NCBI GenBank assembly: GCA_944323265.1
Contig: CALURX010000017.1
Coordinates: 1-41,984 of the forward strand
Source: Candidatus Gastranaerophilales bacterium
GTDB lineage: Bacteria > Cyanobacteriota > Vampirovibrionia > Gastranaerophilales > Gastranaerophilaceae
DNA length: 41,984 bases
Reading direction: 5' to 3'
The translations under genes and the position numbers were made by a program. This document shows positions 1-41,984 of this stretch, one piece after another (position 1 is the stretch's first letter; every line of letters begins with the position of its first letter). A model generated the notes under the pieces. The model was not told where the DNA came from, did not search any database, and saw only the letters and a list, made by a program, of their open reading frames with translations.

Positions 1-77
1 CCGAGCGGTTTAAGGTGCAATCTTGGAAAGGTTGTGTAGGAGCAATTCTACCGTGGGTTCGAATCCCATCCCCTCTG
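1..77 (+). tRNA. tRNA-Ser(GGA), 5' end outside window
   Basis: The window opens inside the D-arm. The anticodon stem is 18-22/30-34 around loop 23-29, with anticodon GGA at 25-27. A long variable arm (36-39 pairing with 48-51) marks a class II serine tRNA. The T-arm is 54-69 with loop TTCGAAT. The acceptor 3' strand CCCCTCT is 70-76 and the discriminator is G77, as usual for serine. No CCA follows (AAT instead), so it must be added after transcription. About ten 5' bases are missing. Its 3' end is repeated near 26.1 kb, see the att-like repeats. Confidence 0.93.
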
Positions 78-90
78 AATAAAGCGAGCA
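61..90 (+). repeat. Putative attL: tRNA-Ser 3' end (direct repeat copy 1)
   Basis: Bases 61-79 are identical to 26088-26106. After one mismatch (T80 versus A26107) bases 81-90 are again identical, giving 29 of 30 matches. The match starts exactly after the TTC of the T-loop and runs through the acceptor strand into the terminator, the usual place for tyrosine-recombinase attachment sites. That the two copies bound a 26-kb island is inference. Confidence 0.6.
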
Positions 91-113
91 GGCACAAGCC
101 AGGCTCGTTTTTA
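81..113 (+). terminator. Rho-independent terminator after tRNA-Ser
   Basis: The stem CGAGC (85-89) pairs with GCTCG (103-107). A short inner GGC/GCC pairing is present and a TTTTT run (108-112) follows. Its 5' arm matches the 5' arm of the terminator at 26105, but the loop and 3' arm differ, as expected if an integrated element brought its own terminator to the tRNA. Confidence 0.75.
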
Positions 114-228
114 TTTGGGGATGAGGAAGAGAGCCCACTGTATTTGTGCAGACATTTCAATCGTGTACGGTTAAAATGATTATTGGCTGAAAAGTGGCTT
201 TGTGTTTAGGTTCTGACCTGCCGGAAGT

Positions 229-380
229 GTCCGAAAATAATCAAACCAAATTACTTGAAAAGTCCTCGAAGTGTCCGTTGAAGTCTACCCCCTCGACTTT
301 TGCTTGTATCCCTTATGTGGCGGAAGTTTAGGGTATATTTGAACTTGTACGAATGGTTTGATTATTTTCGGCAAGGACAT
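229..380. repeat. 152-bp non-coding unit bounded by an 18-bp perfect inverted repeat
   Basis: Bases 231-248 (CCGAAAATAATCAAACCA) are the exact reverse complement of 354-371. The unit starts TGTCC and ends GGACA, and the motif GAAGTGTCCG occurs at 224-233 and again at 269-278. It lies in the gene-free stretch 78-464 upstream of the Mu-like transposition genes. It could be a transposon end with transposase-binding repeats, a small MITE-like insertion or a folded RNA. No flanking target duplication was seen. The rest of 114-412 holds nothing I can identify. Confidence 0.6.
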
Positions 381-412
381 TTGAATTTTTAGTCGGAACT
401 TTTTTCTTAAGG

Positions 413-441
413 TTGGAAAACTACTTATTTTAATATACAAT
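413..441 (+). promoter_or_regulatory. Sigma70-type promoter for the 465-740 gene
   Basis: A -35 box TTGGAA (413-418) and a -10 box TACAAT (436-441) are separated by 17 bp. The predicted start near 448 leaves a short leader with an AGAGGT ribosome site at 453-458, six bases before the ATG. Confidence 0.55.
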
Positions 442-464
442 ATATAAAACATAGAGGTATATTC

Positions 465-740
465 ATGACACAAATCTCAATCAGAATTGAATATAATATA
501 TTTGAAGAAGATGATGAAAAGCTATTAGAAATAAGATTTTTAAGGGGTAATGTTCTTTTACATAATGTTTTCTATATCATTGATGGGCTTTCAGAAGATG
601 AATTAGACGAATTAAAAGTTGAAGCTGTTGCTAAATTTATGTCCGTATTTCCAGAAATCTCTTTTGAAGATATTATGAAAGGTTTTGATGGTGTGGACAG
701 CAAAATTCAGCAATTGTATAAAGAAACGTTTGGTACTTAG
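465..740 (+). CDS. Small acidic hypothetical protein
   Basis: This 91-residue protein is not recognised. It is soluble, acidic and has no signal peptide or membrane segment. The N-terminal 40 residues look beta-rich and the rest helical, with the acidic run LSEDELDEL near residues 43-51. A clear promoter and ribosome site precede it, which supports real expression. It lies between the inverted-repeat unit and the transposase gene, so it may be cargo or an accessory gene of the Mu-like element, or simply part of the island edge. Confidence 0.6.
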   Translation: MTQISIRIEYNIFEEDDEKLLEIRFLRGNVLLHNVFYIIDGLSEDELDELKVEAVAKFMSVFPEISFEDIMKGFDGVDSKIQQLYKETFGT

Positions 741-815
741 AATTGATACGAAACCGACACAAAGCTCGGAAGTAGAGTTCCAATCCTTTGTCTTCAGAGT
801 TATCGTGTGTGTACG

Positions 816-2999
816 ATGGCTAAAGAATATATAAATATAAGCAAAGCTTTTGGCTCCTCACTCGTTGAAAAAGCCGGTGCAAGCACCGCTTTTAACTCGT
901 TCGTCCCCATTAATAAAATAGCAGAGATAAAAGGATTAACGAGTAATCGTTCATTAAGGCTTGCGATTCAAAAAGGTAAATACATCGCACGTGAAGTAAA
1001 GGTTTTCGGAGGTACTTCGTATGAAATTCTTTATTCAAGTTTAGAACCTGAAGTACAGGAAAAACTCCAAGATGAATTAATTAAAGAAGCAACGCAATCA
1101 AAATGCAAAGCGTTAGTTCCGCTTGATACTAAACCAAAATATCCGACTTTTATCGCTGAAAGTGCAAAATTAACAGCATTGGCAAGAGTGGACGTTGTTA
1201 AGGCTTTACAGAATATTAGAACCAAATACAACACTAAAAAAGAGGCGGATTCGGTATTTTTAGATTTGTATAATTCGGGAATGCTTTTACCTAAAGTTTA
1301 TCAATTCCTCGGAAGTATTTCTATCGGCACACTTCACCGTTGGCTTTGGGCTTATGAAGATTGTGAAGATTACAGAGTGCTTTTGCCGGGGTATAAATAT
1401 TCAAAACAAAATGAATACAACACAATCCTTACGCAGGAGATGAAAAATATATTTATTAAATTCCTTATGCACCCCAATAAATTCAGTGTCGGTAAAGCTA
1501 TAAAACTTACACGACATATTTTAGAGAAACGTGGATTTGAAAATATTCCCTGTGTTTTAACATTCAGACGATTCGCTGAACACTACAAAAAGAATAATTA
1601 TGCACAATGGATTTTATTTAGAGAGGGAGAAAAAGCCTACCACGATAAAGTGGAAGCATATATTGAGAGGGATATTTCAGTCCTTAATGTTGGAGATGTG
1701 TTAATAGCAGACGGACACGTTCTCAACTTCCAAGTAATAAATCCATTTACAGGAAAACCGACCAGAGCAACTTTGGTCGGTTTTTTAGACTGGAAATCAA
1801 CCGCATTAGTCGGTTATGAAATTATGATGACTGAGAATACTCAGTGCATAGCCTCTGCTCTTAGAAATGCAATTATTAATTTAGGTGTTATTCCGAAAGT
1901 TGTGTATCAAGATAACGGAAAGGCGTTTAAATCTAAATACTTTCAGAATGTAGATTTCGATGAGGAGGGCTTTAACGGAGTGTATGCCAATTTAGGTATC
2001 CGCTCCGTTTTTGCCAAAGCATACAATGCACGTGCAAAAGCTATAGAGCGATTCTTCCTTGAATTTCAGGAAGAATTTGAAAAAATGATGACAAGTTATA
2101 TAGGCACAAGTATTGAGGATAAACCTGCGTGGTTAAAACGTGGTGAAAAACTCCACAGAGATATGCACAAAAAACTAACTAAAAACTACATTCCGACAGT
2201 TCAAAAGGCTATTAAATTTATTGATTGCTGGATTGAGTTTCACAATTCAAAACCTTGTCCTAATGATTATTCAAAAACTATTCAGGAGATGTTAAGCGGT
2301 GTTCAAAAACAGGATATAGATAAAAATATTTTGAACGACCTTATGATGAAAACTGAGGCTCGGACGATAAATAAACATGGAATAACGTTCCTCGGTATGC
2401 ATTACAGGAGTGATGTTATACTTGGACTTCGGGATAAGGTTTATGTCCGATACAGCTTATTTGACCTTTCAAAAGTTCATGTTTATTCGATGAAAGGCGA
2501 ATTTTTATGCGTGGCACATAGGGTGCAAAAAGTGCATCCGATGGCAAATGTTCTCGGCACAGTTAAGGATATGGAAGAATACAAGCAACAATACCAAAGA
2601 CAGCAACGGCAGTTTAAAAAGGCTAAAAAAGAATTTTTGAAATATTATCCGAGTGAAAAAGCTGAGGTTTTGGAAATTGAACCGGAGGAAAATGTTATTG
2701 AAGTAATACCGGAACCAAAGCCAAAACGTGAACACAAACAAACCCCTCGTGAACGGCAGATGAACGTGCCGATGTTCAATTCAAATTATGAAAAATACGA
2801 GTGGTTGATGGAAAACGGCTGTACAAATCCTGAACAAAGGAAATGGCTCGCCGATTACATTAGAAGTGATGAATATATAAATATATATGCGGATTGCGAG
2901 CAGAGGGCGGAGAACGGAAACGGTGAGTTTTCGTTCGTAGACCCGTTTAATGCGAGCAACCAAGAAGGAGACGAAAACGATGAAGAAAACATTTATTAA
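816..2999 (+). CDS. MuA-like DDE transposase
   Basis: Catalytic subunit for strand transfer by a Mu-type transposon (727 residues from the ATG at 816). An upstream in-frame GTG at 807 is possible, but neither start has a clear ribosome site. Residues about 30-75 resemble a Mu-type N-terminal DNA-binding domain. The RNase-H-fold core carries the triad D299 (IADGH), D366 (YQDNG) and E411 (KAIERFF). Residues about 530-590 fit the Mu C-terminal beta-barrel, and the charged tail after 600 fits the segment that contacts MuB in phage Mu. Length is close to MuA (663 residues) plus extra tail. The reading frame is intact. The MuB-like ATPase gene overlaps its 3' end, so the two are translationally linked. 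No phage structural genes are nearby, so this is a transposon rather than a prophage. Confidence 0.93.
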   Translation: MAKEYINISKAFGSSLVEKAGASTAFNSFVPINKIAEIKGLTSNRSLRLAIQKGKYIAREVKVFGGTSYEILYSSLEPEVQEKLQDELIKEATQSKCKALVPLDTKPKYPTFIAESAKLTALARVDVVKALQNIRTKYNTKKEADSVFLDLYNSGMLLPKVYQFLGSISIGTLHRWLWAYEDCEDYRVLLPGYKYSKQNEYNTILTQEMKNIFIKFLMHPNKFSVGKAIKLTRHILEKRGFENIPCVLTFRRFAEHYKKNNYAQWILFREGEKAYHDKVEAYIERDISVLNVGDVLIADGHVLNFQVINPFTGKPTRATLVGFLDWKSTALVGYEIMMTENTQCIASALRNAIINLGVIPKVVYQDNGKAFKSKYFQNVDFDEEGFNGVYANLGIRSVFAKAYNARAKAIERFFLEFQEEFEKMMTSYIGTSIEDKPAWLKRGEKLHRDMHKKLTKNYIPTVQKAIKFIDCWIEFHNSKPCPNDYSKTIQEMLSGVQKQDIDKNILNDLMMKTEARTINKHGITFLGMHYRSDVILGLRDKVYVRYSLFDLSKVHVYSMKGEFLCVAHRVQKVHPMANVLGTVKDMEEYKQQYQRQQRQFKKAKKEFLKYYPSEKAEVLEIEPEENVIEVIPEPKPKREHKQTPRERQMNVPMFNSNYEKYEWLMENGCTNPEQRKWLADYIRSDEYINIYADCEQRAENGNGEFSFVDPFNASNQEGDENDEENIY

Positions 3000-3747
3000 A
3001 ACAAAAAACGTCAAGCGGTTTGTAGCATTGATGGACGAGTTGCAGAAACTTCCGCCGAACATTCCGAAACTTGCATTAGTTTACGGCGACCATGGGCTTG
3101 GAAAATCTCAGACAATCCAGTGGTGGGCGGATAAAAACGATTCTGTATATGTTCGGGCAACGCAAGGGATGACGAGCAGATGGCTTTTATCTGAAATTGC
3201 GGAGGAACTTGGAGAAGAACCTTACTGGCATACGCAGGAAACATTTGAACTCATAGAGAATTATTTAAGGCAGAATCCTAAAATTATTATTGTTGATGAG
3301 ATTGATTATTTGATTGAAAAACATACGGTTGAGACTTTAAGGGATTTGCACGATAGGACAGCTTGTCCGATAGTTCTAGTCGGAATGGGATCAGCTGATA
3401 AAAAACTTGCGAGATATCCGCATCTGGTAGATAGGCTTTATAAAACGCTTAAGTTTGAACAATTCAATTCTGAAGATATAACCGAGATTCTTCAACAAAT
3501 AACCGATTTGGAGTTTACTCCTGATGCAATAAATTACCTTGCAACAAGGACAAATCAGTTCAGGCAACTGGTTAAGCTGATTAATAAAATAGAAAAATTG
3601 TCTGAGACTAACAAAATTGATGAGATAGACGAATATACTTTGAAAGGACTGCTTAATGAAAGGCGGATTTTGACAAGGCTGAGCGAAGCGAACGCCGTCC
3701 CTGTGAAAAATCTGACGGAATGCAGATTTGCCGGAGGTAAATCGTAA
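2980..3747 (+). CDS. MuB-like AAA+ target-selection ATPase
   Basis: ATP-dependent target-capture partner of the MuA-like transposase. The Walker A motif GDHGLGKS is at residues 36-43 and Walker B IIIVDEID at 102-109. The rest matches the MuB/TniB AAA+ type, with a helical C-terminus. The ATG at 2980 is chosen because AAGGAG (2965-2970) sits nine bases upstream. An ATG at 2950 is in frame but lacks a site. The start overlaps the transposase gene by 20 bp and the TAA overlaps the next ATG (TAATG), so three genes form one tight operon. It has 255 residues, slightly shorter than phage MuB (312). Confidence 0.9.
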   Translation: MKKTFIKTKNVKRFVALMDELQKLPPNIPKLALVYGDHGLGKSQTIQWWADKNDSVYVRATQGMTSRWLLSEIAEELGEEPYWHTQETFELIENYLRQNPKIIIVDEIDYLIEKHTVETLRDLHDRTACPIVLVGMGSADKKLARYPHLVDRLYKTLKFEQFNSEDITEILQQITDLEFTPDAINYLATRTNQFRQLVKLINKIEKLSETNKIDEIDEYTLKGLLNERRILTRLSEANAVPVKNLTECRFAGGKS

Positions 3748-4457
3748 TGGAGTGCAAAGATTTTGAACCGTCAATAATCCAAGAGAACAGAGTATTAAGG
3801 CTTTGCAGAAGGTTGGATAAATTTACGCTTGATAAGATTTCGACTATTGCAGAAGATATTAACGAGGCTGTATTAGAGTTACTTCTCTTGACGTTGGTGC
3901 AAGAAGGAAAACTCACATTAAGGGATGGCTTGTATTTCTACAACAAAAAACAAATAAGTAAAAAGCCGTCTATACTGTCTTTTTATCCTAAACAAATCAT
4001 TGATACTGCGATTCGTTGTTTCTGTCTTTCAATTCCTGCATACAAGACCTCCCAAATAATAGGAATTGCAAATAATTCAACTGTCAAATTATATAATATT
4101 TTTAGAGAATTGATTTACGAACGCCAGACTAAAAAACTAAAATCTTTGTATGAAAAAACTCCGCAACAAGGCAGAAACAGGATATTTTTTAACGAGGAAT
4201 TATCTTTTTATGTCTACAACAATCAGGTCTTTGTAAGTGAAAATCTATTTCAAAGTTCTGATGAAAAAGTGTTTACCAAGTCTGAAGTACAAGAATTCAA
4301 AAAGGTTTACTCCTATTTAACAAGGTTTACTTCACACAATTCCAATAAAGTTGACCTGCCGCAAAAATTAGCCGAGGGAATCTGGCGGAGAAATAAGGAG
4401 TTTAAGGAACTTTATTTTGATTTAAAAGTTAATTTGCTTAATATAAATCAGAATTAG
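3747..4457 (+). CDS. Third gene of the Mu-like operon, HTH-like, function unknown
   Basis: A 236-residue protein whose start overlaps the stop of the MuB-like gene. Residues about 10-65 look like a winged-helix fold with a short beta hairpin (LTLRDGLYFYNKK). Residues about 80-115 (IPAYKTSQIIGIANNSTV) resemble the helix-turn-helix found in front of some transposase domains. No zinc-binding cysteines, Walker motif or DDE triad is seen. The tight coupling argues for a role in transposition, such as end or target recognition or regulation, comparable in position to TniQ-type third genes. I see no TniQ signature. Confidence 0.75.
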   Translation: MECKDFEPSIIQENRVLRLCRRLDKFTLDKISTIAEDINEAVLELLLLTLVQEGKLTLRDGLYFYNKKQISKKPSILSFYPKQIIDTAIRCFCLSIPAYKTSQIIGIANNSTVKLYNIFRELIYERQTKKLKSLYEKTPQQGRNRIFFNEELSFYVYNNQVFVSENLFQSSDEKVFTKSEVQEFKKVYSYLTRFTSHNSNKVDLPQKLAEGIWRRNKEFKELYFDLKVNLLNINQN

Positions 4458-4463
4458 AAAAAA

Positions 4464-4757
4464 TTAAAAAATAATATCCTGATACCCTGTAAGAACTCTT
4501 TGGATGTATAAAACATTATTCCTTATAAAATAAATAATTTGATAATGTTCTGCAACAACTGCACATCTGACATTTCTCACTATAAGTTTTGATTTTATAA
4601 ACCCGCTTTTAGGAAACATCGCTAGTGTATCAAATTTCTTTTCAAAGATATCAATCATCTTAATAGCCTTAGAAATATTATCCTGGGCTATAAAATCAAA
4701 AATATTTTGCATATCCTCTTCGGCAGATGGTGTGACAATTATTTCAAGTTTATGCAT
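4464..4757 (-). CDS. ParE/RelE-family toxin
   Basis: A 97-residue protein with the compact RelE/ParE fold pattern: N-terminal beta strand and helix with the SAEEDMQNIFDFIAQ signature, a second helix (KAIKMIDIFEKKF), then the strands YQIIYFIRNN and VLYIQRVLTGYQD. ParE members poison gyrase and RelE members cleave mRNA on ribosomes. The sequence alone does not decide, but the R-V-L-x-G-x-Q-D ending suits the ParE side. Its ATG overlaps the antitoxin stop by eight bases, so translation is coupled. The gene converges on the Mu-like operon with six bases between stops, so it may be cargo that stabilises the element. Confidence 0.88.
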   Translation of the reverse strand: MHKLEIIVTPSAEEDMQNIFDFIAQDNISKAIKMIDIFEKKFDTLAMFPKSGFIKSKLIVRNVRCAVVAEHYQIIYFIRNNVLYIQRVLTGYQDIIF

Positions 4758-4995
4758 ATCTCTTTCTTAAATCACTAAATACTTCTTTGCTGCCTCTGCC
4801 TTTCCGGGATTCCATATCTTGCCAGCCTTTTTCAATTTCAGCATTTAACTGATTAATACGCTCTAACGAAATATTGTTATCCACAAATGCAAACTGTACC
4901 GCAAACATAATAGCTTCATCCATGGTACTAAAAATACCTTCAGCGACCTTGGCTCTTAAAATATTTTCAATGTTATGCGGTAAAGAAATATCCAT
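4750..4995 (-). CDS. ParD-like antitoxin
   Basis: An 81-residue protein that begins MDISLPHNIENILRAKVAEG, the usual ParD/RHH layout in which a beta strand (residues 2-5) precedes two helices and dimerises to bind DNA. The acidic and basic C-terminal tail (residues 45-81) would wrap the toxin. The ATG at 4995 is chosen because AAAGGGG lies eight bases upstream. A longer in-frame start at 5058 has no such site. Upstream of the toxin with overlap, as is usual for self-repressed type II modules. Confidence 0.85.
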   Translation of the reverse strand: MDISLPHNIENILRAKVAEGIFSTMDEAIMFAVQFAFVDNNISLERINQLNAEIEKGWQDMESRKGRGSKEVFSDLRKRYA

Positions 4996-5333
4996 GTCTA
5001 ACCCCTTTAGTTTAAACCCTTGTAATTCAATTATAACAGAGAGTACAGAAAATCTCAACTTCTATAATAGGTAGATTTTAGTCTACCCTGCTATCCACGA
5101 ATAATAGCATAAAAATATCTGCTCAGTTGAATGAGCAAATTCGTATTTACAAATAAAACATATTTTGCATTTTACTTTTTATAAGTATGCTTTGCTATTG
5201 TTCAATAAAATGTGCCGTTTACACTGTCTGAAGTTTAAGTTGTCGTTTTTACATAATAATTATTTGATTGAAGTTTTTGAACCGGATTTACCGTTCAAAG
5301 AAGAATTTTTATGGAATTAGGAAAGGATAGTTT
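4996..5333. other. Intergenic region between antitoxin and recombinase
   Basis: This 338-bp AT-rich stretch holds the divergent control regions of the toxin-antitoxin pair and the recombinase. The only clear structure is an 18-bp palindrome at 5070-5087. The segment around 5210-5270 contains TGTG, TGTC and TGTCG motifs that could belong to the right end of the Mu-like element, but they do not match the left inverted repeat well enough to call an end. Confidence 0.5.
5070..5087. repeat. Half copy of the GGTAGA palindromic repeat
   Basis: GGTAGATTTTAGTCTACC is one of the two hairpins of the family-A repeat found at 14092, 15067, 18839 and 19561. It is followed by CTGC instead of the AT-rich core, so it is a fragment or a solo palindrome. 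Confidence 0.7.
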
Positions 5334-5876
5334 ATGACTACTGTAGAACCACTCAGAAATATTGAAAGCATCAAAAAATTAGAAAAGTATTTTGCAAAAC
5401 ATAGTCCGAGGGATTTGTTATTATTCACTATCGGTACAAATTGCGGATTAAGGATTTCAGACATTGTTGCCCTGAATGTCGGAGATGTAAGAAACAAAAG
5501 CCATATTCAGATTATTGAAAAGAAAACGGGTAAATTTAAAAAATTTCCAATTAATTCCAAACTAAAGCCCATGATAGAAGAATTTACAAAGGGTAAACGC
5601 TCAGATGAGGCTTTGTTTGTTTCCATCTTTAAAAACAGGCTCGATAGATTCGGAGCATATTATATTATTAAAACAGCCTGTCAAACAGTTGGTATCCAAG
5701 AAAAAATAGGCACACACACTATGAGAAAAACGTTCGGGTATCACCATTACAAAAAATTTAAAGATGTAGCCATGTTGCAAAAGATTTTCAATCACTCAAA
5801 CCCGAATATAACTTTAAGGTACATCGGCATTGAACAGGATCAAATTGACGAAAGCTATAATAACTTTATTTTATAG
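5334..5876 (+). CDS. Short tyrosine recombinase (catalytic domain only)
   Basis: Site-specific recombinase of the XerC/XerD/FimB type, 180 residues. All active-site positions are present: R40 (GLRISD), a beta-hairpin lysine at K64/K67, H128 and R131 in HTMRKT, H154 (NHSN) and nucleophile Y163 (LRYIGI). It lacks the N-terminal SAM-like core-binding domain of full integrases, similar to FimB/FimE inversion recombinases and small plasmid or ICE recombinases. GGAAAGGA lies seven bases before the ATG. It is the only recombinase between the two tRNA-Ser repeats and so the candidate integrase, though its size fits DNA inversion or resolution equally well. Confidence 0.9.
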   Translation: MTTVEPLRNIESIKKLEKYFAKHSPRDLLLFTIGTNCGLRISDIVALNVGDVRNKSHIQIIEKKTGKFKKFPINSKLKPMIEEFTKGKRSDEALFVSIFKNRLDRFGAYYIIKTACQTVGIQEKIGTHTMRKTFGYHHYKKFKDVAMLQKIFNHSNPNITLRYIGIEQDQIDESYNNFIL

Positions 5877-6085
5877 TCTCGAATCTTCTATTTACAATGG
5901 GGAACTTAACATTTTATTGTCTTAACAGTATAGCCATTATGTGAAGATGATATTTCACACTTGCTAAAACCTATATTATCACAAACAAAAAAGAATTTCA
6001 TATTTTTTTTAAAATGTTATGAGTTCTCTTTTTATTGAAAATCATTACCCATAAAATCCTTTTAAATTAGGCTTTTTGTTAATCC

Positions 6086-6127
6086 TAACTTTTTGGCTAA
6101 AAAGTTAAGAAATGTTGGAAGTATACT
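6086..6127 (+). promoter_or_regulatory. Inverted repeat and -10 box before the island gene run
   Basis: A perfect 9-bp inverted repeat, TAACTTTTT (86-94) and AAAAAGTTA (99-107) of the 6000s, with a 4-base loop lies 15 bases before a TATACT -10 box at 6122-6127. No convincing -35 box is visible, so an activator may be needed, and the repeat is a plausible operator. It is the last control element before the gene run starting at 6157. The remainder of 5877-6085 shows only a small hairpin at 5941-5958. Confidence 0.45.
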
Positions 6128-6156
6128 AGGAATTTATATAAAGAAAGGAGAGCAAA

Positions 6157-6600
6157 ATGGCTTTTGATGCAAATTATGAAGCGCAGCGTGCAGCAGCAAG
6201 CGCGATGGTGACTTTAAAGGACAAGTTCCCGCAGGTTGATGAAATGGATAAGATGTTAGGCTTGGCAAGTGATGACAAGTTAAAAACAACATTAGAGAAT
6301 ATTTTGCCAAAATTTGCAGAGAAATTCGGGACTGCTATCTATGGAAAAGGAGCAAATACAGAAACATCAGCTTCAGTTAACAGAATAATGGCTTTATATT
6401 GCTATTATATGGGGCTGAATATTGTTGAATCTTATAAAGATGCTGATGAGGCAAGACTAACAGCCTTGTTTGAACACGTTTCTCCGTTTGCAATAAAAAT
6501 CGTTGAAGAAATGGAAAAGAAACCTGTACCTTTAGCACAAATAGAAGATATGTTGAAAAAATGTATTGATAGATTTTGTAAAGAATTTGGAGAAAAATAA
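6157..6600 (+). CDS. Helical cytoplasmic protein, function unknown
   Basis: This 147-residue protein starts the island gene run and is preceded by AAGGAG (6144-6149). It is predicted all-helical and soluble, with no signal peptide. The N-terminal helices are alanine-rich (YEAQRAAASAMVTL), and the middle has a repetitive acidic and basic helical pattern without a recognisable motif. The stop overlaps the next start (TAATG), so the two are co-translated. It could be a small adaptor or chaperone for the envelope genes downstream, but nothing in the sequence proves this. Confidence 0.75.
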   Translation: MAFDANYEAQRAAASAMVTLKDKFPQVDEMDKMLGLASDDKLKTTLENILPKFAEKFGTAIYGKGANTETSASVNRIMALYCYYMGLNIVESYKDADEARLTALFEHVSPFAIKIVEEMEKKPVPLAQIEDMLKKCIDRFCKEFGEK

Positions 6601-6809
6601 TGAATTTTTATGAAGAGTTAGTATATTCAGAAGAGGATTTGGATAAAACATACAGAATAAGAACAGCAAGTAACAATCAGTACAAATTCTGCAAAAAAGA
6701 TGCGCAAATTGATTGGTCAGAAAAATACGCAATGCTGATTTTTACTGATACGAACGGAATCAGAACTGCTATAAACTGGCTGCAAATCGAGGCTGTTATA
6801 GAAGATTAA
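6600..6809 (+). CDS. Small hypothetical protein coupled to upstream gene
   Basis: A 69-residue protein starting on the stop codon of the preceding gene. It is predicted to be a small beta-rich domain (strands around YRIRTAS, YAMLIFTD, GIRTAINWLQ) without cysteines other than C27 and without membrane segments. It is probably a partner of the 147-residue protein. A stem-loop follows the stop after seven bases and may separate this pair from the next genes. Confidence 0.65.
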   Translation: MNFYEELVYSEEDLDKTYRIRTASNNQYKFCKKDAQIDWSEKYAMLIFTDTNGIRTAINWLQIEAVIED

Positions 6810-6816
6810 GTTAAAT

Positions 6817-6850
6817 AAAGAGATATGGCTGAATAGGTCATATCTCTTTT
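6817..6850 (+). terminator. Stem-loop, partial terminator or attenuator
   Basis: An 11-bp perfect stem, AAAGAGATATG (6817-6827) with CATATCTCTTT (6839-6849), has an 11-base loop and ends in TTTT. The short T-run suggests leaky termination or mRNA 3'-end protection. Confidence 0.55.
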
Positions 6851-6851
6851 G

Positions 6852-6872
6852 GAAGAAGAAGAAGAAGAAGAA
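6852..6872 (+). repeat. (GAA)7 microsatellite in the leader of the next gene
   Basis: Seven GAA units lie 19 bases before the ATG at 6892 and partly precede its AAGGA ribosome site. Unit number could change by slippage and alter spacing between any promoter or stem-loop and the ribosome site. Confidence 0.85.
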
Positions 6873-6891
6873 ACAAGCGGAAGGAATTGAA

Positions 6892-7641
6892 ATGGAAAAT
6901 CTAAATAAAACTTTTAGCGAGGAAAATAATTCAGGTCAAGGGAAAGGAACGCCTGCCCCTGATATAGTTGCAAAAAAATTCAATTGGGGGGCTTTTGGAT
7001 TGACTTTTATATGGGGTCTGTTTAACAAAACATACATAACATTACTTGTGATTCCTACTATATTTTTAGGCGCTTGGGGCTTACTTATTCAATTTGTACT
7101 GGGCATATGGTTTGGTATTAAGGGAAACACCTGGGCTTGGCAAAACAAAAAATGGAACAGTGTTGAACATTTTCAATCAGTTCAAAAAAAATGGGCTGCG
7201 GGATTGCTTATTGTTGTCATTGCAGGCATGTTTTGGGGAATGTTTTCTCCTGCATTAATTAAAAAAACAAGTGCACAAATGAGTAAGGCCACTACAAAGG
7301 TTGCTATAGACCAAATATTAGAAAGCTTAGCGCTTCAAGAAGCATTAGAAGAAAAGTGCGAGCTTTCTTCTAATGGGCTGGCTAAATGTTTTGAAAAACG
7401 TATGAATGTACGATCTGTTAATAATAATCAGATAGTTTCTTCCGCTGGCTCTATTATTTGGGAATTTACTGCAAATGGTGTTTGCAAAAATAAAGGGGAT
7501 TGCAGCGTAAAAATTTCAATCGGTGAAGGTGACGCAAAAATGGAAACAATTTTGCCTATTTATCTAAAAAATAACGGATATTTAGAAGTTAAAGCAGAAG
7601 ATATAGAAGATGCTAAAAGAAAACATGGAATAACAAATTAA
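6892..7641 (+). CDS. DUF2628-like membrane protein with C-terminal extracytoplasmic domain
   Basis: A 249-residue protein. Residues 29-100 carry a recognisable block (FNWGAFGLTFIWGLFNK, then IWFGIKGNTWAWQNK) shared with the protein at 30304-31437 and typical of DUF2628-type small membrane proteins. Hydrophobic segments lie at about 34-56, 58-76 and 102-122. Residues 125-249 form a soluble domain with four cysteines (C156, C166, C195, C202) that could make disulfides outside the cytoplasm, in the manner of minor pilins, but there is no pilin signal. It precedes the vWA lipoprotein gene by 61 bp in the same run. Function is unknown. Confidence 0.75.
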   Translation: MENLNKTFSEENNSGQGKGTPAPDIVAKKFNWGAFGLTFIWGLFNKTYITLLVIPTIFLGAWGLLIQFVLGIWFGIKGNTWAWQNKKWNSVEHFQSVQKKWAAGLLIVVIAGMFWGMFSPALIKKTSAQMSKATTKVAIDQILESLALQEALEEKCELSSNGLAKCFEKRMNVRSVNNNQIVSSAGSIIWEFTANGVCKNKGDCSVKISIGEGDAKMETILPIYLKNNGYLEVKAEDIEDAKRKHGITN

Positions 7642-7702
7642 AAAAAATATTAAAGCAATATATTTCAACATTGGTGTTAGTTTAATTAATAGGGAAGAGA
7701 GA

Positions 7703-8371
7703 ATGAATAAGAGAACACAAAAATTAGGTATACTTGCAATTATATCTATACTGATAATCGGGATTTTGATTGGCTGCTGTAAAAATATTAAGATAGATGA
7801 GTTTCACCCTGCGGCTGTTACTTTTGTGGTAGACGCTTCGGCATCAAACCAGACAAATTTAGATGAACAGAAAAAATTCATAAAACAACTTTGTACTCGC
7901 TTAGATCCGGAAGACAAGGTTAAGATTATCCGTGTATCAGAGGACGCATACCTAATTTTTGAAGGTTCTCCGCATAGTACAAAAAATATATCGGATTCAA
8001 TGAATGCATTTACCCAGTATGATTCGAAAGAATGGGGTACGGCTTACGGACTCGGGATTAAGCGGGCTCTGGAATTATCTTATTCTATGAATAAAGAGGG
8101 CTATATTCCCGCAATTGTTGTAATTGGCGATTTGGAAAACGAAGGCGCTGCTGAAAAACAGATTAACTGGAATACACTACCAAATGATATTAAGAAAATA
8201 AAAGCAGCAGTACCTGAATTTGCAATGTTTTTTGCATTCGCGCACCCGCAAAAACTGGACGTTGTAAAATCTAAGCTTTCTCCTGTTTTGGGTGAGAGTA
8301 AACTTATAATTTCTACAGAACAGAATATTGACAAGGCAATGAATACATTCTTGTCTGCAATATCAAGATAG
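7703..8371 (+). CDS. von Willebrand factor A-domain lipoprotein
   Basis: A 222-residue predicted lipoprotein: a hydrophobic signal (residues 8-24) ends in lipobox LIGC with acylated C25. The vWA fold follows from residue 37. The metal-ion-dependent adhesion motif is intact with D44-A-S46-A-S48, a threonine in WGTAYG (near 115) and an aspartate in VVIGDLEN (near 146). vWA domains bind protein partners through a metal ion, often in surface adhesion or chaperone complexes with MoxR-type ATPases. No MoxR gene is present here. Anchoring in the inner or outer membrane cannot be decided (residue +2 is C). Confidence 0.88.
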   Translation: MNKRTQKLGILAIISILIIGILIGCCKNIKIDEFHPAAVTFVVDASASNQTNLDEQKKFIKQLCTRLDPEDKVKIIRVSEDAYLIFEGSPHSTKNISDSMNAFTQYDSKEWGTAYGLGIKRALELSYSMNKEGYIPAIVVIGDLENEGAAEKQINWNTLPNDIKKIKAAVPEFAMFFAFAHPQKLDVVKSKLSPVLGESKLIISTEQNIDKAMNTFLSAISR

Positions 8372-8443
8372 AACAATGAATGTAGAAAATGGCGGAAGAA
8401 AGAATATTAATAATATGCAAGATGACCAAAATAGGAGAAAACA

Positions 8444-10063
8444 ATGGCATTAATAGTAGCAAGTAAGAACAACAAGAGGCTTTTTAATCAGGAACAAATT
8501 ACAATCGGTTCTGATTTAGATTGTGATTACGTGATGAGCATTGGAGAAAAGTTTTTGATTACTCTTCATTACCGCGAAGATGATCAGAAATGTATTATTA
8601 TAAACAGCTCCGGCACGAAAAAGATTTTGTATAAGAATAGTCCGCTCGGCGAGAAATCATCGATGTCATCTGCTGTAAAATTTCAAATCGCAAATTCTGA
8701 TGATTATTTGATTCTTAAAATAGCAGATGTAGTAAAGCAGGAGAAGATTCATCGAGAGCAGCTGGCAGCAAAGACACCGAACCTTGCAAGCGAAAATGTG
8801 AATGTTAACCAATCACAAATTAAGGTTGCTCCGATTAAGCAAAATTTAGATACAAAAGGACAGCTTGAGGAATATAAAAAGGGATTGGAAGAGGCAAGAA
8901 CCGCAATCGTAAAAGAAACCGGCTTTGCGACTCACGATTTGAAAAAGAGGTTAAGTGTAAACTCAAAGAGTGCCAATTTTGTTCATATTGCAATCTTTGT
9001 AACCTCTTTTATATCCGCATTCGGTGTTTCAAATTATTTGACCGGATTAAAAATCGAAGATGCCGGAACATTTATCCAGCTTCCTTTAGAGATAAAAACT
9101 TATATTTTATTTGGTATAGTCATAACCGCGCTTTGCTTTGTTCTAAAACACGGCGTATTTTTATATTATCAAAACAAATCCCACAAAAGCGCTGTCACAA
9201 CGCACGCCCAGGGAGGCTTGATTATAACTGCGACAATATTTTTTATTGCGGTTTATGTAATAAATTTACTTTATTACATAAATATAGGGCCTGCTTTTGC
9301 AATCCTGATTTCGGCATTCTTTGTCGGCTTAAACGTAATTATGGCTTACGCGGGCGGATATTTCAAGAATTTTGGTCACTCTATGAGCTACGTTCTTGAC
9401 CAGTATGAATACAGAGAAGATTTTGAAGCCGTAATGAACGATTACAGAGGGTGGATAGAAAAGTTTATTAATAATATAAGCAAAGACAAGATGGAAAATA
9501 TCAAGGACAGATTATTTAATCTGCAATTAAAATCCGGCGGAGAAATGCTTTTGGGAGTTTTAACGGCACCTTTTCTTGCATACGGTGTATCAATCACTCT
9601 TGCTCAGTGTTTTCCGGAAGCTGCCGGCTGGATAAGGATTTCAGGTCTGAGATTCAGCCCGATATTTCTTGTACTTGCAACATTTATGATTATTTTCGCA
9701 TTCCTTGCTTTCACTATGGCCTTTACTAACTCCAAAAAAATTCAAGGCTCTAATGTTATAAAACAAGACGGGTTTAGTGATTATTTTATACACGGGGTTA
9801 ATATTCTGGGGCTCCAAGCTGTACGGAAACTCGAGAGCGAAAAAACTACGGCATTAATGATAGGCTGCGCAATCATATTCATTGAATTTACGATGAACGT
9901 TTCGTATTTTATGAGAAGTTTTGGAGACGATTTGCAGAGTATACTTTTATGTATTATTGCCGCTTTAGTTCCTACAGCACTTTTGATTGCTGAAACATTT
10001 ATGTTAAGCCAAACAAAATTTGACATCAGCATTATTGAAGATTTGATGTCAAAAAGAGATTAG
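8444..10063 (+). CDS. Multi-pass membrane protein with FHA-like N-terminal domain
   Basis: This 539-residue protein has three parts. Residues 1-95 look like a forkhead-associated-type beta sandwich (ITIGSDLDCDYVMS at 19-32 resembles the FHA strand with its G and S, then ILYKNSPLGEK). Residues 96-178 are a charged helical linker. Residues 181-535 contain about eight hydrophobic segments (near 181-197, 219-241, 258-278, 281-303, 370-390, 402-426, 465-487, 493-515). In each half a cytoplasmic helical stretch separates the segments. A FHA-like domain could read phosphothreonine or act as an assembly module, as in SctD proteins of type III systems, but overall homology to SctD is not seen. Strong AGGAG site at 8434. 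Confidence 0.75.
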   Translation: MALIVASKNNKRLFNQEQITIGSDLDCDYVMSIGEKFLITLHYREDDQKCIIINSSGTKKILYKNSPLGEKSSMSSAVKFQIANSDDYLILKIADVVKQEKIHREQLAAKTPNLASENVNVNQSQIKVAPIKQNLDTKGQLEEYKKGLEEARTAIVKETGFATHDLKKRLSVNSKSANFVHIAIFVTSFISAFGVSNYLTGLKIEDAGTFIQLPLEIKTYILFGIVITALCFVLKHGVFLYYQNKSHKSAVTTHAQGGLIITATIFFIAVYVINLLYYINIGPAFAILISAFFVGLNVIMAYAGGYFKNFGHSMSYVLDQYEYREDFEAVMNDYRGWIEKFINNISKDKMENIKDRLFNLQLKSGGEMLLGVLTAPFLAYGVSITLAQCFPEAAGWIRISGLRFSPIFLVLATFMIIFAFLAFTMAFTNSKKIQGSNVIKQDGFSDYFIHGVNILGLQAVRKLESEKTTALMIGCAIIFIEFTMNVSYFMRSFGDDLQSILLCIIAALVPTALLIAETFMLSQTKFDISIIEDLMSKRD

Positions 10064-10096
10064 GTATTAATACAAAAGAAAGGAGAATGAAAAAGG

Positions 10097-10888
10097 ATGA
10101 CAATGAGTTTAATGAATGCTATCAGAAGTATGAAACAAGATGAAAAATGGGTAAGTAAAATTATAGCGGGCGGTCTTGTTTGTTTAGTTGCTCAGATTGC
10201 GAGTTCTTGTTCCCTGAGTTTTATAGCGCAAAAAACAGCACCCGGAATAGGTACATTAATTGGTTTAATTATTAGTATAGTTGCAGGATTATGGATAGTC
10301 GGATTTATTTTTTCTTCAATGAATAAAACCATAAATTCCGACAAGTTTCAAATGGCAGAATTAAATGAATCAAACATTATATTAACAGGTTTGAAATCTT
10401 TTATGGCAATAATAGGCTGGGGAATACTTGCTACAATCATATTATTTGTAGTGGAAATAGTTTATTTTGCTTTAATAGCAATCTTCTGTTTTATATTAGG
10501 TTTGATATCAGGTCTTATAGGTGTTAATAATCAAATTTTAACAATTTTAATAACTGTATTTTGTATTATAGCGAGTGCGGCTTTGGGACTCTATATCGCA
10601 CAATTTGTAATCACAGCTTTTGCACTTTATTTCAAAAGACTTGAATTCGGCGATTTAATATCATTCAAAAAACAATTTGTAATCATAAAAGAAAACCAGC
10701 ATACAAATTGGACAGTGGTAGGTAAAATGATTTTGTTTTCACTTGCTTATCTGGGAATTATAATTGGTTTATCCGTTACAATAGTGGGGCTCGTTTTGGT
10801 TCCGTTTGTTTTATTTGCCAGCTATTTTGTTGCATACAATCTGGTTGTACAATATGCGAAAGAAATTAATATTGATAAATATTTATAA
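10097..10888 (+). CDS. DUF4013-like integral membrane protein
   Basis: A 263-residue protein with six to seven hydrophobic segments (about 22-42, 54-76, 96-122, 124-142, 148-175, 211-250). It has the look of DUF4013-type proteins, with small residues in helices and a polar loop after the second helix (NKTINSDKFQMAELNESN). Two starts are possible: 10097 and 10103. The latter has AAAGGA five bases upstream, the former has AAAGGAG eleven bases upstream. It shares general architecture with the protein at 11791 and may form a membrane complex with it. Confidence 0.7.
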   Translation: MTMSLMNAIRSMKQDEKWVSKIIAGGLVCLVAQIASSCSLSFIAQKTAPGIGTLIGLIISIVAGLWIVGFIFSSMNKTINSDKFQMAELNESNIILTGLKSFMAIIGWGILATIILFVVEIVYFALIAIFCFILGLISGLIGVNNQILTILITVFCIIASAALGLYIAQFVITAFALYFKRLEFGDLISFKKQFVIIKENQHTNWTVVGKMILFSLAYLGIIIGLSVTIVGLVLVPFVLFASYFVAYNLVVQYAKEINIDKYL

Positions 10889-10909
10889 GCAAAGTAAGGA
10901 AAAATTAGA

Positions 10910-11806
10910 ATGAAAAAGAAAATAACAGCAGTATTTTTAGTATTGAGTTTATTAGGAGGTTATATGCCTTTCGGTTATGGTGCGCAAAATGGTGAAAATC
11001 AAGTGTTACAACAGAGTGAACAAACCCAAACTCTTACAAAAGAAGAGATAAAAAAACTTGTTGAAGAGCACTATGATGATTTATTGAAAATTATCAAGAA
11101 AGAAAAACCGGAAATTTCTTGTATTGAGTTTTATAAAAAAACTCATTTGAACGAAAAATACGGATATACTACAAACGATAACGGAAGATATCACGACATG
11201 GAGGATATTAGATATGTCCGCGATATAGATGAACAGCGAGGGCGGACAGTTGTTCCTCTGTGTGATGGTGATTATGCAGTATGGAATGCTAAAAATAACA
11301 GCTTTTTCCGAAGAATACAATATGCAGTAGAATATCATAAAGACGGCAGCTTATTTGGTGTTATAAAGATAAGGAGAATTAGCAGGAATAAGTATGCTTT
11401 TTATGAATACCGTCTTAATGAACCAGAGAATGGTTTCGTGTATTTAAAACATGTTTTGGTATATTACAAAACTAAAAATCCGGTTACATTTGTAACAACT
11501 GCTGACGGGAAAATTCGTGGTATCAGGTATAAAGATGAGATTGTTTATACAGACTTATCAAATTTAGCAGACATTGATAACCTGGATTTACATCAGATTG
11601 GCAGTGCAGCGGGTGACACGGCAAAGGTTGCCGCACAGGGAGCAATGGTCGCCGGCAGTGGAGTTCTGACTGTCTTAGGAATGGCCGGAGCAGTTGCTAT
11701 TGCTCCGATAGCCGCAATTATAATGATTCCTACATTTACTATATTATCTTTTTCTTCACACGAAGAAGATACCGAAAAAAATAAGGAACAATGGAACATA
11801 GAATAA
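10910..11806 (+). CDS. Secreted protein with C-terminal glycine/alanine-rich hydrophobic hairpin
   Basis: A 298-residue protein with a typical signal peptide (basic MKKK, hydrophobic core 5-20, likely cleavage after GYGA at 25). Residues 36-70 are helical and charged. Residues 75-225 appear beta-rich with many aromatic residues. Residues about 236-282 are a glycine- and alanine-rich hydrophobic region that would span a membrane twice, followed by a charged tail. Thus the body is likely periplasmic and held by the C-terminal hairpin. The 3' end overlaps the following gene by 16 bases in another frame, so the pair is coupled. No family is recognised. Confidence 0.72.
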   Translation: MKKKITAVFLVLSLLGGYMPFGYGAQNGENQVLQQSEQTQTLTKEEIKKLVEEHYDDLLKIIKKEKPEISCIEFYKKTHLNEKYGYTTNDNGRYHDMEDIRYVRDIDEQRGRTVVPLCDGDYAVWNAKNNSFFRRIQYAVEYHKDGSLFGVIKIRRISRNKYAFYEYRLNEPENGFVYLKHVLVYYKTKNPVTFVTTADGKIRGIRYKDEIVYTDLSNLADIDNLDLHQIGSAAGDTAKVAAQGAMVAGSGVLTVLGMAGAVAIAPIAAIIMIPTFTILSFSSHEEDTEKNKEQWNIE

Positions 11807-12516
11807 AACTCAAGGATACATTTGAAAAAATTTGGAAAAGTTCGCCGCAATATCTTTTTGTTGGTGGAGTATTCCAGCTTGCTTTTATTTTATTCTTATT
11901 TATACCTGTTATCGGCTGGATAATATCCGCACTTATTTTTGTATACATGTGCGGATATTATTTGGTTTCTATAAGACATAATATAGATAATGACGATTTC
12001 GTAAGAGTTGATTGGAGGGAAAAGAATATTTTCTTTAGAGGAATAAGAGTTCTTGGGGCTTTAATTCTTTATTTCGTGGTTTTATACAGTTTTATTATGC
12101 TATTTGCTCTCATTGTCTCTCTTCTGTTTATATTGTTCGCATGTATTGCCGGAATAGAAGATAGTAGCGGCAGCGGGTATGGTTGGTTACCTGTAATTAT
12201 TGTTATTGGTGTCGTAACTTATTTTTTGTATCCATATCTGCTGCTAACTTTCTTTTCAACTCTGGCAAATTATATTATCGAGGACAGGTGCGTTGCAGCA
12301 TTAGCGTATAAAAAAATATTTAAAATTTTTAAAAAGAATTGGAAAATTGCTCTCAAAACCCTCGGAGTGTCTCTGCTGATAACTCCTTTAGCACTAATTC
12401 CTTTCATAGGGTTTTATTTTGCAATGGTTTTAGTAAAAATCACGTCAAATTATATAACAGTTGTTAATAAAGATAAGTATATAAAAGAAATTATAGAGAG
12501 TGAAGGTAAAAGATAA
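11791..12516 (+). CDS. DUF4013-like integral membrane protein 2
   Basis: A 241-residue protein that begins inside the preceding gene (AAGGA at 11783). It has hydrophobic segments around 22-56, 73-112, 130-158 and 186-222 and a soluble loop with the pattern NIDNDDFVRVDWREKN after the first pair. The same order of features (N-terminal amphipathic helix, TM pair, DDF-type loop, TM pairs) is seen in DUF4013 proteins and in the 10097 protein. It probably acts with that protein and with the secreted hairpin protein encoded just upstream. Function is unknown. Confidence 0.7.
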   Translation: MEHRIKLKDTFEKIWKSSPQYLFVGGVFQLAFILFLFIPVIGWIISALIFVYMCGYYLVSIRHNIDNDDFVRVDWREKNIFFRGIRVLGALILYFVVLYSFIMLFALIVSLLFILFACIAGIEDSSGSGYGWLPVIIVIGVVTYFLYPYLLLTFFSTLANYIIEDRCVAALAYKKIFKIFKKNWKIALKTLGVSLLITPLALIPFIGFYFAMVLVKITSNYITVVNKDKYIKEIIESEGKR

Positions 12517-12517
12517 A

Positions 12518-13498
12518 ATGCGAGTATTATCAATAATAGCAGTAATAATTTTAATTTCGGCAACAATGTTTATAACAATTACAAAGCCTCAAATGCACAA
12601 AAGGATAGTTTTTGGCGGGGCAAATATACAAGTTGCCGAGACTAAAACAGAGACTGAGGCTATAGAGACCAAGGTTACACCTGTACAGACCGAGACTGTT
12701 AAAAAAGAGGTTGAGGTACAAAAAGTTGATAATACGGATTTTCAGAACGAATTGAGACTAAAGGCACTTGAAGCGTTAGCAGATAAGGAGGCAGAACTCA
12801 AGCTTGCGCAAGAAAAAGCCGCGAATGCAGAAAAACGGGCAGAAGCTGATGCGAAAAAATTAAAACAGCAGCAGGAAGCAGAAGAAAAAGCCAGAAAACA
12901 AGCAGAAAAACAGGCTAAAAAAGAAGCGGAAGAACTTGCTAAAAAGCAATCTCAATTAGAAAAGGAGCAAGAGGCGGCTCAAAAACAAGCCGAAAAAAAA
13001 GCAAAGAAAGCCGCCGAAGAGCAGGCTAAAAAAGCGGCAGCCGAGAAAGCCAAAAAGGCTGCTGAAGAACAAGCTAAAAAACAAGCTGAAGAACAAAAGA
13101 AACTTGTAGAATATCAGGAAACAATACTCTGGAACCAGTGGAGAGCTACGGTTTGCAACAAAGTGGCAAGCAAGCTGGATAAGCAATTCACAGCGGTTGC
13201 CCCTCCCGGAACTATTTATACATACAGCTTTAATGTAGATAAAAACAGACGTATTACAAATGTTACGGTTAAAATTTCAAAAGGTTATGTGAATACATCA
13301 ACACAGCAAGGTGTAAATATGATTAAGTATGCGATTAATTCTCTTAACCTCTCGAGTATTTTGACTTTCCCCAGCGGAACCCAAAGAACAAGCGTAAAAG
13401 TCGAAAGCGGTATAGAAAGAACTGCTAATCAGTCAAACAGCCTGAATGCAAATTCTTTTAATGATGTAGAGACAATAACAAAACAGAAATATGAATAA
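12518..13498 (+). CDS. TolA-shaped envelope-spanning protein
   Basis: This 326-residue protein has the layout of TolA: an N-terminal membrane anchor (residues 3-22), a long Lys/Glu/Ala-rich coiled coil (about 60-205) and a C-terminal TolA/TonB-like globular domain (about 208-326). That domain carries WNQWRATVCNKV, a YTYSFNVDKNRRITNVTV strand pair and the ending FNDVE. The same C-terminal pattern recurs in the secreted proteins at 15185, 16941 and 18932. It would bridge inner membrane and periplasm. The ATG at 12518 starts one base after the previous stop, with AAGGT before it. A GTG at 12500 is in frame but less likely. No TolQR or Pal genes are next to it, so it is unlikely to be the housekeeping TolA. 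Confidence 0.82.
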   Translation: MRVLSIIAVIILISATMFITITKPQMHKRIVFGGANIQVAETKTETEAIETKVTPVQTETVKKEVEVQKVDNTDFQNELRLKALEALADKEAELKLAQEKAANAEKRAEADAKKLKQQQEAEEKARKQAEKQAKKEAEELAKKQSQLEKEQEAAQKQAEKKAKKAAEEQAKKAAAEKAKKAAEEQAKKQAEEQKKLVEYQETILWNQWRATVCNKVASKLDKQFTAVAPPGTIYTYSFNVDKNRRITNVTVKISKGYVNTSTQQGVNMIKYAINSLNLSSILTFPSGTQRTSVKVESGIERTANQSNSLNANSFNDVETITKQKYE

Positions 13499-13516
13499 AT
13501 GAGAAAGGAAAAGATT

Positions 13517-14059
13517 ATGGTAGATTTTAACATTGAGAGATTGACAACTCCCTGGAATGACAATGGAAGCGGGAAAGTAAACTCCGGAGAAGTTCAGAAG
13601 CCCGGTCAAAATTGTGTGTGGAATAAGTATAAACCGGGCGAAGCTGAATTCAGCGAACAGCAGATGGAAGAAATTTATGAAAACGGAAGGGCTTATGTAG
13701 ACAGAAAAAGAAATGAAGGCGCTCAAAAATATGCCGAAATTGAAAAAGCAAGAACAGAGGCTACATCAAACGGCGTATCGTATGATGAAGCTATAGCAAC
13801 TTTGGATAACCTCCCCGATGCTAACTTTGGAGTTGTAAGAGATGAAACCACGGGTGAGTTAAGAAAACCGACAATAGATGAGATTTATGAACATTGCAAA
13901 AATAATCCTGATGATCCGCAATCTGCCGCTACAATCGAGCGTATAGATAAAGCCAGACAGGCAAAAAACGAATTTGAATCTAAGTATCCTGATGTAACAT
14001 CAAATGATTATAACAATTATAGGCTGTTTATTTCAACTGATAAAAATTTCGGAGTGTAA
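13517..14059 (+). CDS. Soluble hypothetical protein
   Basis: A 180-residue acidic, hydrophilic protein with no signal or membrane segment. The N-terminal 45 residues look disordered (NGSGKVNSGEVQKPGQN), the rest helical. It has no recognisable domain. The ATG at 13517 is chosen because GAGAAAGGAA (13500-13509) is well spaced. An ATG at 13499 would place that site inside the gene. A secreted substrate or a small cytoplasmic partner of the membrane genes are both possible; nothing decides. Confidence 0.65.
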   Translation: MVDFNIERLTTPWNDNGSGKVNSGEVQKPGQNCVWNKYKPGEAEFSEQQMEEIYENGRAYVDRKRNEGAQKYAEIEKARTEATSNGVSYDEAIATLDNLPDANFGVVRDETTGELRKPTIDEIYEHCKNNPDDPQSAATIERIDKARQAKNEFESKYPDVTSNDYNNYRLFISTDKNFGV

Positions 14060-14091
14060 ATAATTTTTATAACAAATTATTGTAATCAAAA

Positions 14092-14181
14092 GCTGGGTAG
14101 ACTTTAGTCTACCGGAATATATAACAAAAAACATATTAAATCTTGAATAAAATTTTATTGGTAAACTAAAGTCTACCCTAC
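14092..14181. repeat. Palindromic repeat family A, copy 1
   Basis: The element begins GGGTAGACTTTAGTCTACC (14095) and ends with the complementary arm up to CCCTAC at 14181. Each end is itself a hairpin (GGTAGACT pairing with AGTCTACC), and the two ends pair with each other. The core of about 45 bp is AT-rich. It fills the gap between the 13517 and 14222 genes, so the latter probably has its own transcription or RNA-stability control. Confidence 0.88.
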
Positions 14182-14221
14182 AGAAAATCGGTTGAACATA
14201 TTATACAAGAAAGGATAAGTT

Positions 14222-15070
14222 ATGCAAGATAATGTAGAAAAGTTTAGTGAACGAGTTGATAACTTAAGGAAAGAAGGAAAATATGCCGAGCTTATAGACT
14301 TTTGTGAAAGAACTTTCACGGAGCTTAAAGGCAACACTCAAGAAGAGCGGGAAATACTTGCTATAGCTTACCGCACGAAAGGAATCTTATGTCTTATTAA
14401 CGAAGATTTTGTAACAGCAGCAGAATGCCTCACAAGGGCAATCGAATACAATCCGAATGATGTAATAGCATATGCTAATCGCGGAAGTGCAAAAGATTGC
14501 TTAAAACAATACATTGAAGCAATTGAAGATTATAATAAGGTTATTGAATTGAACCCGGATTTTGCGGAGATATATAATATCCGTGGTAATATAAAATCTA
14601 AGTTAGGACAATATATTGAAGCTATAGAAGATTTTAATAAGGCAATCGAATTAAATCCGAATGATGCAGATGCATATCATAACCGCGGAAATGCAAAATT
14701 TAATTTAGGACAAATTGCAGAAGCTATTGAAGATTTCAGTAAGGTTATTGAATTAAATCCGAATTATGCAGAAGCATATTATGACATAGGTCTTGCAAAA
14801 GCTAATTTAGGGCAATACACAGAAGCAATAGAAGATTTTAATAAGGCTATTGAATTAAATCCTGAATATATAGAAGCCTATAATAATTGTGGAAACGCAA
14901 AAGTCTATTTGGGACAATTTGCTGAAGCCATAGAAGATTACAATAAGGCTATTGAATTGTTCCCTGATTATGCAAGAGCATATTATAACCGCGGTTATGC
15001 AAAAGAGTGTCTGGGGCTAAATTCAGAAGCCGAAGAGGATTACAAAAAAGCTAATGAATTAAGAAAGTAG
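14222..15070 (+). CDS. TPR-repeat protein
   Basis: A 282-residue cytoplasmic protein. Residues 1-47 form a helical cap shared with the proteins at 22735 and 24240 (VEKF, YAELIDFC, EEREILAIA). Residues 48-282 are about seven 34-residue tetratricopeptide repeats with the consensus G-x-Y-x-E-A-I-E-D-x-x-K-A-I-E-L-N-P. The repeats are also very similar in DNA (102-bp period), which points to recent expansion and possible copy-number change. TPRs make protein-binding superhelices. In type III systems such proteins serve as chaperones, a possible parallel given the export-type protein at 19696. The TAG stop lies within the following palindromic repeat. Confidence 0.9.
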   Translation: MQDNVEKFSERVDNLRKEGKYAELIDFCERTFTELKGNTQEEREILAIAYRTKGILCLINEDFVTAAECLTRAIEYNPNDVIAYANRGSAKDCLKQYIEAIEDYNKVIELNPDFAEIYNIRGNIKSKLGQYIEAIEDFNKAIELNPNDADAYHNRGNAKFNLGQIAEAIEDFSKVIELNPNYAEAYYDIGLAKANLGQYTEAIEDFNKAIELNPEYIEAYNNCGNAKVYLGQFAEAIEDYNKAIELFPDYARAYYNRGYAKECLGLNSEAEEDYKKANELRK

Positions 15071-15158
15071 GGTAGACTTTAGTCTACCGGAATATATAAC
15101 AAAAAAACGATATTAAATCTTAAATAAAATTTTATTGGTAGACTAAAGTCTACCCTAC
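15067..15158. repeat. Palindromic repeat family A, copy 2
   Basis: It runs from GTAGGGTAGACT (15067) to AGTCTACCCTAC (15158) and is nearly identical to copies 1 and 3. The first TAG is the stop codon of the TPR gene at 14222. Confidence 0.9.
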
Positions 15159-15184
15159 AGTTTGAAAAACATTAAGAGGTACGA

Positions 15185-15943
15185 ATGAAGAAGATTATCT
15201 TAACATTATTAATTTTTATAACCGGTACATCAGTATTTGCCAAGCCTAATTACACGTATACAATGAGCGAAACTCCGGCATCTGCGTATTCCGGAACTTA
15301 TGTAAATGAAGAAATTAAGGCTCCGCTTACGCAAATCGGGCTTCCGGAAGAATATTTAGAACCCCAGGCCGAAGAACAAGGGCTGGAGATTGAGTGGAAT
15401 GAATGGCACGCTCGTGTAAGAAACAAGATAATGAATGATATGATGCATACAAATTACATATCAAAATCGCTCTACTATCTTATATATACAGTCCATAGGA
15501 ATGGAGAAATCAGCAATATTATAACTGCACAATTTGTAGAAGATGATTCTGAATTCTATAAAATAACTATAAATAATCATGAAAAACCCCGATTTGATTA
15601 TGAATATGCCGTTTCAATGAAAAAAGGGTCTGACAATAGTTATAAAACTTATATTTACAACATAGGCAACTACAATCTTTCAACAAAAGACGGTGCATTA
15701 ATCGATGCTATGAAACATTCAAGCTTCAAGAAGAATGCGGCTTTATTTGACAGACCTTATGCAACAAAACAAATGGCAAAAAAAATTGAAAAAGCCGCTA
15801 AAAGTCCGGTATTAAATTTCCCTGCAAAAAGCAAACGCGATAAAGTGGTCGTTTATCAAACTATGGCTATTGATCTTGATATTCCGGAATTTAAACCTCA
15901 ATACAACTCTTCTGATTTTAATGATGTAGAGAAGGTGAAATAG
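15185..15943 (+). CDS. Secreted TolA-C-like protein 1
   Basis: A 252-residue exported protein: signal peptide residues 1-19 (cleavage after VFA). A short linker carries YSGTYVNEEIKAPLTQIG and PEEYLEPQAEEQGLE. A TolA/TonB-C-like domain of about 75-252 holds WNEWHARVRNKI, the strand LIYTVHRNGEISNI, the segment LNFPAKSKRDKVVV and the ending FNDVEK. The order matches the C-terminal part of the 12518 protein. The upstream 40 bp and the signal peptide codons are almost the same as those of the 16941 gene, so the two arose by duplication. It probably works in the periplasm with the TolA-shaped protein; no partner is proven. Confidence 0.8.
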   Translation: MKKIILTLLIFITGTSVFAKPNYTYTMSETPASAYSGTYVNEEIKAPLTQIGLPEEYLEPQAEEQGLEIEWNEWHARVRNKIMNDMMHTNYISKSLYYLIYTVHRNGEISNIITAQFVEDDSEFYKITINNHEKPRFDYEYAVSMKKGSDNSYKTYIYNIGNYNLSTKDGALIDAMKHSSFKKNAALFDRPYATKQMAKKIEKAAKSPVLNFPAKSKRDKVVVYQTMAIDLDIPEFKPQYNSSDFNDVEKVK

Positions 15944-15974
15944 CTTATTCAAAGAAGTTATAGGAGAATTCTAA

Positions 15975-16895
15975 ATGTTTAAACTAAAAATTAAACCCAA
16001 GGCAATATTAACAATATGTTTGATATTTTTTGGAGCAACCTTTTTTGCCCTTTTAAATTCACCCCTTGCGGAAGCAAGCTCTTCTGCAAGGGAATGGAAA
16101 CCCCCGGGGACATTGTATTCCAGCTCTATTGGGCTCCACCTCTATCAATATACGGTAACTTTTAGGGGTAAGTATGGCATTTATGATGATAGAGGTTTTA
16201 TCCTATATTATCCTCAATTTGAAAATATTGTAGAAATCCCATCTTCTAATTTTGCACTCCTAAAAAACGGACTTTGGGGAGTGATGGATAGTGACGGTGT
16301 TATTATTATTCCGATTGAATATGATGAAATAAAACAATTAACTTATCTGACAAGCAGGGTAAAAAAGAATGGTCTTTATGGCTGGATAAACCAGTATGGA
16401 CATTTTGTTAAAACCCCGCAATACTCATATCTTGAAAATATGGGAGATAAATTCTTATCTGCTTGTATTCAAAACCAAGGGTGCGGAATTTTGTCACTGG
16501 AAGGAGAGGAAATATTACCATTAACCTATGATGGCGTTATAGGCTGGCATAATAATACTTCCTATTTCAGTATTTTTAAAAATGGGAAATACGGCGTTAT
16601 CGATATTAACGGCAAGCAAATCATTGACGCAATTTTGCCGCCGATAAAAACAATCAAAGATGACATTATTATTACTCAAAATGGAAAACTTGAAGGGCTT
16701 GTTAGATTAAAAGACGGTAAAACACTGCTCGAGCCTGTTTATCAAAATATTGTGGAATTAAACCAAGAAGGTTATTACAAAATGAAAAGTAATGGCAAAT
16801 GGGGCGCTGTAGATATTGATGGCAATATTATTTACCCTTGCAAATACGGTCCGCTTGAAATCGGCCGAATGGTGAAAAAGTATAAGGAAGGTTAA
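15975..16895 (+). CDS. Exported WG-repeat protein
   Basis: A 306-residue protein with an N-terminal signal (hydrophobic 9-27, likely cleavage after AEA at 34). The remainder consists of WG-type beta repeats of about 25-45 residues: examples are LWGVMDSDGVIIIPIEYDEI, LYGWINQYGHFVKTPQYSYL and KWGAVDIDGNIIYPCKYGPL, seven or so in total. WG repeats form protein-binding beta-propeller-like folds and are common in surface and periplasmic proteins. It lies between two duplicated TolA-C-like genes and was probably carried along or inserted during that duplication. Ribosome site AGGAG is at 15961. Confidence 0.88.
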   Translation: MFKLKIKPKAILTICLIFFGATFFALLNSPLAEASSSAREWKPPGTLYSSSIGLHLYQYTVTFRGKYGIYDDRGFILYYPQFENIVEIPSSNFALLKNGLWGVMDSDGVIIIPIEYDEIKQLTYLTSRVKKNGLYGWINQYGHFVKTPQYSYLENMGDKFLSACIQNQGCGILSLEGEEILPLTYDGVIGWHNNTSYFSIFKNGKYGVIDINGKQIIDAILPPIKTIKDDIIITQNGKLEGLVRLKDGKTLLEPVYQNIVELNQEGYYKMKSNGKWGAVDIDGNIIYPCKYGPLEIGRMVKKYKEG

Positions 16896-16900
16896 TTAAG

Positions 16901-16940
16901 AAAGTCTACCATACAGTTCAAAAAACATTAAGAGGTACAA
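16901..16940. repeat. Duplicated leader with remnant of repeat family A
   Basis: These 40 bases match 15145-15184 at 36 positions, directly before the paralogous gene start. The AAAGTCTACC part is the right end of a family-A repeat, so copy 2 existed before the duplication and the rest of the copy was lost here. Confidence 0.8.
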
Positions 16941-17660
16941 ATGAAGAAGATTATCTTAACATTATTAATTTTTATAACCGCTACATCGGCATTTGCACAG
17001 CCGAATAATACATATACAACGAACACCCCAGCGTATTCCGGAACTTTTGTAAATGAAGAAATTACAACTCCGCTCACGCGAATCGGGATTCCGGAAGAAT
17101 ATTTAGAGCCCCAAGCCGAAGAACAAGGACTGGAGATTGTCTGGAACCAATGGCACGCTAATGTTCGAAATCAATTATTTAAAAGCATTAAGAATAGTGA
17201 TTGGCCGCAAGGTTATTCTATTTGGATAATCTATACCGTAGATTTAAATAAGAATATTTCAAATATTATGTTTTTGTATTATCCCAAGCAGGCTATTCTT
17301 AACAAAAATAATGCCGGATATTTAAAGCAAAATTCTGATTTTTATTTATATCTTTACGAGCCTAATAAATTCTATAAATTAAGTCTTACAAACGAACCGA
17401 TTCTATTATCGTCTGATAGATTTGAAAAAATTATACAAAATTCGGCGCAAACACAAATAAATTACAAACAATTTCCGTGTTGGGCCGCATTCCTTAGTCT
17501 AGGCAAAAAAGTAAAAAGTTTTAGCGGTAATGAGTGTCTGGCGTTTCCGGGAAAAACCAAACGTACAAAGGTTATTGTAAGGCAGGGGCTCACGGATATT
17601 GATTGGCTGAAAAACGGAAATTATGAAGCAGATATGTTTAATGATATAGAAAAACAATAG
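16941..17660 (+). CDS. Secreted TolA-C-like protein 2
   Basis: A 239-residue paralogue of the 15185 protein: near-identical signal peptide (cleavage after AFA at 19), the linker YSGTFVNEEITTPLTRIG and PEEYLEPQAEEQGLE, then WNQWHANVRNQL, the strand IIYTVDLNKNISNI, LAFPGKTKRTKVIV and the ending FNDIEK. The middle (residues 110-190) differs strongly from the paralogue, including two cysteines (near C174 and C191), so the face exposed to a partner may have changed while the frame of the fold is kept. AGAGGT ribosome site at 16931. Probably periplasmic. Confidence 0.8.
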   Translation: MKKIILTLLIFITATSAFAQPNNTYTTNTPAYSGTFVNEEITTPLTRIGIPEEYLEPQAEEQGLEIVWNQWHANVRNQLFKSIKNSDWPQGYSIWIIYTVDLNKNISNIMFLYYPKQAILNKNNAGYLKQNSDFYLYLYEPNKFYKLSLTNEPILLSSDRFEKIIQNSAQTQINYKQFPCWAAFLSLGKKVKSFSGNECLAFPGKTKRTKVIVRQGLTDIDWLKNGNYEADMFNDIEKQ

Positions 17661-17711
17661 ATAAAGTAATCGTAGAATTACTAACTAGTTTACCCAAAGA
17701 AAGGAGAAAAC

Positions 17712-18761
17712 ATGAAAGTAAAACACTTAGTATTATTATCAGCATTATCACTGGGCTTGGTGGGCTTAATAGCACACGCAAGCACCCCGCAGGAAGATAT
17801 TGCGACTTATACCACCTATATTAATGACGGGGCAAAATACGGCCCAAATCACGTTGCCAGCGATTATGCAGAACGAGCAGTCGCTTATGCAAAAGCCGGA
17901 CAATGGCAAAACTGTTTGAATGATATGAACTGGCTAAAAACTAATAAAATATATACCTGGGCTACCTGGAAGGGGGTTCCTGAGGCAAGAACACAGGCCT
18001 TATTAACATTGGGAAGAACAGATGAAGCTGTTCAAGATATGTATGAGACATTCTTGGTTAGCTGCGGCTCTAGTGATTTAAGAAGATTAAAAGAGTTTAT
18101 AGCTAAAAATCCTCAATATTCAAACTATCTGGATTTGAATGCCAGAGCCGACTTAATTCAAAAATATCAGTCTTCGGGCAAAGAAATGTGGACATCAGCA
18201 AATTATACCAGTGCAATAAGAAGTACTGAAAATAGCTGGTACATGCTTCACGTTGCTGAAAAAATGATGGCAAATGCTAATTTAGCGCAAAAATATCAAT
18301 TCTATGATACTTTTCATACTATAGCAAATAACAGGTATGAAACTTGCAAATGGCATTCCGATGATCCGGCATACAATGTTTCCGGTGATACAAGAGAAAA
18401 ATTTATCGCTAATGGTTCGATTGCGTGTTCTTATGTTTTGAGCCAGGAAGGTATGGAAGAAGGTTTAAGAATTGCAGAAACAGCTGCAAAAACTTTTATG
18501 CAGCAATCCGGTGACACAAGTTATACATCGGCCTGGGAACAAGCTATAAAATACTGGAATGAGAGATTAGGAAGAAGCTCTTCTCCTGCAAAGAAGTCTA
18601 CTCCTTCAAATTCTGTAGATTATAGCTCTTCAAGTTCTTCAACAGATGCACTTTCTCCGGGTACGGTTTTAGACACTGTTAACGAAGGCGTGGAGGGAGT
18701 TAACAGTTTAATGCGCGGTATCAGAGATGTAAAAAGCGGGCTTAAAGGCTTAGGATTTTAA
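17712..18761 (+). CDS. Exported helical-repeat protein with serine-rich linker
   Basis: A 349-residue protein with a signal peptide (cleavage after AHA at 23). Residues 30-290 are helical and TPR-like (DYAERAVAYAKAGQWQNCLN, ARTQALLTLGRTDEAVQDM), as in Sel1/TPR folds of periplasmic proteins. Residues 295-325 are a serine-rich flexible linker, and the last 30 residues form an amphipathic helix (VNSLMRGIRDVKSGLKGLGF) that might touch a membrane. AAAGGAG precedes the ATG. It may be a periplasmic scaffold for the TolA-C-like proteins on both sides. No family is assigned. Confidence 0.75.
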   Translation: MKVKHLVLLSALSLGLVGLIAHASTPQEDIATYTTYINDGAKYGPNHVASDYAERAVAYAKAGQWQNCLNDMNWLKTNKIYTWATWKGVPEARTQALLTLGRTDEAVQDMYETFLVSCGSSDLRRLKEFIAKNPQYSNYLDLNARADLIQKYQSSGKEMWTSANYTSAIRSTENSWYMLHVAEKMMANANLAQKYQFYDTFHTIANNRYETCKWHSDDPAYNVSGDTREKFIANGSIACSYVLSQEGMEEGLRIAETAAKTFMQQSGDTSYTSAWEQAIKYWNERLGRSSSPAKKSTPSNSVDYSSSSSSTDALSPGTVLDTVNEGVEGVNSLMRGIRDVKSGLKGLGF

Positions 18762-18768
18762 TTAATTA

Positions 18769-18800
18769 TCAAGGTAGTGACTCTTTAGTCACTACCTTGA
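18769..18800. terminator. Perfect 14-bp stem-loop after the 17712 gene
   Basis: TCAAGGTAGTGACT (769-782 of the 18000s) pairs with AGTCACTACCTTGA (787-800) over loop CTTT. No long T-run follows, so it may protect the mRNA 3' end or stop transcription weakly. Its GGTAGTGAC core resembles the family-A palindromes. Confidence 0.55.
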
Positions 18801-18838
18801 ATTAAAATTAGCCGCAAATTGCAGCCGTAGGGTAAAGA

Positions 18839-18903
18839 GTAGGGTAGATTTTAGTCTACCAATAAAAACTTTCAATATTTTGGTAGCTTAAAATCTCCTC
18901 TAC
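18839..18903. repeat. Palindromic repeat family A, divergent copy
   Basis: It starts GTAGGGTAGATTTTAGTCTACC and ends GGTAGCTTAAAATCTCCTCTAC. It is shorter (65 bp) than copies 1-3 and the right arm has decayed. Confidence 0.75.
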
Positions 18904-18931
18904 ATAAATAGTATCAAGAAAGGTTAATTAA

Positions 18932-19555
18932 GTGTTTAGAAGACGATATAGAATTTTTAAAATATTAGCATTTATATTTTTGATAACAATCTGCCTGCGT
19001 GCAGTTGCAAATCAAACAAACAAAGCAGCAACGGGCGGTGGAGTATACGTTGATGAAGAGATTACAGCTCCGGTTACTAAGATTGCAGATCCTGAGACTA
19101 AAAAAGCAGAGAGCCAATCAATAGATTTTAACTCCCCAGCTTTTGCCGAGGATTTGAAAAATTATTTAGAAAATAATATTGATATGCCCAAAGGGTATAT
19201 TCTCTCTTTTAGTTTTTCTTACGACAAAAACGGAACTATCGCGGCTATCCATTTGATTTCTGTTTTAGAAAAAGAGTTTACAGGGGACTATCCGGCCCGG
19301 GTTTACGGCGATGTATGTAAGCGCGATAAATTAGCCGAGGGGCAAATTTATGTTACAGATAATTCTACATCGGGCGATTTAAGAGTTGATTCAATCAATA
19401 ACACAAAAGATGGGAAATATTTGGTAAAAATATATGACTTAATAAAAAATATCGGTAAATCTCATATAATAGCTCTTCCACCTTATGGACAAGACGCAGG
19501 ATTTATTCATACAGACGGAATGTATTATGGCGGAAAAGTTTATATTTCACAGTAA
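18932..19555 (+). CDS. Secreted TolA-C-like protein 3 (short form)
   Basis: A 207-residue protein from a GTG start with AAAGG nine bases upstream. The N-terminus (FRRRYR, then hydrophobic 9-24) is a signal or anchor. The linker motif GGGVYVDEEITAPVTKI matches the YVNEEI motif of the 15185 and 16941 proteins, and YILSFSFSYDKNGTIAAIHL matches their central strand pair. The conserved W-x-x-W segment and the FNDVE ending are missing, so this is a diverged or reduced member. Repeats of family A flank it on both sides. Confidence 0.75.
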   Translation: MFRRRYRIFKILAFIFLITICLRAVANQTNKAATGGGVYVDEEITAPVTKIADPETKKAESQSIDFNSPAFAEDLKNYLENNIDMPKGYILSFSFSYDKNGTIAAIHLISVLEKEFTGDYPARVYGDVCKRDKLAEGQIYVTDNSTSGDLRVDSINNTKDGKYLVKIYDLIKNIGKSHIIALPPYGQDAGFIHTDGMYYGGKVYISQ

Positions 19556-19560
19556 AAATA

Positions 19561-19652
19561 GTAGGGTAGACTTCAGTCTACCGGAATATATCACAAAGAT
19601 AACTTTGTTAAACTTAAATAAAATTTTATTGGTAGACTTTAGTCTACCCTAC
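19561..19652. repeat. Palindromic repeat family A, copy 3
   Basis: It runs from GTAGGGTAGACTTCAGTCTACC to AGTCTACCCTAC. The core is diverged from copies 1-2 but the terminal arms are kept, including compensating symmetry. It ends 44 bp before the fusion gene at 19696. Confidence 0.88.
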
Positions 19653-19695
19653 CCACCGAAAACAGTATGAAATACAAAATAACAAAGGAGACAAT

Positions 19696-22683
19696 ATGGC
19701 AAATCAAGATTTTAATATAGATGCATTCGTCAATGAACTTACAGGTCAGGTTAAAAATACTCTTCCTGACGATATTGGGCATAAAACCCAAACTTTTATT
19801 GAAAAAACGTTTGATAAATTTTTGCGTATGGCAAATGAGGCTATTGATAATAGTGATTCAGGGTTTAGCGTTGAAGCTAAAGAATGGTTATTACAAGTTA
19901 TAGCGGAATGGACTTTCCATAAAACCATTGACCTGGATAGAGCCAAGATTCCTTTTGAATGCTGGGAGTCAATGTTGCAAAAGGTTGCTTTTGCAACATT
20001 TGAGGTATGTAAACAGGGGCTTAGCAAAAAATATGAACCGGAAAAAATTCTTTCCGCTGTGGAATATCACGTGGATAAAATGTATAACACATCTTTGCAA
20101 GATCTCTTTGAAAAAGGAGTTATAAACAAAGAGACTTCGGAAAGGGCTCAAAAAGAATCAAATATTGATAAGATGTTTGAAGAGTCTCAACAAAAGGAGG
20201 CTGAATCTAAAAAAGTATCCAGCAAAAATAAACGGCCAAAAATAGATTTATCGCTTCAACTCTCTAATATGTGGAAAGCTTGGAGAACAAAATTGTTGTA
20301 TCTTTCAATTGCATGTGCTGTTATTATTACATTGGTTTGTGTTTTGTACTTTGGGAAATCAATTTTGGCGGCGGTTGAGCCATATAAAAATGTGATTATT
20401 CAAATTGGGATAGGGATTATCGTATTGGCAGTTATTGTTGGTGCTATCGTATATTTTGCTGCGCAAAAAGAGGTTCAAGAACAGTTGAAAGAAGTTGATG
20501 AGGTAAAACAGAAGATGCGGGAATTAGTTAATCCTGACAGACAATATGAGAGGTTAGGCACGGATATTTTATGTTTGCAGATCTCAGCAGAGCTTCTTCC
20601 TATTGCAGATCCGGATCAGGAGGGAATTTTGTTACCCAACACAGCAGCATTAAGGCAGGAGTTGACAGACGTGCTCGGCTATATAATACCGAGTATCAGA
20701 ATATTTGATAATTCCGAATTGGATTCTTACGAATACCGGATTTCGGTGCGTCAACAAACAGTAGGCACGGGGTCTGTTTATCCGAATAGATATATGGTTA
20801 ATGAAGATGAATGGAGGGCACAAGCAGGCAAAATGTCTGAAGATGCCATTGTAGGAGTAAATCCCCTAACCGGTGAGCTGTGCAGCTATTGGATAAATAA
20901 AGAAGATGCAGATAAATATCCGAGTATAACGGCTCTTGAACCGCTGGAAGTTATAAAGAAACACCTTAGACAATTGGTAATAAGGAATGTTGATTCTATA
21001 ATCTCGACTTATGATATAGAAAAATATTTTGAAACCGCCAATAAAATCGCCTCTTCACAAAATATAACGGAAAAATTAAAAGAACGTCTGGAACCTGAAG
21101 ACATAAGACAGGTTTTCGCAAACCTTATAAGAGAAGAAGTTTCGATAAAAGATATTTTATTCGTATTTGACAGATTAAGTGATTATTCAAGAACGACTAA
21201 AAATCCTCATATATTGTCAGAAATGCTTAGAGAAGATTTTGCACGGCAAATTAGTTTAAAACTTGCAGATGAAGACAGAACGCTTTATGTTGTGGAATTT
21301 GATAAAAACTATACAAAATATCTTGAAAATAATGTAAAAACTACTCACAACGGCCAAGAGTTTACAATACTTCAAGAACAGATTAATGAATTAATTGAAG
21401 GTACTGCTATGAAGTTAATGCTTGCTCATCAAGTAATTGGCAAGCCTGCTGTTGTTCTTTGTTCACCTAAATTCAGGCAAGCTATGTATAGAACTCTTGA
21501 GCGCTATTTACCTTTTGTTACAGTAATTTCCCAAACAGAAGTTGTTTCGGAAGTTAGAGCTGAAACGCTTGAAATAGTAGAGCTAGAGTGTGCAGACAAC
21601 TATGCGGAAGAAGATATTGTTGATAATGAATTTTATGAACAAGAGCCGTCGTTAGGGAGAGTTATTGATTCAGACGGAAACCCGCTTGATGGCAAAGAGT
21701 TAGATTTTCCATTAGAAAAGATTTTTTCAGAAATCTCTCCTGCTGATTCCAGCGAACCGGCTCCGATTACAAAAATTTTTAAAACCGGAGTTAGAGCCGT
21801 TGACGCATTTATAACCATGGGGTACGGACAGAAGATGACAGTATTTGCGCATCAGGGCTGCGGATTAAGCATTTTTCTCGGCTTAATCTTAAAGAATTCT
21901 CAAGCAGATATTAATATTGTTTCATTAGCAGCTAGTTCCGTAGAAGATGCCTGGAGTTTTATCAATGACTCTATAAAAAGTGATACAAAAGCATTAAGAA
22001 AAACCATAGTTATTTGCTCAACTCCGCTTGATTCTACAGAAAAAATTAAGAAGAATTTTGAAACGGCGGTAGCCCTTTGTGAATATTACAGAGATAAGGG
22101 TAAAAATGTATTATTTAGTTGTGATATGTTAGAGTTAATACTTAATGCTGCCGAAAAAATAGCTATGGAAAACGGCGAGCCGGCATGTAAAAATGATTAT
22201 CGTATGTCCGTAAAAACCTGGTATCAAGATTTAATTAACCGTTGTAAAAGTAATAATAAGGGTACGATTACAACAATAATGAGTACCATAATAAATTCGG
22301 CAGACAAAGATAATAAAACTGTAAATATAATAAGAGCTAATACCCAAGGTCATATTTTCTTATCAAGAAAGGTTGCAGAGCAAAATATTTATCCGGCAAT
22401 TGATATTTTAGGTTGTTTTTCCAGTTATCAAGCCCGGCTCTTGAGTGATGAACAAATGTCTGCTTCAAACAATGTGCGGAATTTAATGGCTTTATACAAA
22501 GAAAAAGAAGCATTTTTCAAGAGCTATAAATATGTTGCAGGCCAAAACCCGATAGACGATTTTACCATAAGAAAATATAACGAAATAATAAACTTTATTA
22601 GACAGCGTGTGGACGAAAACCCAACCCTTGAAGAATCTTTGCAAGGTCTCGTTCAACTTGCTGAAGATATTAGGAGGGAATGA
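19696..22683 (+). CDS. FlhA/SctV cytoplasmic domain fused to a degenerate FliI/SctN ATPase
   Basis: A 995-residue single protein. Residues 1-190 are a new, mostly helical N-terminus. Two hydrophobic helices lie at about 200-220 and 232-256. Residues 283-625 match the FlhA/SctV cytoplasmic domain from start to end: GTDILCLQISAELLPIAD, IIPSIRIFDNSEL, NEYRI-type EYRISVRQ, LIREEVSIKDILFVFDRLSDY, and VVLCSPKFRQAMYRTLERYL. Residues 651-990 match the FliI/SctN ATPase, including LGRVIDSDGNPLDGK, FKTGVRAVDAFITMGYGQ and GHIFLSRKVAEQNIYPAID. Catalysis is lost: the P-loop reads FAHQGCGLSIFLG (K to L724, T to I726), the catalytic glutamate is S747 and the arginine finger is S910. The export gate's eight-helix membrane part is absent. 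AGGAG precedes the ATG; the frame is open throughout. Order V then N is the order of ssaV-ssaN and escV-escN, so an operon fusion is a likely origin. Role inferred: membrane scaffold or substrate receptor. Confidence 0.92.
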   Translation: MANQDFNIDAFVNELTGQVKNTLPDDIGHKTQTFIEKTFDKFLRMANEAIDNSDSGFSVEAKEWLLQVIAEWTFHKTIDLDRAKIPFECWESMLQKVAFATFEVCKQGLSKKYEPEKILSAVEYHVDKMYNTSLQDLFEKGVINKETSERAQKESNIDKMFEESQQKEAESKKVSSKNKRPKIDLSLQLSNMWKAWRTKLLYLSIACAVIITLVCVLYFGKSILAAVEPYKNVIIQIGIGIIVLAVIVGAIVYFAAQKEVQEQLKEVDEVKQKMRELVNPDRQYERLGTDILCLQISAELLPIADPDQEGILLPNTAALRQELTDVLGYIIPSIRIFDNSELDSYEYRISVRQQTVGTGSVYPNRYMVNEDEWRAQAGKMSEDAIVGVNPLTGELCSYWINKEDADKYPSITALEPLEVIKKHLRQLVIRNVDSIISTYDIEKYFETANKIASSQNITEKLKERLEPEDIRQVFANLIREEVSIKDILFVFDRLSDYSRTTKNPHILSEMLREDFARQISLKLADEDRTLYVVEFDKNYTKYLENNVKTTHNGQEFTILQEQINELIEGTAMKLMLAHQVIGKPAVVLCSPKFRQAMYRTLERYLPFVTVISQTEVVSEVRAETLEIVELECADNYAEEDIVDNEFYEQEPSLGRVIDSDGNPLDGKELDFPLEKIFSEISPADSSEPAPITKIFKTGVRAVDAFITMGYGQKMTVFAHQGCGLSIFLGLILKNSQADINIVSLAASSVEDAWSFINDSIKSDTKALRKTIVICSTPLDSTEKIKKNFETAVALCEYYRDKGKNVLFSCDMLELILNAAEKIAMENGEPACKNDYRMSVKTWYQDLINRCKSNNKGTITTIMSTIINSADKDNKTVNIIRANTQGHIFLSRKVAEQNIYPAIDILGCFSSYQARLLSDEQMSASNNVRNLMALYKEKEAFFKSYKYVAGQNPIDDFTIRKYNEIINFIRQRVDENPTLEESLQGLVQLAEDIRRE

Positions 22684-22734
22684 GGAGTAAATATATATAC
22701 CCTACCACCCCCAAATTAAGAAAGGAACTCAATA

Positions 22735-23556
22735 ATGAATATAGAAGAATTTAAACAAAAGGTTAATGTATTAGATTCAGAGCAAAAGTATGATGAAATA
22801 CTTGCACTCTGTGATAACCAGCTTGCCGAAATAAACTCCGAAAGCGCGGATAATAAAGAATTCCTTGCGGATATATATCATACAAAGAGGGTTGTATATA
22901 ATATTCAAAAAGAATATCTGGACAGGCTTGGACCTTTAATGAGACCGAATGCAAAAGAATATACCAAACAAAAAATTTCTTCTTTACCTTTCAATGTTTC
23001 GGAGGCGAACAGAGAATTTATAAGCAGCTTGGCAGACCAAATTTGGTTAAAATCCATGTATATTGCTCTGGCTGAATACTCAACAAATGAACAGAACTAC
23101 AAGTTTTTAACAGAACTTATACTTGATGAGATTTTCCTGCATTTTGTTAATCTAAAAAACGCCAATTTCCCTCAAGAAAGTTATAACAGAATTCTTTCAG
23201 AAGCATTGTGGAGTACTACCCATGTTGCTGCCGGAAACTTAACAGAGAATACTAATTTTGAAGAAGTTAAAAATATGGCGCATGAAGCCGGACTTTCTTC
23301 TTTTTTAAGAGAAGCCCGCACGCTTCTGGAAGAAAACCTGATTACACAAGAAAATTATGATAAACTTCTGGAAATTCCGGAGCTTAAAGAATATCAGGCA
23401 AAATATGACAAAGAGATATTGGAATCCCTTGAGGAACTGCAAAAAAAGGTTCATAATCCGTTTGTTATAGTTGGAGATTTGATAATGTACGGGATTGTTT
23501 ACCCGATATTAAGAGTCCTAAAAAATATCTCAAAGAAATTAAACAAGAAAGGATAA
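22735..23556 (+). CDS. TPR-cap protein with C-terminal membrane segment
   Basis: A 273-residue protein. Residues 1-60 match the helical cap of the TPR proteins at 14222 and 24240 (MNIEEFKQKVNVLDSEQKYDEILALCDNQLAEI). The rest is helical but without clear TPR consensus. A hydrophobic stretch around 246-262 (IVGDLIMYGIVYPILRVL) followed by a basic tail suggests C-terminal membrane association. It follows the fusion gene by 51 bp with AAGAAAGGA before the ATG, so it may be a partner that binds the fusion protein at the membrane. The last codons contain the ribosome site of the next gene. Confidence 0.72.
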   Translation: MNIEEFKQKVNVLDSEQKYDEILALCDNQLAEINSESADNKEFLADIYHTKRVVYNIQKEYLDRLGPLMRPNAKEYTKQKISSLPFNVSEANREFISSLADQIWLKSMYIALAEYSTNEQNYKFLTELILDEIFLHFVNLKNANFPQESYNRILSEALWSTTHVAAGNLTENTNFEEVKNMAHEAGLSSFLREARTLLEENLITQENYDKLLEIPELKEYQAKYDKEILESLEELQKKVHNPFVIVGDLIMYGIVYPILRVLKNISKKLNKKG

Positions 23557-23559
23557 GTT

Positions 23560-24069
23560 ATGAAAAATGATGATTTAAACGAATTAATAAAGCTTGTAGC
23601 GGCGGATACTACAGCTAAACGTAAGAGATATGAAAGCTTAAATAGAAAAGCTTCACAAGCATTTGATAAAAATGATATAGAAAATTTTATTAAGATTTAT
23701 AATCAAAATTTATCATCAATAGATGAAAAAATCAGTGCGTTATCAACATTAATGCTAATTATTGATGATTCTGAAAAAATATTTAAATTTAGAGAAATGA
23801 TATTAAATTCTGACAGTAAGGAATTTCTCTATTTATATGATTATGCAATGTTTCAAAGCGGCATAATCTCTCCTGAAGAAATTATTAAATCCGTTGAGGA
23901 GGGTATAAGCCAAAACATACCTCTTGCTTACGCAATAAAATCATTTTTTTACCGAGATGCCCTTGATAATTATGAATCCTCAAAATTAGCCATAGAACAG
24001 GCCATTTTACTGGAGCCGGATAATTTGGAATACAAAATGTTACTGAAAGAATTGAATATAGCAATGTAG
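23560..24069 (+). CDS. Small TPR-like helical protein
   Basis: A 169-residue soluble helical protein, starting three bases after the previous stop and using AAGAAAGGA inside the upstream gene. The C-terminal helix pair (NYESSKLAIEQAILLEPDNLEYKMLLKEL) is a TPR-type motif; the earlier helices are diverged. The stop codon TAG is the second to fourth base of a palindromic repeat, so the original C-terminus could have been longer. Size and fold resemble type III TPR chaperones only in a general way. Confidence 0.7.
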   Translation: MKNDDLNELIKLVAADTTAKRKRYESLNRKASQAFDKNDIENFIKIYNQNLSSIDEKISALSTLMLIIDDSEKIFKFREMILNSDSKEFLYLYDYAMFQSGIISPEEIIKSVEEGISQNIPLAYAIKSFFYRDALDNYESSKLAIEQAILLEPDNLEYKMLLKELNIAM

Positions 24070-24214
24070 GGTGGGCAAAGCAGCTTAAACCAGGGCATAA
24101 ATGCATTTCACTATGTATGGCGTGCCCACCAAAAATTAAAAAAAACAAACCGGTGGGCACGCCATACACAAAAAATTTAAAATTCCCTATATAAAGAGGC
24201 TTTGCCCACCCTAC
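24066..24214. repeat. Nested palindromic repeat family B
   Basis: The outer arms GTAGGGTGGGCAAAGC (24066-24081) and GCTTTGCCCACCCTAC (24199-24214) pair perfectly. The inner arms GTATGGCGTGCCCACC (24115-24130) and GGTGGGCACGCCATAC (24152-24167) also pair perfectly. It shares the GTAGGG/CCCTAC ends with family A. It is REP/MITE-like and supplies the stop codon of the preceding gene. Confidence 0.9.
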
Positions 24215-24239
24215 TTGATTAAACAAGAAAGGATAAGTT

Positions 24240-25862
24240 ATGCAACATAATGTAGAAAAATTTAGAGAAAAGGCTAATAACCTAATGTTGGACAAAAAAT
24301 ATGATGAACTTATAAGCCTTTGTAATGAAAAACTCGCAGAACTTAAAGGCGAAACCCAAGAAGAGCGGGAAATACTTGCAATAGCCTGCCAGCTAAAAGG
24401 AAACGTATTTTACATTAACGAAGATTTTGAATCAACAGAAGAATATTATATCAAATCTATAAAATACAAACCCAATTATGCCAAATTGTACTACAATCTT
24501 GGAATTTTAAAAATGGAATTGGAAAAATACGAGGAAGCTATAGAGCTTTTTACGAAATCCATTGAATTACAACCGGATTATGAAAACGCATATTATAGCA
24601 GAGGACAGGCAAAAGGATATCTGGGGCTGGAATCAGATGCCATGGAGGATTACAAAAAGGCGGAAGAATTAAAACAAAATAGCAAAGAATCCGTAAAAAT
24701 CGTAACAAATCCTGACGGAAGCAGTATGGAATATTATTCAAATCCGGCCTGGGTAATGTGGCAGAGTCATATTCTATTTAAAACAAAAGACGGAACTCTT
24801 ATCAAAAAAGAAATGTTTTATGATACGGATTTTAAGTCCTGGGGAGTTACAACAGAGTATTTTTGGCAGGAAGACGGAAGCTGTATAGAACAGGATAAAG
24901 TCGATAACCGAAGGCTTTTGACCCATGGTGATGTCGATTTTTATTATGTGAAAAGAGTCAAGGATACTCAAGGAAGAGTCGTTTTAATGGAATATTCACT
25001 TGATAAAGATTTCGGCAATATATGCAGCAAAAATCTATGCTTTTATGGAGATGACGGAAGCCGTACAGAATATGAGTATTGGATGGAAATACAAACACCC
25101 GAGCAAATAGAACAAGCCGGATTATTTCCTGCCAGGAAATCAATGTATAATTCCTCAGAAAAGCTTGTTGGTACAATAGACTATTATGATTTTGATTGCA
25201 AGCGGCCCGCTCTTATCAGAACTCTTGAATATTTAGATGACGGTACATTTATTGATAAAGGAGTTTATCCTGAAAAACACCCCTTTGGCAAAAATGAACA
25301 TTCTTATATACATACAGAATCTTCGGGGCAGGTGTCTATCCAAAATTTTTCAGATACTAACTTTACTGATTTAATAGAGAGTACAAATTACGAAAATACG
25401 GAGTATGGGTATATAAAATCTACCTTCTTCACTCATCAGCAAAGGGAAAATGCATTAGAGCTTACGTACAAATCAGTAAGAGAAACCAAGGAAACCCCGA
25501 CTGCTCTAGAAGAATACTATAAGCTGGAATATTATTCCGATGAAAATTTTAATAATATATGCTGTGTTTATGAATATAAAATAAATCGGGAAAGCAATGC
25601 AGATTTTTCTTGTGAAAGAAGAGCTGTATATACAGAATTGGAAGAAAACAGAGACTTTTTATCGCTTATTGCACAGGAAGATGGCCTCTGGAAATCGAAT
25701 ATTTACTATTATTACGATAATAACTTCGAAAAACTTGCTAAAAAACAAGTACAAACCCCTATCAACTCTAATGATAACAACAATATAATTAACGTAGAGG
25801 CCAGCTGGTATGACGAACAAGGGAATTTAATAAAAAGTGAAAACCAGGATTTCTATATTTGA
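24240..25862 (+). CDS. TPR protein with C-terminal beta-repeat domain
   Basis: A 540-residue protein. Residues 1-60 are the shared helical cap (VEKFREKANNLMLDKKYDELI, EEREILAIA). Residues 62-145 hold two to three TPRs (YNLGILKMELEKYEEAIELF, YYSRGQAKGYLG). Residues about 155-540 are a long beta-rich region with repeated units of the type Y-Y-D-x-x-F-x-x-x-x-x-x-E-Y and DGS turns, somewhat like MORN or RHS-type repeats, but no named family is certain. It lacks a signal peptide. The 22-bp leader with its ribosome site is identical to that of the 23560 gene. It is the last gene before the right-hand tRNA repeat. Confidence 0.78.
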   Translation: MQHNVEKFREKANNLMLDKKYDELISLCNEKLAELKGETQEEREILAIACQLKGNVFYINEDFESTEEYYIKSIKYKPNYAKLYYNLGILKMELEKYEEAIELFTKSIELQPDYENAYYSRGQAKGYLGLESDAMEDYKKAEELKQNSKESVKIVTNPDGSSMEYYSNPAWVMWQSHILFKTKDGTLIKKEMFYDTDFKSWGVTTEYFWQEDGSCIEQDKVDNRRLLTHGDVDFYYVKRVKDTQGRVVLMEYSLDKDFGNICSKNLCFYGDDGSRTEYEYWMEIQTPEQIEQAGLFPARKSMYNSSEKLVGTIDYYDFDCKRPALIRTLEYLDDGTFIDKGVYPEKHPFGKNEHSYIHTESSGQVSIQNFSDTNFTDLIESTNYENTEYGYIKSTFFTHQQRENALELTYKSVRETKETPTALEEYYKLEYYSDENFNNICCVYEYKINRESNADFSCERRAVYTELEENRDFLSLIAQEDGLWKSNIYYYYDNNFEKLAKKQVQTPINSNDNNNIINVEASWYDEQGNLIKSENQDFYI

Positions 25863-26087
25863 GTTTTAGATGGCAGGAATATAAAGAAAATGTATTAAGC
25901 CTAAGAATTAGCTGTTTTATATTTAAATTTTAAATTTCAGCTTGTCTAAAAAAATCAAACCATCTGTAACAATAAATCAAACCATGTGTTCTTTTACAGC
26001 GAGTGAGCGGAGGCTGGAGGGTTTTGTTGAAGTGATGCAATCACGAAGACAAAACACGGAATTGCCGTTCAACGCGAACGAGCAAGA

Positions 26088-26117
26088 GAATCCCATCCCC
26101 TCTGAAAAAAGCGAGCA
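26088..26117 (+). repeat. Putative attR: tRNA-Ser 3' end (direct repeat copy 2)
   Basis: It matches 61-90 at 29 of 30 bases. Upstream sequence is unrelated to a tRNA, so this is only the tail: part of the T-arm, the acceptor strand, discriminator G and the first terminator arm. Such a tail 26 kb from an intact tRNA is the classic mark left by an integrated element. Confidence 0.6.
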
Positions 26118-26141
26118 CGGCTTACGCCTGCTCGCTTTTTT
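26105..26141 (+). terminator. Strong terminator after the tRNA-Ser tail
   Basis: A 13-bp perfect stem, AAAAAAGCGAGCA (26105-26117) with TGCTCGCTTTTTT (26129-26141), ends in six T. If attR is right, this is the original terminator of the tRNA-Ser gene before integration. Confidence 0.85.
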
Positions 26142-26338
26142 AGGGTTGAGGATGAGAACCCCCTGCAAGGCGGAGCCTTACTGGGACGAGTGCAAGTTAA
26201 CAGAGGCTGGAGGGGTTTGTCTTTGTTACAGTAGCTTGAATTCACAAATATACCTATAAAGTATGGAAGTGGATTCAATATAGGTATTTGCTATTTTTAA
26301 AAAATGAGTAAATAATAATAAAAAAGAAAGGGTTTTGT

Positions 26339-26572
26339 ATGGATTTGAAAAATAATCAAGAAATATTGCAAAATCTAAAAGATGCGGACTGCTCTAATGA
26401 GTTTATAGAAGAGTTTTTTAAAATGAAAGAATCCGGTTCAAGTAAGCAGCTCATTCAACTTTTATATAAACATAAAGCCTGTCTTCTTGACGGCCTGCAT
26501 GAGTCTCAAAAAAAAGTAGATTGTCTTGATTATTTGATTTTCAAATTAAATCAGGTTCTACCCCCGAAATAG
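26339..26572 (+). CDS. Small conserved-type hypothetical protein
   Basis: A 77-residue soluble protein of helical character (KNNQEILQNLKDADCSNEFI, then KQLIQLLYKHKACLLDGLHESQKKVDCLDYLI). Proteins of this look are common in Firmicutes next to redox or regulator genes; I know no defined function. It has two Cys that could be redox-sensitive (C19, C49) plus C62. A GAAAGGG site precedes the ATG. It heads a five-gene run on the same strand up to 30116. Confidence 0.72.
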   Translation: MDLKNNQEILQNLKDADCSNEFIEEFFKMKESGSSKQLIQLLYKHKACLLDGLHESQKKVDCLDYLIFKLNQVLPPK

Positions 26573-26614
26573 TAATTGAGTTTAGCAGCAAAATACACAA
26601 TAGAGGGTAAAAGT

Positions 26615-27475
26615 ATGATAAAATTTATTTCCAACCAAACATTTGATGAAGAACGTTCTTTGTACAATATAAAAGATACGGAAGTTTTGAACTGCAGATT
26701 TGAAGGGCCGGCAGATGGAGAATCTGTCTTAAAAGAGTGCAGAAATTTTTCTGTAAACAAATGTTCCTTTTCGCTCCGTTATCCGATGTGGCACGCAAAA
26801 AAATTCCTGCTCAAAAATTCTTCAATGGATGAAAAAACAAGAGCACCGCTTTGGTATTGCAAGGATGGTGAAATAACAGATTGCGATATTCAGGGGATTA
26901 AGTGTCTTAGAGAGTGCAAAAATATTACGGTTGATAAATGCAAAATTGTTTCTCCGGAATTTGGCTGGAGATGCAAAGGGGTAAAAATCACAAACTCAAC
27001 AATTGATGCAATGTATTTTTTATTTGAGTCAAAAGATGTTGAGATTGAAAACCTTAATATGACAGGAAAATATTCTTTCCAGTATATGAAAAATCTTCAT
27101 ATCAAAGACTCAAACCTTGATACAAAAGACGCTTTTTGGCACAGTAAAAATATTCTTGTTGAAAATTCTGTTGTAAAAGGCGAGTATCTCGGCTGGTTTA
27201 GTGAAAATTTAACATTTATCAACTGCAGAATTATCGGGACACAGCCATTATGCTATTGCAAAAATTTAAAATTAATAAATTGTACGATGGAAAATACGGA
27301 TTTATCCTTTGAATATTCGGATGTCGAGGCGGATATCAAAGGGTGTATTGATTCTGTCAAAAATCCCAAATCCGGCACTATTGTCGCTGATTCTGTCGGA
27401 GAAATAATCTCTGAAGATGCAATTATGAAATGTCGCGGCAAAGTCCTGATAAGAGAACAAAAACTTTCAGCATAA
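26615..27475 (+). CDS. DUF3737 family beta-helix protein
   Basis: A 286-residue cytoplasmic protein from the ATG at 26615 (GAGGG upstream; a TTG at 26576 is in frame but weaker). It consists of short repeats of the type N-I-x-x-x-x-C-x-I/F, for example LNCRFEG, VDKCKIVS, ITNSTID, IKDSNLD and INCTMENT, with W-H-A/S-K and CK segments. This makes a right-handed parallel beta helix, and the sequence matches DUF3737 proteins known from Firmicutes and Bacteroidetes. The molecular role is not known. Ten bases separate it from the acetyltransferase gene. Confidence 0.85.
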   Translation: MIKFISNQTFDEERSLYNIKDTEVLNCRFEGPADGESVLKECRNFSVNKCSFSLRYPMWHAKKFLLKNSSMDEKTRAPLWYCKDGEITDCDIQGIKCLRECKNITVDKCKIVSPEFGWRCKGVKITNSTIDAMYFLFESKDVEIENLNMTGKYSFQYMKNLHIKDSNLDTKDAFWHSKNILVENSVVKGEYLGWFSENLTFINCRIIGTQPLCYCKNLKLINCTMENTDLSFEYSDVEADIKGCIDSVKNPKSGTIVADSVGEIISEDAIMKCRGKVLIREQKLSA

Positions 27476-27485
27476 GGAAACAAAA

Positions 27486-28074
27486 ATGAATAACAATCAG
27501 ATTAATATGGACGAATTTTATGAGCACATGAAAGAAGGCAGAGTTGTAGAACCTGATTCAACAATGGGCTTTGCATTTCATAAATTCAGCCAGGATGCTT
27601 TGAAGATTACAACAGAGCTTAATAATAAATACCATACGCCGGAAGAAATTGTAGAAATATTTTCTGAACTTACAGGCAAAGAAGTCGACAAATCTTTCAG
27701 GCTGTTTCCGCCGTTTTATACCGATTGCGGGAAAAATATAACAATCGGGAAAAATGTTTTTATTAATTCCTGCTGCAAATTTCAGGATCAGGGCGGCATA
27801 ACAATAGGCGACGGATGTTTAATAGGACACAACGTTATAATAACAACCCTAAATCACGTTGAAGAACCTTCTCAAAGGCAGTCAATTTTTCCTAAATCCG
27901 TAACAATAGGAAGAAATGTATGGATTGGCGCAAATGTTACAATAATTCCGGGGGTTACAATAGGTGATAATGCAATAATCGGTGCAGGAAGTGTCGTTGT
28001 AAAAGATATCCCTGCAAATACGGTAGCTGTCGGGAATCCTTGCAAAGTAAAGAAAAATATTAAGGAGACAATCA

Positions 28075-28082
<8 letters not shown>
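27486..28082 (+). CDS. Sugar O-acetyltransferase, LacA/Maa type
   Basis: A 198-residue left-handed beta-helix (hexapeptide) acetyltransferase that moves the acetyl group of acetyl-CoA to a hydroxyl of a sugar such as maltose or galactosides. The N-terminal helical part is residues 1-65. Hexapeptide units follow (NITIGKN, GITIGDG, SVTIGRNVWIGANVTIIPGVTIGDNAIIGAGSVV). The catalytic His is H124 in TLNHVEEP. The C-terminus AVGNPCKVKK is typical. Its stop overlaps the next gene by eight bases. The real acceptor cannot be read from the sequence. Confidence 0.9.
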
Positions 28083-30116
<2,034 letters not shown>

Positions 30117-30136
30117 ATAAGAAAAATCCCTAAGCA

Positions 30137-30157
30137 AGGTCAGGCATTGCCTGACCT
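30137..30157. terminator. 21-bp palindrome after the aldo/keto reductase gene
   Basis: AGGTCAGGCA pairs with TGCCTGACCT around a single T. The stem is strong but no T-run follows on the + strand, so it may be a REP-type palindrome or a mRNA end protector. Confidence 0.5.
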
Positions 30158-30194
30158 ATGGGCTTTATTTACCCTAAGATACAACGTAGTTTTA

Positions 30195-30223
30195 TGTACA
30201 ATTTTGATGAATTTAGCTATAAT
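30195..30223 (+). promoter_or_regulatory. Promoter for the 30304 gene
   Basis: A perfect -10 box TATAAT (30218-30223) lies 17 bp after TGTACA (30195-30200), a weak -35 box. The leader would be about 75 bases. Confidence 0.5.
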
Positions 30224-30303
30224 AGATAAAAAGAGAGAAAAGAGAATCGGTTGGTTTTGGCATAGCCGCTCGGCAATCTATAATATTATATAGGATAAAA
30301 ATT

Positions 30304-31437
30304 ATGGCAGAAAATTTTCAAAGAAACCTATTGATACCGCAAAAAGAAGGGCAGAAATTTAATTGGGGCGCTTTCTTACTTGGTTGGGTATGGGGGATTT
30401 TTAACAAAAGCTATATTACTCTTATCCAGCTTCCTTTAAGTTTAATTCCGGTTTTGGGCGAAATTATTAATTTAGCCTGTTCTATCTGGTTTGGTTTTAA
30501 GGGTAATGGCTGGGCACTTCAAAATAAAGATTTTGAAAGTTTAGAAGATTTTAGAAAATACCAGAAGAAATTTGTTCTTGCCGGTATTATAATGCTTTTA
30601 ATAAGGATTTTTGCATATATAACGATTTTTATTATTATTGGGGCGTATAAAGCTTCTTCCATTAAATTTATAGATGGCGAAATTATAATGGTTTCAACTA
30701 TTCAATTAGTAATTGTATCATATATTATTTTACTTATCTTGCTAACCAACAAAACAAGTATAAAGCTAATTTTAACACCAATAATCTTGGTATTATTTGC
30801 TTTAACAAATTTTATTTCGCTCTGTGATTCATATTTATTTAAAATACAAGCAGCAGGAAAATCCAAAGAAGCATTGGCTTTATCTAAAAAGTTATTAAAA
30901 GTACCTGCAATTGCACAGAATTCGGCTAAAAATAAAAATATTTACGATACAATTATAAATATTTATATAAATCAAAAAGATATCAAAAATGTAATTATTT
31001 ATTCAGAGCAAAAAGAAATGGCAATGCATTTTTTAACGCCAAGAAGTAATAATGATGGAGATAATTATTTATCTGATTTGTACATAATAACCAAAAATTA
31101 TGACAAAGTAAAAGAACGCGGGATGATGTATAGGATTTACTTTATAAATGAGGACTGGGATGGAGTAATTAGAGAGGCTACAAAAAGAATAAGCAGTTCA
31201 ACTATAGGTAGGAGAATAGATAATAAAGACTATAATTCTGATTATCAGACATATTTAGCAAGAGCATACGCCTACAAGAAACTCGGAAAGATAAAAGAAG
31301 CAGAAGAAGATATGTATGTTGTGAAACAGATGCTCCCTGAAAAAAATTGGAATAAGGCCGAAAAGCTCTATAACAGCAATACAAATTACTATAAAGAATC
31401 TTATGATAATTTAAAAAAGTTTTATAATTTAAATTAA
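30304..31437 (+). CDS. DUF2628-like membrane protein with C-terminal helical repeats
   Basis: A 377-residue protein. Residues 18-90 share the block KFNWGAF, WGIFNKSYITL, IWFGFKGNGWALQNK and QKK with the island protein at 6892, a DUF2628-type signature. Hydrophobic segments lie at about 22-40, 44-62, 92-118, 128-150 and 156-176. The region after 180 is soluble and TPR-like (LARAYAYKKLGKIKEAEEDMYVV near 318-340). The N-terminal module has thus been joined to different soluble domains in the two genes. This copy is outside the putative island. Function unknown. Confidence 0.78.
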   Translation: MAENFQRNLLIPQKEGQKFNWGAFLLGWVWGIFNKSYITLIQLPLSLIPVLGEIINLACSIWFGFKGNGWALQNKDFESLEDFRKYQKKFVLAGIIMLLIRIFAYITIFIIIGAYKASSIKFIDGEIIMVSTIQLVIVSYIILLILLTNKTSIKLILTPIILVLFALTNFISLCDSYLFKIQAAGKSKEALALSKKLLKVPAIAQNSAKNKNIYDTIINIYINQKDIKNVIIYSEQKEMAMHFLTPRSNNDGDNYLSDLYIITKNYDKVKERGMMYRIYFINEDWDGVIREATKRISSSTIGRRIDNKDYNSDYQTYLARAYAYKKLGKIKEAEEDMYVVKQMLPEKNWNKAEKLYNSNTNYYKESYDNLKKFYNLN

Positions 31438-31443
31438 TAGTAG

Positions 31444-31471
31444 GTAGGGGTAAATTTTAATTTACCCCTAC
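31444..31471. repeat. 28-bp palindrome with GTAGGGG/CCCCTAC ends
   Basis: GTAGGGGTAAATT and AATTTACCCCTAC pair around TT directly after the 30304 gene. It could act as a weak bidirectional terminator. The terminal GTAGGG resembles families A and B although this copy lies outside the island. Confidence 0.65.
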
Positions 31472-31540
31472 TAATCAAAGATTCCCTAAACCTACAAACT
31501 AAGCCACAACAATGTAGGTTGCCGCGTTGTTAAAATAAAA

Positions 31541-32182
31541 TTATAACTTTTTCCCTAACTCATAAGCTTGTTTCGGGTATTGAGTTTGATTGACACTGCC
31601 TTCTGTCCAGACGCCGGATGCTATAACTTTTCCTGCATCAGACCAGCCGAGATAGTTCAATAATGTTTCGTAGTGGCTGATTATCGGCTGGGCCTCTTTT
31701 GCCGAAGTGTCCGCATAGGTCATAATTAGCACAGCTTTTTTAGGAACATGGATTTGCCCATTAATAGCATAAAATCTGTCAATTACAGCTTTAATCTGTG
31801 CTGATATTCCGAAATAATACATTGGAGTTGCAAACACAACCGCATCCGCATCAACAATATTATCTCTGATAAATTCAAAATCGTCTTTAAATACACACTC
31901 GCCGTTCATTCCGCATTTGTTGCAGGCTATACAAGGGTGAACATTTTTAAAAGCAGAATCAAATCTTACAACACTATGTCCGGCTTCTTGGGCTCCTTTT
32001 ATAAAATTATCTGCCAAAGTGTTTGAATTTCCGTTTTTACGCGGACTTCCGGTAATAACAAGTATTTTCATCTTTTTCTCTCCTTTTGAAATTTTATCAC
32101 TTGCAATTCCTGCGGCAGCTCCGACAAGAGCTGCGCCAGCTGCAGTAATAAGTGTGTTTTTGATAAATTTACGCCTATTCAT
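31541..32182 (-). CDS. Iron-sulfur flavoprotein (FMN reductase family) with Tat-like leader
   Basis: A 213-residue protein. Residues 1-30 (MNRRKFIKNTLITAAGAAL) look like a Tat signal with an RR motif and alanine-rich core. The flavodoxin-like NADPH-dependent FMN reductase fold begins at M38: the FMN phosphate loop is TGSPRKNGNSNTL, and the cysteine cluster C-x2-C-x2-C-x5-C (CIACNKCGMNGEC) is typical of archaeal and clostridial iron-sulfur flavoproteins. PMYYFGISAQIKAVIDRF is the usual flavin-site segment. An AAAGGAG site stands nine bases before the internal ATG at 32071, so a leaderless cytoplasmic form is also likely. A MerR-type promoter precedes the gene. Confidence 0.9.
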   Translation of the reverse strand: MNRRKFIKNTLITAAGAALVGAAAGIASDKISKGEKKMKILVITGSPRKNGNSNTLADNFIKGAQEAGHSVVRFDSAFKNVHPCIACNKCGMNGECVFKDDFEFIRDNIVDADAVVFATPMYYFGISAQIKAVIDRFYAINGQIHVPKKAVLIMTYADTSAKEAQPIISHYETLLNYLGWSDAGKVIASGVWTEGSVNQTQYPKQAYELGKKL

Positions 32183-32203
32183 TTGCCTAAAACCTTTATT
32201 ATA

Positions 32204-32234
32204 ATGTTAGCACTTTAGAGTTACTCTAAGTCAA
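32204..32234 (-). promoter_or_regulatory. MerR-type promoter for the flavoprotein gene
   Basis: On the minus strand, -35 box TTGACT (32234-32229) and -10 box TAACAT (32209-32204) are 19 bp apart. The spacer contains the dyad TTAGAGT-n-ACTCTAA (32215-32229 region). A spacer of 19 bp filled with a dyad is the hallmark of promoters activated by MerR-family regulators. The leader is only some 15 bases. No MerR gene is in the window. Confidence 0.65.
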
Positions 32235-32256
32235 GTTTTTAATAATTTTTGTCTTA

Positions 32257-32302
32257 AATTATCAAAGCGAGCTCGACTATTGTTGAGCTCGCTTTGATAA
32301 TT
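32257..32302. terminator. 18-bp bidirectional stem-loop
   Basis: AATTATCAAAGCGAGCTC (32257-32274) pairs perfectly with 32285-32302 over a 10-base loop. It stands just after the stop of the minus-strand 32315 gene and before the flavoprotein promoter, so it likely ends that transcript, though its T content is limited. Confidence 0.6.
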
Positions 32303-32314
32303 ATTTAACTCTCA

Positions 32315-32869
32315 TTAAAAAGTTATTTTTATTTCATCACCATCTTTATTCTCAAAAATAAATGTTACATTTTGAATCTTATCTAAATACAATCCCATCG
32401 CAAGAATTCGTATACTCTCCCCCTTTTTTATTGTATAGTCTTTAGGGAAATCATATAGGTATGGAATTTGTTCTTTCGTACTTTTATACCCATGGTAATC
32501 ATCTATAAATGGAACATATGCCTGCCAGTATTTGAGGTTTCTTACATTTACTCTCGTCCAGTGGCTTTTCCTTGTTATATTTTTGTTTGCATAGTAATCA
32601 GAATCAATACCTTTTAATAACAAATCTTGATTAGTATTATTTGATACTATATATTCATAAGGAACGCCTTCCTTGTATGAATAGTTAAATTTAAATACAT
32701 TTTTTTCTATTTTTATGCCATTTTTGTCATAACAATCATTCTGAACTTTTTGTAATGTTATTTCTTTATTATAGCTTTTGTGGGGGTTAGTATTGAACCA
32801 GGTATCTATAGCAGCAAATACTGGCGCGGAAAGAACTAAAATAGCAGCAAGTATAAATATCTTTTTCAT
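32315..32869 (-). CDS. Exported hypothetical protein
   Basis: A 184-residue protein with a clear signal peptide (MKKIFILAAILVLSAPVFA, cleavage after residue 19). The mature part appears beta-rich with many Tyr and Asn residues (VFKFNYSYKEGVPYEYIVSNN; VTFIFENKDGDEIKITF) and could be a small periplasmic or surface beta sandwich. A single Cys makes disulfides unlikely. No family recognised. It is a single-gene unit with a terminator-like stem after it; it diverges from FeoAB. Confidence 0.72.
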   Translation of the reverse strand: MKKIFILAAILVLSAPVFAAIDTWFNTNPHKSYNKEITLQKVQNDCYDKNGIKIEKNVFKFNYSYKEGVPYEYIVSNNTNQDLLLKGIDSDYYANKNITRKSHWTRVNVRNLKYWQAYVPFIDDYHGYKSTKEQIPYLYDFPKDYTIKKGESIRILAMGLYLDKIQNVTFIFENKDGDEIKITF

Positions 32870-32998
32870 TTTTACCTTCTTTTATTATTATTTATATATT
32901 TTTACATACTATACCTTAAATTTAAAGGTCAATAAAACAATTCTTAATAAAACTTATGCTTCATACTGAACAATGACAACACACCCATTCCAATCATA

Positions 32999-33027
32999 TT
33001 GACAAATGGCTATTCCAGCCATACAAT
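32999..33027 (+). promoter_or_regulatory. FeoAB promoter with operator-like dyad in the spacer
   Basis: TTGACA (32999-33004), 17 bp, TACAAT (33022-33027): a near-consensus promoter. The spacer holds an inverted repeat ATGGCT (33006-33011)/AGCCAT (33017-33022) that touches the -10 box and may be bound by an iron-responsive regulator. Transcription would begin around 33034, right at the start codon. Confidence 0.7.
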
Positions 33028-33036
33028 TAACAAGGA

Positions 33037-35397
33037 ATGAGCGATACTGAAATTTGTCTGGATAAACTTGAGATTGGAAAAGACGCCATTATTGTTTCGA
33101 TTGACTGTGACGATAAGGCGCTTAGAAAACATATACTTGATATGGGCTTAACTCCCGGTGTCGAAGTTACGCTTATAAAAACAGCCCCGATGGGAGATCC
33201 GCTTGAACTGAGGCTTCGTGGGTATGAACTTACCCTCAGAAAAGATGATGCAGCTAAAATCCGGATTACGGACATACATGATGCACATAATAGCAAAAGG
33301 AAAAACAAGGCCTTCAAAGATACCGCCCATTCCAAAGTAGGTGAAAATTCTAACTATACCAAAAGAAAGAGAAATAAACAGCCCAAGACAAATATCAATC
33401 TTGCACTTGCAGGAAACCAAAACTGCGGTAAAACAACATTATTCAACCAGCTTACAGGGTCAAACCAGCATGTTGGGAATTTCCCGGGAGTTACAGTTGA
33501 TAGGACAGACGGTATTATAAGGAATCATCTGGAAGTCACAATTACAGATCTGCCGGGGATTTATTCTTTATCCCCATACAGCAACGAGGAGATTGTTACA
33601 AGGAATTTTATACTTAATGAAAAACCGGATGGAATAATTAATATTGTTGATGCTACAAATATTGAAAGAAATCTTCTTCTTACAATGCAGCTGATTGAAC
33701 TTGATGTTCCGATGGTAATAGCGCTGAATATGATGGATGAAGTGAATGCTGCACATGGAAGTATTGATATTAATGGTCTGGAAGCAACACTCGGAGTTCC
33801 TGTAATTCCAATATCTGCAGCAAAAAATGAGGGTATTGAAGAATTAATTGAACACGCAATCAATGTCGCTAAGTATGATGAACTTCCGGGCAGACTGGAT
33901 TTTTGCAATCCTGATGAGGAGCCGGATGCTACTATTCACAGATGTATTCACTCTATAATTCACCTTATTGAAGACCATGCAAAAGCAGCTTCAATCCCTG
34001 TAAGATTTGCGGCTACAAAACTCGCCGAAGGAGATTCTCTTGTTAAAGAAGCTTTGAGTCTTGATGACAATGAAATTGAGACCTGCAAAAAGATTATATC
34101 AGAGATGGAACGGGAAAGAGGGATGGATAGAGAAGCCGCTATTGCAGATATGAGATTCTCATTCATTGAAGAGTTATGTAATAACTTTGTTCACAAACCG
34201 GAAGAGTCATTAACCCACAAGCTTACCGTAAATGCAGATAAAATTTTAACGGGCAAATATACTGCTATTGTTGCATTCTTAGCCATTATGGCGTTGATAT
34301 TTTATCTGACATTCGGTTCAATCGGGCTATATCTGTCAGATTTGATGGAAACAGGTATTAACTGGATTACTAATATTACTGATAATGCGCTAACCGCTTA
34401 TGGATTGAACCCGGTTGTACACTCTTTGATTATAGACGGTATTTTTGCCGGTGTCGGAAGCGTGTTGAGCTTTTTACCCACAATTGTAGTATTGTTCTTC
34501 TTTCTATCTATACTGGAAGACAGCGGATATATGGCAAGAATTGCGTTTGTTATGGATAAACTCTTAAGAGGTATAGGGCTCTCAGGAAGAAGCTTTGTTC
34601 CTATGCTTATAGGGTTTGGATGCTCTGTTCCTGCTATTATGGCAACTAGAACACTGCCTTCTGAAAGAGATAGAAAAATGACTATCTTCTTGACACCATT
34701 TATGAGCTGCTCTGCAAAGCTTCCTATATATGCACTTTTTACGGCTGCATTTTTTAAGAAAAATCAAATAGCAGTTATTCTTGGGCTTTATCTTATCGGG
34801 ATTATTGTCGGAATAATCTTTGCCTTTATAATGAAACTTTTCATATTTAAAGGAGAGCCTGTTCCGTTTGTAATGGAACTTCCGAATTACAGGATGCCGA
34901 GCGCAAAGAATGTTTACAGACTAATATACGTGAAATCAATGGACTTCATAACAAGGGCTTTTACAATAATCTTTTTTGCAACAATTATAATCTGGTTTTT
35001 ACAGAACTTTGATTCAAGAATCAATCTTGTTACAGATTCTGCAAACAGCCTTCTGGCACAATTAGGCAGCCTTTTAACTCCAATATTTGCTCCGCTCGGA
35101 ATTAATGACTGGAGGATTTCTACGGCATTCATAACCGGATTTATGGCAAAGGAAAGCGTTGTAAGTACATTAAGTGTTTTATTGGGCGGAGATACAGACA
35201 AGCTTCCGGCTCTTTTCTCCCAGCTTACAGCTTTTGTATTCTTGGTATTTTCACTTCTTTACACACCTTGCGTTGCCACAATTGCAACTGTTAGAAGGGA
35301 ACTTGGTAAAAATTACGCAATCGGAGTAATTTTGCTCCAATGCTCAATAGCTTGGCTTGTTGCGTTAATTGTTTATCATATCGGACTTCTATTATAA
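33037..35397 (+). CDS. feoB: FeoA-FeoB fusion, ferrous iron transporter
   Basis: A 786-residue protein for GTP-driven Fe(II) uptake across the inner membrane. Residues 1-82 form a FeoA (SH3-like) domain with GLTPGVEVTLIKTAPMGDPL. Residues 83-117 are a basic linker. The G-domain has G1 GNQNCGKT (126-133), G2 in GVTVD (151-155), G3 DLPG (171-174) and G4 NMMD. The helical regulatory domain and about eight to ten membrane helices (from about 410) follow, with gate motifs such as GFGCSVPAIMATRT and PFMSCSAKLPIY. An in-frame stop at 33028 fixes the ATG at 33037. AAGGA directly abuts the ATG, too close to work normally, which fits a leaderless mRNA. The 3' end overlaps the OMP gene by six bases. Confidence 0.96.
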   Translation: MSDTEICLDKLEIGKDAIIVSIDCDDKALRKHILDMGLTPGVEVTLIKTAPMGDPLELRLRGYELTLRKDDAAKIRITDIHDAHNSKRKNKAFKDTAHSKVGENSNYTKRKRNKQPKTNINLALAGNQNCGKTTLFNQLTGSNQHVGNFPGVTVDRTDGIIRNHLEVTITDLPGIYSLSPYSNEEIVTRNFILNEKPDGIINIVDATNIERNLLLTMQLIELDVPMVIALNMMDEVNAAHGSIDINGLEATLGVPVIPISAAKNEGIEELIEHAINVAKYDELPGRLDFCNPDEEPDATIHRCIHSIIHLIEDHAKAASIPVRFAATKLAEGDSLVKEALSLDDNEIETCKKIISEMERERGMDREAAIADMRFSFIEELCNNFVHKPEESLTHKLTVNADKILTGKYTAIVAFLAIMALIFYLTFGSIGLYLSDLMETGINWITNITDNALTAYGLNPVVHSLIIDGIFAGVGSVLSFLPTIVVLFFFLSILEDSGYMARIAFVMDKLLRGIGLSGRSFVPMLIGFGCSVPAIMATRTLPSERDRKMTIFLTPFMSCSAKLPIYALFTAAFFKKNQIAVILGLYLIGIIVGIIFAFIMKLFIFKGEPVPFVMELPNYRMPSAKNVYRLIYVKSMDFITRAFTIIFFATIIIWFLQNFDSRINLVTDSANSLLAQLGSLLTPIFAPLGINDWRISTAFITGFMAKESVVSTLSVLLGGDTDKLPALFSQLTAFVFLVFSLLYTPCVATIATVRRELGKNYAIGVILLQCSIAWLVALIVYHIGLLL

Positions 35398-36909
35398 ATC
35401 AACATTAGATTCTTTTATTGGCGCACCGATTACTCTTTCAAGCTCAGCTGCATTAACGTTATAATCAAGCAAGTTTGAATAATAGCTCAGTTGAGCATTC
35501 AAATAAGTATTTTCAGCATCCTTAAATTCGATTGCGTTTCCAAGCCCTACCTGATAACGCCTGTATGCTTGATACTGTTGTTCTTTTGCCTGTTGGAGAG
35601 CTAATTTTGCAACCTCCAGACTGTCATGTGAGTTCAAAAGACTTATATAAGCACTTTTGACTTCCAGATAAACATTTTGTTTTTCCTGTTCATAATCTGC
35701 GACATACTTATCATAAGTAGCCTTTGCCTCATCAACCTGTTTTTTCAGAAGCATTAAGTTAAGCGCACTGTAATTTAACTGCAAACCAAACTGATATCCG
35801 TAATCACTGTCAATTTGGCGCCCGCCGTTATTATATGAAGCAAAACCGCTCAAATCCGGCGTAAACGCGCGTTTTGCACTCCGTACATTCAATTCTGCAG
35901 CGTCCATCTGCTTCTTAGCTGATAAAAGCGCAGGTCTTGATTCATAAGCAGTCTTTAGAAGGTCATCAAAGTTTACTTCATACATTTTTGTATTTAATTT
36001 ATCTTTTAAAATAACCTTTTCAAGCTCTGGAATACCAACAGCGTTCGCAAGTTCTACAGCAGCAAGCTCAAGCGTATTTTTTGCTTTAATCAGATTAACC
36101 TTAGCATTGCCTAAGTTATACTCAGCAGTCGTTACATCGATTTTTGCCTTTTTCCCAATTTCATAATATGCTTTTGCCTGCTTTAGCTGAAGTTCAAAAT
36201 CTCTTACCGTATCTTCATACACTATTTTTTGAGCTTCTGCAAAAATCATATTATAATAAGCAACTTTTACATTATAAATAACAAGCTCTATGCTTGTTTC
36301 AGCGTCATATCTTGAAGCTTCATAAGTCCGCTTTGCAGAATCTGCAACGGCTTTTGTTTTCCCGAAATCAAAGAAAAGCATATTTGCAGACAATGTCGGC
36401 ATATAGAACATATTATATCTTTGATTCATCATCCTTGCATAAGCATTACTCATTGTCATCAGCGTATCATTTCTGGAATAGCTTACTCCTGCGCCTATTG
36501 TCGGGAAATAATTAGACCACGCCTGACCTACGCGTGTTTTATAAATTTCTGCATTACTTATTGCAGACATAATTGTCGGATGGTGCGTGATTGCTAACTT
36601 TATACAATCACTCAGCGTAACCTCGCCGTTCATATCTTCATAGCTAATCTGGCTTGTTATAGCAGGGAATTTTGTCTCATACATTCCTTTTGCTTCTTTA
36701 GATGTTTTGGCCTTAGTCTTAGCGTTTTTTGCATCTTTCTTTCTCTGCTGGCGCGGGCTCACTTCATTTTTATCAGGTTTAACTATTTCGATTTTTTCAT
36801 CGTTTTCCTTTTTTACCTTATCTTTTTTAAACAAACTCCAGGCAAAGCCGGCATTTGTTGAGAATGTAAGAAGTGAACATATTAAAGCTATATTTAAAAT
36901 CCTTTTCAT
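35392..36909 (-). CDS. TolC-family outer membrane efflux protein
   Basis: A 505-residue outer membrane channel for tripartite efflux. A signal peptide lies at residues 1-23 (cleavage near GFA). A Lys/Glu-rich stretch (28-75) precedes the OEP fold. Two halves follow with the long coiled-coil helices and the OEP-type signatures LSDCIKLAITHHPTIMSAISNAEIYKTRVGQAW and YQVGLGNAIEFKDAENTYLNAQLSYYSNLLDYN. The last gene of the operon; the ATG is directly adjacent to the RND stop. Its end overlaps FeoAB convergently without a terminator, so antisense read-through between the operons is possible. Confidence 0.93.
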   Translation of the reverse strand: MKRILNIALICSLLTFSTNAGFAWSLFKKDKVKKENDEKIEIVKPDKNEVSPRQQRKKDAKNAKTKAKTSKEAKGMYETKFPAITSQISYEDMNGEVTLSDCIKLAITHHPTIMSAISNAEIYKTRVGQAWSNYFPTIGAGVSYSRNDTLMTMSNAYARMMNQRYNMFYMPTLSANMLFFDFGKTKAVADSAKRTYEASRYDAETSIELVIYNVKVAYYNMIFAEAQKIVYEDTVRDFELQLKQAKAYYEIGKKAKIDVTTAEYNLGNAKVNLIKAKNTLELAAVELANAVGIPELEKVILKDKLNTKMYEVNFDDLLKTAYESRPALLSAKKQMDAAELNVRSAKRAFTPDLSGFASYNNGGRQIDSDYGYQFGLQLNYSALNLMLLKKQVDEAKATYDKYVADYEQEKQNVYLEVKSAYISLLNSHDSLEVAKLALQQAKEQQYQAYRRYQVGLGNAIEFKDAENTYLNAQLSYYSNLLDYNVNAAELERVIGAPIKESNVDL

Positions 36910-39900
36910 TTATAACTCCAAATCCTTTTCGGTTATTTCTTTTTTCGGGAACAAGTCAACAAATTCCTGAATAATGACATAAAAAGCAGGTGTTAAAACA
37001 GCACCGAGAGTTGCTGCCGCAATCATACCGCCAAATACTGTTGAGCCGACAGAGATTCTTGAATTAGCACCGGCGCCGTGTGCAAATAACATCGGCATTA
37101 CACCGATAATAAATGCAAGTTCTGTCATCATAATTGCGCGGAATCTGAGTTTTGCAGCCTTAACTGCCGCCTCTTTAACGCCGAGCCCGTGTTTTTCGTG
37201 CTCTTCTTTTGCAAACTCAACAATCAAAATTGACTGCTTGGCCGCAAGACCGACAAGTGTAATCATACCAACTTGAGAATATATATCAAATGATTGGTTC
37301 AGCATTAACTGGAATAAGAGTGCGCCAAGTGCTGCAACCGGAGATATCAACAGTACCGCAATAGGAATTGTATAGCTTTCATAAAGTGCAACCAAGAATA
37401 GATATACAAATATCAAAGCCATAGCAATAATCATTGCAGTCTGCCCGGAAGCCTCCCTTTCCTGAGCAGATGTTCCTGACCAGTCAAAAGAAATATCAGA
37501 AGGTAAAACATTTTTGGCTTCGTCTTCCATCGCATTCATAGCATCACCCGAGCTCTTGCCGGATGCTTGCTGACCTTGAATCTGAACAGATTTATACTGG
37601 TTATATCTTGTAATTGATGCAGTACCAACAGTTTGTTTCAATTTTATAACAGAAAATACAGGTACCATTACACCGTTATTATTTTTTACATAAATACCGG
37701 ATAGATCGGTCGCTTTATCTCTAAAGCGGCTTTCTGCCTGCAGCTGCACCTTAAATACCCTATCGTACTTATTGAAGTCATTTACATAATAAGTTCCGAG
37801 CATTGAAGATAGAGTTGAATACAATTCCTGCAAATCAATATTCTGAGCAAGCGCTTTTTCATAGTCAATCTCTACAATATATTGAGGAACGTTAGCCTGA
37901 AAAGATGTATACACACTTGAAAGAGAAGGGTTTTGGTTAGCTTGTGCTATAAGCTTATTCGCCCAAACTTCAAGTTCTTGAGGTGTATAAGTCCCCTTAG
38001 ACAGCATCTGGAATTCAAATCCGCCCATCATACTCATACCGCTGATTGCCGGAGGGGAGAACGCTACAATAGAAGCTTCTTTTATGCTTGAAGCAGCAGT
38101 TCTTATTTTATTCAAAATAGCAACATGAGACATATCAGTTGCCTGTCCCTTAACTTTTCTTATAATCCAGTCAAACACTCCGACATTTCTGTCTTCATAA
38201 TCTTTTAACTGAATAATAATTGTTGACTGGTTAGTGGCACCGTTTCCGCCAAATACAGTTAATCTCTCTTTATCGATACCGTCTATATCTTTAATTAAAT
38301 CCGTAAATTTTCTTGAAACTTCTTCAGTTCTGGAAAGAGAAGCGCCGTCAGGCAGAGTAATTTGAGCCAGCAATACACCCTGATCTTCATCAGGAATAAA
38401 ACCTGTTGATATAGTTTTAAAACATAAAAGAGTTAAAGCTAAAATAATTGCATAAGATATAATTACAAGCTTTTTATCATATACAAACTTTTTAACGTAT
38501 TCCATGTAAAAATCTTCTAATTTTGCAAACATTTCGTTAAACTTTTTAACCAAAATTTCTGCTTCATTCCCGATTTTTACCAAAATAGGATGTTTTTGTT
38601 TAAGCCCATCGTGTTTCTGTCCGAGAAAATGCGAACACATTGCAGGAGAAAGCGTAAGTGCACAGATTGCAGATAGAGCAATTGATACCGCGATACATAC
38701 AGCAAATTGTTTGTACATAATTCCTGTCATACCGCCCATAAATACAATCGGCACAAATACCGCCATCAAAACAAGTGCCATCGCAACAAGGGCAAAACCA
38801 ACTTCTTCCATAGTAAGCTGGGTCGCAATAACCGCGGATTTCCCTTCCTCAATATGCCTCTTTACGTTTTCAATAACAACAATAGCATCATCGACAACAA
38901 CCGCAACAGCAAGAACCATTGCAAAAAGCGTCAGCAGGTTTATTGACATATCAAAGGCTTTCAGTATGAAGAATGTACCGATTAATGATACCGGAATGGT
39001 TACGCAGGGAACCAGAGTTGCCATAGCATCTCCCAGAAACAGGAAGATAATAAGCACAACAATAAACCCTGTTAAAAGAATGGTAAACTCAACCTCGTGC
39101 ATTGATTCCTGAATATATTCAGCGTCATCTTTAACATACATTATTTTAATGCCGTTATTCATCTGGGCATTGAGTTCTGCAACCTTTGCCTTAACAGCTT
39201 TAGAGAGGTTGATTACGTTAGCATCCGGAAGTTGTGATATCAAAACAACCGCGGAAGGTTTTCCGTTAACTAAACCTAAGTTGGAATAAGATTCTGCACC
39301 GAGTTCAACACGAGCAATATCTTTAATTTTAACATTAGAGCCGTCCATATTAGAGCGTATGATAATATTTTCAAACTGTTCAACATCATCCAAACGCCCT
39401 TGGGTTTTTAATGTTAACTGCAAAGCATTTTTTTCATCCGTCGGAAGCTGGCCTAAAGCACCGGCCGTAACCTGGGTATTTTGATTTGCAATAGCAGTCT
39501 TTACTTCACTGGTTGAAACACCGAGCCCTGCCATTTTTTGCGGGTCAAGCCAAATTCTCATAGAATAGTTTCCGCTTCCGTAAACATCTACATCAGCAAC
39601 CCCATCAATACGCTTAAGTTCGTCTTTAATATATATTGAACCGTAGTTTGTTAAATCTAATTGCGTCCAGTTTCCGGATTCAGGATAAAGAGTAAGGATA
39701 ATAGCACCTGAGCCTGAAGTTCTGCTCAGAGCTGTAACACCTGTTCTCTGAACATCTTCGGGAAGCTGTGATTGTACCTGCTGAATCCTGTTCTGGACAT
39801 TCATCAGGTTTACGTCTTTATTAGAGCCTACCTTGAAATATAATGTCAGAGAATAGCTTCCGTCATAACAAGTTGAAGTCATATAAGTCATATCCTCAAC

Positions 39901-40137
39901 ACCGTTAAGTTTATTTTCAAGAACAGTTGCAACAGAGGATTCAATAACTTCGGCACTTGCACCCTGATAATTAGCAGAAACCCTTACCTGGGGCGGAGTT
40001 ACGTCAGGATAGCTTTCCTGCTTCAGACTTAAAATAGATATCATACCCAAAATAACTATACATACGGATATTACAAGTGCAAATCTCGGTTTTCTTATAA
40101 AAAAGAATAGTTTTTCTTTATCAAAAATCTGTTTCAT
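36910..40137 (-). CDS. RND efflux pump, HAE1 family (AcrB type)
   Basis: A 1075-residue inner membrane proton-driven pump for hydrophobic and amphiphilic compounds. Twelve membrane helices occur in two halves with two large periplasmic loops. The proton-relay pair D416-D417 is in VVVDDAIVVIENV of TM4. Other typical segments are ESYPDVTPPQVRVSANYQGAS at 41-61, GVADVDVYGS and FIPDEDQGVLLAQITLPDGAS. The N-terminus starts with a single base overlap to the adaptor gene stop. The size fits AcrB/MexB (about 1040-1050) with a slightly longer loop near 510-545. Confidence 0.97.
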   Translation of the reverse strand: MKQIFDKEKLFFFIRKPRFALVISVCIVILGMISILSLKQESYPDVTPPQVRVSANYQGASAEVIESSVATVLENKLNGVEDMTYMTSTCYDGSYSLTLYFKVGSNKDVNLMNVQNRIQQVQSQLPEDVQRTGVTALSRTSGSGAIILTLYPESGNWTQLDLTNYGSIYIKDELKRIDGVADVDVYGSGNYSMRIWLDPQKMAGLGVSTSEVKTAIANQNTQVTAGALGQLPTDEKNALQLTLKTQGRLDDVEQFENIIIRSNMDGSNVKIKDIARVELGAESYSNLGLVNGKPSAVVLISQLPDANVINLSKAVKAKVAELNAQMNNGIKIMYVKDDAEYIQESMHEVEFTILLTGFIVVLIIFLFLGDAMATLVPCVTIPVSLIGTFFILKAFDMSINLLTLFAMVLAVAVVVDDAIVVIENVKRHIEEGKSAVIATQLTMEEVGFALVAMALVLMAVFVPIVFMGGMTGIMYKQFAVCIAVSIALSAICALTLSPAMCSHFLGQKHDGLKQKHPILVKIGNEAEILVKKFNEMFAKLEDFYMEYVKKFVYDKKLVIISYAIILALTLLCFKTISTGFIPDEDQGVLLAQITLPDGASLSRTEEVSRKFTDLIKDIDGIDKERLTVFGGNGATNQSTIIIQLKDYEDRNVGVFDWIIRKVKGQATDMSHVAILNKIRTAASSIKEASIVAFSPPAISGMSMMGGFEFQMLSKGTYTPQELEVWANKLIAQANQNPSLSSVYTSFQANVPQYIVEIDYEKALAQNIDLQELYSTLSSMLGTYYVNDFNKYDRVFKVQLQAESRFRDKATDLSGIYVKNNNGVMVPVFSVIKLKQTVGTASITRYNQYKSVQIQGQQASGKSSGDAMNAMEDEAKNVLPSDISFDWSGTSAQEREASGQTAMIIAMALIFVYLFLVALYESYTIPIAVLLISPVAALGALLFQLMLNQSFDIYSQVGMITLVGLAAKQSILIVEFAKEEHEKHGLGVKEAAVKAAKLRFRAIMMTELAFIIGVMPMLFAHGAGANSRISVGSTVFGGMIAAATLGAVLTPAFYVIIQEFVDLFPKKEITEKDLEL

Positions 40138-41276
40138 TATTTCTTCTCAGTTGTTATCTTTAACTTCTGTCCTTCTGTTGTTATATTCTGGATTCCGGAT
40201 ACAACAATAACATCGTTCATGTCAACACCGCTTTCCACAACCCAGTTGTTGTTTATATCATCAGAGACCTTAATGTCTTTTCTCACAGCCTTATTATCCT
40301 TAACCGCCCAGACATAATATCCGCTCATTGCGTCACCCTTTGTACAGGCCTGGGGAACAGTAATATATTTTACAAGTTTAGGCGCTGTGAGTTTTACTTT
40401 CATATAAGCACCCGGAACAAGCCAGCTTCTTGAATTATCGAAAGTAGCCCTCATTGTTACAGAGCCGGAGTTAATATCAACTTTATTATCAACAAAATTA
40501 ATCGTACCTGTTTTATCGTACCAGTCACCGTCACTGAACTGAACTTCAACCTTGACATCTTTAAACTTATCACTTGCCCTTAAGAGTTTTACAAAATCGT
40601 CTGTTTTTAAGCTGAAAGTTACGTACGCCGGCGAAACGCTGGCTACATTAACTAAAGAGCCGGATGTTGCCGTTACATAGTTTCCTTCTGTTATATTAAC
40701 TTTTCCGATTCTGCCGTCAATCGGAGAACGTATTGTTGTATAACCTAAATTAACCTTAGCAAGCTCTAACTGCTGGTTTGCCGAATCCAAGAGAGCCTTG
40801 TTTTGATTCCTTGTAGCTAAGCTCTGATCAACATCAGAACGGCTTATCAAATCTTCTTTAATAAGCGCGTTTGCTCTGTTTAATTCCTGCTGAGCATTTG
40901 TAAGCAGAGCTCTGTACTGGTTGACCGAAGCCTGGGCATTGTTAACAGAAAGCTGATATTCTTTAGGATCAATCTGGAAAAGCAAATCGCCTTTTTTAAC
41001 AAAATCACCTTCTTTAAAGTATTTTTTTAACAAAAATCCAGAGACTCTTGCAATTACGTCAATAGAATACTGGGCTTCAACCCTTCCGGTTGTTTCTGCG
41101 GAAACATTTACCTCTTCTATGTGCGGATTATCTACGATAACCTCTTTTGGCATCATCATAAGACGCTTTTGAATCATGCCGCCTACAAAGCCCGATAATT
41201 TATTATAAACAATAGGAATAATTATTACTAAAAGTACAATAATCCCAACTTGTTTTCTGTTTAAATGAAATTTCAT
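40137..41276 (-). CDS. RND periplasmic adaptor (membrane fusion protein)
   Basis: A 379-residue AcrA-type adaptor linking the RND pump to the TolC-like channel. An N-terminal membrane anchor (about 8-27) is followed by the lipoyl half (RVSGFLLKKYFKEGDFVKKG), the helical hairpin (ASVNQYRALLTNAQQELNRANAL), the second lipoyl half (GYTTIRSPIDGRIGKVNITEGNYV) and the beta barrel. The ATG at 41276 has GGAGAGAGG just upstream; a TTG at 41288 inside that site is not used. It is the first gene of the three-gene operon. Confidence 0.94.
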   Translation of the reverse strand: MKFHLNRKQVGIIVLLVIIIPIVYNKLSGFVGGMIQKRLMMMPKEVIVDNPHIEEVNVSAETTGRVEAQYSIDVIARVSGFLLKKYFKEGDFVKKGDLLFQIDPKEYQLSVNNAQASVNQYRALLTNAQQELNRANALIKEDLISRSDVDQSLATRNQNKALLDSANQQLELAKVNLGYTTIRSPIDGRIGKVNITEGNYVTATSGSLVNVASVSPAYVTFSLKTDDFVKLLRASDKFKDVKVEVQFSDGDWYDKTGTINFVDNKVDINSGSVTMRATFDNSRSWLVPGAYMKVKLTAPKLVKYITVPQACTKGDAMSGYYVWAVKDNKAVRKDIKVSDDINNNWVVESGVDMNDVIVVSGIQNITTEGQKLKITTEKK

Positions 41277-41308
41277 ACCTCTCTCCAACTTATAATTATC
41301 TTAAAAAC

Positions 41309-41337
41309 ATCTTAGTTTATTGATTTTTAGATGTCAA
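41309..41337 (-). promoter_or_regulatory. Promoter of the RND efflux operon
   Basis: On the minus strand TTGACA (41337-41332) and TAAGAT (41314-41309) are 17 bp apart. The predicted start near 41302 is 26 bases from the adaptor ATG. No regulator gene lies next to the operon and no dyad is evident, so expression may be constitutive. Confidence 0.65.
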
Positions 41338-41357
41338 TCATTGGATAAGAGGATATT

Positions 41358-41984
41358 TTAAGAGACGGTTGAGTCGTTGCAGACTTTTTCTATTCTGAGT
41401 TTTACAACCCTTGTTGAATCAGTTTCCGTAACACAATACCTGAAAAATTCATCCTGTACTTCATCATTTTGGCAGGCAATCTTTCCGAGTTTTTTAACTA
41501 CATATCCCCCGATAGTATTAACATCCTCATCCTCAAGATTTATATTAAAAAATTCGCAGAACTCATCCGTACGCATTTTTGCACAGACTTCGTATTCACC
41601 CGGCTTGATTTCTTTAATTTCACTTTCTTCTTCATCAAACTCATCCTGAACTTCGCCAAAGACCTCTTCCATCACATCTTCATGTGTAACAAGCCCGCTT
41701 GTGCCCCCAAACTCGTCCATAACAACAGCCATCTGGGAATGTCTTTTCTGAAATTCAAGAGCCAGCTTATCAACAGGCATTGTCTCCGGAATATAAAAAG
41801 CTTCTCTCAAAATCGACGATATATTAACCGGTTTATTTTTTACAATCAAAGGATACAAGTCTTTTATATGCAAAAACCCGATTATATGGTCAATATCACC
41901 CTCGTATACAGGATATCTCGTATACTGATTTTCAATAAGAATATTATTAAGCTCATCTATTGAAATATCAGACGAAATACAAAC
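41358..41984 (-). CDS. CorC/HlyC-type CBS-domain protein, N-terminus outside window
   Basis: The last 208 codons of a UPF0053-type protein. The visible part has two CBS motifs (ELNNILIENQYTRYPVYEGD and LALEFQKRHSQMAVVMDEFG, then GLVTHEDVMEEVFGEVQDEFD) and the C-terminal CorC_HlyC domain (YEVCAKMRTDEFCEFFNINL, VNTIGGYVVKKLG). Full family members add an N-terminal DUF21 membrane domain, which would lie past the window edge. They are involved in Mg/Co efflux or resistance. The frame is open to the last base. The efflux promoter lies downstream of its stop. Confidence 0.9.
   Translation of the reverse strand, partial: VCISSDISIDELNNILIENQYTRYPVYEGDIDHIIGFLHIKDLYPLIVKNKPVNISSILREAFYIPETMPVDKLALEFQKRHSQMAVVMDEFGGTSGLVTHEDVMEEVFGEVQDEFDEEESEIKEIKPGEYEVCAKMRTDEFCEFFNINLEDEDVNTIGGYVVKKLGKIACQNDEVQDEFFRYCVTETDSTRVVKLRIEKVCNDSTVS

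Follow-up and report, generated by a model that had tools for sequence, protein, structure and literature searches.

A three-part chimera of type III export proteins, collinear with a second export operon, in a Candidatus Gastranaerophilales genome

Introduction

Type III export machines contain layers otherwise made of separate proteins, among them the FlhA/SctV gate and the FliI/SctN ATPase, and the chain described here would represent a natural tether between two such layers. Natural FliR-FlhB fusions, which are working gate subunits, are known from some clostridia; like the present chain they place two export-apparatus proteins in one polypeptide, but they join other partners and they work. 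Flagellar export genes have been repurposed in Lysobacter enzymogenes (PMC7277350), and the flagellar orthologues of Chlamydia pneumoniae are export components apparently used outside the flagellum (PMC2830194). Both cases resemble ours in having export parts apparently outside a flagellum, whereas the genes there are separate. The open-access literature yielded no description of a natural chain joining the gate cytoplasmic domain to the export ATPase: the parts are known, and their combination is undescribed as far as we found.

Candidatus Gastranaerophilales are non-photosynthetic, gut-dwelling kin of the cyanobacteria. Complete flagellar gene sets have been reported for only some of them and partial sets for others (PMC4040986, PMC5877343), and we found in the literature no description of two export systems, or of a second flagellum-derived system, in this order. 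Here we analyze a window that is an entire 42-kb contig of one such genome (G000) and carries the fusion gene.

Results

Domain layout of the fusion protein

The reading frame starts with ATG and runs through 995 codons without an internal stop (Table 1), and its codon-position base composition is even along the whole chain and matches that of the neighbouring genes. An earlier note on this DNA had claimed that the FlhA/SctV cytoplasmic region and FliI/SctN share one frame, which was borne out by Pfam, NCBIfam and PDB sequences. The FlhA part was matched by Pfam FHIPEP at residues 241–620 (E = 8.5e-56), covering profile positions 280–656 of 657 only, and by the NCBIfam FlhA model at residues 241–627 (E = 4.2e-53), while the ATPase part was matched by the NCBIfam SctN model (residues 651–988, E = 8.4e-72) and by Pfam ATP-synt_ab (698–909, E = 1.9e-38) and T3SS_ATPase_C (917–986, E = 7.4e-14). 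Sequence searches of the PDB returned FlhA for residues 261–629 and SsaN, EscN and FliI for residues 650–987. Based on these E-values, a chance likeness to FlhA/SctV and FliI/SctN is excluded. A structure search had been proposed as a check, and for the FlhA part it agreed: with the predicted chain as query, all 50 Foldseek matches shown were FlhA/SctV cytoplasmic domains (best E = 6.3e-14). The full-length model was computed from a correct but thin alignment and reached a pTM of only 0.33; its ATPase half, largely below a pLDDT of 50, was left uninterpreted.

The extent originally assigned to the FlhA part (residues 283–625) captured a real domain but fell short of its linker, which belongs to it from residue 259. 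The alignment to the parent FlhA begins at about fusion residue 247, corresponding to FlhA residue 309, and includes the linker. Likewise, the description as a two-part fusion was right about the FlhA cytoplasmic domain (FlhA_C) and the ATPase, but it missed a third module, residues 1–175, which match the N-terminal domain of a protein that we call X.

Table 1 Features of the fusion gene and its surroundings in the window
Feature	Position	Strand	Remark
Tn7-like transposition genes: Mu/rve transposase, TniB-like AAA ATPase, third gene unmatched	807-4457	+	Context, outside the chimera
Fusion gene: X N-domain, two hydrophobic segments, FlhA_C, inactive FliI/SctN core	19696-22683	+	995 aa
X N-domain, helical, residues 1-175	19696-20220	+	Homologous to X N-terminus
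First hydrophobic segment, probable TM1, residues 200-218	20293-20349	+	Kyte-Doolittle 2.61 over 19 residues
Second hydrophobic segment, probable TM2, residues 234-252	20395-20451	+	Kyte-Doolittle 2.92; located where FlhA has its last TM helix
FlhA/SctV linker and cytoplasmic domain, residues 259-628	20470-21579	+	Pfam, PDB sequence, profile, Foldseek
Asn389 in place of Asp456 (Salmonella numbering), chaperone dimple	20860-20862	+	Mapped via 6ch1 alignment
Lys422 in place of Thr490 (Salmonella numbering), chaperone dimple	20959-20961	+	Mapped via 6ch1 alignment
Acidic linker from FlhA_C to ATPase module, 24 residues (629-652)	21580-21651	+	Falls between two profile matches
FliI/SctN ATPase core without N-terminal domain, residues 653-993	21652-22674	+	Pfam, NCBIfam, profile
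Leu724 in place of Walker A lysine	21865-21867	+	Alignment to FliI proteins
Ser747 in place of catalytic glutamate of GERGREV motif	21934-21936	+	Alignment to FliI proteins
Ser910 in place of presumed arginine finger	22423-22425	+	Column is Arg in 28/28 FliI compared
273-aa protein, 51 bp downstream of fusion gene	22735-23556	+	N-terminus common to island TPR proteins

The N-terminal module and protein X

Residues 1–175 share 37% identity with the amino terminus of X (E = 1.4e-36), a 346-residue protein encoded on contig 4 of the same genome, where its gene is flanked by those of FliF and FliH and precedes a complete FlhA gene. The likeness stops near residue 175–180, where the hydrophobic region and FlhA_C follow; the coiled coil of X and its weakly FliG-like carboxy-terminal part are absent and replaced in the fusion, which thus shares with X of the second export system the N-domain alone. 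Of 33 columns invariant across 55 X proteins, the fusion retains 26, and by this measure the X domain appears as its best conserved module. With residues 1–180 as query, matches were obtained in 279 of 286 genomes of the order.

X itself gave no convincing match in Pfam or NCBIfam, including none to Pfam FliG, and a PDB profile search returned nothing convincing either. The predicted model of X is all helical with a mean pLDDT of 82, and a Foldseek search with the whole protein gave no match below E = 0.001, nor did it assign a known fold to the N-domain. For residues 208–346, FliG chains were among the VIA matches with Z-scores of about 6–7, which lies within the noise of helical bundles. X resembles FliG at most weakly, and occupies FliG's place in its locus. 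The X domain is also used in other settings, namely a 225-residue protein consisting of the N-domain and little else (L094:6390-7067, genome G163) and a 187-residue X-like protein whose gene directly precedes that of X (L097:4492-5055).

Losses in the FlhA and ATPase modules

The fusion contains the four-domain cytoplasmic region of FlhA/SctV with its linker and a membrane attachment just before it, as in the gate. Unlike the gate, it is joined to other parts and lacks the N-terminal multi-helix export channel domain, having two hydrophobic segments only. Among 275 near-invariant FlhA_C positions 134 are kept. Two changed positions correspond to Asp456 and Thr490, conserved residues of the chaperone-docking dimple of Salmonella FlhA (PMC10965912). 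In 96 of 97 parent FlhA proteins the Thr490 position holds Thr, whereas each of the seven fused proteins has K, N, Q or E there; at the Asp456 position one of the seven has Asp. The chaperone-docking dimple of the fusion is thus predicted to be lost.

In the ATPase part, the RecA-type core and the C-terminal domain of FliI/SctN are both present and align throughout. The earlier note had seen the whole FliI linker and ATPase in residues 651–990; the core is indeed there, but homology starts at about FliI residue 108, the N-terminal domain (residues 1 to about 108) is absent, and the catalytic residues are gone. Three catalytic elements that define the FliI/SctN ATPase are replaced (Table 1), including the arginine at the position of Ser910, the presumed arginine finger of EscN/FliI. 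Across 28 FliI proteins 116 positions are invariant, and the fusion has kept 55 of these, including the Walker B aspartate, and lost 61. From these substitutions the ATPase is predicted to be dead, with no hydrolysis expected; it is the least conserved module and could be a passenger. In contrast to FliI, it sits within a membrane protein.

The idea that two working rings had been locked together is not supported, given these losses. An active gate and ATPase in a single chain would have in its favour that both domains lie in one frame, but with the channel domain, Walker lysine, catalytic glutamate, arginine finger and dimple threonine all missing we regard it as hardly credible, and the fusion is predicted to function neither as a gate nor as an ATPase. 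Since it fails the defining features of both FlhA and FliI, we count it as a member of neither family and as a chimera derived from the second export system.

A second type III export system in the order

The genome encodes two type III export systems. The first, flagellar system comprises FliF, FliG, FliH and FliI on contig 6 and FliP, FliQ, FliR, FlhB and FlhA on contig 11, some of these gene names being assigned from order and length. The second comprises FliF, X, FliH and FlhA on contig 4, FliN-like, FliO, FliP, FliQ and FliR on contig 7, and FliI on contig 1 (loci L037, L200 and L038, respectively), and over this set of components it is nearly complete. Neither its FlhA nor its FliF reaches the curated cut-offs of the flagellar or the injectisome models. 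Further loci of this kind are L097 and L098-L177; L097, from another family of the order, also carries FliE and rod-type genes and has fliI directly after flhA. These data point to an order-wide, flagellum-derived second type III export system with X in FliG's place; some of the partial sets of flagellar genes described before may be explained by it.

Within the same family, genus g30 shows the second-system order X, (FliH), FlhA, FliI, and five of six loci there have flhA and fliI spaced by 9–14 bp; in another locus, L177, the two genes overlap by one base. The earlier proposal that adjacency of these genes offers a fusion route is thereby supported. The modules of the chimera follow the order of this operon, as though the operon had been condensed into a single chain, and the X domain at the amino terminus shows that the chimera has three parts, arranged like the genes of the second type III locus in its own genome. 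Furthermore, the fusion ATPase falls on the tree inside the family's second-system FliI clade (subgroup support 95/93), albeit on a very long branch. Together, these comparisons identify the second, flagellum-derived export system of Gastranaerophilales as the source of the chimera.

We propose that an operon X-fliH-flhA-fliI collapsed collinearly into a single chain, for which internal deletions within an operon copy would be a simple route. The deletions would have spared the N-domain of X, a pair of membrane segments (the second being, on this view, the last helix of FlhA), FlhA_C and the FliI core. The carboxy-terminal part of X, FliH, the FlhA channel domain and the FliI N-domain would have been lost, together with ATPase catalysis and the chaperone-docking dimple.

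Distribution of fused proteins

The chain with the ATPase was found in one of 65 genomes of the genus (E ≤ 1e-70) and in one of 383 of the order and one of 382 of the class (both E ≤ 1e-105), and the ATPase part alone, searched against 383 genomes of the family (E ≤ 1e-68), matched only normal-length FliI; these samples overlap, and such strict thresholds could miss diverged copies. With the fusion as query, no relatives were obtained among GTDB contigs or viral contigs. The full three-part chain is accordingly known from one draft genome only.

Shorter X-FlhA_C fusions without an ATPase occur six times (L031, L091, L092, L093, L098 and L099), sporadically, in a second species of the same genus, in three other genera and on one further contig. 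They share with the long chain the X N-domain, the hydrophobic region, FlhA_C and the loss of the dimple threonine, and stop at the start of the acidic linker. Their existence makes the ATPase dispensable for the fusion family. The search across genomes that had been suggested for the FlhA_C-ATPase pair turned up fusions of X and FlhA_C in four genera, and the added ATPase, at the thresholds given above, in this genome alone. By inspection, the neighbourhoods of the shorter fusions vary, and none that is conserved ties these genes to the export genes. The fused FlhA_C domains lie outside the crown of second-system FlhA proteins on the tree, a placement that is unsure because of long branches; a single origin of these domains is conceivable.

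Apparent full FlhA-FliI fusions in other families, with an open frame of 1172–1178 residues, were rejected, as they consist of two separate reading frames with stops between them. Apparent in-frame stops in genome G362 are positioned beyond the end of its shorter protein.

That only a single draft assembly holds the chain, with a junction where the shorter fused proteins end, raises the question of an assembly artefact in which an unrelated ATPase gene was attached to an X-FlhA_C gene. We consider this very unlikely: no repeat is listed at the junction of FlhA_C and ATPase, frame and codon composition continue across it, the searches found no closer copy of the ATPase part elsewhere, and this part begins without its N-domain and would therefore be no normal gene alone. 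A functionless product of a recent rearrangement, whose frame has so far escaped stops, would agree with the occurrence of the full chain in one genome, the very long ATPase branch and the many lost FliI invariants. It is nevertheless unlikely, given the 995 open codons of gene-like composition throughout and the presence of X-FlhA_C fusions in several genera, which have kept open frames over long divergence where stops would be expected without selection.

Genomic surroundings

Tn7-like genes and a tyrosine integrase occupy the left end of the contig (807–5876). The neighbours of the fusion gene at 17712 and 22735 had no counterparts in the relatives' genomes searched, which marks the fusion locus as an accessory island; a FeoB gene likewise had no counterpart in the relatives searched. 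The contig itself is argued to belong to the order, since in these searches the X domain is found only there. The locus had been taken for an island of envelope proteins, and an island it is, but rather an accessory region with transposition genes. The 273-residue protein encoded after the fusion gene carries a diverged X N-domain at residues 73–220 (profile E = 1.5e-7); towards its C-terminus lies a hydrophobic segment (Kyte-Doolittle 1.85 at residue 244).

Three island proteins (14222–15070, 22735–23556 and 24240–25862) have a common N-terminal TPR-like stretch with similar start regions, and the genes at 15185, 16941 and 18932 encode related exported-looking proteins. A 98-nt intergenic repeat with 22-nt inverted ends (GTAGGGTAGACTTTAGTCTACC), MITE- or REP-like, is present at 14084–14181, 15061–15158 and 19555–19652, the last copy directly upstream of the fusion gene.

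Discussion

We tentatively favour, with a probability of about 0.42, that the fusion is a membrane-anchored, inert look-alike subunit which docks onto the second export system and there regulates it, brakes it or serves as an assembly scaffold, rather than a transporter. Transport by the chain is not expected, since channel, catalysis and canonical cargo dock are all missing. With two membrane segments, the X domain and FlhA_C would come to lie together on the cytoplasmic side, where they naturally belong. The better retention of the X domain (26/33 as compared to 55/116 for the ATPase) points to retained binding through X, and the conserved X domain together with the ring-type folds makes docking at the base of the second system plausible. 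Held on a membrane hairpin, the X domain and FlhA_C would dock there as X and FlhA do, and the docked chain would regulate or block the system. We also count in favour of this reading that the nearly complete parent system is still encoded in the genome, that X-FlhA_C fusions recur in four genera and that the adjacent gene carries a second X-like domain. Weighing against it are the occurrence of the full chain in a single draft genome, the low conservation of the ATPase part, the varied neighbourhoods of the other fused genes and the faint likeness of X to FliG.

The same adjacent gene can be read differently, as a partner of a chimera that has left export and become a membrane-anchored scaffold, on which FlhA_C and the inactive ATPase fold organize the X-domain/TPR and exported proteins of the island. 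The setting in an accessory island beside such proteins and the disappearance of precisely the export-specific features (channel, dimple and catalysis) would fit, and export genes can gain new jobs, as in Lysobacter (PMC7277350). With most positions invariant in export X proteins kept in the X domain, however, and the second system present in the same genome, we hold this scaffold to be improbable, if still a serious contender. A bolder variant of the docking model, rather unlikely and offered as speculation, is that a mobile or accessory island carries a single-chain inert decoy of the adaptor, gate and ATPase layers, which would insert into the host's machine and shut it down or retune it.

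The same dimple residue has been lost repeatedly, in seven fused proteins, which suggests that evolution has separated the structural role of FlhA_C from its cargo role, an idea that is testable.

A second kind of FlhA_C paralogue, likewise without a channel domain, was observed in two families of the order (L030:8289-9785 on contig 44 of G000; L036:6588-8072 in G042). These proteins of 494–498 residues carry a small N-terminal domain faintly like DUF4177 and form one group on the FlhA_C tree.
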